Shown piece after piece: positions 1-64,000 of a DNA stretch of 64,000 bases. The stretch's first letter is position 1. Each line of letters begins with the position of its first letter. The stretch covers positions 496,001 through 560,000 of the forward strand of contig NZ_JACZCQ010000006.1 in the NCBI RefSeq assembly GCF_014904705.1, given 5' to 3'. The notes under the pieces were generated by a model, which saw only the letters and a program-made list of their open reading frames with translations, ran no database searches and was not told the origin of the DNA. Position numbers and translations under genes: made by a program. The DNA comes from Nisaea sediminum (GTDB lineage Bacteria; Pseudomonadota; Alphaproteobacteria; Thalassobaculales; Thalassobaculaceae).

Positions 1-1
1 T

Positions 2-280
2 CTCGACGGGCTGAACCATCTCACACTGCAGTTCATCGACCGCGAACGGCTCGGCCTCGACCTCCTGAAGCTGATCTGGAGCCCGGACATGGCCGACGAC
101 ATGTCGGGCGCCCGGACCACGGAACTGAAGGAACATGTCGACCGCTGCGGCCGTGCCCGCATCATCCTGACCCGCTGCGACAGCGACGAGGCGGTACGCT
201 TCGGCCAGTCTCTCGGGATCACGATGTTCCAAGGCCGCTATATCGACAAGCTGCTGACCTCGGAAGGCCGGGTGGTGTAA
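2..280 (+). CDS. C-terminal part of an EAL-like domain protein (5' end outside window)
   Basis: The frame is open from the window edge and ends at TGT-GTA-A around 278-280, so only the last 92 residues or so are visible. The visible tail contains a GITMFQGRYID stretch preceded by a run of hydrophobic and acidic residues, which resembles the last beta-strand/helix of EAL-type (cyclic-di-GMP phosphodiesterase-like) domains, where a G-x-x-x-x-QG motif closes the barrel. None of the catalytic EAL residues lie inside the window, so activity cannot be judged. It converges on the regA gene, separated by a hairpin repeat. Family assignment is tentative. Confidence 0.5.
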   Translation, partial: LDGLNHLTLQFIDRERLGLDLLKLIWSPDMADDMSGARTTELKEHVDRCGRARIILTRCDSDEAVRFGQSLGITMFQGRYIDKLLTSEGRVV

Positions 281-324
281 GGCCACCCGCGCGCCCTTCA
301 GGCCCTTGCACCCGCTACTCCGTC

Positions 325-350
325 GTCATTCCCGCAAACGCGGGGATGAC
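325..350. repeat. Hairpin repeat between convergent genes
   Basis: Two 11-base arms (325-335 and 340-350) pair around a 4-base loop with one G-T mismatch (GTCATTCCCGC / GCGGGGATGAC). This resembles the short dispersed palindromic repeats, of the type GTCATTCCCGC...GCGGGAATGAC, found in intergenic regions of many alphaproteobacteria. It sits between two convergent genes and may also act as a bidirectional terminator, although no clear T-run follows. Only one copy was noticed in this window. Confidence 0.5.
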
Positions 351-376
351 AACCTTTATAAGGAGCGGAAGGTGAA

Positions 377-931
377 CTACCCCCGCGGCGCGTGCTTGTT
401 CAGGATGCGCTGCAGGGTGCGGCGGTGCATGCGCAGGCGCCGGGCGGTTTCGGAGACGTTGCGGCCGCATTGCTCGAAGACCCGCTGGATATGCTCCCAG
501 CGCACCCGGTCGGCGGACATCGGATTGTCCGGCGGCGGGGGCAGCGCTTCCTCGTGATCCAAAAGCGCGGCGGCGACGGCATCGGCGTCGGCCGGCTTCG
601 GCAGGTAATCGACCGCGCCCGCCTTCACCGCGGCGACCGCGGTCGCGATATTACCGTAGCCGGTCAGCATGATGATGCGGGCATCCGGATTGGCCTCGCG
701 CAGTGCGGTCACCACATCGAGGCCGCTGCCGTCGGTCAGCCGCATGTCGAGCACCGCATAGGACGGCGCATCGTTCTTCACCGCCTCCAGTCCCTCGGCC
801 ACCGAGCCGGCGCTGGTCACGCTGAAACCGCGCTTCTCCATCGCCCGCACCAGCCGGTTGCGGAACGGCTCGTCATCGTCGAGCACAAGCAATTTCCGGG
901 TCTCGTCGACCCCGATCTGATCGTCAGTCAC
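377..931 (-). CDS. regA: RegA/PrrA/ActR-type redox response regulator
   Basis: A 184-residue two-component response regulator. The N-terminal receiver domain (about residues 12-125) has the acidic cluster DDD at 18-20, the phosphoacceptor Asp62 in VLDMRL, Thr90 and Lys112. After a Pro-rich linker (PPPPDNP), a Fis-type helix-turn-helix (about 140-180, NVSETARRLRMHRRTLQR) completes the compact RegA/PrrA/ActR layout. It lies 65 bp downstream of the regB-like kinase on the same strand, so the pair is probably cotranscribed. The start is GTG at 929-931 with a GGAGA about 10 bases upstream. In relatives RegA activates respiratory, photosynthetic, nitrogen and carbon fixation genes under low oxygen; the regulon here cannot be read from sequence. 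Confidence 0.9.
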   Translation of the reverse strand: MTDDQIGVDETRKLLVLDDDEPFRNRLVRAMEKRGFSVTSAGSVAEGLEAVKNDAPSYAVLDMRLTDGSGLDVVTALREANPDARIIMLTGYGNIATAVAAVKAGAVDYLPKPADADAVAAALLDHEEALPPPPDNPMSADRVRWEHIQRVFEQCGRNVSETARRLRMHRRTLQRILNKHAPRG

Positions 932-996
932 CTAGCGTCTCCGCCATTCGGGCCGGTCCGGCCCCTTTCCGGTTAATAAAGGAAAACTGCGTGGGG

Positions 997-2391
997 TCAA
1001 GAATCCGTCACCCCGGCCTCCAGGTCGGACCGGAGCCAGCGAATCGCCACGCGGGCTCCGCCCTCGGCCCGGTTGGAGAAGGAAAGCGTGGCGCCACCAC
1101 GTTCCAGCAGCGTCTTCGCGATGAAGATGCCGAGCCCCATATGACCGTCCTTGCCGGACCGGCTGGAGACATAGGGTTCGCCCAACCGGTCGAGCACAAG
1201 GGGTGAGAAACCCGGCCCGTCATCCTCGATGATGACCGATGCCATGCTGTCGTCCCAATAGACCGTGATCTCGACCGTCTCCGCGGCGAACTGGACGGCG
1301 TTCTGGACCAGCGTGCCGATCCCCTGGTTCATCTCCGGCGTCAGCACCACGCGCGGCTGGTCCGCGGCAACCGTTTCCTCCGCGTCAGCCGGTTCGAGAT
1401 CGAGATCGAGCGCGCCGCCCGGCCCGTGCTGCTCCACGATCACGACGATATCGTCACGCTGATGCGGTGCGGCGGCGGTCTCGACCGCGGCGCTGAAGGG
1501 AACGGTCTTGAACGGACCCGGCGTGTCCTGATCCGGCCGGCGGGAGAATTCCGTCAGGATATCCCGGCAACGCGCGGTCTCGCTCAGCAGCAGATCCAGA
1601 TCCTCCCGCCATTCGCTGTCCTCGGGAATATCCTTGCGCAGCTCGCGGGCGACGACGGCGATGGTGCTGAGCGGTGTTCCGAGCTCATGGGCTGCCGCGG
1701 CGGCGAGCCCGCCGAGGGCGGAAAGCTGCTGCTCGCGGGAGAGCGCGAGGCGGGTGGCGGCAAAGGCGTCCGACATGCGCCGCGCGTCCCGGCTGACGCG
1801 GTAGGTGTAGCCGGCGATGAAGAGGGTGGCGATGACGATCGCGGCCCAGAGGCCGAAGACGTAGATGTCCGGCAGCTCCAGACCGTCGCCTGGCCAAGGC
1901 AGCGGCCGATGGACCACCGCGAGGGCGGATGCCGAAACCAGGGCGAGGAAGCTCAGCCAGACGGTCGCCCGCCCGGAAAGGATGGTCGCCGAGACCGTGA
2001 CCGGCGCGATCAGCATCAGCGCGAACGGATTTTCGAGACCGCCGGTCCAGTAGAGCAGTGAGCCGAGCTGCGCGATGTCGAAGGCGAGGCCGAAGGCGGC
2101 GACCCGACCGCTGCGGACCGGCCCGCCCTGGCGGAGGGTCTGGCAGACCACGTTGTAGAACGCGCCGAAGGCGACGATCCCGAGCGTGATCTCCAGCGGC
2201 AGCGGAAACCCGAGCCCGTAATGCACCACGAGCAGGCTGATAAGCTGGCCCATCAGCGCCACCCAGCGGATCATCACCAGCGTCCGCACGCCCGCCGGTC
2301 CAAGCCCGTCGGCCAGGCCGAACCGGACTTCGAGATCTTCCAGATTCCTGCGCTCTTTGGCCACGCGCGCCGTCTCCGAGGTTTCCGTCAT
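997..2391 (-). CDS. regB: RegB/PrrB/ActS-type redox sensor histidine kinase
   Basis: A 464-residue membrane sensor kinase. About six transmembrane segments occupy residues 36-195 and include the ubiquinone-sensing motif GGLENPF (117-123), the GGxxNPF signature of RegB. The H-box is AAAAHELGTPLS with His235. Cys275 lies exactly 40 residues after the His, the same spacing as His225 and the redox-active Cys265 of Rhodobacter RegB. The C-terminal ATPase domain shows an N-box (LVQNAV), a DDGPGF G1 box and GHMGLGIFI. Its partner regA follows on the same strand. Both known redox inputs, quinone and cysteine, therefore appear preserved. Start at ATG 2389-2391. Confidence 0.92.
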   Translation of the reverse strand: MTETSETARVAKERRNLEDLEVRFGLADGLGPAGVRTLVMIRWVALMGQLISLLVVHYGLGFPLPLEITLGIVAFGAFYNVVCQTLRQGGPVRSGRVAAFGLAFDIAQLGSLLYWTGGLENPFALMLIAPVTVSATILSGRATVWLSFLALVSASALAVVHRPLPWPGDGLELPDIYVFGLWAAIVIATLFIAGYTYRVSRDARRMSDAFAATRLALSREQQLSALGGLAAAAAHELGTPLSTIAVVARELRKDIPEDSEWREDLDLLLSETARCRDILTEFSRRPDQDTPGPFKTVPFSAAVETAAAPHQRDDIVVIVEQHGPGGALDLDLEPADAEETVAADQPRVVLTPEMNQGIGTLVQNAVQFAAETVEITVYWDDSMASVIIEDDGPGFSPLVLDRLGEPYVSSRSGKDGHMGLGIFIAKTLLERGGATLSFSNRAEGGARVAIRWLRSDLEAGVTDS

Positions 2392-2472
2392 TGTCCACTA
2401 GCACGGCACGGGCTAAGGTCGCGATGCCCATTTCGGCGCACCCTGAACTGCACATCCATAGAGTCTGAACCC

Positions 2473-3240
2473 ATGAGCAAGCCGGTCATCGACGTCCGGG
2501 ATCTGGAAAAGCGCTATGGCGCGGTTCACGCCGTGCGCGGCGTTGGCTTCACCGCCGAGGCCGGAACCACCGTAGGTCTGCTCGGCGGCAACGGCGCGGG
2601 CAAGACCACGACCATCGCGATGATGCTGGGACTGCTGGAGCCGACCGGCGGCAGCGTCTCCATCCTCGGCTGCGACATGGCGACCGACCGCTACCGCGCC
2701 CTGCCCTACATGAATTTCTCCTCGCCCTATGTGGACCTGCCGCATCGCCTGACCGTGCGCGAGAACCTCATGGTCTATGCAAGGCTCTACTCCGTATCGG
2801 ATCCGAAAGCGCGGATTGCCGAACTGGCGGCGCAGCTCGACATGGAGGATTTCATGAACCGGCCCTCCGGCAAGCTGTCGGCCGGTCAGAAAACCCGCGT
2901 CGCCCTTGCCAAAGCGCTGATCAACACGCCGAAGGTGCTGCTGCTGGACGAGCCGACGGCGTCGCTCGACCCGGATACCGGGGACTGGATCCGCACATAT
3001 CTCGAGACCTATCAGCGCGAGAACGGCGCCACCCTGCTGCTCGCCTCGCACAACATGCAGGAAGTCGAACGGCTCTGCTCCAAGGTGCTGATGATGCGCA
3101 AGGGGGAAATCGTCGATCGGGGAAGCCCGGCGGAGCTGCTGGCAAAATACGGACGCAGGACCATGGACGAGGTGTTTCTCGACGTCGCCCGGCAGACCGG
3201 CGCGGCACAGGCCAAACAAGACGACCGGGAGACGGCATGA
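2473..3240 (+). CDS. ABC-2 type transporter ATP-binding protein
   Basis: A 255-residue ABC ATPase. Walker A is GGNGAGKT (residues 38-45), the signature is LSAGQ (135-139), Walker B is VLLLDEP (155-161), and the switch His follows in LLASHNMQE. The Q-loop region reads LPYMNFSSPY, so the usual glutamine seems to be replaced. The frame is open further upstream, but ATG 2473 gives a normal N-terminus beginning just before the ABC fold. It overlaps the permease gene by 4 bp (ATGA), so the two form one exporter, in the style of NodI/NodJ or drug and polysaccharide exporters. The substrate is unknown. It diverges from regB with an 81-bp gap. Confidence 0.88.
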   Translation: MSKPVIDVRDLEKRYGAVHAVRGVGFTAEAGTTVGLLGGNGAGKTTTIAMMLGLLEPTGGSVSILGCDMATDRYRALPYMNFSSPYVDLPHRLTVRENLMVYARLYSVSDPKARIAELAAQLDMEDFMNRPSGKLSAGQKTRVALAKALINTPKVLLLDEPTASLDPDTGDWIRTYLETYQRENGATLLLASHNMQEVERLCSKVLMMRKGEIVDRGSPAELLAKYGRRTMDEVFLDVARQTGAAQAKQDDRETA

Positions 3241-4070
3241 GCGGGAACACCGATTTCACCCCGCCGCCGGCCTCGCTGTTCTCCGTCGGCCGCATCGGCG
3301 CCATGGCGCTGCGCTATTTCTACCTGCTGCGCAATTCCTGGCCGCGGCTGATCGAGATGGCCTACTGGCCGACCATGCAGATGATCCTCTGGGGCTTCGT
3401 CACCAAGTTCTTCATCGGCGAGTCGAGCTGGATCGCGGGCGCGGCGGGCGTACTGCTGGCGGGCGTGCTGCTCTGGGACATCCTGTTCCGCGGGCAGATG
3501 GGTTTTGCGATCTGCTTCCTCGAGGAGATGTGGTCGCGCAATCTCGGCCATCTCTTCGTCAGCCCGCTCCGGCCGCACGAGTTTGTCGTCGCGCTGATGA
3601 CGATGAGCCTGTTCCGGACCCTGATCGGCGCGGTGCCGCCGGCCCTGCTCGCCATCGTCTTCTACCAGTTCTCGATCTTCTCTCTCGGCCTGCCGCTGGT
3701 CGCCTTCATGGCCTGCCTCTTTTTCATGGGCTGGGGAGTCGGCCTGCTGGTGATCGGCGTGATCCTGCGTTTCGGCCTCGGTGCGGAGAGCCTCGCATGG
3801 GTGCTGGTCTTCGCCTTCGCACCGATCTCGGCGGTCTACTACCCGGTCGAGACCATGCCGGAATGGCTCCAGACCATCGCCTGGTGCACGCCGTCCGCCT
3901 ATGTCTTCGAGGGCATGCGCGCGGTGCTCTTCCACGGCGATTTCAGGCTCGACCTGATTGCCGGCGCGATGGTCATGAACGTGATCTATTTCGCGATCGG
4001 CGCGTTCATCTTCTGGCTCGCCTACCGCAGCGCCCGGCGCGACGGACGGCTGCTTCAGCTCGGCGAATAG
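3237..4070 (+). CDS. ABC-2 type transporter permease
   Basis: A 277-residue integral membrane protein with about six hydrophobic segments (roughly residues 40-80, 108-130, 140-190, 205-225 and 240-262) and no large soluble domain, typical of ABC-2 permeases. The stretch with PISAVYYPVETMPEW and CTPSAYVFEGMR before the last segments is characteristic of the NodJ/ABC-2 fold. Its start codon overlaps the stop of the ATPase gene (ATGA at 3237-3240), so translation is probably coupled. Its 3' end overlaps the convergent NUDIX gene by 16 bp. Substrate not predictable. Confidence 0.88.
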   Translation: MSGNTDFTPPPASLFSVGRIGAMALRYFYLLRNSWPRLIEMAYWPTMQMILWGFVTKFFIGESSWIAGAAGVLLAGVLLWDILFRGQMGFAICFLEEMWSRNLGHLFVSPLRPHEFVVALMTMSLFRTLIGAVPPALLAIVFYQFSIFSLGLPLVAFMACLFFMGWGVGLLVIGVILRFGLGAESLAWVLVFAFAPISAVYYPVETMPEWLQTIAWCTPSAYVFEGMRAVLFHGDFRLDLIAGAMVMNVIYFAIGAFIFWLAYRSARRDGRLLQLGE

Positions 4071-4663
4071 AGCGGCGCCAGGATCTCCTTCAGCCGTGCC
4101 ACCTTCGGATCGCCCGAGGTCAGGATATAGAGCCCGGCTTCGTGCAGCCCGACCAGATGCATCGCCGTCATCCGGAGATCGCGCGCGAGCAGCCGGCGGT
4201 AAAGCTCGTCCAGCGGCACCGGCACGGTCTCGATATCCTCGGCCTCGTCGAACGAGGTTTCTCCGGTGATCCGGGCGCCGGTGGCGAGGAAGCTGAAGCA
4301 GGTGTTGGAGTTGACCGCGGCGTTTGGGAACATCCGGCCGGTCTCGACCCAGTGCGACGCCTCGGCCCCGGTCTCCTCGGCAAGCTCGCGCTGCGCCGTC
4401 CGGAGCGGATCGGTCTCGCCCGGATCGACGGTGCCGCTCGGCAGGCCGAACACGACCTCGCCGATCCCGTGGCGGTACTCGTTGATCATCAGAACCCGGG
4501 CGTCGTCGGTCACCGCGACCATGTTCACCCAGTTCGGCAGCTCGATCACATGATAGGGCTCGACGATGACGCCGTGCGCGGTCTCGCAGCGGTCCATGCG
4601 GTGGGTGACGTACCGGTCGCTGTAATTGATCCGGCTGTCGAGCACGCGCCAGGGCTTCGGCAT
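4055..4663 (-). CDS. NUDIX hydrolase
   Basis: A 202-residue NUDIX protein, with the box at about residues 77-100: G-TVDPG-E, then REL-EE-TG. It resembles ADP-ribose pyrophosphatases, which also have a beta-rich N-terminal region like the one seen here (YHVIELPNWVNMVAVTDDARVLMINEYR). Eight rather than the canonical seven residues separate the first box Glu from the Arg of REL, which I confirmed on the DNA. The start ATG at 4661-4663 is 20 bp after the stop of cobT on the same strand, so the two are likely cotranscribed. The substrate is most likely a nucleoside diphosphate linked to sugar, but this is inference. Confidence 0.85.
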   Translation of the reverse strand: MPKPWRVLDSRINYSDRYVTHRMDRCETAHGVIVEPYHVIELPNWVNMVAVTDDARVLMINEYRHGIGEVVFGLPSGTVDPGETDPLRTAQRELAEETGAEASHWVETGRMFPNAAVNSNTCFSFLATGARITGETSFDEAEDIETVPVPLDELYRRLLARDLRMTAMHLVGLHEAGLYILTSGDPKVARLKEILAPLYSPS

Positions 4664-4683
4664 GGGATGATGTCCCCGGGAGC

Positions 4684-5718
4684 TCAGGCCGGACCGCTGA
4701 CGCCGGCATCGGCGAAGGTCGCCATGCCGTTGTGGCAGGCGACGGCAGCCTTGATAATGCCGATCGCGACCGCCGCGCCGGAGGCTTCGCCGAGCCGCAT
4801 GCCGAGATCGAGGATCGGCGCCTTGCCGATCTTTTCCAGCAGCAGCCGGTGGCCCGGCTCGGCCGAGCAATGCGCGACCTGGCAATGTTCGATGCTGCGC
4901 GGATCGGCGGCGTGGAGTACCGCGGCGGCCGCCGTGCAGGCAAAGCCGTCGAGCAGTACCGGGACCCGGCCCATCCGCGCCGCGAGAATGGCCCCCGTGA
5001 TCGCCGCCAGTTCGAGACCGCCGACGGCGGCGAAGAGTTCCAGAGGGTCCGAGGTACGCGCCTTGTGCAGGGCGACGCCGTCGGCCACCGCCTTCACCTT
5101 GGCCGCATAGGCGGCGCCGGTGACGCCGGTGCCGGGGCCGGTCCAGTCCTCGGCCGCGCCGCCGTAGAGTGCGTGGCAGATCGCAGCGGCGGAGGTCGAG
5201 TTGCCGATCCCCATCTCGCCGAGGCAGAGCAGGTCTATGCCCGGTTCCACCGCCATCATCCCATAGGCTATCGCCTTGGCGCATTCGTCCTCGGACATGG
5301 CCGGCGCTTCGGTGAAGTCGGCGGTCGGTTGCTCCAGCGCCATCTCGTAGACACGGAGATCGGCGTCGAACAGCTCGGCGAGCTGGTTCACGGCGGCGCC
5401 GCCGGAGATGAAGTTCTGCACCATCTGATGAGTGACGTCCGACGGGTAGGCCGAGACGCCCTTGGCGGTGACGCCGTGATTGGCGGCGAAGACGCAGATC
5501 CGGGGATGCGCGACGCTCGGCGGATGCTTGCCCTGCCAGGCGGCGACCCAGCGCGTCAGTTCCTCCAGCTTGCCGAGCGCGCCCGCCGGCTTGGTCAGCT
5601 GCGCCTCGCGGCTGGCCGCGTCGGTGCCCGCCTCGAGATCGGCGGGCGGCAGCGCGCGGAACAGGCCGCGGATCTCGTCGAAGGTCGCGCTCTCTGGGGT
5701 AAAACGTTCGTCGCTCAT
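4684..5718 (-). CDS. cobT: Nicotinate-nucleotide--dimethylbenzimidazole phosphoribosyltransferase
   Basis: A 344-residue CobT. It transfers phosphoribose from nicotinate mononucleotide to dimethylbenzimidazole, giving alpha-ribazole phosphate for the lower ligand of cobalamin. Recognisable blocks are KPAGALGKLEEL near the N-terminus, FAANHGVTAKGVSAYP, the glycine-rich GEMGIGNSTSAAA, and the C-terminal LDLGMRLGEASGAA, whose Glu corresponds to the catalytic glutamate of the family. The frame is open further upstream; ATG 5716-5718 was chosen because it gives family-typical length. It is divergent from cobS (127-bp gap), so lower-ligand assembly genes are clustered. No cobalamin riboswitch was recognised in the gap. 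Confidence 0.93.
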   Translation of the reverse strand: MSDERFTPESATFDEIRGLFRALPPADLEAGTDAASREAQLTKPAGALGKLEELTRWVAAWQGKHPPSVAHPRICVFAANHGVTAKGVSAYPSDVTHQMVQNFISGGAAVNQLAELFDADLRVYEMALEQPTADFTEAPAMSEDECAKAIAYGMMAVEPGIDLLCLGEMGIGNSTSAAAICHALYGGAAEDWTGPGTGVTGAAYAAKVKAVADGVALHKARTSDPLELFAAVGGLELAAITGAILAARMGRVPVLLDGFACTAAAAVLHAADPRSIEHCQVAHCSAEPGHRLLLEKIGKAPILDLGMRLGEASGAAVAIGIIKAAVACHNGMATFADAGVSGPA

Positions 5719-5845
5719 GATCGCCAGCCGGGAAGTGTCTTTCGGATTGCCGCCCCCTATACAGGTCCGGGCGGCCAATGCATAGTCCGCGGGCGACGGC
5801 CCGCGCCGCCGCGAAGGCAATCCGGCACGACGAGAGCGGGGAAAG

Positions 5846-6661
5846 ATGGCGAGCGAGAGACCAGCGCCCGTGCGGCGCCCCTGGTGGGCCGACGACCTTG
5901 CCCATGCCGCGATGTTCCTGACCCGTCTGCCCGTCCCGGCGCCCGTCCGTACGGATCGCCCCTTGATGCATGCGGGCTGGGCCTTTCCGCTGATCGGGCT
6001 CCTGACAGGTACGCTCGGCGGCGGCGTGCTCTGGCTCGGCGCCTCGGCCGGCCTGCCGATGCTCGCGGCCGCGCTCGGCGCGCTGGCCGTCACCGCCTTC
6101 CTCACCGGCGCGCTGCATGAAGACGGTCTTGCGGATCTCGCCGACGGCTTCGGCGGTGGGGCCACGAAAGAACGCAAGATCGAGATCATGCGGGACAGCC
6201 GCGTCGGCAGCTACGGCGTGCTCGCGCTGGTACTCGCGACCGGACTCAAGGCTGCCGCGCTCGCCAACATCGCCATCGCCTCCCCTATCCTCGCCGCGTT
6301 CGCCTTCGCGGCGGCGCAGATCCTCGGCCGGAGCGCGATCCTGCCGATCGCCTTCTTCCTCGCCCCGGCGACGTCGAGTGGTCTCGGAACCGGAGCCGGA
6401 CGGCCGAAAGCAGTCACCACCGGGCTTTGCGTCGCCCTTGGAACGCTGCTCGCCTTCTCGCTCCTCCCCGGTATCGGATTCATTGCGGCCCTTGCCGCGA
6501 CGAGCCTCGCCATTCTCGCCACCGCCCTGCTCGCGCAACGCCAGATCGGCGGCTATACCGGCGACGTGCTTGGCAGCAGCGAGCAGGTGGTCGAGTGTTT
6601 CGTCCTGCTGACCCTTTCCGCGCTTCCGGCCGGTGCCGCCGGGTTCCTCTGGCCGCTATGA
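5846..6661 (+). CDS. cobS: Adenosylcobinamide-GDP ribazoletransferase (cobalamin synthase)
   Basis: A 271-residue polytopic membrane protein that joins adenosylcobinamide-GDP to alpha-ribazole (or its phosphate), the last step of cobalamin assembly. The family motif HEDGLADLADGFGGG with following MRDSRVGSYG is present at about residues 92-125 and carries the acidic residues expected to bind magnesium. Several hydrophobic helices follow, ending with QIGGYTGDVLGSSEQVVE, a typical C-terminal CobS block. It overlaps the following phosphatase gene by 4 bp (ATGA) and diverges from cobT. GGGGAAAG before ATG 5846 is the ribosome-binding site. Confidence 0.94.
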   Translation: MASERPAPVRRPWWADDLAHAAMFLTRLPVPAPVRTDRPLMHAGWAFPLIGLLTGTLGGGVLWLGASAGLPMLAAALGALAVTAFLTGALHEDGLADLADGFGGGATKERKIEIMRDSRVGSYGVLALVLATGLKAAALANIAIASPILAAFAFAAAQILGRSAILPIAFFLAPATSSGLGTGAGRPKAVTTGLCVALGTLLAFSLLPGIGFIAALAATSLAILATALLAQRQIGGYTGDVLGSSEQVVECFVLLTLSALPAGAAGFLWPL

Positions 6662-7281
6662 GCGCCGTGACCCGCTGGCACCTGCTGCGGCACGCCCCGG
6701 CCGCCGTCGAAAAAGGCACGATCTACGGCCGGACCGACGTCGCGGCGGCAGATCGGGACCCGGACCTGTTGCGCGGGATCGCGGCCCGGCTGCCGGAGAG
6801 CGCGGTGCTGATCACCACGCCGCTCCGGCGGACGGCCGACACTGCCCGGATGCTGCGCGATACGGGATGGACACCGGGCGAGGTGATCGTCGAGGAAGCG
6901 TTCCGCGAACAGGATTTCGGTGCCTGGGAAGGCCTGACCCACGCGGCACTCTCAGAGACGGGGGCGGAAGATTACCGGTCTTTCTGGGACGACCCCGCCC
7001 GCAACCGCCCGCCAGGCGGCGAAAGCTTCTCCGACCTCCAGGCGCGCGTCGCGCCTGCCGTCGCGACCCTCAACGACCGGTTCAAGGGACGCGAGATTGT
7101 TCTCGTCGGCCATGGCGGATCGATCCGGGCCATACTCGCGGTAGTGCTGAAACTGACACCGGAGGTCGCCCTGTCGCTCGAGATCGCGCCGCTCTCCCTC
7201 AGCCTCGCCGATCACTTCGCGAACGACGCCGGAGAGCCCTCCTGGCGGCTGCGCGGCACGAACCTTCCGGCCGGGCTTTGA
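6658..7281 (+). CDS. Histidine phosphatase family protein, probable alpha-ribazole phosphatase
   Basis: A 207-residue phosphoglycerate-mutase-like phosphatase with the N-terminal RH motif (LLRHAPA, phosphohistidine at about residue 12), the second catalytic region REQDFGAWEG, and the late GHGG motif (VGHGGSIRAI). ATG 6658 overlaps the cobS stop, which decides the start against a longer open frame and implies translational coupling. Position directly after cobS suggests CobC function, i.e. dephosphorylation of alpha-ribazole phosphate or adenosylcobalamin phosphate. That function is inferred from context; the family has many substrates. Confidence 0.85.
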   Translation: MSAVTRWHLLRHAPAAVEKGTIYGRTDVAAADRDPDLLRGIAARLPESAVLITTPLRRTADTARMLRDTGWTPGEVIVEEAFREQDFGAWEGLTHAALSETGAEDYRSFWDDPARNRPPGGESFSDLQARVAPAVATLNDRFKGREIVLVGHGGSIRAILAVVLKLTPEVALSLEIAPLSLSLADHFANDAGEPSWRLRGTNLPAGL

Positions 7282-7357
7282 CCTTCACATTCCCGCCACA
7301 AGCGCCATTTAGTATTTTGCCCGCCGTACAGACGGCCAGGGCCAAAGGGGACCAATC

Positions 7358-8029
7358 ATGCGTTTCACGATTTTTGCCGCACTGCTGCTCGCAACCGCAC
7401 TTCTGGCCGGCCCGGCGCGGGCCGGCGACAGCCCCGCCCTCACCGTCGAAAAGGCGCGCCTGACGCTGCAGGACCTCACCACGGATCCCAACGTGGTCGG
7501 CCCGGTCGCCGACTATCTGAAAAAGGCCAAGGGCGTGCTGATCATCCCGGAGCTGGTCAAGGCCGGGCTCATCGTCGGCGGCGAATACGGCACAGGCGTG
7601 CTCGTCGCCCGCACCGGACCGGGCAATTGGAGCGATCCCGCCTTTTACTCGCTCACCGCCGGCAGCATCGGCCTGCAGATCGGCGTCGAGGCGAAACAGA
7701 TCCTGCTTGTCGTGATGACCGAGAAGGGCCTGAACTCGCTGATGAGCGACCAGCTGAAATTCGGCGCCGATGCGAGCGTCGCGGTCGGCACCATCGGCGG
7801 CGGGGTCGGGGCCTCCAGCGCCGGGTCCCTCGGTGCGGACTTCATCGCCTTCGCCAAGTCCAAGGGCCTCTTCGGCGGCGGCGCCCTCGATGGAGCGGTG
7901 ATCAAGACCCAGCCCGAGCAGAATGAGGCGTTTTACCGCACCGCCGCCTCTCCCAAGCAAATCCTGATAGAAAGGCGCTTCACCTCGGCCGAGGCGGACG
8001 GTTTGCGCAACGCACTCTCGAAATACTGA
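7358..8029 (+). CDS. SYLF-domain (Ysc84-type) lipid-binding protein, secreted
   Basis: A 223-residue protein with a signal peptide (residues 1-22, cleavage after ARA). The mature part shows the Ysc84/SYLF pattern: KKAKGVLIIPELVKAGLIVGGEYGTGVL, then FYSLTAGSIGLQIGVEAKQ and a glycine-rich block (GTIGGGVGASSAGSLGAD), followed by GLFGGGALDGAVIK. The family binds phosphoinositides in eukaryotes; bacterial members are periplasmic or outer-membrane associated and poorly understood. AAAGGGG precedes the ATG. It stands alone between the cobalamin genes and the Sco gene. Confidence 0.87.
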   Translation: MRFTIFAALLLATALLAGPARAGDSPALTVEKARLTLQDLTTDPNVVGPVADYLKKAKGVLIIPELVKAGLIVGGEYGTGVLVARTGPGNWSDPAFYSLTAGSIGLQIGVEAKQILLVVMTEKGLNSLMSDQLKFGADASVAVGTIGGGVGASSAGSLGADFIAFAKSKGLFGGGALDGAVIKTQPEQNEAFYRTAASPKQILIERRFTSAEADGLRNALSKY

Positions 8030-8058
8030 GGCCGCGCCGCCATATTGCGCCGTGAACG

Positions 8059-8080
8059 GCCGGTCCGGAAACGGACCGGC
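8059..8080 (+). other. Perfect 9-bp hairpin with GAAA tetraloop
   Basis: GCCGGTCCG (8059-8067), loop GAAA, CGGACCGGC (8072-8080), located between the SYLF gene (stop 8029) and the Sco gene (ATG 8101). A GNRA tetraloop on a GC-rich stem is very stable in RNA. No T-run follows, so it is not a standard terminator; it may attenuate, protect an mRNA end or reduce translation of the Sco gene 20 bases downstream. Confidence 0.6.
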
Positions 8081-8100
8081 AGAGATTTCCGGATAGATTC

Positions 8101-8706
8101 ATGTCGAAAAAGACCTTCTTCTTCCTCGTCTCCTTCCTCGGCCTCGCGCTCGTGGGCTCGATCGCCGCCGGCTACTGGCTGGTCAGCGGCGGGCGGATCG
8201 GCCAGCTGGAGACCGCGGATCTCGTCGGCGGCCCCTTCAGCCTGACCGACGAGACCGGTGCGACGCTCTCGAACGAGGATCTGAAGGGCCGCTACATGAT
8301 GGTCTTCTTCGGCTACACCTACTGCCCGGACGTCTGCCCGACGACACTCACCGTGGTGACCCAGGCGCTCGACATGCTGGAGCCCACCGTCCGAGACAAG
8401 GTCGAGCCGGTCTTCATCACCATCGATCCGGCGCGCGACACCTCCGCCGCGCTGGCCGCCTATTCGCAGCATTTCCACGACAAGATCCATTACCTGACCG
8501 GCACGCCGGAACAGATCGCCGAGGTCGCCAAGGCCTACCGGGTGTTCTACCAGAAGGTCGAGAGCGAGGAATTCAGCGACTATCTGATGGACCACTCGAC
8601 CGTGACCTATCTGATGGGGCCGGACGGCCGCTATGTCAGCCATTACGGCTTCAACAGCGAGCCAAGCGAGATCGCCGCAGACCTGACCAAGCGCATCGCC
8701 GGGTAA
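8101..8706 (+). CDS. SCO/SenC family copper-binding thioredoxin-like protein
   Basis: A 201-residue protein with an N-terminal membrane anchor (residues 5-28) and a Sco fold. The copper ligands CPDVC (CxxxC, about residues 76-80) follow FFGYTY, and the third ligand His appears in MDHSTVTYL (about 164). Sco/SenC/PrrC proteins deliver copper to cytochrome oxidase and can act as thiol-disulfide reductases. In Rhodobacter the homologue is encoded beside regA/regB; here it is about 6 kb away on the other strand, which may or may not be a functional link. Confidence 0.92.
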   Translation: MSKKTFFFLVSFLGLALVGSIAAGYWLVSGGRIGQLETADLVGGPFSLTDETGATLSNEDLKGRYMMVFFGYTYCPDVCPTTLTVVTQALDMLEPTVRDKVEPVFITIDPARDTSAALAAYSQHFHDKIHYLTGTPEQIAEVAKAYRVFYQKVESEEFSDYLMDHSTVTYLMGPDGRYVSHYGFNSEPSEIAADLTKRIAG

Positions 8707-8834
8707 AACCCGCCGATTTCAGCCCCTCCGGCACGAAACTTCTTCCGCATCGCGGGCGCGGCCCCGCTTGCCGGAAAATCCGCGCCGGACTAAGCTCCCG
8801 CTTCTTTTCGCCCTGCCAGACAAGGAGAGCGCGC

Positions 8835-9752
8835 ATGAGCTCCAGCCCGCGCATCAAGGGTGTGATGGCCGCCGGCCTCACCGCCTTCAACGACGATCTT
8901 TCGGTCGATACCGACCTCACCCTCGAGCATACCGCCTGGCTGCTGGATAAAGGCTGCGACGGCGTGCTGCTGTTCGGCACCACCGGCGAGGCGAACTCGC
9001 TCTCCGTCGAGGAGCGGCTGACTTTCCTCGACAAGCTCGGCGCCTCGAAGCTGCCGAAGGACCGCCTGATGATCGGCACCGGCTGCTGCGCCTTGCCGGA
9101 TACCGTCGCGCTGACGAAGAAGAGTCTTGAGATCGGCATCGAGCATGTCCTGATGCTGCCGCCCTTCTATTACAAGAACCCGAGCGACGCGGGCCTCTTC
9201 ACCCATTTCGCCCGCACCTTCGAGGCCGTCGGCAGCGACGCCATGAAGGTCTATCTCTACCACTTCCCGCAGATGTCCGCGGTGCCCTTCAGCCATGACC
9301 TGATCGGCCGCCTGCTGCAGGAATTCCCGGGCCTGATCTGCGGCGTGAAGGACAGCTCCGGCGATTTCGAGAACATGAAGGCGATGGCCGAGAAGTTCCC
9401 GGGCTTCGACGTCTTCGCCGGCACCGAGCGCTACCTGCTCGACGTGCTGAAGGTTGGCGGCGTCGGTACCATCACCGCGACCGGCAACGTCACGGTCGGC
9501 GGCTGCGCCAAGGTCTACAGCGCCTGGAAAGCCGGCTCGGCCGATGCCGAGGCGCTGCAGGAGCAGCTGACCCGCGAGCGCCTGACGCTGCAGAACTATC
9601 CGGCCGCCGCGGCGCTGAAGGAACTGCTCGCCCGCGAGAGCGGCAAGGCGAGCTGGCGCAATGTCCGCGCCCCGTTCATGCCGCTGCCGGCGGAAAAGGC
9701 CAGCTCGCTGGTCGCCGAACTCGACGCGGTGAACTTCGCGCTGGCCGCGTAA
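8835..9752 (+). CDS. Dihydrodipicolinate synthase (DapA) family aldolase/lyase
   Basis: A 305-residue TIM-barrel protein. The phosphate/pyruvate-binding GTTGE motif lies in LLFGTTGEANSLS, the catalytic Tyr is in VYLYHFPQ, and the Schiff-base Lys is in GVKDSSGD. Family members condense or cleave pyruvate-containing substrates (DHDPS, N-acetylneuraminate lyase, keto-deoxy-sugar aldolases). Sequence alone does not tell which; the motif YHFPQ instead of YNVP argues against a canonical lysine-pathway DapA. It is a single gene preceded by AAGGAGAGCG and followed by a strong terminator. Confidence 0.86.
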   Translation: MSSSPRIKGVMAAGLTAFNDDLSVDTDLTLEHTAWLLDKGCDGVLLFGTTGEANSLSVEERLTFLDKLGASKLPKDRLMIGTGCCALPDTVALTKKSLEIGIEHVLMLPPFYYKNPSDAGLFTHFARTFEAVGSDAMKVYLYHFPQMSAVPFSHDLIGRLLQEFPGLICGVKDSSGDFENMKAMAEKFPGFDVFAGTERYLLDVLKVGGVGTITATGNVTVGGCAKVYSAWKAGSADAEALQEQLTRERLTLQNYPAAAALKELLARESGKASWRNVRAPFMPLPAEKASSLVAELDAVNFALAA

Positions 9753-9777
9753 GGCACCGGCACATTTTCGGTGAGAG

Positions 9778-9810
9778 CGCCCCGGTCCCGGCCGGGGCGT
9801 TTTCTTTTTC
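9778..9810 (+). terminator. Rho-independent terminator after the DapA-family gene
   Basis: Perfect 8-bp GC stem CGCCCCGG (9778-9785) / CCGGGGCG (9792-9799), loop TCCCGG, followed directly by TTTTCTTTTTC. Located 25 bp after the stop codon of the DapA-family gene. Confidence 0.9.
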
Positions 9811-9838
9811 GGCCCAGCGGACAGGCGAAGGAAGGAAG

Positions 9839-10306
9839 ATGACCTACGATATCCTCCGTTTCCTGCACGTCATCGGAGCGACGGTCCTGCTCGGAACCGG
9901 GGCCGGAATCGCCTTCTTCATGGTCGTCTCCCACCGGAGCGGGGATGCGCGGCTGGTCGCGCATGTCGCCGGGATCGTCGTCCTCGCCGATACCGTCTTC
10001 ACCGCCAGCGCGGTGGTTCTTCAGCCGGTCACCGGCTATCTGCTGGCGCGGGAGGCCGGCTGGCCGATCCTGCAGGGCTGGGTCGCCTGGTCGCTCCTGC
10101 TCTACGTGCTGGTCGGCGCCTTCTGGCTCCCGGTCGTCTGGATGCAGATCAGGATGCGCAATCTCGCGATCGCCGCGCGCGATGCCGGAACGCCTTTGCC
10201 CGCGCAGTATTACAGGCTCTACCGCTGGTGGTTCGCCTTCGGCTTCCCGGCCTTCGGGGCCGTGCTCGCCATCGTCTGGTTGATGCTCACCCGGCCGTCG
10301 CTCTGA
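9839..10306 (+). CDS. DUF2269-family integral membrane protein
   Basis: A 155-residue protein with four predicted membrane helices (about residues 4-30, 40-66, 80-105 and 130-151). The pattern LRFLHVIGATVLLGTGAGIAFFM followed by a second helix ending in QPVTG is typical of the DUF2269 family, whose function is unknown. The ribosome-binding site is AAGGAAGGAAG. It is convergent with a DMT transporter (15-bp gap) and lies after a strong terminator, so it is probably transcribed alone. Confidence 0.8.
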   Translation: MTYDILRFLHVIGATVLLGTGAGIAFFMVVSHRSGDARLVAHVAGIVVLADTVFTASAVVLQPVTGYLLAREAGWPILQGWVAWSLLLYVLVGAFWLPVVWMQIRMRNLAIAARDAGTPLPAQYYRLYRWWFAFGFPAFGAVLAIVWLMLTRPSL

Positions 10307-10321
10307 CCGCCGACGTCCGCC

Positions 10322-11242
10322 TCAGCGCGCCCGGCGGCCGAGATTGACCAGGATCATCGAGGTGAAGACGCAGCCGACCGCACCCCAGATCCAGAGCGAG
10401 TGGATCTCGCCGAACACCACCCAGCCCCAGAACAGGCCGAACAGGTTGACCATGTAGGAGACCAGGCTGAGAAAGACCGGCCCGGCCCGCTTCAGCACCT
10501 CGAAATAGAGGATATAGGCGACCGAGGAGATCGCGATCTGGCCGAGCATGGCGTAGTCGGTCGGCCCCGGATCGGCCATCAGCGGATAGAAGCCGTCCGC
10601 CGCCAGCATCAGCGGCAGGGTGCCGAGCGAGGCGACGATCAGCATGCCGCGCGCGGCGGCGAGCGAATGCGTGCTCTCGGGCCGCATGCGGTCGCTGTAG
10701 ATCCCGCTGCAGGCATAGAGCGCCGGGGTGAGGAAGGCCATCAGCACCCAAGGCACCATGTCCCGGGACGGCAGGCTGGTTTCCGGCAACACCATCATCA
10801 GCGCGCCGACCAGCCCGAGACCGATACCGACGGCGCTGTTCCAGCGGAACCCCTCGATGCGGAAAGCGACGGCAAGGACGTAGCCCAGCACCGGGACCGT
10901 CGAGATCACCGTGCTCATCACGCCGGCCGGGATGTATTTCGCCGTGGTGATGATGTTGATGTTCGGCAGAACCAGGCCGATGAAGGCGGCGCCGAGGAAG
11001 AAGAGGATATGCGGCCGGTCGATCTCGAAGGGGATGCCCCTCTTCCAGCACACCAGAGTGAGAAAAATTGCCGCGCCGGTCGATTGCATCCAGGCATAGG
11101 CAAAGGGATGCACCCCGCCCATCGCCGCGATCTTGGAGAGCGAGAAAGAAAGCCCCCAGAGACAGCCGAGCAGCGTCAGCATGGCGAGCGGGAGAAGGAG
11201 CTTCGGGTCGATCAGCCCCTCGCGCTTCAGGTCATCTGCCAT
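10322..11242 (-). CDS. EamA/DMT-family transporter
   Basis: A 306-residue membrane protein with ten hydrophobic segments arranged as two EamA repeats, ending in a short basic tail (NLGRRAR). The first repeat opens with LTLLGCLWGLSFSLSKIA and closes with PVLGYVLAV, as in drug/metabolite exporters of the RhaT/YdcZ/EamA superfamily. It lies 7 bp downstream of the SLC13-type carrier on the same strand, so both may be expressed together. Substrate unknown. Confidence 0.88.
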   Translation of the reverse strand: MADDLKREGLIDPKLLLPLAMLTLLGCLWGLSFSLSKIAAMGGVHPFAYAWMQSTGAAIFLTLVCWKRGIPFEIDRPHILFFLGAAFIGLVLPNINIITTAKYIPAGVMSTVISTVPVLGYVLAVAFRIEGFRWNSAVGIGLGLVGALMMVLPETSLPSRDMVPWVLMAFLTPALYACSGIYSDRMRPESTHSLAAARGMLIVASLGTLPLMLAADGFYPLMADPGPTDYAMLGQIAISSVAYILYFEVLKRAGPVFLSLVSYMVNLFGLFWGWVVFGEIHSLWIWGAVGCVFTSMILVNLGRRAR

Positions 11243-11249
11243 GGCGGGA

Positions 11250-13031
11250 TCAGAACGGCCAGACGATCGGCAGCAGCGGCACCGCCACCGCGAGAATGAT
11301 CAGGTCGAGCGGCAGGCCCACGCGCCAGTAGTCGCTGAACCTGTAGCCCGCCGGCCCCATCACCAGCAGGTTGTTCTGGTGCCCGATCGGGGTCAGGAAG
11401 GCGCTGGAGGCACCGATGGCGACAGCCATCAGGAACGGGTCCGGGCTGACCGAGAGCCGCTCGGCGATGCCGAGCGCGACCGGCGCCATCACGAGGGCCG
11501 TCGCCGCGTTGTTCATCATGTCGGTGAGGAACATGGTCAGCATGACCAAAAGCGCGAGCACGAGATAGAGTGAGTAGCCGGAGGCCGCGTCCGCCACCAC
11601 GCCGGCGATCAGGCCCGCGGCCCCGGTCTCGTGCATCGCGGTGCCGACGGGAATCATCGCGCCCAGCAGGATGACGACCTGCCAGTCGATCGCCTCGTAG
11701 ACCTCGCTCATCGGGATCAGGTCGAGCAGGACCATGGCGGCGAGCCCGGTCACGAGGCAGACGGCCGCCGGGACAATCCCGGCACTGGCCGCGACGATGG
11801 CGGAGAGAAAGATCAGCGCGGGCGCGAGGATCTTCGGCCGCTCGAGACTCATCCGGCGCTGCGCCAGCGGCAGGCAGCCGAGGGCCGAGATGGTGCCGTA
11901 GATCTGATCCGCGTCGCCCTGCAGCATGAGCACGTCGCCGGCCCGGAAGCGCACGTCGCGCAGCCGCGTGTTGATCGGCGCCCCACCGCGCGCGACACCG
12001 AGCAGGTTCAGCCCGTAGCGCGAGCGCAGCCGGAGCATGGCGGCGCTGCGGCCCTCGATCCAGGCGCGCGGCGGCATCACCGCCTCGACCACGGAGAGCT
12101 GCGCGTCCTCGTTCGAATCCTTGGTCGCGTCGAGTTCCTTGGCGTCGACCAGTTCGAGGCCCTTCTGCACCGCCGCCTCGATCTGTTCGGCCGTGCCGTG
12201 CGCCAGCAGCAGGTCGCCCTCCGCCAGCGGCTCGCGGGTCAGGCGCCGGACCACGCGCTCGTTGCCGCGCAGCAGCGCCAGCACGGTCGGACGTCCGGTA
12301 TCCTCGTGCCGGTCGCCGAGGGCGAGGATGGTCTGGCCGATCAGGCGTGAGCCCGCCGGGACCCTGAATTCGGTCACGTAGCTGGAAAGCTCGAACAGCC
12401 GTTTGCCCTCGTCGTTGCCGCGGCGGTTCGGCACCAGGCGCACGCCGACAATGACCAGATAGAGGATCCCGGCCAGTGCCACGGCGAGACCGACCGGCGC
12501 GAAGTCGAACATGTGGAATTCCTCGCCGATGGCGTTGCGGCGATAATCGGCGATGATCAAGTTCGGCGGCGTGCCGATGAGCGTGATCATACCGCCGAGC
12601 AGCGAGGCGAAGGAGAGCGGCATCAGCAGCCGCGACGGCGAAAGTCCGGCCCGCCGGGCGACGGAGAGCGCGACCGGCATCAGGAGCGCGAGCGCGCCGA
12701 CATTGTTCATGAAACTGGAGAGAAATCCAGCGAGCCCGACCAGCGAGAAGGTCTTCGCGGTCTCTGAATCGGTGCGTTGGGCGAGCCGCTCGGCAATCAT
12801 GCCGACGGCACCCGAGCGCGTCAGTGCCGCCGACATGCCGAGCACGGCAACCACGGTGATCACCGCGGGATGGCCGAATCCGGCGAACGCATGCGCCGGG
12901 TCGACGACCCCGGCCGCCACCGCCAGCAGGAGCGCCAGAAGGGCGACGAGGTCGATCCTGTAACGGCCCCAGATGAACGCCGAGAGGGCGCCGAGGATGA
13001 TCGCGAGGATCGCTGTCTGCTCGAAGGTCAT
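11250..13031 (-). CDS. SLC13/DASS-type carrier with two central RCK_C (TrkA-C) domains
   Basis: A 593-residue carrier. About five membrane segments (residues 4-190) carry the sodium/anion-type signature with MNNVGALALLMPVA and GTPPNLIIADYR. A cytoplasmic middle region (about 205-385) holds two RCK_C domains, recognisable by RLIGQTILALG...LLRGNERV and MLRLRSRYGLNLLGVAR...RFRAGDVLMLQGD. The C-terminal membrane repeat has DMMNNAATALVMAPVA and GHQNNLLVMGPAGYRFSDY. This layout is common for putative sulfate, phosphate or dicarboxylate carriers (YbiR/SAC1-like). The substrate is not resolved by sequence. Confidence 0.88.
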   Translation of the reverse strand: MTFEQTAILAIILGALSAFIWGRYRIDLVALLALLLAVAAGVVDPAHAFAGFGHPAVITVVAVLGMSAALTRSGAVGMIAERLAQRTDSETAKTFSLVGLAGFLSSFMNNVGALALLMPVALSVARRAGLSPSRLLMPLSFASLLGGMITLIGTPPNLIIADYRRNAIGEEFHMFDFAPVGLAVALAGILYLVIVGVRLVPNRRGNDEGKRLFELSSYVTEFRVPAGSRLIGQTILALGDRHEDTGRPTVLALLRGNERVVRRLTREPLAEGDLLLAHGTAEQIEAAVQKGLELVDAKELDATKDSNEDAQLSVVEAVMPPRAWIEGRSAAMLRLRSRYGLNLLGVARGGAPINTRLRDVRFRAGDVLMLQGDADQIYGTISALGCLPLAQRRMSLERPKILAPALIFLSAIVAASAGIVPAAVCLVTGLAAMVLLDLIPMSEVYEAIDWQVVILLGAMIPVGTAMHETGAAGLIAGVVADAASGYSLYLVLALLVMLTMFLTDMMNNAATALVMAPVALGIAERLSVSPDPFLMAVAIGASSAFLTPIGHQNNLLVMGPAGYRFSDYWRVGLPLDLIILAVAVPLLPIVWPF

Positions 13032-13100
13032 GGCGGAGCTATAACGCTCCGGCGCCCGGCACGGAAGGGGAATCGCGGGACAATCTCGTCCGATACACGG

Positions 13101-14027
13101 TCACCCCCGGCGCTGGGCCAGCACCGTAAGCGCGATCCCCGCGGCGATGACGACAGCCCCGCCCCATGTCTCCCAGCTGTAGCGTTCGCCGAGCAGGATG
13201 GTGGCCACGACAAGGCCGACGGAGGCCGCGACATAGCCGATCTGGCTCAGCAGCACCGCGCCGCCGAGCTGCTGCAGGCGGAAGAAAAGCGGGAAGGTCG
13301 CGGCCGCCGCAACGGCCTGTGCCAGAGCAATGCCCGGTACCGCTGTGAGCGAGGTCGCCGGGATGGACCCTTCGACGATCAGCAGCAGGGCGAGGAAGCC
13401 GAAGATCGCCGCGCCATGGCTCCAGAAGGCGAGCACGTCCGGGGAGACGTTCGCGGGCCAGGCGATGCTGCGATAGACATTGCCGACGGCAAGCGCGATC
13501 GGCACCGCGAATCCGGCGGCGATCCAGAACGGCTCCGGCGCATCCGCTCCCGATCCGCGCGTCAGGCTGACGATGGCGGCGCCGATCAGGCCGACGGCGA
13601 TGCCGGCAAGGCCGAGCCGGTTGGCGGTCTTCAGCCCAAGCAGGGCCGAGAAGGCGAGCGTGAAGACCGGCGACTGGGCGAACATCAGTCCCATATAGCC
13701 GGCGCCCGCATGGGGGATGACGGCGAACAGGATCACATTGGGGATCACGAAGGAAACGAGCCCGCCGAAGATCGCGAACCGGACCACGCTTCGGTCCGGC
13801 CTGCGCAACGCACGGCGCAGGGCAAGGGCTGGAAAGAGGATCGCGGCGACCCCGAGCGAGGGGATCATCGCCCAGAGGATCGGGGATATCCCGGCCTCGC
13901 CCGCGAGCTTTCCGAGCGGGAAATTCAGGCCGACGAGGGCGCCGGTGGCGATCAGCAGGAGGGAGGGGTTGGCCAGCATCGGTATTGCGTGCGCGCCTTC
14001 CGCGCCGCGGTCAAGAGACTCTGACAT
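13101..14027 (-). CDS. EamA/DMT-family transporter
   Basis: A 308-residue exporter-like protein with about ten membrane segments in two EamA repeats (first from NPSLLLIATGALVGLNFPLGKLAGEAG, second after the glycine/aspartate linker near residue 150). ATG 14025-14027 was chosen over an in-frame TTG 27 bases upstream because GAAGGAC lies 6-10 bases before the ATG. It is divergent from a MarR-family gene, with short repeats in the gap, so MarR control of this exporter is plausible. Substrate unknown. Confidence 0.86.
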   Translation of the reverse strand: MSESLDRGAEGAHAIPMLANPSLLLIATGALVGLNFPLGKLAGEAGISPILWAMIPSLGVAAILFPALALRRALRRPDRSVVRFAIFGGLVSFVIPNVILFAVIPHAGAGYMGLMFAQSPVFTLAFSALLGLKTANRLGLAGIAVGLIGAAIVSLTRGSGADAPEPFWIAAGFAVPIALAVGNVYRSIAWPANVSPDVLAFWSHGAAIFGFLALLLIVEGSIPATSLTAVPGIALAQAVAAAATFPLFFRLQQLGGAVLLSQIGYVAASVGLVVATILLGERYSWETWGGAVVIAAGIALTVLAQRRG

Positions 14028-14136
14028 CGGTCTGTCCTTCACAAGGTGGAGCAAGTCGGATACGGTTAACTAATTCGACCATCGATATTCCGATGTCGGA
14101 TAATTTGATATCGAACTATTTGATGCAGGACGGCCG
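14028..14136. promoter_or_regulatory. Divergent promoter region with candidate MarR operators
   Basis: This 109-bp gap is AT-rich compared with its flanks. It contains the direct repeat ATTTGAT at 14103-14109 and 14118-14124 (15-bp spacing), the inverted repeat TCCGA-TG-TCGGA near 14090-14101, and small palindromes ATCGAT and GATATC. MarR-family proteins usually bind such sites between their own gene and a divergent target. The exact operator cannot be assigned. Confidence 0.4.
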
Positions 14137-14651
14137 ATGAGTCAAGAGCCCGCGCGAAAATCGCGTCCGCACGCCGCCCAGGGCGCGCCGCTGGAGGGCA
14201 TTCTCGAACAGTGGAAACGCGAGCGCCCGGACCTCGATCCGGGACCAATGGCCGTCTGCGGGGCCATTCGCAGGGCGAACGACCGGGTGCGCACGGCGAT
14301 CGAGGGCAATGTGGCGGAGGCCGGGCTCGACGGCGCCGGCTTCGACGTGCTGCTGACCCTGCGTCGCCAGGGCAAGGGCGAAACCCTGACGCCGTCGGAG
14401 CTGGCGAGCGAAATGATGCTTTCGACCTCGGCCATGACCAACCGGCTCGACCGGCTGGAAAAGCGCGGCCTGATCGCGCGCACGGCCGACTCGAAGGACC
14501 GCCGCAGCCTCAAGGTCGCGCTGACGGAAGAGGGTTTTGCGCTGGCGGACGGGCTGGTGGTGAGCCACCTTTCGGTAGAGGAAGACCTTCTGGCGCCGTT
14601 AAACGGTGCCGAGCGGGAAGAGCTGATGCGGCTTCTGGCGAAGGTGGGCGC

Positions 14652-14655
<4 letters not shown>
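14137..14655 (+). CDS. MarR-family transcriptional regulator
   Basis: A 172-residue winged-helix regulator. The DNA-binding core spans about residues 70-140: [14 protein letters not shown], then [32 protein letters not shown], and the wing [16 protein letters not shown]. This matches the MarR pattern, with the DxRR wing. It is divergent from an EamA exporter, the commonest arrangement for a MarR repressor and its efflux target. The gene end overlaps the convergent ugpC by 4 bp. Ligand unknown. Confidence 0.9.
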
Positions 14656-15722
<1,067 letters not shown>

Positions 15723-15732
15723 CCTCGGTTCC

Positions 15733-16575
15733 TCACTTTTCGGATTCGACGAGACCCTTCACGAACCAGCGCTGGAAGACGACGACCACCAGGACCGGCG
15801 GCAGCAGCGCGAGGATCGAAAGCGCGAGGGCCTTGTTGTATTGCGGGATACGGTTGCCTTCGAGGTCGTTGAGGATCTGCTTGATCCCCATGACGACCGT
15901 GAAATAGCTCTCGTCCGTGGTCATCAGGATCGGCCAGAGATACTGGTTCCACCCGACCACGAACATGATGATGAAGATCGCCGCGATCATGGTCTTGGAG
16001 AGCGGCAGCAGGATGTCGACGAAGAAGCGGAACGGCCCGGCGCCGTCGATCCGCGCGGCTTCCAGGATCTCCTCCGGCACCGACTTGTAGAACTGGCGGA
16101 AGAAGAAGGTCGCGGTCGCGCTGGCGATCAGCGGCAGGATCAGGCCGGTGTAGGAGTTCAGCATCCCGAGGTCGGAAACCACCTTGTAGGAGGGGATGAT
16201 GCGGACCTCGAGCGGCAGCAGCAGCGAGGAGAAGATGATCCAGAAGAAGACGCTGCCCGCCGGGAAGCGGAAATAGACGATGGCATAGGCCGCCAGCGTC
16301 GAGATGATGATCTTGCCGACCGAGAAGCCGAGCCCGAGCACCAGCGAGTTCTTGAGCATCAACAACGCGTTCACCTGCTCGGTGAAGCCGGAATTGTCGA
16401 ACAGGACCGCGCTGTAGGTCTCCCAGAAATAGTCCCCGAACCAGAGCTGCAGGCCGTCGCCGAGCAGGGTTTCCGGGCGGTGCGTCGAGGAGGCGAAGGC
16501 GATCCAGATCGGCAGCAGCAGAAAGAGCACGCCGAGGATCAGGATCAGATGGTCGAGCGGTTTGACATGTTTCAT
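15733..16575 (-). CDS. ugpE: Glycerol-3-phosphate ABC transporter permease UgpE
   Basis: A 280-residue MalG-type permease with six membrane segments. The cytoplasmic EAA loop is [25 protein letters not shown] (about residues 180-205), and the N-terminus [27 protein letters not shown] is typical of UgpE. The start at ATG 16573-16575 lies 14 bp after the end of ugpA. Part of the ugpB-A-E-C operon. Confidence 0.92.
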
Positions 16576-16589
16576 CGGCGTGGTCCCGC

Positions 16590-17468
16590 TCAGTAATGGA
16601 TGCGTTTCTCGAGCACGCGGAACTGCACGACGGTGAGCGCGAGCACGAGGATCATGAGGATGACGGACTGGGCGGAGCTGCCGCCGAGATCGGCGCCAAG
16701 GAAGCCGTCCTGATAGACCTTGTAGACCAGCGTCGCCGTGCCGCCGCCGGGCGCGCCGCGGGTCATGGTGTCGATCACGCCGAAGGTGTCGAAGAAGGCG
16801 TAGGTGATGTTGATCACCAGCACGAAGAAGCCGGTCGGCGCCAGCAGCGGCAGGGTCACGGTCCAGAACCGGCGGAAGCCGTTGCGGCAATCGATCAGGG
16901 CGGCCTCGCGGACCGCGCGCGGGATCGACTGCAGGCCGGCGAGGAAATAGATGAAATTGACGCTGACCTGCTTCCAGACCGAGACCAGGATCACGGTGAA
17001 GGAGGCGTCGAACACGTCGAGCTGCGGATTGAACGGCCAGCCGGTCGCGTTCAGCAGATGGTTCAGCGAGCCGATCGAACGGTCGAACAGGAAGGTGCCG
17101 ATCATCCCGGCGACGGCCGGCGCGACGGCATAGACCCAGGTCAGCATGATCTTGTAGGCCGACTGGCCGTGGATGATCCCGTCCGCCTTGACCGCGAGCA
17201 GCAGCGCGATCGCCATCGAGAGGAAGGCGACGAGCGCGGAAAAGACCAGCGTGAAGACGGCCGAGGTCGCGTAATGGGCGCTCGACAACACCTCGCGGAA
17301 ATTGTCGAAGCCAGCGAACTGGCTGGAAAGGCCGAACGGATCCTCCAGCATGAAGGACTGGTAGATCGCCTGCGCCGCCGGCCAGACGAAGAAGATCATG
17401 ATGATCGCGAGCTGCGGCGCGATCAGCAGGTACGGCAGGGAGATGTAGTCGAATTGCTGCCGTTTCAT
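16590..17468 (-). CDS. ugpA: Glycerol-3-phosphate ABC transporter permease UgpA
   Basis: A 292-residue MalF-type permease with six membrane segments, beginning with the UgpA-like stretch YLLIAPQLAIIMIFFVWPAAQAIYQSF. The EAA loop is RAVREAALIDCRNGFRRFWTVTLPLL, followed by PTGFFVLVINITYAFFDTFGVID. It lies between ugpB (75 bp away) and ugpE (14 bp away). With ugpE it forms the membrane channel for sn-glycerol-3-phosphate or glycerophosphodiesters. Confidence 0.92.
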   Translation of the reverse strand: MKRQQFDYISLPYLLIAPQLAIIMIFFVWPAAQAIYQSFMLEDPFGLSSQFAGFDNFREVLSSAHYATSAVFTLVFSALVAFLSMAIALLLAVKADGIIHGQSAYKIMLTWVYAVAPAVAGMIGTFLFDRSIGSLNHLLNATGWPFNPQLDVFDASFTVILVSVWKQVSVNFIYFLAGLQSIPRAVREAALIDCRNGFRRFWTVTLPLLAPTGFFVLVINITYAFFDTFGVIDTMTRGAPGGGTATLVYKVYQDGFLGADLGGSSAQSVILMILVLALTVVQFRVLEKRIHY

Positions 17469-17543
17469 CGGCGGAACCCCAAACGAGCCGGAACGGGAAA
17501 ACGGCGGGCGGAGAGCCGCCCGCCGTCTCTCGGGAGATGATGC

Positions 17544-18851
17544 TTACTGGACCGTCTTGGCGAAGCGGGCGAGCAGCTTGTTGGAGCCGTCCTCGATCGC
17601 CGCGAAGGCGTCCTCGACCGACTTGGTGCCGGCGAAGATCTGGTCGTATTCGCGGTTCATGACTTCGCGGATCTGCACGTAGTAGCCAAGGCGATAGCCC
17701 TTGTTCCACTCGGCGGACTTCAGGTTGAGCTGCTGGATGCCGACCTCGGCGTCCGGCTCGTCCTTGTAGTAGCCGCTTTCCTTCGCGAGCGTGTAGGCCG
17801 CGTTGGTGATCGGCACGTAGCCGGTTTCCTTGTGCCAGAAGAACTGGGTTTCCGGCTTGGTCAGGAACTTGAAGAACTGGGCGACGCCCTCGTTCTGGGC
17901 CTTGTCCTTGCCGGAGAAGGCGAAGAGGGCCGCACCGCCGATGAAGGTCGTGTAGTCCTCACCCTTGGTGATGCTGTTCCAGTACGGCAGGTTGGTGGTG
18001 CCGAAGTCGAATTTCGCCGCCGACTTCAGGCCGCCGAAGGAGCCCGAGGAGCCGAGCCACATGGCGACTTCCTGGTCGATGAAGGGCTTCTGGTTGTCGC
18101 CCCACTTGGTGCCGTAATAACCGAAATAGCCGGCCTGCTGCCATTCGCGCGCCTTCGAGAAGTGCATGCGCATGTGTTCGTTGTTGTACTTGATCTCGGT
18201 GGCGACGCCGTCGAAGCCGTTATTCTCGTTCGCCATCTGCAGGTTGTGGCGGGAATGGAAGTTCTCGGAGAAGATCCACGGCGTGTGCGACTGGCTGAGC
18301 GCGATGTAACCGGCGGCCTTCAGCTTCGGCGCGATGGTCTCGAACTCTTCCCAGGTCTTCGGCGGCTCGACGCCGGCTTTCGCGAGGGCGTCCTTGTTGT
18401 AATAGAGCACCGGGGTGGAGCTGTTGAACGGCATGCCGATCATGTCGCCCTTGCTGTCCGCGTAGAAATAGCGGACGCCGGCGATGTAATCCTCGGCGTG
18501 GAACGGAACGCCGTTCTCGTTCAGCAGCTTGGCGACCGGGTAGACCGCGCCCTTGGCATTGATGATGGTCGCGGCGCCAGCGTCGAAGATCTGGATGATG
18601 TTCGGCGCTTCGTTCGCCCGGAAGGCGGCGATGCCGGCCGTCATGGTCTCTTCATAGCCGCCCTTGTAGATCGGGGTCAGCTTGTACTCGCTCTGGGACG
18701 CGTTGAAGTCCTTGGCAATGGCGTTCACGGTCTCGCCGAGACCGCCGCCCATGGCGTGCCAGAAAGTGATTTCGGTCGCCGCGTGGGCGGCACCCGCGCC
18801 GAGCATGGCAAGGCCAGCCGCGGCAGCGAGAAGCGTCTTGGTTGCTTTCAT
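17544..18851 (-). CDS. ugpB: Glycerol-3-phosphate ABC transporter substrate-binding protein UgpB
   Basis: A 435-residue periplasmic binding protein with a signal peptide (residues 1-24, cleavage after AHA). The mature start ATEITFWHAMGGGLGETVNAIAKDFNASQ is highly typical of UgpB, as are PFNSSTPVLYYNKDALAKAG and the late GYRLGYYVQIREVMNREYDQIFAG. It is the first gene of the ugp operon, and the GDPD phosphodiesterase at 55.7-56.5 kb could process the transported glycerophosphodiesters. A possible Pho box lies 73 bp upstream. Confidence 0.94.
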   Translation of the reverse strand: MKATKTLLAAAAGLAMLGAGAAHAATEITFWHAMGGGLGETVNAIAKDFNASQSEYKLTPIYKGGYEETMTAGIAAFRANEAPNIIQIFDAGAATIINAKGAVYPVAKLLNENGVPFHAEDYIAGVRYFYADSKGDMIGMPFNSSTPVLYYNKDALAKAGVEPPKTWEEFETIAPKLKAAGYIALSQSHTPWIFSENFHSRHNLQMANENNGFDGVATEIKYNNEHMRMHFSKAREWQQAGYFGYYGTKWGDNQKPFIDQEVAMWLGSSGSFGGLKSAAKFDFGTTNLPYWNSITKGEDYTTFIGGAALFAFSGKDKAQNEGVAQFFKFLTKPETQFFWHKETGYVPITNAAYTLAKESGYYKDEPDAEVGIQQLNLKSAEWNKGYRLGYYVQIREVMNREYDQIFAGTKSVEDAFAAIEDGSNKLLARFAKTVQ

Positions 18852-18923
18852 AAGAAGGCTCCATCGGATGAATTACGAGCGCGTGACCCTATTCCCGCTG
18901 AAGGTCCGAACGGTGAAAGAACC

Positions 18924-18941
18924 GTGACATTTTCGTTGCAG
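18924..18941 (-). promoter_or_regulatory. Possible Pho box upstream of ugpB
   Basis: On the minus strand the site reads CTGCAAC-GAAA-ATGTCAC: two 7-base half-sites 4 bases apart, in the layout of the PhoB consensus CTGTCAT-n4-CTGTCAC. I count 4/7 and 6/7 matches. It starts 73 bp before the ugpB ATG, a reasonable activator position, and ugp operons are classical phosphate-starvation genes. The match is moderate only. Confidence 0.4.
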
Positions 18942-19110
18942 TAAATTCAGCTAAGTTTTTCTTTTCATTCGAAAATTCCGAGCGTTCGTTTCCCCCCGCC
19001 GAGTGCGGAAACGGGCGCTCGAAAAGCCGGTTTGCCGCGCAAGGCCCGGATAGTCGGCGAATGGCGCGAGACGCTATAGAATAGGCGTCGCAACCGAGGA
19101 GGCCCGGACC

Positions 19111-20217
19111 ATGCCGGACAATCCAGTGAGCATCGAGAGCACGCGTTTTCAGGATGATACGTCCCGGTGGGTCGCGGTGACGGAGCGCGACGCGGCGGCC
19201 GACGGCGCGTTCTTCTATGCCGTGGTCACGACCGGCGTTTACTGCCGCCCGACCTGCCCGTCGCGCAAACCGAAACGCGAGAATGTACGCTTCTACGAGA
19301 GCCCGACCGAGGCCGAGGCTGCCGGCTACCGGGCGTGCCGGAAATGCCTCGGCCAGGACGCCGCGGAGGGCCGGCGCCGGCTGGCGGTGACGGCGGCCTG
19401 CGCTCTGCTCGACGCGGCGGAGGAAACCGCCCCGACACTCGAGGAACTGGCGGCGGCGACCGGTCTCTCGCCCTATCACCTGCAACGCACTTTCAAGGCG
19501 GTCACCGGTGTCTCGCCCCGGCAATACTGGGACGCACGGCGTCTGGAGCGGCTGCGGCAGAACCTGAAATCGGGCGAGGCGGTCGCCCCGGCGCTCTACG
19601 GCGCCGGTTACGGCTCCTCCAGCCGGCTCTACGAGAAGGCGCGCGGGCAGCTCGGCATGACGCCGGCGACCTACGGCAAGGGCGGTCGCGGCGCCACCAT
19701 CGCCTTCACCACGTGCCCCTCACCGCTCGGCCAGGTGCTGGTGGCGGCGACGGAGGCGGGGATCTGTTCCGTCGGTCTCGGCGAGGAGGCGGAGGCGCTC
19801 GAGGCCGGGTTGCGCGAGGACTTTCCGTTCGCGGAGATCGTCCGCGAGGACGAGACGCTCGGGCGGCTGACCGACGAGGTGCTCGCCCGGCTCGAGGGAA
19901 AGGCGCCGGACCGCAAGCTGCCGCTCGACATCCAGGCCACCGCCTTCCAGCGTCAGGTCTGGGAAGCGCTGATGACCATTCCCGCGGGCGAGACCCGGAC
20001 CTATGGGGAGCTCGCGGCAGAAATCGGCAAACCGGGTGCCTCGCGCGCGGTCGGCCGTGCCTGCGGCAGCAACCGGGTGGCGCTGATCATCCCCTGCCAC
20101 CGCGCGGTCGGCGCGAACGGCAGCCTCACCGGCTATCGCTGGGGTGTCGAACGCAAGCGCCGGCTGCTCGCCGCCGAGGCCACCGGTGACCGGGAGGCCC
20201 TCGCCGCCGCCTGGTAA
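19111..20217 (+). CDS. ada: Ada: bifunctional transcriptional activator / methylated-DNA methyltransferase
   Basis: A 368-residue Ada protein that repairs alkylated DNA and activates the adaptive response. The N-terminal zinc domain has the four cysteines Cys45, Cys49, Cys76 and Cys79 (YCRPTCPSR, ACRKC); Cys45 is the methylphosphotriester acceptor. An AraC-type HTH follows (about 95-185, LEELAAATGLSPYHLQRTFKAVTGVSPRQYW). The C-terminal O6-alkylguanine methyltransferase domain ends with the active IPCHRAVG motif. Length and all cysteines are as in E. coli Ada, so it appears intact. ACCGAGGAGGC precedes the ATG. Confidence 0.96.
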   Translation: MPDNPVSIESTRFQDDTSRWVAVTERDAAADGAFFYAVVTTGVYCRPTCPSRKPKRENVRFYESPTEAEAAGYRACRKCLGQDAAEGRRRLAVTAACALLDAAEETAPTLEELAAATGLSPYHLQRTFKAVTGVSPRQYWDARRLERLRQNLKSGEAVAPALYGAGYGSSSRLYEKARGQLGMTPATYGKGGRGATIAFTTCPSPLGQVLVAATEAGICSVGLGEEAEALEAGLREDFPFAEIVREDETLGRLTDEVLARLEGKAPDRKLPLDIQATAFQRQVWEALMTIPAGETRTYGELAAEIGKPGASRAVGRACGSNRVALIIPCHRAVGANGSLTGYRWGVERKRRLLAAEATGDREALAAAW

Positions 20218-20302
20218 ACCGGGCGGTTTTACCCGTGCGGAAATATGCGCTATGAGAAGGGGCTGCCCGACGGGGCGGCCCCGTCTCTTTCGAAGATCAT
20301 CG

Positions 20303-21508
20303 ATGAAAAATTCCGATTTCCGGGTCGATTCGCTCGGCGGCATCACGACGCTGACCCTGATGGTCGCGCTCGGGCAGATGTCGGTCGGCCTGTTCGTGCC
20401 GTCCCTGCCCTCGCTGGTCGCCTACTTCGACACCGACATGGGCACGGTCCAGCTCACGCTGACGGTGTATTTCGCCGCCTTCGCCCTGTTCCAGCTCTTC
20501 ATCGGACCGCTCTCGGACCGTGCCGGGCGCCGGCCGGTGCTGCTGAGCGGGCTGCTGGTCTATGCCGCCGGCGCCATCGCCTGCGCGCTCGCCAGCTCGA
20601 TCTGGGCCCTGATCGCAGCCCGCCTGCTGCTCGCCATCGGTGCCTGCGCCGGCCAGGCGATCAGCCGCGCCGTCGTCCGGGACAAGACGGAGGGCGCCGA
20701 ATCGGCGCGCATCCTCTCCTATATCGGCATGGCCATGGCGCTCTCGCCCGCCCTGACGCCGACCGTCGGCGGGCAGCTGCATGCCCATTTCGGCTGGCAG
20801 GCGAATTTCGTGCTGATGGCCGCCATCGCCCTCGGCCTCGCACTCTACTGCCTCGTCCGTCTTCCGGAGACGATCCGCGAGAAGCGGCCCGACGCGACCG
20901 ATTTCGGCGCCATGCTGCGCAACTACCGCAGCCTCGTCACCGACCGGCGCTTCAGCGGCTACGCGCTTCTGATCGGCGCCATCTTCGGTGCGCTCTTCGC
21001 CTACCAGACCGGCTCTCCCTACCTCCTCATGGTCGAACTCGGCTTCTCGCCGCAGAGCTACGGGCTCCTGATCCTGTTCAATGTCGCCGGATTCCTCTCC
21101 GGTAACCTGATCACCAACCGCTTCGGGCGAAAGGTCGGCATCTACGGCATGGTGCGGGCGGGCGCGATCCTCGCCTTCATCTCGGGGATCACGATGGTGG
21201 TTCCGGCCCAGCTCGGCCATGTCAGCGCGCTCACCATCATCGGTCCGAGCATGATCCTGCTCTTCGCCATGGGCCTCGCCCTGCCGAGTGCGATGGCGGG
21301 CGCGATGCAGCACTTTCCGCACATGGCGGGGTCTTCCTCGGCACTGCTCGGCTTTACGCAGATGGGGACCGGCGCTCTCGGCTCGCTGGTGATCAGCAGC
21401 CTGCAGAACCAGCACCCGCATGTAATGCCCGATGTGTTCGCGGTTTCGGGTCTGCTCGCACTGGTCGCGCTGGCGCTGGTTCCCCGCCCGGAGGGGATCG
21501 GGAAATGA
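20303..21508 (+). CDS. MFS transporter, Bcr/CflA-type multidrug exporter
   Basis: A 401-residue major facilitator protein with 12 membrane segments. The loop 2-3 motif is GPLSDRAGRRPVLL. The first half has the Bcr/CflA features SVGLFVPSLPSLVAYFDTD and ARLLLAIGACAGQAISRAVVRD, in which the AGQAISRA segment of antiporters stands out. ATG 20303 was taken rather than upstream in-frame starts that would run into ada. Probably a proton-driven exporter; the substrate is not known. Confidence 0.88.
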   Translation: MKNSDFRVDSLGGITTLTLMVALGQMSVGLFVPSLPSLVAYFDTDMGTVQLTLTVYFAAFALFQLFIGPLSDRAGRRPVLLSGLLVYAAGAIACALASSIWALIAARLLLAIGACAGQAISRAVVRDKTEGAESARILSYIGMAMALSPALTPTVGGQLHAHFGWQANFVLMAAIALGLALYCLVRLPETIREKRPDATDFGAMLRNYRSLVTDRRFSGYALLIGAIFGALFAYQTGSPYLLMVELGFSPQSYGLLILFNVAGFLSGNLITNRFGRKVGIYGMVRAGAILAFISGITMVVPAQLGHVSALTIIGPSMILLFAMGLALPSAMAGAMQHFPHMAGSSSALLGFTQMGTGALGSLVISSLQNQHPHVMPDVFAVSGLLALVALALVPRPEGIGK

Positions 21509-21583
21509 TCGAAGACAGTCCCGCAAGCGCGAATATGTAGTAGACTGGGCCTGCCAATCCCCAACAACTGGTGATGCCGCACC

Positions 21584-22306
21584 ATGAAAGACGCCAGCTC
21601 CCTGATCGTGAGAGGACGCGACGGCGCCGAGATCGAGGTCCCGGTCAGGATCTCGGCCCGCGCCCGGCGGCTGTCGCTCAAGGTCGATCCGGCGCGCGGT
21701 ATGCCGGAACTCGTGCTTCCCCGCGGCGTCGCGCCCACCCAGGCGGAAAGCTTCGTCGCCCGCAACGTGGTCTGGCTCGAGGAGCGGCTGAAGCGGCTGC
21801 CGGACTCCGTGCCCTTCGCCGACGGCGTCACCATCCCCCTGCTCGGCACCGACCATCTGATCCGCCACACCCCTGAGCGCCGCGGCACGGTCCGGCGCGT
21901 CGAGGCTGGGGAGACCGAGCCCGCCCGGCTGGAAATCTCGGGCGGCGCCGACCACCTGCCCCGGCGCCTCACCGACTGGCTGAAGCGCGAAGCCCGGCGC
22001 GAGATTTCGGAGCGGGCGCGGTTCTATGCGGAACAGCTCGGGCGGCGCCCCGCGCGGATCTCGATCCGCGACACGCGGAGCCGCTGGGGCAGCTGTTCCT
22101 CGAAAGGCGCGCTCTCCTTCTCCTGGCGCCTGATCCTCGCGCCCGAGCATGTGCTCGACTATGTCTGCGCCCACGAGGCGGCACACCTGATCGAGATGAA
22201 CCATTCGCACCGCTTCTGGGCCCTGGTCGAGCGGCTGGTCGAGGACATGGACACCTCCCGCGCCTGGCTGAAACGGCACGGCGCGGCGCTGCATCGCTAC
22301 GGCTGA
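21584..22306 (+). CDS. YgjP/DUF45-type zinc metallopeptidase (SprT-like)
   Basis: A 240-residue protein with the metallopeptidase signature HEAAH followed by LIEMNHSHRFW (about residues 196-211): two His plus Glu of HExxH and a third His in the NHSxxFW block. Upstream the family pattern DTRSRWGSCSSKGALSFSWRLILAP is clear. DUF45/M48-like WLM-related proteins are widespread; cellular substrates are mostly unknown. The gene stands alone between the MFS exporter and an endonuclease/phosphatase-family gene. Confidence 0.88.
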   Translation: MKDASSLIVRGRDGAEIEVPVRISARARRLSLKVDPARGMPELVLPRGVAPTQAESFVARNVVWLEERLKRLPDSVPFADGVTIPLLGTDHLIRHTPERRGTVRRVEAGETEPARLEISGGADHLPRRLTDWLKREARREISERARFYAEQLGRRPARISIRDTRSRWGSCSSKGALSFSWRLILAPEHVLDYVCAHEAAHLIEMNHSHRFWALVERLVEDMDTSRAWLKRHGAALHRYG

Positions 22307-22403
22307 TTAAGCCCGCCTTAAAGCGTTCATTTTCCGGTCAAATTTCGAGGCGAAGGTCCGCACTGTCTTTCGTCTCTTTCTCCAAGCGCCGGGTTCTTCC
22401 CAT

Positions 22404-23327
22404 ATGGATTCTCTGAAGCGGTTCGCGATCTATAGTTCCTGGGGCATCGCCGCCGCCCTGATCGCCGGGATGCTCGGCGCGTTTCATCCGCTGGCCGACA
22501 GCTTCTCGCATTTCCGCCTGCATCTTGTGGTGCTGGCCCTGCCCTTCATTCCGCTGCTTTTCATCACCGGTGCCTGGGTCAACGGCCTCGCCCTCGCGGC
22601 GACCGTCGTGGTGAGCGTCGGCCTGCTCGGACAATTGTTCGGAGGGGGGGCCTCCGCAGCGGATGCCCGCGAGGAAGGGTCGGGCCTGCGAATCGTTTCG
22701 CTGAATCTGCATCACATCTATGCGGACGCGGACCGGGTCGCGGCGTTCATTGCAGATGCCGACCCCGACGTCATTGCCCTGCAGGAACTCTCGCTGGAGC
22801 CGCCGAAGGTCATCCGGCGGCTGAAGAAGGATTACCCTCACCAACTGATCTGCCGTTATCGCAGCTCTTCCGCCATCGCGGTTCTCTCCCGGACACCGTT
22901 CGCCGCGACCGGCTGCCAGAATGATCATCGCCTCGCATGGGCCACGGTGGAACGCGACGGGCAAGAAGTGACGGTTGCCTCCCTTCATCTGAGGTGGCCG
23001 TTCCCCTCGCCGCAGGCGGCACAGATATCGGGATTGTCAGCCGCTTGGTCTCAGCTCGGCACGCCGCTTGTCCTCACCGGCGATTTCAATGCCGCGCCCT
23101 GGAGCCACGCCGTGCAGACGGTCGCACGGAATTCGGGCACAAAGGTCGTTCCAGGACTGCGCCGCTCCTATACCTGGGGAGACAATTGGCTCGGTTCGGT
23201 GATGGCACTGCCGATCGACCATGTGCTGGTGACGCCGACGCTCAATGTGACGAATACGGTCCTCGGTCCCAGAGCCAGCTCCGACCACCTCCCGCTGATC
23301 GTCGATATCGAGATACCGCGCTTCTAG
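22404..23327 (+). CDS. Membrane-anchored endonuclease/exonuclease/phosphatase family protein
   Basis: A 307-residue protein with two to three N-terminal membrane helices (residues 9-82) and a C-terminal EEP domain. Catalytic signatures: LNLHH near the domain start, DPDVIALQEL (metal-binding Glu), LTGDFNAAPWS (Asp/Asn pair) and SSDHLPLIVDI (terminal Asp-His). This matches the AvrE-independent group of EEP proteins often called YafD-like. It could hydrolyse phosphodiesters or phospholipids at the membrane face; no better substrate prediction is possible. Convergent with the PBP gene (10-bp gap). Confidence 0.85.
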   Translation: MDSLKRFAIYSSWGIAAALIAGMLGAFHPLADSFSHFRLHLVVLALPFIPLLFITGAWVNGLALAATVVVSVGLLGQLFGGGASAADAREEGSGLRIVSLNLHHIYADADRVAAFIADADPDVIALQELSLEPPKVIRRLKKDYPHQLICRYRSSSAIAVLSRTPFAATGCQNDHRLAWATVERDGQEVTVASLHLRWPFPSPQAAQISGLSAAWSQLGTPLVLTGDFNAAPWSHAVQTVARNSGTKVVPGLRRSYTWGDNWLGSVMALPIDHVLVTPTLNVTNTVLGPRASSDHLPLIVDIEIPRF

Positions 23328-23337
23328 GAAAAAGGGC

Positions 23338-25308
23338 TCAGAGCCTGTTCGCCTTGCCTTCGGCGAGCCCCGCGAGCGGGCGTGGCGGGCCTTTCACGGC
23401 CTCCGACATGAAGGCGGCCCAGATTTCCGCCGGCAGGCTGCCGCCCGTCACCCCGTCCATCGGCGAGGCGTCGTCGCGGCCGACCCAGATCCCGGCGACG
23501 AGATCGGCCGTATAGCCGATGAACCAGGCATCCCGGAAGCCCTGCGAGGTGCCGGTCTTGCCGGCCGCGGGACGGTCGATCCGGGCACGCTTGCCGGTAC
23601 CGCGTTCGACCACGCTCTGCAGCATGCGGTTGAGATCGGAGACCGCGCGGGCATCGACCACTTCCGGCGCGGCGGTTTCCCGGCGCGCGTAAATCGTTCC
23701 ATCCGCCGAGGTGCCGATGGCCTCGATCGCATAGGGCGTCACGAAGCGGCCGTGATTGGCGAAGGCGGCATAGGCCGCGGTCATCTCCAGCAGCGTCACC
23801 TCGCCCGACCCGAGCGCGAGGCTCGGCCGGTCCGGCAGGGTCGCGGTCAGCCCGAGGCGGCGTGCGACGGAAAGCGCCCGGCGCCGGCCGATGGCTTCCG
23901 AAAGACTGACCGTCGCCGCATTGAGCGAGTCGGCGAGCGCATCCTCCAGCGTGACCTCGCCCCGGTAACGGCCATCGAAATTGCGCGGTTGCCAGCCGTC
24001 GATGGTGAGCGCCGCGTCGGACAGCGGCGTCTCCGGCTGATATCCCGCCTCGAGCGCGGCGAGAAAGACGAAGGGTTTGAAGGCGGAACCCGGCTGGCGC
24101 AGCGCCTGGGTCGCCCGGTTGAACTGGGAGGCGCCGTAATCCCGGCCGCCGATCATCGCCCGGACCGCACCGTCCGGCGACATCACCACCATGGCGACTT
24201 GGCGCACACCTTTCTTGGCACCGCGCTTCATGCCCTCGGCGACGGCCCGCTCGGCGAGGCGCTGCAGGCGCAGGTCGAGGGTGGTGCGGATTGTGCGGTC
24301 ACCGCCGCCGGGCCCGGCATAGCCGCTCGCCCGCTCCCGCGCCCAGTCGGCGAAGTAACGGTGATTGCGGCTGACCCCGGCCGCCCCACGGATCGCCGCG
24401 GGCTTCGAGGCGATCCGGAGCGCCTCGGCCTCGGTCAGGTAGCCCGCATCCGCCATATTGAGCAGAACCTGTTTGGTGCGGCCTTCGGAAAGCTCCCGGT
24501 CCACCGCCGGATTGTAGCGCGACGGCGCTTTCAGCAGGCCGATCAGCATCGCCGACTGATAGGGGGTGAGATCTTCCACCGGACGGCCGAAATACTTCCG
24601 CGCCGCGGCATCGACCCCGTAGGCGCCGGCACCGAAATAGACCCGGTTCAGATAGATCGCGAGGATCTCCTGTTTCGAGAAACGGTGCTCCAGCCAGAAG
24701 GAGAGCAACAGCTCCTGGATCTTCCGGGAATAGGAGCGCTCGGCACTGAGGAAGACGTTCTTGGCGAGCTGCTGGGTCAATGTGCTGCCGCCCTGCACGG
24801 TCCGGCCGGCCTGCAGGTTGATCATGGCGGCGCGCGCGATCGAGATCGGATCGATTCCGAAATGAGAGAAGAAGCGCCGGTCCTCGGTCGCGACCAGTGC
24901 CTGGACCAGACTTTCCGGCAGCTTGTCCGCCGCGACCGGCCGTCCGTGCAGCGCCCCATAGGAAACGAACATCGCGCCATCACGGTCGAGCAGTCGGGTC
25001 GCGCCGGCGCGCTCGTACCGGTCGAGATCGGTGATGTCGGGAAGCTGGTAGGCGTGATAGGCGAGCACCCCGCCGATGGCGACGCCGATCCAGATTGCAG
25101 CGACGAAACCGTATTTCAGGATCGCGGCGACGAAACCGGTCCGTTTGCGCACGACCGCAGACTTGCGGCGGCGGGGCGCGGCACGGCCGCGAGGCTTCGC
25201 GGTCGACGTGGACGCACTGCCGCCATCCCGCGACGAGGCGGATTTGACTTTTCCGGAACGCGTGGTCCGCCCGGCTGTCGCGGGTTTTCGTGTCGGAGTC
25301 CGTGCCAT
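23338..25308 (-). CDS. Class A penicillin-binding protein (PBP1A family)
   Basis: A 656-residue bifunctional peptidoglycan synthase. An Arg/Lys/Ala-rich cytoplasmic tail (residues 1-55) precedes one membrane helix (about 58-82). The GT51 glycosyltransferase domain has EDRRFFSHFGID and GGSTLTQQLAKN. The transpeptidase domain has the active-site SxxK in GSAFKPF, an SLN motif (DSLNAA) and KTGTS. ATG 25306-25308, preceded by GGAAA, was chosen over an in-frame TTG 42 bases upstream. It adds and crosslinks murein outside the inner membrane. Its promoter side is an unusually AT-rich gap. Confidence 0.93.
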   Translation of the reverse strand: MARTPTRKPATAGRTTRSGKVKSASSRDGGSASTSTAKPRGRAAPRRRKSAVVRKRTGFVAAILKYGFVAAIWIGVAIGGVLAYHAYQLPDITDLDRYERAGATRLLDRDGAMFVSYGALHGRPVAADKLPESLVQALVATEDRRFFSHFGIDPISIARAAMINLQAGRTVQGGSTLTQQLAKNVFLSAERSYSRKIQELLLSFWLEHRFSKQEILAIYLNRVYFGAGAYGVDAAARKYFGRPVEDLTPYQSAMLIGLLKAPSRYNPAVDRELSEGRTKQVLLNMADAGYLTEAEALRIASKPAAIRGAAGVSRNHRYFADWARERASGYAGPGGGDRTIRTTLDLRLQRLAERAVAEGMKRGAKKGVRQVAMVVMSPDGAVRAMIGGRDYGASQFNRATQALRQPGSAFKPFVFLAALEAGYQPETPLSDAALTIDGWQPRNFDGRYRGEVTLEDALADSLNAATVSLSEAIGRRRALSVARRLGLTATLPDRPSLALGSGEVTLLEMTAAYAAFANHGRFVTPYAIEAIGTSADGTIYARRETAAPEVVDARAVSDLNRMLQSVVERGTGKRARIDRPAAGKTGTSQGFRDAWFIGYTADLVAGIWVGRDDASPMDGVTGGSLPAEIWAAFMSEAVKGPPRPLAGLAEGKANRL

Positions 25309-25317
25309 CGGTTTCCG

Positions 25318-25356
25318 TAGCTCATGTTGAGGTTTAGATTTAATCAGCAACCAATT
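25318..25356 (+). repeat. Imperfect direct repeat, copy 1
   Basis: Begins TAGCTCATGTT, then TTTAATCA and AACCAATT in order. The second copy at 25469-25506 shares the same three blocks with one base indel between them. Copy 1 covers the leader of the penicillin-binding protein gene. Confidence 0.6.
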
Positions 25357-25468
25357 GATATTGGCAATAAAATTCCATTTTCTTAATATATTGCTTTAAC
25401 TTTAAAAATTATATTAAAAGTGATTGAAATTGCACTATTTTGCCAGAAATCTAGATACTTAAAGACGC

Positions 25469-25506
25469 TAGCTCATGTTAAATCTCTTTTAATCAAATAA
25501 CCAATT
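25469..25506 (+). repeat. Imperfect direct repeat, copy 2
   Basis: Second copy of the repeat described at 25318-25356: TAGCTCATGTT, TTTAATCA and AACCAATT in the same order. The intervening DNA is 112 bp. Confidence 0.6.
25478..25492. promoter_or_regulatory. Candidate CtrA site (TTAA-n7-TTAA)
   Basis: TTAA-ATCTCTT-TTAA matches the full alphaproteobacterial CtrA consensus. It lies 170 bp before the penicillin-binding protein start and 165 bp before the TPR gene. In DNA this AT-rich, a chance match is quite possible. Confidence 0.3.
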
Positions 25507-25567
25507 AAATACGCTACATTTTTAGCATAGAAATATGGAAGTCAGGACTGGCTGGCGCGTCTTCAAG

Positions 25568-25604
25568 AACCGATCACGCGCTCTCGCATTGTGTGTGATC
25601 GGTT
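25568..25604 (+). other. 10-bp hairpin in leader of the TPR gene
   Basis: AACCGATCAC (25568-25577) pairs perfectly with GTGATCGGTT (25595-25604) around a 17-base loop, 52 bp before the ATG of the TPR gene. No T-run follows, so it could be an operator palindrome or a leader structure. Confidence 0.45.
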
Positions 25605-25656
25605 TCGCGCTTAGCTATGCTGAAAGCCGCAACGCGATCCCGCCGGGAGACCCGCC

Positions 25657-27039
25657 ATGACCATCCATGACAGCCGCGATCTCGCTGTCTCCACCGCCGA
25701 TGCCGACCTCGTCGCCGGACTGGAAAAGGCACACGAATTGTTCCTGACCTATTCCGGAGATCCGCTCGGCGAGATTGAGGAGGTGCTGGACGGCGCGCCC
25801 GACTTCGTCATGGGCCACATCTTCAAGGCCGCCCTGCTGACCCAGGCCATGGAGACGCGGATCTACCGGGACATGGTGGATGCCCTCGAAAAGGCGGAAG
25901 CTCTGGCGATGCGCGCAAACGAACGTGAGCGCCTGCATATCCGGGCGATCCGGGCCTGGGCCGACGGTGATTTCCACCGCGCCGTCGATCTCTGGGACGA
26001 GGTGCTGGTGCATTACCCGCGCGACCTCCTCGCCCTGCAGCTCGCCCACCTCTCCGACGTGCTGCTCGGCGACACCACGAACCAGCGCGACCGGGTCGCC
26101 CGCATCCTCCATGCCTGGGACGAGAGCGTGCCCGGCTACGGCTATGTGCTGGGTCTCTACGCCTTCGGTCTGGAGGAGAACCGGGATTTCGCCATGGCCG
26201 AGGAATGCGGCCGCCGCGCCGTCGCCCTCAATCCGGCCGACGCCTATGCCGTCCATGCGGTCGCCCATGTGATGGAGAGTCAGGGGCGGCAGTCCGGCGG
26301 GATCAACTGGATGCGTTCGCGCGAGGGGGACTGGGCCTACGGCAATTTCGCCAACCATCTCTGGTGGCACCTGTCGCTCTACCATCTCGATCTCGGCCAG
26401 TATGACCGCGTGCTGGACGTCTACGACACCTGCCTGCGCAGCACCGACCAGAGCGGCGACCGGTACGAGGAACTCGACGCCGCGGCCCTGCTCTGGCGCC
26501 TCAATCTGCTCGGAGTCGATGTCGGCGAGCGCTGGAAGACGCTTGCCGACAAGTGGGAGCCGAGTGCGACGGACACGCTCTACGCCTTCAACGACGTGCA
26601 TGCGATGATGACCTTCGTCGCCGACGGGCGCTGGGAGGTCGCCGACCGGGTGCTGCACGCGCACGAGCGCTATACCACAGCCGCGAACGATGCGAATTCG
26701 GCGATGACCCGGACAGTCGGCGAGCCGTTCTGCCGGGCGCTTAAGGCCTTCGCGCAGGAAGAATACGGTGCGGCGGTCGAGACCCTGCTGCCGATCCGCT
26801 ACCGCACCCGCTATCTCGGCGGCAGCCATGCCCAGCGCGACGTAATCGGCCTCACGCTGCTGGAAGCCGCGCTCCGCGACGGGCGGCACGAACTTGCGCT
26901 CGCGCTGGCCTCGGAACGCACCGCGCTGAAGCCGACCAGCCCGCAGAACTGGCGCTTTGCCGCGCGGGCCCATCGCGGGCTCGGCGACCATCGCCGCGCG
27001 GCGGAGGCCGAAGCCCGCGCCGTCGCGCTGCACGGCTAG
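25657..27039 (+). CDS. TTC38-like tetratricopeptide repeat protein
   Basis: A 460-residue soluble protein, all helical, resembling eukaryotic tetratricopeptide repeat protein 38 and its bacterial relatives. Typical are AFGLEENRDFAMAEECGRRAVALNPADAYAVHAVAHVMESQGR (TPR unit followed by the family block) and NHLWWHLSLYHLDLGQYDRVLDVYD. No signal peptide or catalytic domain. TTC38-like proteins have no established role. CGGGAGACCC precedes the ATG. It converges with the rhodanese gene (13-bp gap). Confidence 0.85.
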   Translation: MTIHDSRDLAVSTADADLVAGLEKAHELFLTYSGDPLGEIEEVLDGAPDFVMGHIFKAALLTQAMETRIYRDMVDALEKAEALAMRANERERLHIRAIRAWADGDFHRAVDLWDEVLVHYPRDLLALQLAHLSDVLLGDTTNQRDRVARILHAWDESVPGYGYVLGLYAFGLEENRDFAMAEECGRRAVALNPADAYAVHAVAHVMESQGRQSGGINWMRSREGDWAYGNFANHLWWHLSLYHLDLGQYDRVLDVYDTCLRSTDQSGDRYEELDAAALLWRLNLLGVDVGERWKTLADKWEPSATDTLYAFNDVHAMMTFVADGRWEVADRVLHAHERYTTAANDANSAMTRTVGEPFCRALKAFAQEEYGAAVETLLPIRYRTRYLGGSHAQRDVIGLTLLEAALRDGRHELALALASERTALKPTSPQNWRFAARAHRGLGDHRRAAEAEARAVALHG

Positions 27040-27052
27040 GAAAAGACCGCCG

Positions 27053-27595
27053 TCAGCTTGAGGGCTGGCGGTTCCAGGGCATCAGGGCGAGGAAACGCGC
27101 CATGCCGCACCAGCCCGTGGTGCCCGCGACCAGCAGACCGGCGCCGACGAAAGCGGCGATCAGCGCATAGACCGGGTCGGCCAGGTAGCCGGCGAGACCG
27201 CCCGCGAGCGCGATGCCGCCGGCAATGATCTGCACCTGGCGCATGATCTCCAGCGGCGCCTTGGGGTTCTTCGACACCGGCATGCCCGCATCCTTCCAGC
27301 CCTCGATGCCGCCTTCCAGAAAGGCCGCCTCGCCGAACCCGGCGCCCGTGAAGAGCGCCGCATTGACCATGGTGCGGTTGCCGGAACGGCAATGGACGAT
27401 GACACGTTTGCCCTTGTAGGCCGAAAGATCGGCATTCCGCCATTCGGAGAGCGGGAGCGAAACCGAACCCGGAATCCATTCCCGGGCGCGCTCGTCCTTT
27501 TCGCGGATGTCGATCAGAACCGCGTTGCCGGCCTCGATTTCGGGCGCGGCGCTCTGGGTGTCGATGCCTTTCAGCTGCGGGTGGTTGCTTTGCAT
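27053..27595 (-). CDS. Rhodanese-membrane protein (YgaP-like)
   Basis: A 180-residue protein. The N-terminal rhodanese domain (about 5-110) has the active-site loop HCRSGNRT with catalytic Cys near residue 69. The C-terminal part (about 118-172) is a DUF2892-type membrane hairpin (IIAGGIALAGGLAGYL, then LIAAFVGAGLLVAGTTGWCGMARFL) as in E. coli YgaP. It is probably an inner-membrane sulfurtransferase handling persulfide sulfur. It is 28 bp downstream of an ArsR regulator with persulfide-sensor-type cysteines and likely in the same operon. Confidence 0.9.
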   Translation of the reverse strand: MQSNHPQLKGIDTQSAAPEIEAGNAVLIDIREKDERAREWIPGSVSLPLSEWRNADLSAYKGKRVIVHCRSGNRTMVNAALFTGAGFGEAAFLEGGIEGWKDAGMPVSKNPKAPLEIMRQVQIIAGGIALAGGLAGYLADPVYALIAAFVGAGLLVAGTTGWCGMARFLALMPWNRQPSS

Positions 27596-27623
27596 GTCTC
27601 TGTCTTTCGTTGGATCGTGAATG

Positions 27624-27956
27624 TCATTCGGCCGCGGCGCGCGCGCCGTCCGGCGGGCAGAAATGCCTCTGCAGCACCTCGAGCAGGTCGCTGACGGGTC
27701 CTTCGCTCAATGCGTAGTACCGCCGCCGTCCGTCTGCCCTGACGGTGATGAGCTTTTCCTCGGTCATGCGAGCCAGATGCTGGGAGAGCGCCGGCTGGGA
27801 CAGCCGGACAAGACCGGCCAGTTCCGTCACCGTCAGCTCCCCAGCCTCGGCAAGATGGCAGAGCACCATCAGCCGGTTCCGGTTGGCGGCCGCCATCAGA
27901 AAGTCAGCCACTTCGGCTGCTTTCCGGTCCATTGCCTCGATTGGAAGCGCGGGCAT
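27624..27956 (-). CDS. ArsR-family regulator, BigR/SqrR-like persulfide sensor
   Basis: A 110-residue winged-helix repressor with the HTH SQPALSQHLARM (residues 53-64) and wing ADGRRRYYAL. Its only two cysteines are Cys33 (RLMVLCHLAE) and Cys100 (HFCPP), 67 residues apart, nearly the same as the Cys41/Cys107 and Cys42/Cys108 pairs of SqrR and BigR, which form a tetrasulfide or disulfide with sulfane sulfur. It is first in an operon with the rhodanese gene, and a near-perfect AT-rich palindrome lies 25 bp upstream. Persulfide sensing is inference, well supported by residues and context. Confidence 0.85.
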   Translation of the reverse strand: MPALPIEAMDRKAAEVADFLMAAANRNRLMVLCHLAEAGELTVTELAGLVRLSQPALSQHLARMTEEKLITVRADGRRRYYALSEGPVSDLLEVLQRHFCPPDGARAAAE

Positions 27957-27980
27957 CGCCCTATCCTCGCGTGTCAGATC

Positions 27981-28004
27981 ATATATAAGTGATTGCTTAT
28001 ATAT
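27981..28004. promoter_or_regulatory. Palindromic operator of the ArsR/rhodanese operon
   Basis: ATATATAAG (27981-27989) and CTTATATAT (27996-28004) form a perfect 9-bp inverted repeat around TGATTG. It starts 24 bp upstream of the regulator's ATG, so it overlaps the expected core promoter. AT-rich palindromes of this form are the usual operators of ArsR-family repressors, including BigR. Confidence 0.7.
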
Positions 28005-28161
28005 TATTCAGGGACCGCGATTTCAACCCCATCCTTGGAAGGGGAGGAACTGACAATCTGACGAAGGCGCCTGTCGAAGGATTTCCGGCATGCACGGCTT
28101 GGTGATCGCCGGTGGCGCAAACCGGCCGAAGCAGAGAGAGTTCGATGTTCCGGCGGGCCGG

Positions 28162-28764
28162 TCAGGAGCCAAGCGCGGTCCGGCGCCGTTCGTACTCCGC
28201 CTGATCGATATCGCCATTGAGGAAAGCGTTCATCAGGTTCTGCAGGGCGTCCCTGCTTCCCGCTTCGACCGGCGGCCTGCCGGACGCGACCGCCGTCGGG
28301 CGCGGTACGGAGCTGTATGCGGGAGCCGCGGTCACTTGGGCCGCATCCGGCTTCAGATTTCCGTCCTCGTCGAAGCGGGCGGCATATTCCGCCTTCGCCG
28401 TCTCGACATCGAGCGCCATCTGGATATCGCAGCCTTTCTCGCGGCCATACTGAACGAGCGTATCGTTGCGGGCTGCGAGTCCCGTCATCTCCTGGCCCGC
28501 TCCATCCTTCAGGTCGAGCGCGAACAGCGCCGGCCAGAACAGCAGGACCCCGACGGCCCCCACCATCGCATTGCGGCCGGTTCTGTTGCTCGATTCGACG
28601 ACGCGCGACCGAATACCCGCATTGTTGCGGCCGATTTCGCGATCGATCTCGGCGCAGGACATCTTTTCGTCATGCCGCTGGTAGGATTCGACCATTACGG
28701 GCTCGCGGCCTGCGCAGGCCACAAGCGTAAGGACGGCACAGAGTGCCGTTACCCGTCGAAGCAT
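28162..28764 (-). CDS. Lipoprotein of unknown function
   Basis: A 200-residue protein with a lipoprotein signal (lipobox LVAC, Cys17). A conserved-looking block MSCAEIDREIGRNN is followed by a hydrophobic segment (about 66-84), then a Pro/Ala linker, and a C-terminal helix pair LQNLMNAFLNGDIDQAEYERRR that resembles a short SHOCT-like motif. Similar small lipoproteins occur in alphaproteobacteria without known function. Its ribosome-binding site is inside a hairpin directly before the ATG. Confidence 0.7.
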   Translation of the reverse strand: MLRRVTALCAVLTLVACAGREPVMVESYQRHDEKMSCAEIDREIGRNNAGIRSRVVESSNRTGRNAMVGAVGVLLFWPALFALDLKDGAGQEMTGLAARNDTLVQYGREKGCDIQMALDVETAKAEYAARFDEDGNLKPDAAQVTAAPAYSSVPRPTAVASGRPPVEAGSRDALQNLMNAFLNGDIDQAEYERRRTALGS

Positions 28765-28772
28765 GGATGATT

Positions 28773-28800
28773 TCCCCCGGATATTCCGTTCCCCGGGGGA
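28773..28800 (-). promoter_or_regulatory. Hairpin containing the ribosome-binding site of the lipoprotein gene
   Basis: On the minus strand TCCCCCGG and CCGGGGGA (8 bp, perfect) enclose a 12-base loop, and the 3' arm carries the GGGGGA Shine-Dalgarno of the lipoprotein gene, 8 bases before its ATG (28762-28764). It could hold back translation, or it could simply be a terminator of gyrB transcription, though no T-run follows. Confidence 0.5.
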
Positions 28801-28879
28801 ACTTTATCAACGCATACAATCACGGGCAACGGACTGATGAAGTTCAATAATTCGGTCCGCCGCCGTGACTGTCCGCAGA

Positions 28880-31342
<2,463 letters not shown>

Positions 31343-31354
31343 TTACGCAGGTGA

Positions 31355-32578
31355 TCAGTCGGACCGGACCGCGCCGTCCTCGACGGCGAAGAACTGACCG
31401 GCGCCCTCGAGGGACGCGAAAAGCGCGCGGTCGGTACCGGTCATCCAGACCTGCCCGCCGAGCGCGAGGAGAATATCATAAAGCGCGGCCCGGCGGCCGC
31501 TATCGAGATGCGCCGCGACCTCGTCCAGCAGCAGGACCGGCACCGCGCCGGTCTCCTGCGCGCCGAGGCGGGCATGGCCGAGCACGATGGCGATCAGAAG
31601 CGCCTTCTGCTCGCCGGTCGAACAATGCGGCGCCATCATGTCCTTCGGAAGGTGACGCACAAGAAGATCGCTGCGGTGCGGGCCCGGCACCGGGGCCGGC
31701 TCGCTGCCGTTGAGACGCCGCGTGGCTTCGAGCTGCGCCTTCAGATCGTCCTCCACCGCCAGCGCAGGCCGGGTGGCGATATCGGCCTCGACCTCTCCTT
31801 CGAGGGAAAGCTCGGCGCCCGGGAACGGGCCGGAGCCGGCTTCCGTCTCCGCGTTGAGGCGCGCCACCAGACCGGTGCGCGCCGCGGCGATGGCGACCGC
31901 CTTCTCGGCGATGGATTCCTCGAGCGCCGCAAACCAGGCCCGGTCGCGGGTCCCGTTCTTCAAGAGCCGCGCCCGCTCGCGCAGCGCATGGGTATAGGCG
32001 TTCACCCGGCCGGCATGGTCCGGATCGAAGGTATAGACCAGCCGGTCGAGGAAGCGGCGCCGGTTGGAGGCGCCCTCGATGAAGAGCCGGTCCATCTGCG
32101 GCGTCAGCCAGGAGACGGAAAGATGGTCTGCGAGGGCGGACTGGCTTTTCGCCGGAGCGCCGTCGATCCGCACAAGCCGCTTCTCGCCGCCGGAGCGGCC
32201 GTCACCCTCCGGGCCGGGATCCCGTCCGGTACCGATTGAGACCGTGCCCTCGAGCCCCTCCACCTCGGCGGCGACCGCCCAGTTGGCATGGCTGCCATCC
32301 GGCTGCGCGCGTCCGACCTCGGAAATCTGCGCCCGGCGCAGCCCACGGCCGGGAGAGAGGAAGGAGACGGCCTCGAGCAGGTTGGTCTTGCCGGCCCCGT
32401 TCGGGCCGGTCAGGACCACCGCCGGCGCATCGGTCTCGATGCGGGCGGCGGTATAATTGCGGAATCCGGTCACGGACAGGCGGCTGACGCACGGCGAAAC
32501 CCGTCCGGCGCTGATCTCAGCCGGTCCGGGCATCGGTCGGGACATGTCCGTGTTTCGCAATGCGTTCAACATTTCCAT
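31355..32578 (-). CDS. recF: DNA replication/repair protein RecF
   Basis: A 407-residue SMC-like ATPase that loads RecA at gaps with RecO/RecR. Walker A is GPNGAGKTNLLEAV, the signature region contains STGEQKALLIAIVLGHA, and Walker B is VPVLLLDEVAAHLD. The canonical start of the fold (SRLSVTGFRNY) lies about 33 residues in. Alternative ATGs at 32572, 32545 and 32533 would shorten it; none has a strong ribosome-binding site, so the start is uncertain. It follows dnaN by 43 bp. Confidence 0.94.
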   Translation of the reverse strand: MEMLNALRNTDMSRPMPGPAEISAGRVSPCVSRLSVTGFRNYTAARIETDAPAVVLTGPNGAGKTNLLEAVSFLSPGRGLRRAQISEVGRAQPDGSHANWAVAAEVEGLEGTVSIGTGRDPGPEGDGRSGGEKRLVRIDGAPAKSQSALADHLSVSWLTPQMDRLFIEGASNRRRFLDRLVYTFDPDHAGRVNAYTHALRERARLLKNGTRDRAWFAALEESIAEKAVAIAAARTGLVARLNAETEAGSGPFPGAELSLEGEVEADIATRPALAVEDDLKAQLEATRRLNGSEPAPVPGPHRSDLLVRHLPKDMMAPHCSTGEQKALLIAIVLGHARLGAQETGAVPVLLLDEVAAHLDSGRRAALYDILLALGGQVWMTGTDRALFASLEGAGQFFAVEDGAVRSD

Positions 32579-32621
32579 TCGTGCTGGCTCGGCCGCCGGG
32601 CCGCCTGGGACCGGTCCGTCC

Positions 32622-33740
32622 TCAGACGCGCATCGGCATCAGCACGTAAAGCGCGCTCTCGTCATCCTGGTCGAGGATGATCGTCGGCGAGGCCTGATCG
32701 GCGAGCTTGAACACCGCCTTCTCGCCCTCGATCTGACCGGTGATGTCCAGCAGGTATTTCGAGTTGAAGCCGATCTCGAGATCGCTCGCACTGTAATCGA
32801 CCTCGACCTCTTCCTGCGCGGTGCCGTTATCCGGGCTGCTCGCCGAAAGGGTCAGCTGGCCGCTGGTCACGGCGAGTTTCACAGAGCGGGACTTCTCGGT
32901 CGAGATCGTCGCCACGCGGTCCACCGCCTCGGAGAAGCGCTGACGGTCCACATGCAGCATCTTGTCGTTGCCGCTCGGGATCACCCGCTCATAGTCCGGG
33001 AAGGTGCCGTCGATCAGCTTGGTGGTGACCACCGTATCCTCGAAGGCGACACGCAGTTTGGTGTCGGAAAGGGAGACCGTGACATCGCCCTCGACCTCGC
33101 CGATCAGCTTGTAGATCTCGTTCACAGCCTTGCGCGGCACGATCACGCCCGGCATCTCCTCCGCGCCCTGCGGCAGCGGCATCTGCACCCGCGCCAGACG
33201 GTGGCCGTCGGTCGCGACCGCGCGCAGCACCTTGACGCCATTGGCGTCGGCCGCGTGCAGATAGATGCCGTTCAGGTAGTAGCGGGTCTCCTCGGTGGAG
33301 ATCGCGAAACGGGTCCGATCGATCAGCATGCAGATATCGGCCGCGCTGATGACGAAGCTGTGCGGCAGGGCATCGCCGCTGAGGGCGGGGAACTCCTCCG
33401 GCATCAGGGCCGGCAGGGAGAAGTTCGAGCGCCCGGCGCGGATCGTGACCCGGCTGACATCGCCTGTCGCGGCCAGCTCGACATCCGATCCCTCGGGCAG
33501 CTTGCGCACGATATCGTAGAGCGTGTGGGCCGGCACCGTGACGACGCCGGGCTCCGCCACTTCGCAGGCCACGGACTCGACGATGTCCATGTCCATGTCG
33601 GTCGTGCTGAGGGAGAGCCGGCCATCCGCCGCCTTCAACAGAACATTGGACAGAATCGGGATCGTATTCCGCCGTTCCACCACACTTTGGACGTGTCCGA
33701 GAGGCTTCAGCAAAGCCGCGCGATCAATAACGATTTTCAT
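32622..33740 (-). CDS. dnaN: DNA polymerase III subunit beta (sliding clamp)
   Basis: A 372-residue clamp. It begins MKIVIDRAALLKPLGHVQSVVERRNTIPIL and ends ESALYVLMPMRV, both nearly invariant blocks for alphaproteobacterial DnaN, with three similar beta-clamp folds between. It forms the ring that tethers the replicase. It is separated from dnaA by a 185-bp gap with an inverted repeat and is followed by recF. Confidence 0.97.
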   Translation of the reverse strand: MKIVIDRAALLKPLGHVQSVVERRNTIPILSNVLLKAADGRLSLSTTDMDMDIVESVACEVAEPGVVTVPAHTLYDIVRKLPEGSDVELAATGDVSRVTIRAGRSNFSLPALMPEEFPALSGDALPHSFVISAADICMLIDRTRFAISTEETRYYLNGIYLHAADANGVKVLRAVATDGHRLARVQMPLPQGAEEMPGVIVPRKAVNEIYKLIGEVEGDVTVSLSDTKLRVAFEDTVVTTKLIDGTFPDYERVIPSGNDKMLHVDRQRFSEAVDRVATISTEKSRSVKLAVTSGQLTLSASSPDNGTAQEEVEVDYSASDLEIGFNSKYLLDITGQIEGEKAVFKLADQASPTIILDQDDESALYVLMPMRV

Positions 33741-33925
33741 ATTCTTCTACTTATCGGCTGGAACGTTGATCCCCAATTTACCCACCCGCCGGCAGCCATG
33801 GGCCACCATATGAGGCAGGTCCGTGAAACTATAGCACAAGTGCATGGTGCTTGCGGTAGTTTCAAGGGCAAAAAAGTTCGCTTTTCTGACCTATTGGGAT
33901 CGGCGCCGGAAGCGGCCTCCGGGGG
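33741..33925. other. dnaA-dnaN gap with nested inverted repeat
   Basis: No gene in this 185-bp gap. GAAACTA (33825-33831) pairs with TAGTTTC (33857-33863), and inside it AGCAC (33833-33837) pairs with GTGCT (33847-33851). This could be a terminator after dnaA, a leader element of dnaN or a protein site. No TTATCCACA-type DnaA box was seen. Confidence 0.5.
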
Positions 33926-35431
33926 TCAGGATTCCAGCATCCGGCGGAGCAGGTCGACATCGTCGTTGAACTGCTTGTCCAGGCCCCGAAGCTCCTCGAC
34001 CTTCTTCACCGCGTGCAACACCGTGGTGTGGTCGCGGCCGCCAAATTTCCGCCCGATATCGGGCAGCGACTGCGAGGTGAGCTGCTTGGAGAGATACATC
34101 GCCACCTGGCGCGGCCGCGCGATCGCACGCGAGCGGCGGGCCGAGTGCATCTCCGAGAGCCGGATCTGGAAATGGTTCGCGACCTGACGCTGGATTTCCT
34201 CGACGGTGACCCGGCGGTCATTGGCCCGAAGCAGATCCGCCAGGACCTCCTGGGTCATCTCCAGCGAGATATCGCGACCGACCAGCGTCGAATGCGCGAC
34301 GATCCGGTTCAGCGCCCCCTCGAGCTCGCGGACGTTCGAGGAGATCTTGTGCGAGAGGAATTCCAGCACCTTCTCCGGCATCTCGACGCCGAGCCGTTCG
34401 GCCTTCGACTGCATGATACCGAGGCGCAGCTCGTAGTTCGTCGGATGGATATCGGCCACCAGACCCCAGCCGAGGCGGGAGCGCAGCCGCTCCTCCATGC
34501 CTTCGAGGTCGGTCGGCGATTTGTCGGCGGAAATCACCACCTGGCGGTTCTGGTCCACCAGCGCGTTGAAAGTATGGAAGAACTCTTCCTGGGTGGAATC
34601 CTTGCCGCTGATGAACTGCACATCGTCGATCATCAGCAGGTCGACCGAGCGGAACTGTTCCTTGAAGGCGACCGTATCACGGAAACGCAGCGCCCGGATG
34701 AACTGGTACATGAACTTCTCGGCGGAGAGATAGATCACCCGCCGGCGCGGATCCTTCTGCCGGACATGCCAGGCGATGGCATGCATCAGATGCGTCTTGC
34801 CGAGACCGACCCCGCCGTAGAGGAACAGCGGATTGAACGGAACCGCCTCGCTTTCCGCAACCCGGCGGGCCGCGGCGAAGGCCAGTTCGTTCGGCTTGCC
34901 GACGACAAAATTGTCGAAGGTGAATCGCGGATCGAGCGGCGCCTCGAAATCGGGCCGCGCCTCGGGCTCGTAGGCACCCCTCACCGCCGGTGCCGGCATC
35001 GGCGCTCCGATCTCCGCGGCATCGGCAGCAAGGCCTTCGGTCTCGGACGCCTCGGACACCGGTTCGGCCTTGGCCCGGCCCGCGGCAAAGATTGCGATCG
35101 ATTTCACGCCGGGATGTTCGACAGACCAGATCGCGCGCAGACGATCGGAATATTGCGACCGCACCCGGTCGCGCACGAAGGGGCTCGGCGCCCGCATGAT
35201 CGCGGTGCCCTCGTCGATGCCCTCGAAGCTGAGAGGCTTCAGCCAGTTCCGGAAAACCGCATCGCCCAGTTCGGTCCGCAACCGACCGCGCACCCGCGCC
35301 CAGCATAGTTCCTGATCACCGGCCACGTCCGCGGTCATTTGCCCGCTCCCGCCAACATGCCGCCCCGGTCCGAATTCACCCAACACATTCAAACCTCTTC
35401 TTGTCCCCTCTTCCAACGAAGCTTCGGTCAT
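33926..35431 (-). CDS. dnaA: Chromosomal replication initiator protein DnaA
   Basis: A 501-residue initiator if ATG 35431 is used. Domain I begins LCWARVRGRLRTELGDAVFRNWLKPL, Walker A is GGVGLGKTH, Walker B is LLMIDDVQF, the box VII region has NVRELEGALNR, and the domain IV DNA-binding signature is GRDHTTVLHA. A second ATG at 35338, preceded by GGGAGCGGG, would give a 470-residue protein starting just before domain I and is equally plausible; GGTGGGG precedes the longer start. First gene of the replication cluster. Confidence 0.97.
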   Translation of the reverse strand: MTEASLEEGTRRGLNVLGEFGPGRHVGGSGQMTADVAGDQELCWARVRGRLRTELGDAVFRNWLKPLSFEGIDEGTAIMRAPSPFVRDRVRSQYSDRLRAIWSVEHPGVKSIAIFAAGRAKAEPVSEASETEGLAADAAEIGAPMPAPAVRGAYEPEARPDFEAPLDPRFTFDNFVVGKPNELAFAAARRVAESEAVPFNPLFLYGGVGLGKTHLMHAIAWHVRQKDPRRRVIYLSAEKFMYQFIRALRFRDTVAFKEQFRSVDLLMIDDVQFISGKDSTQEEFFHTFNALVDQNRQVVISADKSPTDLEGMEERLRSRLGWGLVADIHPTNYELRLGIMQSKAERLGVEMPEKVLEFLSHKISSNVRELEGALNRIVAHSTLVGRDISLEMTQEVLADLLRANDRRVTVEEIQRQVANHFQIRLSEMHSARRSRAIARPRQVAMYLSKQLTSQSLPDIGRKFGGRDHTTVLHAVKKVEELRGLDKQFNDDVDLLRRMLES

Positions 35432-36020
35432 CTAGTTGCCCCACCCAATAATGACCGGCCAGTCAGACCGTCTTAACCCCGGACGCACTTTCCCCAGCGG
35501 AAATCGCTCCCGGCGACGCCCTGAACTCTTCGGGTTGTGCGAAATAAAACTTCGAAATGCTGAAGTTCTTACTTGGCGCTCGTGGTGAAAGCCTGTCCGA
35601 ACCACAACATATAGCGAGCACCGGAACTGAAGTTTTGAAATTTACTATTCATTTTGTTTGCACCCCAGCGCGGCAACAGGCAGCCAAACTACCCAAGAGC
35701 CCCCCTGTGCGCAACCTAGACTCTGTCCAAAATGACGATTTTTTTTCGTTCCGGGCGCGGATCTTTTCCTTGACAGAATCAATCTCCGCTTTGAATCAAA
35801 GCCTTGAATTCCGTCCTTCAAAGATGACATCGCGTTCCGATTTCATCCTCCGGAAGGAAGTTATTAACATACTGTTTTTAATGAGATTTTATAACTAAAC
35901 GCGCCGCATCGGGGCACCCGGCCAGGCTGCCGGACCGGATTCCGGTCACCAAACCCCAACGAAACTGTCATCGAGCGGTCACGGAAAGCCGTTCCCAGGC
36001 AAACACGGACGGCAAATATG
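35432..36020. other. Long intergenic region upstream of dnaA (possible origin region)
   Basis: About 590 bp without a credible gene between dnaA and the rpsT terminator. It is less GC-rich than its flanks, with an AT-rich stretch at about 35860-35898 that includes GTTAT...ATAAC arms. I saw the inverted repeat AACTTC/GAAGTT (35548-35553, 35562-35567) and the near DnaA box TTATTAACA (7/9), but no TTATCCACA. It must contain the dnaA promoter; whether it is the replication origin is open. Confidence 0.45.
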
Positions 36021-36046
36021 AAAAAGCCGCGGCAAGGGCCGCGGCT
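36021..36046 (-). terminator. Rho-independent terminator of rpsT
   Basis: On the minus strand AGCCGCGG, loop CCCTTG, CCGCGGCT, then TTTTT. The perfect 8-bp stem lies about 32 bp after the rpsT stop codon. Confidence 0.9.
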
Positions 36047-36077
36047 CTTCAATCCAGTCCTGTCGGCGCGACAGAAC

Positions 36078-36344
36078 TTAAGCGGAAATCGCCTTGATGC
36101 GTGCGGACAGCCGCGACAGCTTGCGGGCCACGGTGTTCTTGTGCAGAACGCCCTTGGTCACGCCACGCTGCATTTCGGGCTGCGCGGACTTGAAGGCGGC
36201 CTGGGCCGCTTCCTTGTCCCCGCCGGCAATCGCCGTCTCGACCTTCTTCACGAAGGTGCGGATCCGGCTGATCCGGGCATGATTGACGACCCGGCGCCGT
36301 TCGTTCCGGCGAATACGTTTCTTGGCAGACTGATGTTGCGCCAT
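36078..36344 (-). CDS. rpsT: Small ribosomal subunit protein bS20
   Basis: An 88-residue, very basic protein beginning [18 protein letters not shown], with [19 protein letters not shown] near the end; this is ribosomal protein S20. It binds 16S rRNA in the body of the 30S subunit. It lies between dnaA and an enoyl-CoA hydratase gene, the usual alphaproteobacterial order, and is followed by a strong terminator. Confidence 0.97.
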
Positions 36345-36444
36345 TTGCTTCTAATCCCAGCTCGATGCGCGGAAAATCAAGAGCGCGGCTTATAGACGAG
36401 TGCCCCCGTCGCGTCAACCGCGTAAATCCGACTGATTTCAGGAA

Positions 36445-37221
36445 TCAGCGGTGTTTGAAATTGGGCTGCCGTTTTTCCGCGAATGCCGACATGCCTTCCT
36501 TCTGGTCTTCGGTGGCGAACGTGGCGTGGAACAGCCGCCGTTCGAACTTGATGCCCTCGGCGAGAGTGCTCTCGTAGGCCCGGTTCACGGCCTCCTTCGC
36601 CATCAGCACGGAGGGGCGCGACATGGCCGCGATCCGCTCCGCCGTCTTGATCGCCTCGTCCAGCAGCTCGGCTGCCGGAACGATGCGGCTGACAAGGCCC
36701 GCGCGCTCGGCTTCCTCGGCATCCATCATGCGGCCGGTCAGGCACATTTCCATCGCCTTCGACTTGCCGACGAAACGGGTCAGGCGCTGGGTACCGCCGG
36801 AACCCGGAATGGTCCCGATGGTGATTTCCGGCTGGCCGAACTTGGCGGTGTCGGCGGCAAGGATGAAGTCGCACATCATCGCGACCTCGCAGCCCCCGCC
36901 GAGCGCATAGCCCGCGACCGCCGCGATCACCGGCTTGCGGCAGCGGGTCAGGTCTTCCCAGCCGCTGGTGATGAAATCCTCGCTGAACACGTCGGCAAAG
37001 CTCTTGCTCTGCATTTCCTTGATGTCGGCGCCGGCGGCAAAGGCCTTCTCGCTGCCGGTCAGGACCATGCAGCCGATCTCGTCATCCGCCTCGAAGGCGG
37101 CGAGCGCCTTGCCCAGCTCCGCCATCAGCACGCTCGACAGCGCATTCAGCGCCTTCGGCCGGTTCAGCGTGATCAGGCCGACCGGCCCGCGCTTCTCGAT
37201 TTCAATACATTCATACGCCAT
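36445..37221 (-). CDS. Enoyl-CoA hydratase
   Basis: A 258-residue crotonase. It begins [28 protein letters not shown]; the oxyanion-hole blocks [12 protein letters not shown] and [15 protein letters not shown] are present, with the first catalytic Glu in GGGCE and the second in [18 protein letters not shown]. Both acids expected for a true hydratase are there. ATG 37219-37221 was chosen over upstream ATG/GTG codons because GGGAG lies about 10 bases before it and because it gives the usual length. It hydrates 2-enoyl-CoA in beta-oxidation or related routes. Confidence 0.93.
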
Positions 37222-37274
37222 CGGATCGCTCCCATTCATCCGTATACCGTCCGGCCCTTGGCGGACCGCTCCGG

Positions 37275-37676
37275 TCACCTTGGCAATAAGGAAAACCGGA
37301 CCAGCATTTCTCCGCCGTCCGGTGTGAAATCCAGCGTGAGTCTCTCCCCCTCGCGCTGGAAGCTGTCCTCCCCCGCACCGCTCCAGCCGAGCTGGCCGAG
37401 GGTTTCCGCGTAGAAGGACCGGATCTGATCCGCGGAGACGGGTCCGCGGGCAAAAGCGACAACGATCCGGCCGCTGGCCGCATCGAAGGCAAGCGAGGCA
37501 TCCGGGATCTGTTCCAGACCCGGCATCAGCGGCAGGTCGGCAAAGCCTTCGACAAAACCGTCCGCCGCCGTTCCCGTCCGGGCGAAAGCCAGGAGCAGGA
37601 CCAGAGTCAGCACGCTTGCAAGAGAACGGAGGGCCGGGATCAAAGACCCGCGCCTCATCTGTCGCCGAATAGACAT
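37275..37676 (-). CDS. Secreted hypothetical protein between mutM and enoyl-CoA hydratase
   Basis: A 133-residue protein with a basic N-terminus and a signal-like hydrophobic helix (about 15-36), likely cleaved near TGTAADG. The rest is a small alpha/beta domain with [27 protein letters not shown], a helix ([15 protein letters not shown]) and a final beta strand pair. Similar proteins occur beside mutM in alphaproteobacteria, but no function is known to me. It starts 16 bp after mutM on the same strand and may be cotranscribed. Confidence 0.75.
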
Positions 37677-37692
37677 GACGGCTGCTTCTACC

Positions 37693-38523
37693 TCAGCGCT
37701 GGCAGCGGGGACAATAGAAAGTCGAGCGCCCGGACTGCACGATGCGGCGGACCGGACCGTGACCGGCCTCGATCGGACAGGCGACGCCCTCGCGATCGTA
37801 GACCTGGAAGGAATGCTGGAAATAGCCGAGCTCCCCGTCCGGACGCTGGTGGTCGCGCAGGGTGGAGCCGCCGGCGAGGATCGCCGCCTCCAGCACCTCG
37901 CGGATCGCCGCGGCGAGCCGCTCGGCCCGCTGGCCCTGCACGTTCGCCGCCTGGCGGAGCGGCGATATGCCGGACCGGAAAAGCGCTTCCGAGACGTAGA
38001 TGTTGCCGAGCCCGGCGACCACCTTCTGGTCCAGCAGCGCCGCCTTGATCGGGGTCCGCTTGCCCTTGAGGGCGGCGGCGAGGGCCGGGCCGTTGAAGGC
38101 GTTGGAGAGCGGCTCCGGGCCGAGCGCCGCGATCAGCTTGTGTCCGGCGAGCCCGGCTTCCGGGATCAGGTCCATGGCGCCGAAGCGGCGGTGATCGTTG
38201 AAGCGGATCACCGTGCCGTCCTCCATGGTGAAGACGATGTGATCGTGCTTCTCCAATTCCGCCGGGCGGACCGTGTCGATATTGACCTTTCCCGACATCC
38301 CGAGATGCCAGAGCAGCACCGTGCCGTCTTCCATATGGACGAGGATGTATTTCGCCCGCCGCGTCATGTGGTCGACGCGCCGTCCCTCGAGACGGGCGAC
38401 GAAATCCACGGGCAGCGGCCAGCGCAGATCCGGCCGCCGTTGCTCGACGCGCGCCAAGCGCCGGCCTTCCATGAAAGGCTGCAGGCCGCGCATCACGGTT
38501 TCGACTTCGGGCAGTTCGGGCAC
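37693..38523 (-). CDS. mutM: Formamidopyrimidine-DNA glycosylase (Fpg/MutM)
   Basis: A 276-residue base-excision glycosylase/AP lyase for 8-oxoguanine. The start is GTG at 38521-38523: it makes Pro the second residue (PELPEVE), which must become the N-terminal catalytic nucleophile, so longer in-frame starts are excluded. Glu3 and the later Lys in HLGMSGK are present. The C-terminal zinc finger ends FYCPRCQR, but its first half reads [10 protein letters not shown]: a single Cys, with His where a second Cys is expected. It diverges from ubiE. Confidence 0.94.
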
Positions 38524-38678
38524 GGGCGGCTCCTCGTCCTGGACGCTCGCCTTCTCTCTAGGCGAGCGCGCGGCGTGCGACAAGCGTGCACGCTTCTAGT
38601 GTTGGATTGCGCGTCACTCTGGGCTAGATCACGGAGGGACACGGCGAGGATGCCGGTCGCAATAGCGGGAACATCTCT

Positions 38679-39419
38679 ATGACAGAGAGCGCCACCACCC
38701 ATTTCGGCTTCAGGGACGTGCCGGTCGGCGAGAAGGCTGGAATGGTGCGCCAGGTGTTCGATTCCGTCGCCGGGCGCTACGACCTGATGAACGACCTGAT
38801 GAGCCTCGGCATCCACCGGCTCTGGAAGGACGCGCTGATGGACTGGATCGCGCCCCGGCCGGACCTCGCACTGCTCGACGTCGCCGGCGGGACCGGAGAC
38901 ATCGCCTTCCGCTACCGGGCGCGTGGCGGCGGCCCGGTGACGGTCTGCGACATCAACGAGGCCATGCTGACCGTCGGCCGCGAGCGCGCGGCGGAAAGGG
39001 GCATCGACGGCCTCACCTGGATCGTCGGCAATGCCGAGATGCTGCCGGTCGAGAACAGTTCCGTCGACCTCTACACCATCGCCTTCGGGCTTCGGAACGT
39101 GACAGATATCGACGCGGCGCTGCGCGAGGCGAAGCGGGTCCTTAAGCCCGGCGGCCGCTTCCTCTGTCTCGAGTTCAGCCGGCTCGCCATTCCGGCGCTC
39201 GACCCGGTCTACGATTTCTACTCCTTCAAGGTGTTGCCGGAAATCGGCGCCCGCGTCGCCGACGACCGCGAGGCCTACCAGTATCTCGCCGAGAGCATCC
39301 GCAAGTTCCCGGACCAGGAGAGCTTCGTCGAGCGCATCGGGGCGGCCGGTCTCGGGCGTATCCGCTACCGCAACCTCTCGGGCGGGATCGCGGCGATCCA
39401 TTCCGCCTGGAAGCTCTGA
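38679..39419 (+). CDS. ubiE: Ubiquinone/menaquinone biosynthesis C-methyltransferase UbiE
   Basis: A 246-residue SAM-dependent methyltransferase. UbiE signatures: [25 protein letters not shown] near the N-terminus, the SAM-binding [15 protein letters not shown], and [36 protein letters not shown]. It methylates the quinone ring carbon. ubiB follows after 6 bp, so both belong to one ubiquinone operon. Confidence 0.96.
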
Positions 39420-39425
39420 CCCGTC

Positions 39426-40973
39426 ATGTGGCGTGCCCTGCGCAACCTTCTCCGCCTTTGCGGTTCGGCCTGGATCCTTGCCAGGCACGGCGCCCTTGCG
39501 CCGCTCGCCCATATTCCGCAGGCGCCGGCCCTTGCGCTTGCCGCGCGCTTCGTCCTGCTGTTCCGCGACCGGCGCTATGACCGGCTGCGCCCCGGCGAGC
39601 GGTTGGCCGCGGCGCTGAGCGCGCTCGGCCCGAGTTTCATCAAGTTCGGCCAGTCGCTCGCGACCCGCTCCGACCTGATCGGCGAGGAGCAGGCGCACGA
39701 TCTCTCGCGCCTGCAGGACCGCCTCAAGCCTTTTTCGACAGAGATCGCCAAGCGAACTCTCGAACAAGAGCTCGAGCGGCCGATCGCGGAGGTCTTCGCC
39801 TCCTTCGAGGAAAAGCCCGTCGCCGCCGCCTCGATCGCCCAGGTGCATTTCGCGGTGACGACCGAGGGCGAGGAAGTCGCGGTCAAGATCCTGCGCCCGG
39901 ACATCGAGAAGCGTTTCGCCCGGGACCTCGACCTCTTCCTCTGGATCGCCGAGCTGCTGGAGACCCATTGGCCCTGGATCCGGCGTCTGAAGCCGGTCGA
40001 GGTGATCGAGCTGTTCCGCGAGACCGTGGAGATGGAGATGGATCTGCGCATGGAGGCCGCCGCCGCCTCCGAGCTGGCGCAGAATTTCGAGGACGATCCG
40101 GGCTTCCGGGTGCCGAAGGTCGACTGGAGCCGGACCACGGCCCGGGTGATGACGGTCGAGCGGGTGCACGGCACGCGGATCGACGACCTCGAGACCCTGA
40201 TCGAGCAGGGCCAGGAGCCGACGGAGATCCTCCGCCGCGCCGCCACCGCCTTCTTCAACCAGGTCTTCCGCGACGGCTTCTTCCATGCCGACATGCATCC
40301 CGGCAACGCCTTCGTCGATGCCGAGGGCCGCGTGGTGCCGGTCGATTTCGGGATCATGGGACGGCTCGACCAGAAGACCCGCTACTATCTCGCCGACATG
40401 CTGACCGGTTTCCTCACCGGCGATTACCGCAAGGTGGCGGAGGTGCATTTCCGCGCCGGTTACGTCCCCGCGCACAAGAGTGTCGAGGCCTTCACCCAGG
40501 CCTGCCGCTCGATCGGCGAGCCGCTGCTCGGCCGTCCGCTGAACGAAATCTCGGTCGCGCGCCTGCTGGCGCAGCTCTTCCGCATCACCGAGCAGTTCGA
40601 GATGGAGACCCAACCCCAGCTCCTGCTGCTGCAGAAGACCATGGTCGTCGCCGAAGGCGTCGGCAGGACGCTCAATCCCGACGTCAATATGTGGGAACTG
40701 CCCCGGCCGATGATCGAGGACTGGATGCGCGAGCATCGCGGTCCCCAGGCGCGGGTCCGCGAGGCGGCCAGCCATGCCGTTGCGCTCGCGGAACGTTTGC
40801 CGCAGATCATCGAGACGACGGACCGGGTACTCGGCTCCATCACCGAGGGCGGCGTGAAGCTGCATCCCGAAACAGTTGCCCGCTTCGCCGAGGAGAACGC
40901 CCGCCGCCGGCGTTCCTTCTGGCCGGTCTGGCTGGCGCTCTTCATCGCCGTGCTGGCATTGCTGTTCGACTGA
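39426..40973 (+). CDS. ubiB: UbiB, ABC1/ADCK-type protein for ubiquinone biosynthesis
   Basis: A 515-residue atypical protein-kinase-like protein. The KxGQ motif (FIKFGQSLATRSDLI), the Ala-rich loop (AAASIAQVHFA), the catalytic-core Lys in VAVKILRP and the HADMHPGN loop with VPVDFGIMG are present. A single hydrophobic C-terminal helix (about 495-513) anchors it. The last 63 bases of this gene (40911-40973) recur at 42778-42840. It follows ubiE directly. Confidence 0.95.
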   Translation: MWRALRNLLRLCGSAWILARHGALAPLAHIPQAPALALAARFVLLFRDRRYDRLRPGERLAAALSALGPSFIKFGQSLATRSDLIGEEQAHDLSRLQDRLKPFSTEIAKRTLEQELERPIAEVFASFEEKPVAAASIAQVHFAVTTEGEEVAVKILRPDIEKRFARDLDLFLWIAELLETHWPWIRRLKPVEVIELFRETVEMEMDLRMEAAAASELAQNFEDDPGFRVPKVDWSRTTARVMTVERVHGTRIDDLETLIEQGQEPTEILRRAATAFFNQVFRDGFFHADMHPGNAFVDAEGRVVPVDFGIMGRLDQKTRYYLADMLTGFLTGDYRKVAEVHFRAGYVPAHKSVEAFTQACRSIGEPLLGRPLNEISVARLLAQLFRITEQFEMETQPQLLLLQKTMVVAEGVGRTLNPDVNMWELPRPMIEDWMREHRGPQARVREAASHAVALAERLPQIIETTDRVLGSITEGGVKLHPETVARFAEENARRRRSFWPVWLALFIAVLALLFD

Positions 40974-40985
40974 CTCCGGCACGGA

Positions 40986-41675
40986 TCAGGCGGCGGTTGC
41001 GGCGGCATCTGATCGGGCCATTTTCCGCACCAGTCTGTCCACGGCCGCCTCGGCAGTTGCGATCGAAGCTTGCAGCCGCTGGTCCGCGAACTCGTCATAC
41101 TCGATCGCGATCCGGTGCACATCGGTGATGCCGATATAGGCGAACGGAGTCTCGACCCCCGGCTCGACATGGTTCATATGCGCCAGCCGCCGGCCCGGAC
41201 CGTAATCGTAGTCACCCCGGGCGGAGAGGATGACGAGGGTCTTGCCCGCAGGCACGAGCGGCCAGTACGGCACATCGCCGCGCGCGCGATCAAACCCGAA
41301 GGTCCGGCCCACGCGGACAATATTGTCGATGTAGGCCTTGAACTGGGCCGGCATCCCGAAATTGTACATCGGAACCCCGGCGACAATGATATCGGCGGCC
41401 AGGAGTTCATCGACCAGTTCGTCGCTTTCGGCCAGCGCCTCTTCCATCCACGCCTCCCGGGCGTTCGCCGGGGTAAAGGCCGCATGAATCCAATTGCCGC
41501 TCACGGGTTTCGGCGACGAGGCGCCGACATCACGACTGACAATGCGATCATGCGGACAATGGCCACGCCATTGAGCCACGAAGCGTTCCGTCAGCCGTCT
41601 GCTATGCGACCCGAACCGGCTATCTCCGGAGAGGCCGGAGCGCGCGCTGCTGTCGATACGAAGTATGGATCTCAT
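40986..41675 (-). CDS. azoR: FMN-dependent NADH-azoreductase (AzoR/AcpD family)
   Basis: A 229-residue flavodoxin-fold quinone/azo reductase. The FMN-phosphate loop lies in RIDSSARSGLSGDSRFGSHSRRLTERF, the FMN ring contact is VPMYNFGMPAQFKAYIDNIVRVGRTF, and ILSARGDYDYGPG follows. AzoR-type enzymes reduce quinones by two electrons and protect from thiol or quinone stress. It diverges from a LysR regulator, which likely controls it. The pair sits between ubiB and a copy of the ubiB 3' end. Confidence 0.9.
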   Translation of the reverse strand: MRSILRIDSSARSGLSGDSRFGSHSRRLTERFVAQWRGHCPHDRIVSRDVGASSPKPVSGNWIHAAFTPANAREAWMEEALAESDELVDELLAADIIVAGVPMYNFGMPAQFKAYIDNIVRVGRTFGFDRARGDVPYWPLVPAGKTLVILSARGDYDYGPGRRLAHMNHVEPGVETPFAYIGITDVHRIAIEYDEFADQRLQASIATAEAAVDRLVRKMARSDAAATAA

Positions 41676-41789
41676 TATTTCATTCCCGTGATGCTTGAAA
41701 GGACGGGCGATCCTTGTCGAGGGACACTGTCAAGGATCGCTACACAGATGAATTTGTTGTTATGATGAGCCGTTTACAAACTCGGATTT

Positions 41790-41806
41790 TTCATCATTAA
41801 GATGAA
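41790..41806. promoter_or_regulatory. Candidate LysR operator between azoR and its regulator
   Basis: TTCATC-ATTAA-GATGAA is a perfect 6-bp inverted repeat, ending 12 bp before the regulator's ATG. A second, overlapping inverted repeat TGAAT-GAG-ATTCA follows (41803-41815). LysR regulators bind such dyads near their own start and upstream of the divergent target. Confidence 0.5.
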
Positions 41807-41818
41807 TGAGATTCATTC

Positions 41819-42712
41819 ATGTCGCGTTTACCGCCCATCACCGCATTGAGAGCCTTCGAGGCCGCCGCAAGACATCTGAGCTTCAAGCATGCAGCCGGAG
41901 AGTTGGCGGTCACGCCGACCGCGATCAGCCATCAAGTGCGGCAGCTCGAAGAGAGCCTCGGAAAAAAGCTGTTCCGGCGAACCCCGCGGAAGGTCGAGCT
42001 GACGCCCGAGGGGCGGGATCTCTTCCCGATCGTGCGGGACGCATTCGCCTCCATGGCGATGGCCGTAGACCGCATCCGCACGCCGGCCCGCGACCGGGTC
42101 CTCACACTGTCGGCGACAACCGGCTTCACGGCGCGATGGCTGATCCCGAGATTGGCGGGTCTGAAAGCCGCGGAACCGGGTTTTACCCTTAGACTGCATG
42201 CGTCCGACGATCCGGTAGATCTGCATGGTGGTGAGGCGGATCTCGCCATCAGGTACGGAAGCGCACCTTTCCCCGGCCTTGTCGCGGAACCGATCTTCGA
42301 GGAGCGCTTTGCGCCAATATGCAGCCCCGCCCTTGCCATCCGGAGTTACAGCGATCTTCAGAATGCGCCCCTGCTCCGCAGCGAGTGGCGCCTGGAAGAC
42401 GCCCGGACCCCAAGCTGGACGCGCTGGCACGAAATGGCAGGTCTGCCGGCCCCGACAACCGACGCGGCGACGGTCTTCACCGACGACAATCATCTCATCC
42501 TGGCGACTCTGGCCGGACAGGGCGTCGCGTTGCTCAGCCCGGTGCTTGTCGCGGAGGAATTGGCACGCGGCGCCCTGATCCGGCCATTCGGCCCGGATCT
42601 GACGGGCGAGACCTATTACCTTGTCCATACCGGCCGGGAAGATCTGGAGACCGACTTGCCGGTCTTGCGAGGCTGGCTGAAAGGCGAGACCGCGTGCTCG
42701 TCAAGTGAGTAG
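41819..42712 (+). CDS. LysR-family regulator, GcvA-like
   Basis: A 297-residue LysR protein. The HTH reads LPPITALRAFEAAARHLSFKHAAGELAVTPTAISHQVRQLEESLGKKLFRR, which is the GcvA/AmpR subgroup pattern. The effector domain has LTLSATTGFTARWLIPRL and DLHGGEADLAIRYG. It diverges from azoR with a dyad in between, so azoR is the likely target; the inducer may be a quinone or azo compound but cannot be told from sequence. It lies inside the segment flanked by ubiB 3' ends. Confidence 0.92.
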   Translation: MSRLPPITALRAFEAAARHLSFKHAAGELAVTPTAISHQVRQLEESLGKKLFRRTPRKVELTPEGRDLFPIVRDAFASMAMAVDRIRTPARDRVLTLSATTGFTARWLIPRLAGLKAAEPGFTLRLHASDDPVDLHGGEADLAIRYGSAPFPGLVAEPIFEERFAPICSPALAIRSYSDLQNAPLLRSEWRLEDARTPSWTRWHEMAGLPAPTTDAATVFTDDNHLILATLAGQGVALLSPVLVAEELARGALIRPFGPDLTGETYYLVHTGREDLETDLPVLRGWLKGETACSSSE

Positions 42713-42777
42713 GATCGCGCTGGCGACATTGTAGATTTTCCGCGCGCACGATCCCGGACCGGGCGGCAAGCCGGCCG

Positions 42778-42840
42778 CGTTCGTTCTGGCCGGTCTGGCT
42801 CGTACTCTTCATCGCCGTGCCGGCGCTGCTCTTCGATTGA
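42778..42840 (+). pseudogene. Remnant copy of the ubiB 3' end
   Basis: These 63 bases align without gaps to 40911-40973, the end of ubiB, with 54 identities by my count, and both end in TGA in the same frame. Translated, 18 of 20 residues agree (RSFWPVWL then LFIAV and ALLFD); only Ala to Val and Leu to Pro differ. Six of eight differing codons are synonymous. There is no ubiB sequence upstream of it, so it is a broken fragment, not a gene. It marks the right edge of the azoR/LysR segment. Confidence 0.85.
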
Positions 42841-42972
42841 AGAAATTTCGATATTTTCCGGTTTCCGTCGAAAAACGAACATGCCGGGGTGGATAAACAG
42901 GGCACAAGTTTTGTAGGGTCGGCGGAGAAATTCACGCCCTGTCCAGACACACCCAATCGAGAGGCCGCCGCA

Positions 42973-44073
42973 ATGGCCACGCCGAAAGAGACGAATCTTC
43001 CCGGCATTCCGACCTTCGACCATCCCCAGCGCCACGAACTGCTGAAGGATGCGGATCCCGAGATCCAGAGGGTTGCCGAGGCCCTGCACCGCGACGGTTA
43101 TGCCGTGGTCGATTTCCCCGATCCCGGCATCGACGGGCTGATGGAGGAGATCCACGCCGCACTCACGCCCCGTTTCGATTTCCACCATTGGCGCGAGAAG
43201 CTCTGGCCGGTCTCCGACGGGCTTCGCCTCCAGGACATCTGGCAGGAGGTCGAGGCTGTCCGGAAGATCGCCTGCAACGAGCGGATTCTGGAGATCCTGA
43301 GCGCGGTCTTCGGACGCGAGGCCTTTCCGTTCCAGACCCTGAACTTCCCGGTCGGCACCCAGCAGACGCTGCATTCGGACGCCGCCTTCTTCTCAAGCGT
43401 TCCCGATGGCTTCATGTGCGGCGTCTGGCTCGCCTTCGAGCCGACTGACGAGGGCAACGGCGCGCTGCAATATGCGCCCGGCAGCCACCGCGCGCCGTTG
43501 CTGACCAACGACCGGATCGGCATGCGGGCTGCCGGCGCCGATCAGCACAAGCTGCACGAAAAACTCGCCTTCGCCTGGCAGGACCTCGTCCGCGGCAACA
43601 GTTACCAGCCGGTCACCTTCAAGGCGAAGAAGGGACAGGCGCTGATCTGGTCCGCCCATCTCCTGCATGGCGGCTCGCGCCACGCCGATATCGACCGCAC
43701 GCGCTGGAGCCAGGTGACCCACTATTATTTCAAGGACTGCCTGTACTGGACGCCGTCCTACAGCGATGTTTTCGAGGGCCGCACATATGTGCGTGCGCCC
43801 TTCAACATCCTGACAGGCGAGACCGAGCAGAGCACGTATCTCGGCCGGCCCGTCCCGGCCAGCGAGGGCCCCGCCGGGAAGCCCGCACGGACCCTCTTCG
43901 AGAGAGCGGTGAGACGGGTCGCCCGCCGGGTCGCGGCACATTCAGTCGCGCTCGCCGAGGGTTTCGACAGGGAGGCCTATCTCGCCGCCAATCCGGACGT
44001 GCGTGAGTCCGGCTTTTCGCCGAAGCAGCACTGGATCCGCTACGGCTACCGCGAGGGACGGAAGCTGCGCTAG
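42973..44073 (+). CDS. Phytanoyl-CoA dioxygenase (PhyH) family protein with extra C-terminal motif
   Basis: A 366-residue Fe(II)/2-oxoglutarate oxygenase. The metal ligands are in TLHSDAAFF (HxD) and the later LLHGGSRH, followed by an Arg in RTRWSQVTHYYF that would bind 2-oxoglutarate. After a basic linker the last about 37 residues (FDREAYLAANPDV...HWIRYGYREGRKLR) match a short motif often attached to glycosyltransferases and surface-sugar proteins. ATG 42973 with GAGAGG upstream is preferred over a GTG 84 bases earlier. A small-molecule hydroxylase, perhaps for glycan or lipid parts; substrate unknown. Confidence 0.85.
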   Translation: MATPKETNLPGIPTFDHPQRHELLKDADPEIQRVAEALHRDGYAVVDFPDPGIDGLMEEIHAALTPRFDFHHWREKLWPVSDGLRLQDIWQEVEAVRKIACNERILEILSAVFGREAFPFQTLNFPVGTQQTLHSDAAFFSSVPDGFMCGVWLAFEPTDEGNGALQYAPGSHRAPLLTNDRIGMRAAGADQHKLHEKLAFAWQDLVRGNSYQPVTFKAKKGQALIWSAHLLHGGSRHADIDRTRWSQVTHYYFKDCLYWTPSYSDVFEGRTYVRAPFNILTGETEQSTYLGRPVPASEGPAGKPARTLFERAVRRVARRVAAHSVALAEGFDREAYLAANPDVRESGFSPKQHWIRYGYREGRKLR

Positions 44074-44107
44074 AGACACCCTGCGGCATTCCGACGCAGC
44101 TTTGTTA

Positions 44108-44127
44108 CCGGGAACATGCGTTCCCGG
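44108..44127 (+). other. Hairpin between PhyH and leucine dehydrogenase genes
   Basis: CCGGGAAC, loop ATGC, GTTCCCGG: a perfect 8-bp palindrome 35 bp after the PhyH stop, in a 202-bp gap. No T-run follows; it may be a weak terminator or an operator. A partial echo (CCGGATGGTCCGG) follows at about 44130-44142. Confidence 0.5.
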
Positions 44128-44275
44128 CACCGGATGGTCCGGTTCCGGGCCAAATACGACCGGAAATTTTCGGCTGAATCCCCCACATTTAAGACAACGG
44201 ATCGTCGGCCCGAGCGCCGACGATAAATGCGGCGCTCGACGGCCCGGCGGCAATGATCCTGTCGGGAGAGACATC

Positions 44276-45340
44276 ATGTCCACCGTCTTCGACTCAGCCA
44301 GCTTCGACGGCCACGAGACCGTCAGCTACGCCCATTGCCCGGAGACCGGGCTGAAAGCCATCATCGCCATCCATTCCACCGCTCTCGGCCCGGCCGCGGG
44401 CGGCTGCCGCATGCGGGTCTACGACAGCACCGACGCCGCGCTAACCGACGTGCTCCGGCTCTCGCGCGGCATGACGTACAAGAACGCCATGGCCGAACTG
44501 CCGCTCGGCGGCGGCAAGGCGGTGGTGATCGGCGATCCGGCGAAAGACAAGACCGATCGCTTCCTCGAGAGCCTCGGCGACGCCGTCGAGCGGCTCGGCG
44601 GCAGCTACTGGATCGCCGAGGATATGGGCATCGGCCCGGAGGACATGGCAAAGGTCGCCCGCCGCACCCGCTATGTCGCCGGATTGACCAGAGGCAAGGC
44701 GGCAAGCGGCGATCCCTCGCCGGTCACTGCCGAGGGCGTCTTCCGCGGCCTGAAAATCGCCGTGAAGCACAAGCTGCAGCGCCCGAGCGTGAAGGGCCTC
44801 ACCGTCGCCATCCAGGGCATCGGCCATGTCGGCTACGGCCTCGCCCGGCTGCTGCACGGAGCGGGCGCCAGTCTGGTCATCGCGGATGTGAACGAGACGG
44901 CACTGAAATCCGCCGTTGCCGAGTTCGGCGCAGACGTCGTCGACACTGACGCGATCTACGATGTCGACGCGGACGTCTTCGCCCCCTGCGCCGGCGGCGC
45001 GATCCTCAATGCGGACACCATCCCGCGGCTGAAGGTCCCCGTCGTCGCCGGCGCCGCCAACAACCAGTTCGACGTCCCGGAAAGCGGGGATCTGCTGAAA
45101 GAGCGCGGCATCCTCTATGCCCCGGACTACGTCATCAACGGCGGCGGCATCATCAATGTCGCGGCCGAGATCTCCGGCAACTACGACCCCGAATGGGTTC
45201 GCGCCAAGCTCGACCGCCTGATGCAGACCCTGGACGCCGTCTTCACCGAGGCCGCCCGCCAGGACCTGCCCCCGGGCGAGGTCGCCGACCGGATCGCGCG
45301 GCAACGGATCGAGGAGGCGCGGCTCAGGAAGGCGGGATAA
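44276..45340 (+). CDS. Leucine/valine/phenylalanine dehydrogenase family protein
   Basis: A 354-residue Glu/Leu/Phe/Val dehydrogenase. The catalytic region has GPAAGGCRMRVY, then GMTYKNAMAELPLGGGKAVV with the two essential lysines, and IAEDMGIGPEDM. The NAD-binding part has VAIQGIGHVGYGLARLL and ends APDYVINGGGIINVAAE. It deaminates branched-chain or aromatic amino acids to 2-oxoacids. ATG 44276 follows GGGAGAG; longer in-frame starts overlap the PhyH gene end and are rejected. Its exact amino acid preference is not readable. Confidence 0.92.
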   Translation: MSTVFDSASFDGHETVSYAHCPETGLKAIIAIHSTALGPAAGGCRMRVYDSTDAALTDVLRLSRGMTYKNAMAELPLGGGKAVVIGDPAKDKTDRFLESLGDAVERLGGSYWIAEDMGIGPEDMAKVARRTRYVAGLTRGKAASGDPSPVTAEGVFRGLKIAVKHKLQRPSVKGLTVAIQGIGHVGYGLARLLHGAGASLVIADVNETALKSAVAEFGADVVDTDAIYDVDADVFAPCAGGAILNADTIPRLKVPVVAGAANNQFDVPESGDLLKERGILYAPDYVINGGGIINVAAEISGNYDPEWVRAKLDRLMQTLDAVFTEAARQDLPPGEVADRIARQRIEEARLRKAG

Positions 45341-45414
45341 GGCGCCACGATCTTGCCTCTCCGCCGCCTCGGCCCTACAGTCCGCACCGTCTGAGACATC
45401 GAGAGGATGGCCCC

Positions 45415-46620
45415 ATGGCCTCCGGCAAAAGGGTCCTGCTGATCGTCGGCGGCGGCATTGCCGCCTACAAGTCGCTTGAGCTCGTCCGGCTGCTGCGCAA
45501 GCGCGGGGTCGCGGTGCGCGCCGTGCTGACGAAAGCGGGCGCCGAGTTCGTGACCCCGCTCAGCCTCTCGGCGCTGACCGAGGACAAGGTCTATAGCGCG
45601 CTCTTCTCCCTCACCGACGAGGCGGAGATGGGGCATATCCAGCTCTCCCGCTCGGCCGACCTGATCGTCGTCGCGCCCGCGACCGCGGACCTGCTGGCGA
45701 AGATGCGCGCGGGGCTCGCGAACGACCTCGCCTCCACCCTGCTGCTCGCCACCGACACCGACGTCCTCGCTGCACCGGCGATGAATGTGCGCATGTGGAC
45801 CCACGCGGCGACGCAGGAGAACATGAAGGTTCTGAAAGAACGAGGCATCGGTTTCATCGGACCGGACGAGGGCGACATGGCCTGCGGCGAATACGGACCG
45901 GGCCGCATGGCGGAGCCGGAGGCGATCGCCGCGGCCGTCATGGCTCGGCTCGACCCCGCAGCGCGGCCGCTCGCCGGCAAGCGCGCGGTTGTGACCAGCG
46001 GGCCGACGCACGAGCCGATCGACCCGGTGCGCTATATCGCCAACCGCTCCTCCGGCAAGCAGGGCCATGCCATCGCGGCGGCGCTCGCGGCGGCGGGCGC
46101 CGAGGTCACGCTGGTCACCGGCCCGACGCGGGAACCGGACCCAGAGGGCGTGACGGTGACGCATATCGAGACGGCGCGCGAAATGCTGGCCGGGGTCGAG
46201 AAAGCCCTGCCGGCGGATATCGCAATCTTCGCCGCCGCCGTCGCGGACTGGCGTGTCGCCTCCGAGGCCGCGCAGAAGCTGAAGAAGGACGGCAGCGGCA
46301 AGGTGCCGTCGCTCGCCATGACCGAGAACCCGGACATCCTGAAGACGATCTCCGGCCTGGACGGGAAGCGGCCCGCTCTCGTGGTTGGTTTCGCTGCCGA
46401 AACGGAAAAGGTCATCCAGCACGCGACCGAGAAACGCGCCCGCAAGGGCTGCGACTGGATCCTCGCCAACGATGTCAGCCCGGCAACCGGGACCTTCGGC
46501 GGCGATGCCAACACCATCCATCTCATCACCGGCGCGGGCAGCGAGGACTGGCCGCGGCTGACCAAGAAAGAAGTGGCGGAGAAACTCGCCGCCCGCATCG
46601 TGGAGCATTTCAGCGCATGA
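45415..46620 (+). CDS. coaBC: Bifunctional phosphopantothenoylcysteine decarboxylase/phosphopantothenate--cysteine ligase
   Basis: A 401-residue CoaBC. The N-terminal flavoprotein decarboxylase (CoaC, about 1-190) has [17 protein letters not shown], the HIQLSR block with the catalytic His, [19 protein letters not shown] and the active Cys in [11 protein letters not shown]. The C-terminal ligase (CoaB) has [32 protein letters not shown] and FAAET. It makes 4'-phosphopantetheine for CoA. The stop overlaps the dut start (ATGA), a classic coaBC-dut pair. Confidence 0.96.
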
Positions 46621-47075
46621 CCAGCGCCACCGTCGACGTGAGGGTCCAGCGCCTGCCGCATGGCGCGGACCTGCCGCTGCCCGCCTACCAGACGGCCGAC
46701 AGCGCCGGCATGGATCTGCTCGCCGCCATCGCCGAGGACGTTGTGCTAGCCCCGGGCGAACGGAAGCTCATTCCGACCGGACTCGCCATCGCGCTGCCGC
46801 CGGGCTACGAGGGCCAGGTACGGCCGCGCTCCGGTCTCTCGCTGCGCAACGGGATCACCCAGCTGAACACGCCCGGCACCATCGACGCGGACTATCGCGG
46901 CGAGATCGGCGTCATCCTGATCAATCACGGCGCCGAGCCCTTCACCGTGACGCGCGGCATGCGCATCGCGCAGATGGTGGTGGCGCCGGTGATCCAGGCG
47001 CGCTGGAACGAGGTGACGGCACTGGACGAGACCGAGCGCGGGAGCGGCGGTTTCGGTTCGACCGGGACCGGGTGA
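46617..47075 (+). CDS. dut: dUTP diphosphatase
   Basis: A 152-residue trimeric dUTPase. Motifs in order: [46 protein letters not shown] and the C-terminal [10 protein letters not shown]. All five family motifs are recognisable. It removes dUTP and supplies dUMP for thymidylate. ATG overlaps the coaBC stop by 4 bp, which fixes the start. Confidence 0.97.
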
Positions 47076-47180
47076 GGCTGGCGCCGGATCGCGCAGACAC
47101 CCGTTCTGCGGCACTACTTTAATCCCGCGGCTGGCGAACCCAGCTTGAACGGGAGACATTCTTCGGCATGGGAGGAAGAG

Positions 47181-48140
<960 letters not shown>

Positions 48141-48146
48141 GCCGGC

Positions 48147-48935
48147 ATGGAGCTGAGCGACGAGCAGTTTCACCGCTATGCCCGCCACCTGATCCTGGAT
48201 GAGGTGGGCGACGAGGGGCAGGAGAAGTTGCTCTCCTCGAAAGTTCTGGTGATCGGCGCCGGCGGGCTCGGCTCGCCGCTCCTGCTTTATCTCGCCGCGG
48301 CGGGCGTCGGCACGCTTGGAATCGTCGATGACGACGTGGTAGATCTCAGCAATCTGCAGCGCCAGATTGCCCATGCCTCCGATGCGGTCGGGGTCTCGAA
48401 GGTCGAGTCCGCGGCGGCATCGGTCGCCCGGATCAATCCGGGCATCCGGGTCGAGACCCATGCCGAACGGCTGACCGCCGCCAACGCCTCACGCCTGTTC
48501 CGGGACTACGACCTGATCGCCGACGGCAGCGACAATTTCGCCACCCGCTATCTCGCCAACGATGCTGCCTATTTCGCCGGCAAGCCGCTCGTTTCCGGCT
48601 CGCTGCTGCGTTTCGAGGGCCAGCTCGCGACCTTCCGGGGCGGCGTCAAGGGACATGAGGGCGAGCCCTGCTACCGCTGCCTCTTTCCGAGCGAGCCGCC
48701 ACCCGGCATGATCCCGCGCTGCGAGGAGGCCGGCATTCTCGGCGCCGTTGCAGGGGTCATCGGCACCCTGCAGGCGACCGAAGCGATCAAGGAACTGCTC
48801 GGCCTCGGCAGCTCGCTCTCCGGCCATCTTCTGATCTATGACGCGCTCGGCCCGACCTTCCGCAAGATGAAGGCCGCCCGCGATCCCGGCTGCACGCTCT
48901 GCGGCACCGACCCCACGATCCGCGAAATCGCCTAG
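48147..48935 (+). CDS. moeB: MoeB/ThiF-type adenylyltransferase
   Basis: A 262-residue E1-like enzyme. The ATP-binding Rossmann motif is VLVIGAGGLGSPLLLYLAAAGVG, the adenylation site has DLSNLQRQIAH, and the Asp of DGSDNFATRYLAND is present. Structural zinc is bound by CYRC and CTLC. It lacks a rhodanese domain. It probably adenylates the C-terminus of MoaD or ThiS. The gene follows cysK by 6 bp, linking cysteine supply and sulfur transfer. Confidence 0.92.
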   Translation: MELSDEQFHRYARHLILDEVGDEGQEKLLSSKVLVIGAGGLGSPLLLYLAAAGVGTLGIVDDDVVDLSNLQRQIAHASDAVGVSKVESAAASVARINPGIRVETHAERLTAANASRLFRDYDLIADGSDNFATRYLANDAAYFAGKPLVSGSLLRFEGQLATFRGGVKGHEGEPCYRCLFPSEPPPGMIPRCEEAGILGAVAGVIGTLQATEAIKELLGLGSSLSGHLLIYDALGPTFRKMKAARDPGCTLCGTDPTIREIA

Positions 48936-49109
48936 ACACCGCCCCATTTCCGCCCGGTTTGACCTGTGTAGTTTGCCACAGCGGGACTCGGTAATGGTTT
49001 GGAATGACTCACTCCATGACCATATCCGTTACGTAAGCAATCGCAGAGGGATGCAGCCGACCGATTCCATTTATGGATGGAATGGAGGCCGTCCCGGGAG
49101 CAAGGGGAA

Positions 49110-49289
49110 ATGGCGAAGGATCGCAAGACGAGCAACAGGACCGAGAACGGCGTGGTGCCGAGCAAGGCCGATCTCCAGGCCACCGGCTCCTGGTCGATGC
49201 CGTTCTTCACCGTCGCGCTGGTCCTGACCATCCTGCTGATCGGCACGATGTTCGGCTCCGACCACGCCAGCGCTTTCTTCGGCCAGTAG
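49110..49289 (+). CDS. Small single-span membrane protein
   Basis: A 59-residue protein with a basic, polar N-terminus (MAKDRKTSNRTENG) and one membrane helix (about 31-50), ending in a short DHASAFFGQ tail. AAGGGG just before ATG 49110 favours this start over an in-frame ATG 33 bases earlier. No family recognised. It converges with the 2-hydroxyacid dehydrogenase (6-bp gap). The 174-bp gap before it holds no gene. Confidence 0.55.
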   Translation: MAKDRKTSNRTENGVVPSKADLQATGSWSMPFFTVALVLTILLIGTMFGSDHASAFFGQ

Positions 49290-49294
49290 GCTTT

Positions 49295-50281
49295 CTAGAA
49301 ATCCAGTTCGAGGACCCGGTCCGGCGGACGGTGCCCGTCGACGAAGGTCTTCACGTTCACGATCACCTTCTCGCCCATGTCGATCCGGCCCTCGATCGTG
49401 GCCGAGCCCATATGGGGCAGCAGCACCACGTTCTGCTGCTTCAGGAGCCGCGGATCGACTTCCGGCTCGTGCTCGAAGACATCCAGCCCGGCACCGGCGA
49501 AGTCCCTGTTCGCCAGGGCCTGGACAAGCGCATTCTCGTCCACCACCTCGCCACGCGAGGTATTCACCATGATGGCATGCGGCTGCAGCAGCGCGAGCCG
49601 GCGCTGGTTCAGTAGGTGGAAGGTCGCCGGCGTGCGCGGACAATTGACCGAGATGATGTCCATCCGGGACAGCATCTGGTCGAGATTCTCCCAATAGGTC
49701 GCCTCGAGCTCCTGCTCGATCTCCGGATGCAGCCGGCGCCTGTTGTGATAGTGGATCGAGAGACCGAAGCCCCGGGCCCGCTTGGCCACCGCCTGGCCGA
49801 TCCGTCCCATGCCGATGATGCCGAGCCGCTTTCCGTGGATGCGGTGCCCGAGCATGATTGTCGGACCCCAGCCTTCCCATTTCCCCGAGCGCACCAGCTT
49901 CTCGCCCTCCACCAGCCGGCGCGAGACCGCGAGGATCAGCGCCATCGTCATGTCCGCCGTGTCCTCGGTCAGGACACCCGGCGTATTGGTGACGATGATC
50001 CCCTTCTTCTTCGCCGCGGGCACGTCGATGTGATCGACGCCGGTCCCGAAGGAGGCGATGAGCTTGAGTTTCGGCCCGGCGCCATCGATCAGCGCCGCAT
50101 CCAGCTTGTCCGTCACCGTCGGCACCAGGACGTCCGCCTCGGCCATCGCCGCCTGCAGCTGTTCCCGGGTGAAAGGCTCGTCACTCATGTTGAGCCGCGT
50201 ATTGAACAGCTCCATCATCCGGGTTTCCACCGGGTCCGGCAGTTTCCTCGTCACGATGACAAGCGGCTTGCTGGTGGTCAT
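49295..50281 (-). CDS. D-2-hydroxyacid dehydrogenase (glyoxylate reductase-like)
   Basis: A 328-residue NAD(P)-dependent dehydrogenase. The nucleotide loop is GMGRIGQAVAKRARGFG, and the catalytic triad is Arg (NTSRGEVVDE), Glu (DVFEHEP) and His (LLPHMGSAT). ASFGTGVDHIDVPAA and NTPGVLTEDTADM are typical of glyoxylate/hydroxypyruvate reductases of the GyaR type. The three Arg residues after the nucleotide beta-strand (YHNRRR) suggest NADPH preference, as in GyaR relatives. Substrate is inferred from family. Confidence 0.88.
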   Translation of the reverse strand: MTTSKPLVIVTRKLPDPVETRMMELFNTRLNMSDEPFTREQLQAAMAEADVLVPTVTDKLDAALIDGAGPKLKLIASFGTGVDHIDVPAAKKKGIIVTNTPGVLTEDTADMTMALILAVSRRLVEGEKLVRSGKWEGWGPTIMLGHRIHGKRLGIIGMGRIGQAVAKRARGFGLSIHYHNRRRLHPEIEQELEATYWENLDQMLSRMDIISVNCPRTPATFHLLNQRRLALLQPHAIMVNTSRGEVVDENALVQALANRDFAGAGLDVFEHEPEVDPRLLKQQNVVLLPHMGSATIEGRIDMGEKVIVNVKTFVDGHRPPDRVLELDF

Positions 50282-50441
50282 GGGCTATGTCCCTCCCCAG
50301 GAACGGCGCGATAAACCGGGAAATATCAGGGGTCCGGCGAATTGTCCACAAAGCGCCCGGCCTCCCCGCTATATAGCGGTCGTCCCCCTTATCAGCCCCC
50401 ATCTCTAGTGGTATGCTGACCGGAAATTCAGGATCGGATCC

Positions 50442-50960
50442 ATGCTGTTCAGACTGTTTTCGCTGCTCGCCGTTCTGCTGATCGTGCCGACCTCGCTCCT
50501 TGTGACGGTCCATACGCCGGCGCGGGCCGAAACCGTCGGCAGCGTAACCGGCCTGCCGATCCCGCGCTATGTCACGCTGCGGGCCGACGAGGTCAATGTC
50601 CGGACCGGGCCCGGCGTGCGCTATCCGGTCGACTGGGTCTTCGTACGCGAGAACATGCCGGTGGAGATCGTCTCGGAATTCGAGAACTGGCGGAAGATCC
50701 GGGATTTCGAGGGTACCGAGGGCTGGGTCCACCAGAGCATGCTCTCCGGCCGCCGTTCGGTCCTCGTCATCGGGCGCAAGCAGACCCTGAGACGCGAGGC
50801 GACGGACAGCTCGCCCGCGGTCGCGCATATGGAGGCTGGGGTCGTCGCCTGGCTCGACAGCTGCGTGCGGGAATGGTGCGAGATCGAGGTATCCGGCCTC
50901 AGCGGCTGGGTGCACCGCTCGGCGATCTGGGGCGTCCGCGTCGACGAATCCCTGCGCTAG
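50442..50960 (+). CDS. Secreted protein with two bacterial SH3 domains
   Basis: A 172-residue protein with a signal peptide (residues 1-30, cleavage after ARA). Two SH3b-like repeats follow: the first with EVNVRTGPGVRYPVDWVFVRENMPVEIV and GTEGWVHQSML, the second with QTLRREATDSSPAVAHMEAGVVAWLDSC and LSGWVHRSAIWGV. Such DUF1058-type periplasmic proteins are common in alphaproteobacteria; they may bind cell wall or proteins. It converges with irr. Confidence 0.88.
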   Translation: MLFRLFSLLAVLLIVPTSLLVTVHTPARAETVGSVTGLPIPRYVTLRADEVNVRTGPGVRYPVDWVFVRENMPVEIVSEFENWRKIRDFEGTEGWVHQSMLSGRRSVLVIGRKQTLRREATDSSPAVAHMEAGVVAWLDSCVREWCEIEVSGLSGWVHRSAIWGVRVDESLR

Positions 50961-50975
50961 GGCTTCGCCCCCGGC

Positions 50976-51407
50976 TTACTGATCCTTGGATTTCAGACGG
51001 ATGATGAGATCGACCCGTTCGATCTCCGTGCCTTCCGGCGCGTCCGGGATGTTCACGAAGCCGATCTTCTCGCCCGGAATATCCGTCAGGCAGAGTTCGT
51101 CCTCGATGAAGAAATGGTGATGGTCGGTGATGTTCGTGTCGAAATAGGACCGGCCGGACTCGACCACGACCTCGCGCAGGAGTCCGGATTCGGTGAACTG
51201 ATGCAGTGTGTTGTAGACGGTGGCAAGCGAGACCGTGATACCGGACTCCGCAGCTTCCTTGTGCAGCTGTTCGGCCGTCACATGCCTGTCGCCGGTCGCG
51301 AAGAGAAGATCCGCGAGCGCAAGACGCTGACGTGTCGGACGCAAGCCTGCACGGGTCAGACGCCCGGACAGGTTTTCGCTATCGATATTCACTTCCGCAC
51401 CGCTCAT
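50976..51407 (-). CDS. irr: Irr, Fur-family iron response regulator
   Basis: A 143-residue Fur-fold regulator. The wHTH has LRPTRQRLALADLLF and TVSLATVYNTLHQF. The histidine cluster DHHHFF is the Irr hallmark for haem-dependent control, and the zinc Cys pairs of Fur are absent. No N-terminal haem-regulatory Cys-Pro motif is present. ATG 51405-51407 (AAAGGGA upstream) was chosen over an in-frame TTG 51 bases earlier. Irr controls haem and iron genes. It diverges from fabA across a 251-bp gap. Confidence 0.92.
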   Translation of the reverse strand: MSGAEVNIDSENLSGRLTRAGLRPTRQRLALADLLFATGDRHVTAEQLHKEAAESGITVSLATVYNTLHQFTESGLLREVVVESGRSYFDTNITDHHHFFIEDELCLTDIPGEKIGFVNIPDAPEGTEIERVDLIIRLKSKDQ

Positions 51408-51658
51408 TCCCGGTTTCCCTTTAGGTCTCTCGGGCTCGACTTTGCCTAGGCATTTCAAACCTTAGACAGAGCGTCAATAAGCCCCATATGTCAAGAGATC
51501 CTATAAGGCGCAACATGTGATCGCTTGCGTTGGGTACCTTATCTGCGGTACGCGGTGCATGAAATGTGGGAGATAGCGCGGTCGCCGGGTTGCGGTCTAT
51601 CATGGAGCCGAATGAAACCGGCAGCGCAGTGAAAGCCGGTCTGCGGGAAGGAACAGCA

Positions 51659-52192
51659 TTGTTGGACTTCAAGGAAAAGAGCAGCTTCGATTACGACGAC
51701 CTGATCGCCTGCGCGAAAGGAAAGTTGTTCGGCCCCGGAAATGCACAGCTTCCGATGCCGCCGATGCTGATGTTCGACCGCATTACCAAGCTTTCGACCG
51801 AGGGCGGCGCCTATGGCAAGGGCGAGGTCACGGCCGAATTCGACATCAAGCCGGACCTCTGGTTCTTCAAATGCCATTTCGAGGGCGATCCGGTGATGCC
51901 CGGCTGCCTCGGCATGGATGCGCTCTGGCAGCTGCTCGGCTTTACCCTCGGCTGGATGGGCGGACCGGGTTCCGGGCGCGCGATTTCGGTCGGCGAGGTG
52001 AAATTCACCGGCCAGGTCCTGCCAACCGCCAAACTGCTGACCTATACTCTGGACCTGAAACGCGTGATCATGCGCAAGCTCTATATGGGCATCGCCGACG
52101 GCCGCGTCGATTGCGACGGAGCCACAGTTTTCGAAGCCAAAGACATCCGGGTCGGTCTGTTCCAGAACACCGCCGCCGAGGGAGCCAGCTGA
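51659..52192 (+). CDS. fabA: 3-hydroxydecanoyl-ACP dehydratase/isomerase
   Basis: A 177-residue FabA that introduces the cis double bond in unsaturated fatty acids. [19 protein letters not shown], the catalytic His in [16 protein letters not shown] and the Asp in [11 protein letters not shown] are present. The start is probably TTG at 51659 (or 51662): AAGGA lies 6 bases upstream and the family starts here; the nearest in-frame ATG (51602) lacks a ribosome-binding site and would add 19 residues. First gene of fabA-fabB-fabI. Confidence 0.93.
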
Positions 52193-52193
52193 C

Positions 52194-53417
52194 ATGCGTC
52201 GCGTCGTCGTTACCGGCCTCGGGATCGTTTCCAGTATCGGCAACAATGCCGAGGAAGTGACCGCGTCCCTCAAGGCCGGAAAGTCAGGCATCGAATTCGC
52301 CCCGGACTATGCCGATCTCGGCTTCCGCAGCCACGTGCACGGGTCGATCAAGCTGGATCCGGCAGAGCATATCGACCGCAAGCAGATGCGCTTCATGGGC
52401 CCGGGCGCGGCCTATAACTATATCGCGCTGGAACAGGCGATCGCCGATGCGGGGCTCGAGCCGAACGAGGTCAGCAACCCGATGACCGGCATGGTCATGG
52501 GCTCCGGCGGCCCCTCCACCTCGAACATGATGAACGCGTTCGACATCGCCCGTGAGAAGGGTCCGAAGCGTGTCGGCCCCTACATGGTGCCGCGGGTGAT
52601 GTGCAGCACCAATTCCGCGACGCTCTCGACCGCCTTCCAGGTCAAGGGCCTCAGCTACTCGATCTCGTCCGCCTGTTCGACCAGCTCGCACTGCATCGGC
52701 AATGCCTACGAGCTGATCCAGATGGGCAAGCAGGACATCATGCTGGCCGGCGGCGGCGAGGAGCTGCACTGGACCCTGTCCGTACTGTTCGACGCCATGG
52801 GCGCACTGTCCTCCAAGTACAACGACACGCCGGAAAAGGCCTCGCGCGCCTATGATGCGAACCGCGACGGTTTCGTCATTTCCGGCGGCGGCGGGGTTCT
52901 GATCCTCGAGGAACTGGAACGCGCCAAGGCCCGCGGCGCAAAGATCTACGGCGAGATCGTCGGCTACGGCGCGACCTCCGACGGGGTCGACATGGTGGCT
53001 CCGTCCGGCGAGGGCGCGGTGCGCTGCATGCAGATGGCCCTCAAGGGCATCGACCAGCCAGTCGATTACATCAATACGCACGGCACGAGCACTCCGGTCG
53101 GCGATACAAAGGAGCTGGAAGCGATCCGCGAGGTCTTCGGAAAGCGGAACGCGATTCCCGCGATCAGCTCGACCAAGTCCCTCACCGGTCACTCCCAGGG
53201 CGCGACGGGCGTGCACGAGGCGATCTACACGCTGCTGATGATGAAGGACGACTTCATGGCCGCCTCGGCCAATATCGACGAGGTCGATCCCGAAGCGACA
53301 GACATGCCGATCCTGCGCGAACGCCGTGACAATGCCGGGATTCGCCTCGCGCTTTCCAACAGTTTCGGGTTCGGCGGAACAAATGCCGTGCTAGCATTTC
53401 AGAAGTACGACGCCTGA
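52194..53417 (+). CDS. fabB: 3-oxoacyl-ACP synthase I
   Basis: A 407-residue condensing enzyme. The nucleophile Cys is in [12 protein letters not shown], with His residues in [14 protein letters not shown] and [12 protein letters not shown], and the C-terminal [15 protein letters not shown]. Next to fabA this is FabB, which elongates the cis-unsaturated intermediate. The start is 1 bp after the fabA stop. Confidence 0.96.
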
Positions 53418-53434
53418 GCGGAGGGGCGAGCGGG

Positions 53435-54283
53435 ATGACCGACCTGATTGACGACCTTGCCGATCAGCGCGAGGCCGAGAACGTGCCGTTCCAGGGATTG
53501 ATGGCCGGCAAGCGCGGCCTCGTCATGGGCGTCGCCAACGATCGCTCGATTGCCTGGGGCATTGCCTCCGCGGTCGCGGGCCAGGGGGCGGAACTCGCCT
53601 TCACCTATCAGAACGAGAGCCTGAAGAAGCGTGTCGAACCGCTGGCGGGGAGCGTCGGCTCCACGCTCGCGGTGATGTGCGACGTCGGCGATGACGACGC
53701 GCTCGACCGTGCCTTCGACGAGATCGGCACCGCTTGGGGCGGTCTCGATTTCGTGCTGCACGCCATCGCCTATTCGGACAAGGGCGAGCTGAAGGGGCGT
53801 TATGCCGATACCAGCCGCGAGAATTTTCTCAACACGCTGGATATCTCCTGCTTTTCCTTCACCAACATCGCGCGCCGCGCCTGGCCGCTGATGAAGGATG
53901 GCGGGAGCATGCTGACGCTGTCCTATCTCGGCGCCAACCGGACGACGCCGAACTACAATGTCATGGGAGTCGCGAAAGCCGCGCTCGAGGCCAGCGTGCG
54001 CTATCTCGCCGCCGATCTGGGCGAGCACGGGATCCGCGTCAACGCGATTTCGGCGGGCCCGATGAAGACGCTTGCCGGCTCGGCGATCGCCGATGCGCGC
54101 CACACCTTCCGCTTCGCCGAGAAGAATGCGCCGCTGAAGCGCAATGCGTCCCTCAACGAAGTCGGGCAGGCCGGGCTTTATCTGCTGAGCGATCTTTCGA
54201 CCGGGGTCACCGGCGAGATTCATTATGTCGACGGCGGTTTCCACACCGTCGCCATTCCCAAGCCGGATCGCGAGGAAGAATAG
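53435..54283 (+). CDS. fabI: Enoyl-ACP reductase I
   Basis: A 282-residue NADH-dependent SDR-type enoyl-ACP reductase. Typical are GLVMGVANDRSIAWGIA, the catalytic Tyr-x6-Lys in YNVMGVAKA, and the late LSDLSTGVTGEIHYVDGGFHTV. It has an N-terminal extension of about 25 residues. It completes each elongation cycle. GGAGGGGCGAGCGGG precedes ATG. It ends fabA-fabB-fabI and converges with the HTH gene (9-bp gap). Confidence 0.95.
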   Translation: MTDLIDDLADQREAENVPFQGLMAGKRGLVMGVANDRSIAWGIASAVAGQGAELAFTYQNESLKKRVEPLAGSVGSTLAVMCDVGDDDALDRAFDEIGTAWGGLDFVLHAIAYSDKGELKGRYADTSRENFLNTLDISCFSFTNIARRAWPLMKDGGSMLTLSYLGANRTTPNYNVMGVAKAALEASVRYLAADLGEHGIRVNAISAGPMKTLAGSAIADARHTFRFAEKNAPLKRNASLNEVGQAGLYLLSDLSTGVTGEIHYVDGGFHTVAIPKPDREEE

Positions 54284-54292
54284 AGGGCTGTA

Positions 54293-55162
54293 TCAGGGAC
54301 GGCGGGTTCTGAGGTCGACGACGCCTTCGCCGCCGCCCGGCTCGTATCCCGGAAGCTTTTTCTGCAGCAGGTCGACGGCCAGGCCGTTCGTCTGCGGGCG
54401 GGTGATGCTGAGGATCTTCGGCAATCCGTCCTTGGACTCGAACGGGAACAGCAGGCGCAGGAACCGCCGCTCCTCTCCATGCGCGTAATTGCGGTGCACG
54501 ATGGCAAGGTTCGGCCACTGGGTTTCGCGGCAGACGAGATAATCCTCAAGCTGACAGCCCCGCAGGGCCTCGTCATCGAGCTCGGCGAACTTCATCCCCG
54601 TAATGTCGGCACCTTTCCACATACCGGTGCCGTTATCCCAGTGCTCGATGAAGAAGGCGTTCGGATCGTCCTCACCGACATTGAAGATATGGATCGCGCA
54701 TTGCGGCGCCAGCGCCCGTAGCACGGCGATCTTGAATTTCGTCTCGAGCAGCCGGCCGTCCGGTTCGCGCACTTTATTTATATAGGCCGCGCAACGCTCC
54801 ACCTGGTCCGGGTCGAGCCCGTGCAGCATCTCATCGCGCACATAGATCTTCCGGCTGCGGCTGAGGTCGCTTTCCCAGATCTTGTATCCGATGACCGGAT
54901 CGTTCTTTGCGGGGACGATCAGCTTCTCGTTCGCGTCGTCGCTCGCAGGCTCCCAATCCTCCGGGATGACCTCGTCGAGCCGCTGAAGGGTCTTCAGCGA
55001 CGCCTCGAATTCCGGGCTGTCGATATCTTTCAGAAGAGTATCGGAAATCCCTGCCGCCGAGGCGAACTTGTACTTCCGTATTCCCGACTCGAGGTAATAG
55101 CGGTGGCAGCGGTGCCGCAGCTCCGCTTCGAGTTGAGATATCGCTTTCTTGTACCGACCCAT
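54293..55162 (-). CDS. HTH regulator with PAS-like C-terminal domain
   Basis: A 289-residue protein. The N-terminus (about residues 10-65, RYYLESGIRKYKFASAAGISDTLLKDIDSPEFEASLKTLQRLDEVIP) looks like a phage-repressor/XRE-type helix-turn-helix. The C-terminal half (about 150-270, with IEHWDNGTGMWKGADITGMKF, LEDYLVCRE and FLRLLFPFESKDGLPKILSI) resembles the PAS-type sensory domain frequent in Rhodospirillales. Two 20-bp palindromes lie 12-54 bp before its ATG, and a third before the divergent RHH gene, so it probably regulates itself and that gene. No prophage genes are nearby. The domain calls are from pattern recognition. Confidence 0.7.
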   Translation of the reverse strand: MGRYKKAISQLEAELRHRCHRYYLESGIRKYKFASAAGISDTLLKDIDSPEFEASLKTLQRLDEVIPEDWEPASDDANEKLIVPAKNDPVIGYKIWESDLSRSRKIYVRDEMLHGLDPDQVERCAAYINKVREPDGRLLETKFKIAVLRALAPQCAIHIFNVGEDDPNAFFIEHWDNGTGMWKGADITGMKFAELDDEALRGCQLEDYLVCRETQWPNLAIVHRNYAHGEERRFLRLLFPFESKDGLPKILSITRPQTNGLAVDLLQKKLPGYEPGGGEGVVDLRTRRP

Positions 55163-55173
55163 ACTGAAAGTCT

Positions 55174-55193
55174 ATTCCCATTTTTCTGGGAAT
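55174..55193. promoter_or_regulatory. Palindromic operator, copy 1
   Basis: ATTCCCATTTTTCTGGGAAT: perfect 7-bp arms ATTCCCA/TGGGAAT with a TTTTTC spacer, 11 bp upstream of the HTH-PAS gene start. It recurs at 55197-55216 and 55357-55376 and was not seen elsewhere in the window. Confidence 0.75.
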
Positions 55194-55196
55194 GCA

Positions 55197-55216
55197 ATTT
55201 CCATTTTTTTGGGAAT
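55197..55216. promoter_or_regulatory. Palindromic operator, copy 2
   Basis: ATTTCCATTTTTTTGGGAAT: 18 of 20 bases agree with copy 1, and it begins 23 bp from copy 1, about two DNA turns, suggesting cooperative binding near the HTH-PAS promoter. Confidence 0.7.
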
Positions 55217-55356
55217 TTTTTGCCAGGGCTGAAAATCACACGAAACAGACTGAATAATTTTTATCCCATAAAAACAATATGTTAGATTCATTTTGTGTAC
55301 ATAGGTATGCAAAATCAGCACGCTAGACGCGTAGCCTAAACAATTTACGCTTGCGC

Positions 55357-55376
55357 TTTCCCATTTTTCTGGGAAT
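55357..55376. promoter_or_regulatory. Palindromic operator, copy 3
   Basis: TTTCCCATTTTTCTGGGAAT: 19 of 20 bases agree with copy 1. It lies 39 bp before the ATG of the ribbon-helix-helix gene, on the other side of the 253-bp divergent gap. Confidence 0.75.
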
Positions 55377-55415
55377 AGTGACACTCATGAATGCCCTACT
55401 TACTGGAGACACCTC

Positions 55416-55835
55416 ATGGCAGACAGCTTCAAACCGTCGGGACAGGGTAAAGACATATTCAATTCGGCCCTGAAGACGGTGGAAGACGGGGATAACGACG
55501 CGAGCCGCATGGTGCGCCGTCACTTCCGTCTGGAGAACCGGCGGACGAGCATCTGCCTGCATCCCGAGGAGTGGGACATGTTCGACATGGTGTCGAAGCG
55601 GCTCGGCTATGACGTCAAGGCGCTGATCAACGAAATCGACCGGACCCGTGGCGACAGCTCGGTTCCGTCCGCGATGCGGGTTTTCATGCTGGGATACTGG
55701 CGTGATCTGGCGCGGATGAACGCCGGCCGTGCGGCTCAGGCGAGCGCAGCCACCAGGGAAGGTTCGTCGGTGATGACCGCGTCCACGCCCCACGCGATCA
55801 AGGTCGCGGCGCGCAGCGGATCGTTCACGGTATAA
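55416..55835 (+). CDS. Ribbon-helix-helix domain protein
   Basis: A 139-residue protein. The core FRLENRRTSICLHPEEWDMFDMVSKRLGYDVKALINEIDRTR fits the RHH_4-type ribbon-helix-helix domain of alphaproteobacteria (DNA-binding in RHH repressors, sometimes protein-binding). The C-terminal 33 residues (from 55736 on) are read over the 3' end of the convergent GDPD gene, so they look like an extension past a lost stop codon. GGAG precedes the ATG, and a palindromic operator lies 39 bp upstream. Target not known. Confidence 0.82.
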   Translation: MADSFKPSGQGKDIFNSALKTVEDGDNDASRMVRRHFRLENRRTSICLHPEEWDMFDMVSKRLGYDVKALINEIDRTRGDSSVPSAMRVFMLGYWRDLARMNAGRAAQASAATREGSSVMTASTPHAIKVAARSGSFTV

Positions 55836-56470
55836 GTCAGGGTTCTGAAGCCCGCATCCCGGATCGCGGCGACAGCCGCCTCGGTGAGCGGGCGATGGTT
55901 CGGATGGACCGAAACGCATCCAAGATCTTCGGCGGCTTGCCGCCACCCGTCTGCCAGACGCTCACAGAGATAGCCCCGATGAAAATCCGGGGCTTTTTCT
56001 TTGGCCACTTCCAGGCATTCCCGCTCGAAGCTCGAGACCACGATCCGGTCCGTCAGATCCGGGCAGAGCGCGTTCAGCGTCTCCGAGACCACTTCCGCGG
56101 TCCGGATGGCGTGGCCCTTGGCCGGCTTGATCTCGACATTCATCGCAAGGCCGAGAGCACGGCAGCAGGCGATCGCGTCGGCGAAACTCGGGATCCGCTC
56201 GCCGGCGAAGTCCGGCGCGAACCAGGCACCCGCATCGAGGCGCCCGAGGGCCTCCGCGTCCTGCGCGCAGAACCGGCCGCGGCCGTCGTTGGTGCGGCCC
56301 AGCTTCTCGTCATGATGCAGCATCGGAACCTCGTCCGCGCTCAGCATGACGTCGAACTCCACCCATGAAAAACCGGCCTCCGCCGCCAGGCGGAAGCCGG
56401 TCAATGTATTCTCGGGCGCCGTAGCGGCCACCCCGCGATGTCCGATCACACGGGATAGCCGCAGGCCCAT
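55736..56470 (-). CDS. ugpQ: Glycerophosphodiester phosphodiesterase
   Basis: A 244-residue GDPD TIM-barrel. The catalytic GHRG (residues 11-14), PENT, EFDV and HHDEKLGRT motifs are complete; NVEIKP and SFERECLEV follow. No signal peptide, so it is cytosolic, as UgpQ is, and could hydrolyse glycerophosphodiesters imported by the ugp system at 14.7-18.9 kb. The gene starts 5 bp after the pnp stop and overlaps the convergent RHH gene by 100 bp. Confidence 0.92.
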   Translation of the reverse strand: MGLRLSRVIGHRGVAATAPENTLTGFRLAAEAGFSWVEFDVMLSADEVPMLHHDEKLGRTNDGRGRFCAQDAEALGRLDAGAWFAPDFAGERIPSFADAIACCRALGLAMNVEIKPAKGHAIRTAEVVSETLNALCPDLTDRIVVSSFERECLEVAKEKAPDFHRGYLCERLADGWRQAAEDLGCVSVHPNHRPLTEAAVAAIRDAGFRTLTYTVNDPLRAATLIAWGVDAVITDEPSLVAALA

Positions 56471-56475
56471 GGTGT

Positions 56476-58592
<2,117 letters not shown>

Positions 58593-58593
<1 letters not shown>

Positions 58594-58615
58594 TCAGCTT
58601 TCCTTCAAAGCTGAA
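58593..58615 (-). promoter_or_regulatory. Hairpin presenting the pnp ribosome-binding site
   Basis: On the minus strand TTCAGCTTT and AAAGCTGAA pair perfectly (9 bp) around a loop GAAGG, which is the pnp Shine-Dalgarno; the last A of the 3' arm is the A of the ATG. A second small hairpin, CTCGG-AA-CCGAG, lies immediately upstream. Translational control of pnp is likely. Confidence 0.75.
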
Positions 58616-58913
58616 CCGCTCGGTTCCGAGCCTCGGTCAATATGCTGTCTCGTGTGGTATGGGGCTGTCCGGGACGGTTCTTCAAACGCAGCGCCTCGTC
58701 TGGCGCGGGAGAACGGTCCGGGAGGCCCTCGGTCACCGAATACAGTTCGAACGAGGTGACACCCGGCTCATATTTCTCGGTGTCGATATCGGTGCGGTTC
58801 TTCGGTTTTTCCTCTATTGAGCGGGCCTTCAATCGCATGGATCGCCGGGGGCGTCAAATGCCAATCACGGCGCCCGATAACGGCTGTCCATCGAAGCCCT
58901 GCAGAAACGCAAA
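58616..58913. other. pnp leader / rpsO-pnp gap
   Basis: Roughly 300 bp without a credible gene. A 77-codon open frame on the minus strand ends just before the pnp hairpin but has a composition and sequence without family features, so I do not call it. It contains the small CTCGG/CCGAG hairpin at its pnp end and GC-rich segments that could fold. In enteric bacteria this gap holds the RNase III/PNPase autoregulation site; here only the location is comparable. Confidence 0.5.
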
Positions 58914-58938
58914 CCGCCCCACGGCAATCGCGGGGCGG
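58914..58938 (-). terminator. Probable terminator of rpsO
   Basis: On the minus strand CCGCCCC and GGGGCGG form a 7-bp stem with an 11-base loop, followed by TTTGCGTTTC, a weak T-run. It is about 33 bp after the rpsO stop codon and may separate rpsO from pnp partly. Confidence 0.6.
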
Positions 58939-58971
58939 GTGCGGTCCTGTTCCTTAGTCCTGCGGCACGGA

Positions 58972-59241
58972 TTAGCGGCGCAGGCCCAGTTCGGAGATGA
59001 TGGTCTGATAGCGCTCGACGCTCTTCGACTTCAGATAGTCGAGCATGCGGCGGCGCTGGCCGACCATGATCAGAAGCCCACGGCGGGAGTGAAAGTCCTT
59101 CTTGTGGGTCTTCAGGTGTTCGGTGAGGTTCACGATGCGCTCGGTGAGGATCGCAACCTGAACTTCCGGCGAACCGGTGTCGCCCTTTTCGCGGCCGAAC
59201 TTTCCGATGAGCTCGGTCTTGCGCTCTTGCGTAATCGACAT
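58972..59241 (-). CDS. rpsO: Small ribosomal subunit protein uS15
   Basis: An 89-residue S15: begins [36 protein letters not shown] and continues [34 protein letters not shown], the nearly invariant family block. It binds the 16S rRNA central domain. It lies 14 bp downstream of truB and before pnp, the conserved order. Confidence 0.98.
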
Positions 59242-59255
59242 CGGATACTCCTAGG

Positions 59256-60182
59256 TCAAAGGTTGAGTACGCGCATGGGACAAATACAGCCGCCGTCGAT
59301 CCGTCCGATCGCCACGGGACTGCCCCCGGAAACGGCGTACATCAGGTCGCCTTCCCGGAGATCTCCGAAACGGTCAAGGTCCATGGCCCGGAAGACCGGG
59401 ACGGACTGACCGCATCTGAGCTTATTTGCCTCTGCACCGGCCAGAGTGAGCGCCGGGATGCCGTCCAGCGCCGTTTCCACCGGCAATAGGTGCTCGAAAG
59501 CGGCGGGACTATGATCCAAAGCTTTCAAGGAATCCAGAGAAATCGCATCTTTTTCGAGGAACGGGCCCACCCGGTGCCGCCGGAGCATCGAAATATGCCC
59601 GAGGGTTCCCGTTGCGCGGGCGATATCGCGCGCCAGGCTGCGCATGTAGGCACCCTTGCCGGAACCGACCCGGAACAGCGCCCGGTCGGCGCCGCGCATC
59701 TCGACCAGATCGAAGAAATCGATCCGCACCTCGCGCGGCGAGAGCTCGACCGGCTCCTCGTTGCGCGCAAGATCGTAGGCCCGCTGGCCCTGGATCTTCA
59801 CGGCGGAGAATTTCGGCGGGACCTGGGTGATCGTGCCGATGAAATCCGGCAACGCGGCCTCGATCGCAGCCTCGTCCGGGCGCGCCTCGGAGGTTCCTGT
59901 GACCGCGCCCTCGAGATCGTCGGTCGAGCGTTCCTCGCCCCAGGTCACCTCGAAGGTATATTCCTTCGACGCATCCATCACATAGGGAACGGTCTTGGTC
60001 GCCTCGCCGAGGGCGATCGGCAGGATCCCGGTCGCCAGCGGATCGAGCGTCCCGGCATGACCCGCCTTCTGCGCGTCGAAAACACGGCGGACGGCGGAAA
60101 CCGCCTGGGTCGAGGTGACGCCCAACGGCTTGTCGAGGATCACCCAGCCATTGACCGGATTGCCGCGTTTCCTACGCGCCAT
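59256..60182 (-). CDS. truB: tRNA pseudouridine(55) synthase TruB
   Basis: A 308-residue pseudouridine synthase. The catalytic Asp is in GHAGTLDPLATGILP, and PPKFSAVKIQGQRAYDLAR and GAYMRSLARDI are typical TruB blocks. The ATG at 60180-60182, inside the last codons of rbfA and preceded by GAGGAC, was chosen over an in-frame start 42 bases upstream. It modifies U55 in the T-loop of tRNAs. Overlaps rbfA by 11 bp. Confidence 0.95.
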   Translation of the reverse strand: MARRKRGNPVNGWVILDKPLGVTSTQAVSAVRRVFDAQKAGHAGTLDPLATGILPIALGEATKTVPYVMDASKEYTFEVTWGEERSTDDLEGAVTGTSEARPDEAAIEAALPDFIGTITQVPPKFSAVKIQGQRAYDLARNEEPVELSPREVRIDFFDLVEMRGADRALFRVGSGKGAYMRSLARDIARATGTLGHISMLRRHRVGPFLEKDAISLDSLKALDHSPAAFEHLLPVETALDGIPALTLAGAEANKLRCGQSVPVFRAMDLDRFGDLREGDLMYAVSGGSPVAIGRIDGGCICPMRVLNL

Positions 60183-60612
60183 TGCCGTCCTCTTCCCCGT
60201 CTTCGTCTTTTTCGAGATCGGCACGCACCACCGGGTCCTGGAACATCTGGTTGATCCGGCTGGCGGTCTCGAACGCCGTGTCGATGATGAAGCGCATCCG
60301 CGGAACGGTGCGCAGGGTCATCTGCTTTGCCAGCATCGTGCGCAGGAACGGCGCCGCCCTTTTCAGGCCGGCGAGCACGTCGTCCGCATGGGCGCCGCCG
60401 AGCGGCATGACGAAGACGGTGGCGTTGCGAAGGTCCGGACTGACCGAGACCTCGCTCACCGTGATCGAGACTCCATCCAGCTCCGGGTCGTGCAACTCGC
60501 CGCGCTGGAATACGCCGGCGAGCACATGACGCACTTCCTCGCCGACGCGCAACTGGCGCTGGGACGGCGCGCGACCACGCCGCCCTGCCTTGTCAGGGTG
60601 CGATCCAACCAC
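60172..60612 (-). CDS. rbfA: 30S ribosome-binding factor RbfA
   Basis: A 146-residue KH-fold maturation factor. SQRQLRVGEEVRHVLAGVFQRGELHDPEL and ISVSEVSVSPDLRNATVFVMPLGG-like blocks are typical (here VSITVSEVSVSPDLRNATVFVMPLGG), followed by RTVPRMRFIIDTAFETASRI. The acidic C-terminal tail is an alphaproteobacterial trait. The start is GTG at 60610-60612 with GGGAG about 10 bases upstream. It assists 16S 5' end maturation and cold growth. Confidence 0.95.
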   Translation of the reverse strand: MVGSHPDKAGRRGRAPSQRQLRVGEEVRHVLAGVFQRGELHDPELDGVSITVSEVSVSPDLRNATVFVMPLGGAHADDVLAGLKRAAPFLRTMLAKQMTLRTVPRMRFIIDTAFETASRINQMFQDPVVRADLEKDEDGEEDGNGA

Positions 60613-60655
60613 TTTCTAGCTCCCGTCAGTCAGTGTGACAGTCAAACCCCGCCGG

Positions 60656-63259
60656 TCAGGACGAGGTGCTGGCCTGCTGGACCGATTCCAGGCTCCGCGC
60701 GACTTCCTTCACCTCGAAGCACTCGATGAAATCGCCGACCTGGATATCGTTGTAGTTCTCGAACGCGGCGCCGCATTCGTAGCCCTCGCGGACTTCCTTC
60801 ACCTCGTCCTTGAAGCGCTTCAGCGTCTTCAGCGTGCCTTCGTGGATCACCACGTTGTCGCGCAGCAGGCGGACCTTGGCCGCACGACGGAGCATGCCTT
60901 CGGTGACCATGCAACCGCCGACCTTGCCGACCTTGGTGATGTTGAAGACTTCGCGGATTTCCGCATTGCCGAGGAACTCTTCCTTAAGATCCGGGGACAG
61001 CATGCCGGTGAGCGCCGCTTTGATGTCGTCGATCAGCTCGTAGATGATCGAGTAATAGCGGATCTCGAGACCTTCCTGCGCCGCCAGATCCCGCGCCTGC
61101 GGGACCGCGCGGACGTTGAAGCCGATGATCAGCGCACCGGAGGCCTTGGCAAGGCTCACATCGGACTCGCTGATGCCGCCGACCGCACCGTGCAGGATGC
61201 GTACCGCGACCTGGTCGTTGGAGATCTTCTCCAGGGTCGACCGGATCGCTTCCAGCGAGCCGTGCACGTCGGTCTTGATGACCACGGGCAACTCTTCGGC
61301 CTGGCCCGCTGCGATAGCGGACAGCATCTGCTCGACGGAACCGCGGGCGCCGGCCACGGCCGACTTCTCGCGCAGTACGCGCTGACGGTACTCCGCGATC
61401 TCCCGGGCCTGACCCTCGGTCTCGACCACGCCGAACTCGTCACCCGCAACCGGTGTGCCCTGCAACCCGAGAACCTCGACCGGCATGCTCGGGCCGGCGC
61501 TCTGGATGCGCTGGCCATGGTCGTCCAGCAGTGCGCGGACGCGGCCCCACTCGGCGCCGGCCACGAAGATGTCGCCGACATTGAGGGTGCCCTTGATGAT
61601 GAGCACGGTCGCGACGCTGCCGCGGCCCTTTTCCATCTTCGCCTCGACCACGGCGCCTTCGGCACGGCGGTCCGGATTGGCTTTGACCTCGAGCAGTTCC
61701 GCCTGCAGGAGGATCGCCTCCTCCAGCTTGTCGAGGCCCTGCTTGGTCTTTGCCGAGACATCGACGGCAAGCACGTCGCCGCCCATCTCCTCGACCACGA
61801 TCTCGTGCTGGAGCAGCTCCTGGCGTACCCGGTTCGGATCGGCGTCCGGGAGGTCGCACTTGTTGACCGCGACGATGATCGGACAGCCGGCCGCCTTGGC
61901 ATGCCGGATGGCTTCCACGGTCTGCGCCATGATGCCGTCATCGGCCGCCACGACGAGGACGACGATATCGGTGACGTTCGCGCCGCGCGCCCGCATTTCG
62001 GTGAAGGCCTCGTGGCCCGGCGTATCGAGGAAGGTGATCTTCGCGCCGGAAGGCACGGTCACCTGGTAGGCGCCGATATGCTGGGTGATGCCGCCGGCTT
62101 CGCCCGCCGCCACGTCGGAGCGCCGGAGCGCGTCCAGCAGCGAGGTCTTGCCGTGGTCGACGTGACCCATGACGGTCACGACCGGCGCACGCGGCTTCAG
62201 GTCTTCCGGAGCATCGTCCTTGACCTGGAGCTGCAGCTCGACGTCGGATTCCGACACGCGCTTCGCCTTGTGGCCGAATTCGGCCACCACGAGCTCGGCG
62301 GTATCGCTGTCGATCGACTGCGTGATGGTCGCCATCATGCCCATCTTCATGAGCGTCTTGATCACGTCGCCCGCACGTTCCGCCATACGGTTGGCGAGTT
62401 CCTGAACGGTGATCGCGTCCGGAATGACGACTTCGCGGACTTGTTTGGCCTGTTCGCCACCCTCTTCGCGCATCCGCTGCTTCTCGCGCTCGCGGGCGCG
62501 GCGCACGGAGGCCAGACTGCGGGAGCGTTCGCCGCCGCGATCGTCGAGTGCCTGGGAGACCGTCAGCTTGCCCGACCGGCGGCGCTGCTCGCCACGCCGG
62601 CTCGGAGTCGGGGCCGCACGGCGGTCCGGCGCACCGGCACCGCCACCGCCACCGCGGCGTTTGCTGCGCCGGCCTTCACTGTCTTCTTCCGGCATCGCCG
62701 GAGCCGCGGCCGCAGCCGGGCCACGATCGGGCTGATTGCGCGGTTCCGTCGGACGGGTAGCGGCACGTTCGGCCTGGGCCTTGGCTTCGCGCGCGGCAGC
62801 CTCTTCGGCGAGGCGCGCTGCTTCCTCCTGGCGCTCCTTGCCTTCGGCGTCGGCAATCCGGCGCATTTCCTCAAGTTCGGCCTGACGGCGATCAACCGGC
62901 TCCGGCGCCGCGTCCGGCGCGGGTTCGGGCGCCGCTTCGGTAGCCGGCTGCGCCTGCTCGGCGGCAGTCGTCAGCTCTGACGCCTCGGTGCGCGCGGCTT
63001 CCTGCTGCTTCAGGCCTTCCTTCAGCGCCCGGGTACGACGTTCCCGCTCCTCCGCGCTCAGGCCTCCGGAATCACCGGCACCGCCAGGACCGCCGGGACC
63101 GCCGACGCGCTTGCGCCGCCGTTCGACCTGAACAGTCTTGGACCGGCCATGGGAGAAGCTCTGCTTCACCTGATCCTTGTCGACGGACTTTCCGAGGGAA
63201 AGTTTCCCCCGTCCGGACAGGCTCAGTTTCTTGCGATCAGTCTCGTTGCTCGTTGTCAT
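60656..63259 (-). CDS. infB: Translation initiation factor IF-2
   Basis: An 867-residue IF-2. The N-terminal IF2-assoc segment ([40 protein letters not shown]) is the alphaproteobacterial type. A long Ala/Glu/Pro/Arg-rich linker (about 60-260) precedes the G domain with [15 protein letters not shown] (G1), DTPGHEAF (G3) and NKCDLP (G4), and the C-terminal domains end in [15 protein letters not shown]. It brings fMet-tRNA to the 30S subunit. Gap of 43 bp to rbfA. Confidence 0.97.
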
Positions 63260-63310
63260 TCTAGGTCGCGCGTCTTTTCCATGATACCGGGCAGGGGCCT
63301 CAATACACCC

Positions 63311-63973
63311 CTAGCCGTTGTTTTCCAAGCCGAGTCGAGAAATATCGCCCCGGAATCCTGCAAGTCGTGCAAATTCTCGTGTCAAACGGGCCGTCAGACC
63401 CTTCGAATGGTCGCCTGCCGCCAGGATGGCCGCATGCACCGTCTGCTCACGGTCGAAGGCCGCTCCGAGCTCGGAGCGGGTCAGCAGCGCCATGGCCGGA
63501 AGGCCATCGCCAAGCCGCTTCATCTTTTCCCGCGCATCCACGGCGCCGTCCGCCGCTTCGATCAGCAGAACCGCCTTGTGGTGACGCACGGCGTCCTCGA
63601 CCTTGGCATGACCGGCGATGGCCGCTCCTGCCCGCCGGGCCAGCCCGATAAGCGACTGGATCGAGGCAACGAGCATGGCTTCGACGGCCTCGACGAGGTC
63701 GTCGCGCACCGTGACCTTCTGCTTGGCGGCACGGGAAAAGGCCCGCTTGCGGCTGGCCTCGGCAAGCGCATCCCGGCTCGCCGTGACCCAGAGGCCGCGG
63801 CCGGGCAGCTTTTCGGAAAGATCCGGGACCACGTCACCGTCCGGGCCGATCACAAAACGGATCATGCCCTCCGGGCCGCCGCTCGCGCCGGTGGCGATGC
63901 ACCTGCGGTCGCCGCGGCCGGAACGGTCGCTATCGGCTAGCGCGAGGGTCTCATGTTGCCGGGGTCTCGTCAT
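63311..63973 (-). CDS. RNA-binding protein: YlxR (DUF448) domain plus L7Ae-like domain
   Basis: A 220-residue protein. The N-terminal YlxR part has RRCIATGA...IRFVIGPDGDVVPDLSEKLPGRGLWVTASRDAL; the C-terminal part (about 100-195) has SLIGLARRAGAAIAGHAKVEDAVRHHKAVLLIEAADGA, typical of a ribosomal L30e/L7Ae fold. Such fused proteins regularly lie between nusA and infB in alphaproteobacteria. ATG 63971-63973 with GGGGAGG upstream is preferred over GTG 21 bases earlier. It overlaps the nusA end by 23 bp. Confidence 0.92.
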   Translation of the reverse strand: MTRPRQHETLALADSDRSGRGDRRCIATGASGGPEGMIRFVIGPDGDVVPDLSEKLPGRGLWVTASRDALAEASRKRAFSRAAKQKVTVRDDLVEAVEAMLVASIQSLIGLARRAGAAIAGHAKVEDAVRHHKAVLLIEAADGAVDAREKMKRLGDGLPAMALLTRSELGAAFDREQTVHAAILAAGDHSKGLTARLTREFARLAGFRGDISRLGLENNG

Positions 63974-64000
63974 GAGCCTCCCCAGCTTCGGCACCGTCGT
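63951..64000 (-). CDS. nusA: C-terminal end of NusA (5' part outside window)
   Basis: The last 15 visible codons read DGAEAGEAHDETPAT and stop at TGA (63951-63953). The acidic Glu/Asp/Ala-rich tail, the overlap with the YlxR gene and the following infB order all fit NusA, the transcription elongation/termination factor. No domain is inside the window, so the call rests on tail composition and gene order. Confidence 0.6.
   Translation of the reverse strand, partial: DGAEAGEAHDETPAT

Follow-up and report, generated by a model that had tools for sequence, protein, structure and literature searches.

Divergent gene pairs that share a short intergenic gap with repeated palindromes raise a simple question: which protein reads the palindromes, and to what effect? 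We address it for a gap in a marine bacterium of the genus Nisaea, located between a gene for a regulator with an HTH and a PAS-like domain (HTH-PAS) and a gene for a ribbon-helix-helix (RHH) protein. The window referred to below is the whole 64,000-nucleotide stretch of DNA that was analysed, and the features of the locus are collected in Table 1.

Table 1. Coordinates of the genes, candidate operators and proposed promoters at the HTH-PAS/RHH locus (window positions)
Feature	Position	Strand	Description
HTH-PAS regulator gene	54293..55162	-	289 aa; HTH by family profile, PAS-like by predicted fold
Intergenic gap of the divergent HTH-PAS/RHH pair	55163-55415		253 bp
Proposed HTH-PAS core promoter	55169..55197	-	TTGCAT (55197-55192), 17-bp spacer, TAGACT (55174-55169)
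Palindrome 1, candidate proximal operator of the HTH-PAS gene	55174..55193	+	ATTCCCATTTTTCTGGGAAT, exact pattern
Palindrome 2, candidate distal operator of the HTH-PAS gene	55197..55216	+	2 mismatches to ATTCCCATTTTTCTGGGAAT
Proposed RHH core promoter	55351..55379	+	TTGCGC (55351-55356), 17-bp spacer, AATAGT (55374-55379)
Palindrome 3, candidate operator in the RHH promoter	55357..55376	+	1 mismatch to ATTCCCATTTTTCTGGGAAT
RHH_4 (ribbon-helix-helix) gene	55416..55835	+	139 aa; Pfam PF13467

Three palindromes confined to one gap

A sequence-only reading of the window had reported three near-identical palindromes at 55174, 55197 (2 mismatches) and 55357 (1 mismatch) and had seen no further copies there. 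Scanning the window for ATTCCCATTTTTCTGGGAAT with up to 3 mismatches recovers these three and nothing else, all on the plus strand, and 100 dinucleotide-preserving shuffles of the window gave zero matches at the same threshold. The statement extends to the whole genome (22 contigs, 5,019,686 bases or 5.02 Mb, 98.83% complete): the motif scan that had been suggested as a check found no extra copies at ≤3 mismatches, the only matches being the same three palindromes, and a reversed-pattern control gave 0 matches. The palindrome observation is real and not a product of chance.

In each unit, two 6-bp arms flank an A/T-rich centre, which is also 6 bp long. The arms of palindromes 1 and 3 are perfect (TTCCCA/TGGGAA); palindrome 2 carries a single arm mismatch (TTTCCA/TGGGAA), which is identical in all five Nisaea genomes. 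The start-to-start distances are 23 bp from palindrome 1 to palindrome 2 and 160 bp from palindrome 2 to palindrome 3. Palindromes 1 and 2 sit 11 and 34 bp above the HTH-PAS ATG (55162, minus strand), and palindrome 3 ends 39 bp ahead of the RHH ATG at 55416.

The looser pattern TTCCCA-N6-TGGGAA, with up to 2 mismatches, occurs at 96 places against 90 for its reversed control, so no wider regulon is visible. That the palindromes belong to a third, unlinked regulator is highly improbable; more sites would usually be expected of such a protein than the three (≤3 mismatches) that the genome holds, all of them in this gap.

Conservation of the locus in Nisaea

The locus was compared across five Nisaea genomes and 93 other genomes. 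The order fabI, HTH-PAS, RHH, GDPD, pnp is identical in all five Nisaea genomes, the fab and pnp names being our reading of the gene sequences and GDPD a Pfam assignment. HTH-PAS orthologues (80-100% identical) are present in each of the five, and among the 93 other genomes the HTH-PAS search matched just two, G018 at 34% identity and G086 in the HTH part alone. All five Nisaea genomes contain exactly three palindromes, each inside the HTH-PAS/RHH gap. At ≤2 mismatches the 93 non-Nisaea genomes yielded 14 palindrome matches in 12 genomes, each with 2 mismatches, about as often as the reversed control, which matched 13 times in 10 genomes.

Across the alignment of the five genomes, the arms are invariant at 36/36 columns and the centres at 15/18, compared with 90/199 of the other gap columns. 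The difference between arms and the rest of the gap gives a Fisher p of 1.2e-11, and the arm count is reached by 1 of 252 circular shifts. Because the central part of the gap has largely diverged, conservation of the palindromes does not merely reflect recent ancestry. The sites are thus specific to the start of their own gene and kept with that gene, as for an autorepressor. The sequence-only reading had named loss of the palindromes where the pair is kept, and abundant copies elsewhere, as observations that would count against it; neither was found, since the palindromes are retained wherever the pair occurs (5/5 Nisaea genomes) and have no further genomic copy at ≤3 mismatches.

Beyond the palindromes, a further stretch upstream of the RHH promoter, 55285..55350 on the plus strand, is also partly kept. 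The palindromes do not account for this stretch, which contains an imperfect dyad, ATTTTGTGTAC/GTATGCAAAAT (55290-55315), and might be bound by another regulator or by the RHH protein.

The genes around the pair, fabB, fabI, GDPD and pnp, are also present in relatives, in agreement with the earlier statement that no phage genes surround the locus. Neither the HTH-PAS nor the RHH protein has a PHROG match at E≤0.01, and with no phage genes nearby the region does not resemble a prophage repressor region. A phage or defence origin was rejected, as neither PHROG nor PADLOC gave matches at E≤0.01.

Domain assignment of the two proteins

Both products had been called putatively DNA-binding from the sequence, and profile searches bear this out. 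For the window HTH-PAS protein, NCBIfam gives no match and no Pfam family scores above its cut-off. A profile built from 12 family members (alignment A2), compared with proteins of solved structure, nevertheless places a Cro/CI-type HTH of the XRE/HTH_3 class at approximately residues 14-71, with matches to SinR (E 1.4e-5), an MBF (7.4e-5), C.BclI (0.002) and HipB(Lp) (0.006), and weaker matches to the lac repressor (E 0.07) and P22 c2 (E 0.26). In single-sequence Pfam searches the window protein has no HTH match, and its paralogue L016 reaches HTH_3 at E 0.018.

The AlphaFold model of the HTH-PAS protein (mean pLDDT 81.0) has, by predicted secondary structure, a PAS-like domain at approximately residues 90-257, followed by a low-confidence tail (271-289). 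All 50 of the Foldseek matches listed for it are PAS/LOV-type structures, the best at E 7.5e-5 and probability 1.00. The predicted structure therefore places the C-terminal half in the PAS fold, and the sensory PAS-like domain claimed earlier is upheld at the level of predicted fold. VIA Z values for the model are ≤8.0, a level that the tool calls common, and for this reason we call the domain PAS-like and give it no subfamily or ligand name.

The RHH protein is a member of RHH_4 (PF13467), scoring 42.9 bits against a cut-off of 25 (E 5.1e-11). Over its last 33 residues (100 bp, 55736-55835) its frame overlaps the convergent GDPD gene at the 3' end of the latter, and in all five Nisaea genomes this extension stays open (alignment A4). 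The orthologue in G006, a relative considered below, is shorter, with 103 aa counted from its ATG or 110 aa from a TTG.

Candidate promoters and the proposed circuit

The spacer of the proposed HTH-PAS promoter lies within palindrome 1, and that of the proposed RHH promoter holds most of palindrome 3. At the HTH-PAS promoter, TTGCAT, TAnnnT and a distance of 6-7 nt from the -10 element to the ATG are found in 5/5 Nisaea genomes. The RHH -35 candidate reads TTGCGC in four of the five and TTGCGT in G001. It should be mentioned that both proposed promoters in the window match the consensus at 7/12 positions, a score that other hexamer pairs of the region also reach, and that a consensus promoter scan reported neither of them.

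In the window, 6 nt separate the proposed HTH-PAS -10 element from the ATG, and the mRNA may therefore be leaderless (55160-55174). Between palindrome 1 and the HTH-PAS ATG no clear ribosome-binding site is seen in G000, G001 or G004; in G002 and G003 an AAGG lies 8 nt ahead of the ATG. Were the transcript to start further upstream, it would include palindrome 1, only 11 nt from the ATG and with no clear ribosome-binding site between, and the palindromes could then act as hairpins of the 5' leader RNA, with a stem of 6-7 bp, instead of serving as DNA sites. We give this very little weight: one and the same unit precedes two divergent genes, the A/T-rich centres are nearly constant, and the arm mismatch of palindrome 2 would be a C-A mismatch in the HTH-sense RNA, the same in 5/5 genomes. 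Rfam has no match at E≤0.1 within 55000-55500, by which a known RNA family there was also rejected.

With the palindromes taken as DNA sites, the sequence-only reading had proposed that the HTH-PAS (or the RHH) protein controls both genes. This idea appears broadly right, and the evidence now points more to HTH-PAS than to RHH as the putative binder, and to repression as the putative outcome. On balance we favour autorepression by the HTH-PAS protein, which would act through the two palindromes at the start of its own gene and, through the one in the RHH promoter, would also control the RHH gene. Such a protein fits how many sites there are and where they lie; it also fits the fold class and, to some extent, the relatives. 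Binding, dimerisation, promoter positions, repression and signal are all parts of a circuit that we infer, as follows. The HTH-PAS protein would be a dimeric cytoplasmic one-component regulator, with its XRE-like HTH at the N-terminus and its PAS-like sensor at the C-terminus. One dimer would occupy each 18-bp site, TTCCCA-N6(A/T-rich)-TGGGAA, with one recognition helix per arm, and the A-tract centre would be read through DNA shape. The two tandem sites would cover the HTH-PAS start region, and since their 23-bp spacing is about two helical turns, two dimers could lie on nearly the same face of the DNA. The third site would fall between the likely -35 and -10 elements of the RHH gene. Bound protein could then block RNA polymerase at both promoters, giving negative autoregulation together with control of RHH, and the PAS-like domain on meeting its signal might release or tighten repression.

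A variant, in which the HTH-PAS protein binds the same sites and represses itself but activates the RHH gene, or in which a ligand switches the sign, seems to us unlikely. Activated promoters often match the consensus poorly, and poor consensus matches are what the proposed promoters offer. The placement of the RHH site and the proximal HTH site in the inferred -35/-10 spacers, however, favours repression, and MerR-type activators, which do act from the spacer, are of another fold. A precedent for activation is the PAS-HTH protein VqmA, which activates its target promoter (PMC8284805).

Other HTH-PAS family loci

If the HTH-PAS protein is the binder, its relatives offer a view of the sites at other loci. 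The 6-6-6 geometry (arm, centre, arm) had been noticed by eye at these family loci before any counting. We then chose five loci (L011, L014, L009, L013 and L017), each to represent another group of the family, with groups drawn by eye from alignment A2; L018, at a contig end, was left out of the site scan. An exact A/T-centred 6-6-6 site is present within 250 bp upstream at two of the five loci and absent at three. At least two such loci arose in 0.1% of 2000 shuffle sets, and among other spacings exact A/T-rich sites were found at 2/5 loci for spacing 3 and 1/5 for spacing 4. One site, on contig C15 of G000, reads TGCGTA-TTTTTT-TACGCA and is found again, one mismatch apart, at the related locus of G003; the other, on C262 of G018, reads CGTGCA-AAAAAT-TGCACG. 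Neither arm pattern has a second exact match in the genome concerned, and with ≤1 mismatch allowed both patterns occur at a frequency not above, or little above, the reversed controls.

Over nine upstream regions, two of them from the window's own group, 6 exact 6-6-6 sites were counted against 0.87 expected, and the maximum among 60 shuffle sets was as high as this count. Imperfect sites are found at L014 (one mismatch, centre 4/6 A/T), at L013 (two sites with one mismatch each, 5/6 A/T) and, seen by eye, at L009, where the weaker TGTGCA-ATTTTT-TGCATG with two mismatches adjoins the gene start. No convincing 6-6-6 site is seen upstream of L016 or L017. As controls, an exact A/T-rich 6-6-6 site lies within 250 bp upstream of 3/112 window ORFs of at least 200 aa, one being the HTH gene itself, some ORFs of this set being antisense and probably not real genes; among RHH homologues, 2/32 carry an exact site in the 400 bp ahead of the gene, with unrelated letters. 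Since three of the five loci have no site, spacing 3 does equally well, the geometry was noticed by eye, and the shuffle and reversed controls stand as given, an operator geometry shared across the family is suggestive but not firm.

A second feature of these loci concerns the other end of the gene. At 6/8 other family loci (L009, L011, L012, L014, L016 and L018, from Nisaea genomes and from G018) the HTH-PAS gene shares 108-162 nt at its 3' end with a convergent gene that encodes 236-268 aa; among the longest ORFs listed for L013 and L017 no such gene was seen. Four of the six proteins were searched and gave no Pfam match. One has a GNAT-like predicted fold, its structural matches including FeeM and acyl-homoserine-lactone synthases among many acetyltransferases. 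In the window copy fabI occupies the place of this convergent gene; the HTH-PAS and fabI genes are arranged tail to tail, with 9 bp separating their stop codons (54283-54293).

These loci may point to an uncharacterised family of XRE-PAS sensors in which the members' private operators would share a geometry, with arm letters that change along with the recognition helix, and in which several members would be locked to a convergent, 3'-overlapping gene for a GNAT-like acyltransferase, the window copy having been rewired to an RHH regulator. We put this forward tentatively, as a proposal that is more likely wrong in some part than right. An HTH-PAS family with candidate private operators and a GNAT-like partner is nevertheless a more interesting lead than the window circuit. 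For this uncharacterised family, the window supplies an exact three-site candidate operator, unique in its genome, which makes binding and ligand directly testable, and the differing candidate sites of the family members would give a natural specificity series.

The RHH protein as a possible alternative binder

The RHH gene also adjoins the sites, and the RHH protein could bind the palindromes and repress both genes while the HTH-PAS protein acts elsewhere. The relative G006 bears on this reading. It carries fabI, RHH, GDPD and pnp in order, and the HTH search gave no match in it. In its 227-bp gap upstream of RHH, counterparts of palindromes 1 and 2 are absent, and a scan at ≤2 mismatches found no palindrome. 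At 3 mismatches, a degenerate site, TTCCCT-CATCCA-AGAGAA, appears at the place of palindrome 3, retaining 9/12 arm bases and 5/6 pairs; a score of at least 9 arises somewhere in the gap in 151/2000 shuffles. Near the aligned place of the RHH promoter the best candidate in G006 is TTGTTT-17-TATAGT, with 8/12 consensus matches. Given the degenerate site at the matching place, G006 was dropped as a clean control for RHH without HTH and without palindrome. The site may have decayed from an operator, may be the precursor of one, or may have arisen by chance; as evidence on the binder, G006 is ambiguous.

That a dyad persists at the RHH promoter in a genome with RHH and no HTH gene would suit an RHH binder, but this dyad differs at 3/12 arm bases and its centre is not A/T-rich. 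Two of the three palindromes, moreover, lie at the HTH-PAS start, two other HTH-PAS loci carry sites of the same geometry, and 2 of the 32 RHH homologues have such a site. We consider the RHH protein a doubtful candidate, less likely as the binder than the HTH-PAS protein.

Comparison with known systems

The HTH of the family has its best profile matches in SinR and, further down, in a restriction-modification C protein (E values above). The matched chains are short (69-111 residues), and they presumably lack a PAS domain, in contrast to the window protein.

In lambdoid phages, tandem sites about two turns apart lie between divergent genes, and 434-type operators have a 6-bp centre spacing (ACAA-N6-TTGT). 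The window locus resembles the lambdoid repressors (434, P22 c2, lambda CI) in its XRE-type HTH, its short dyad with an A/T-rich centre, and its layout, a divergent gene pair that encloses tandem sites spaced by about two turns. It differs from them in that the locus is not phage, the partner is RHH_4 rather than Cro, and the sensor is PAS-like, where lambdoid repressors have a self-cleaving C-terminal domain; P22 c2 itself is matched by the profile only at E 0.26. Central A-tracts raise the operator affinity of the 434 and P22 repressors (PMC3317979).

On the sensor side, the Pfam family PAS_5 (PF07310) is approached by one remote profile match, L067, which reaches E 3.1e-4 with 21 bits against a cut-off of 22. 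The window protein, on the other hand, has no match to PAS_5 at E≤1, and L060 likewise has none, so the window protein is not assigned to it. VqmA, a Vibrio quorum-sensing receptor, is likewise a cytoplasmic regulator with PAS and HTH domains, and contributes three chains to the 50 structural matches listed, at Z 7.6-7.7, a level that the tool calls common. It differs from the window protein in its reversed domain order, in activating vqmR, and in an HTH of another type than the XRE-like HTH here. Its PAS domain dimerises and senses a ligand, and the protein activates its target promoter (PMC8284805).

In the part of the open-access literature surveyed, no description of the HTH-PAS/RHH pair or of RHH_4 function was found. 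Set beside these systems, the window pair is best regarded as ordinary, an undescribed example of a familiar type of circuit in which local autoregulation is combined with control of a neighbour.
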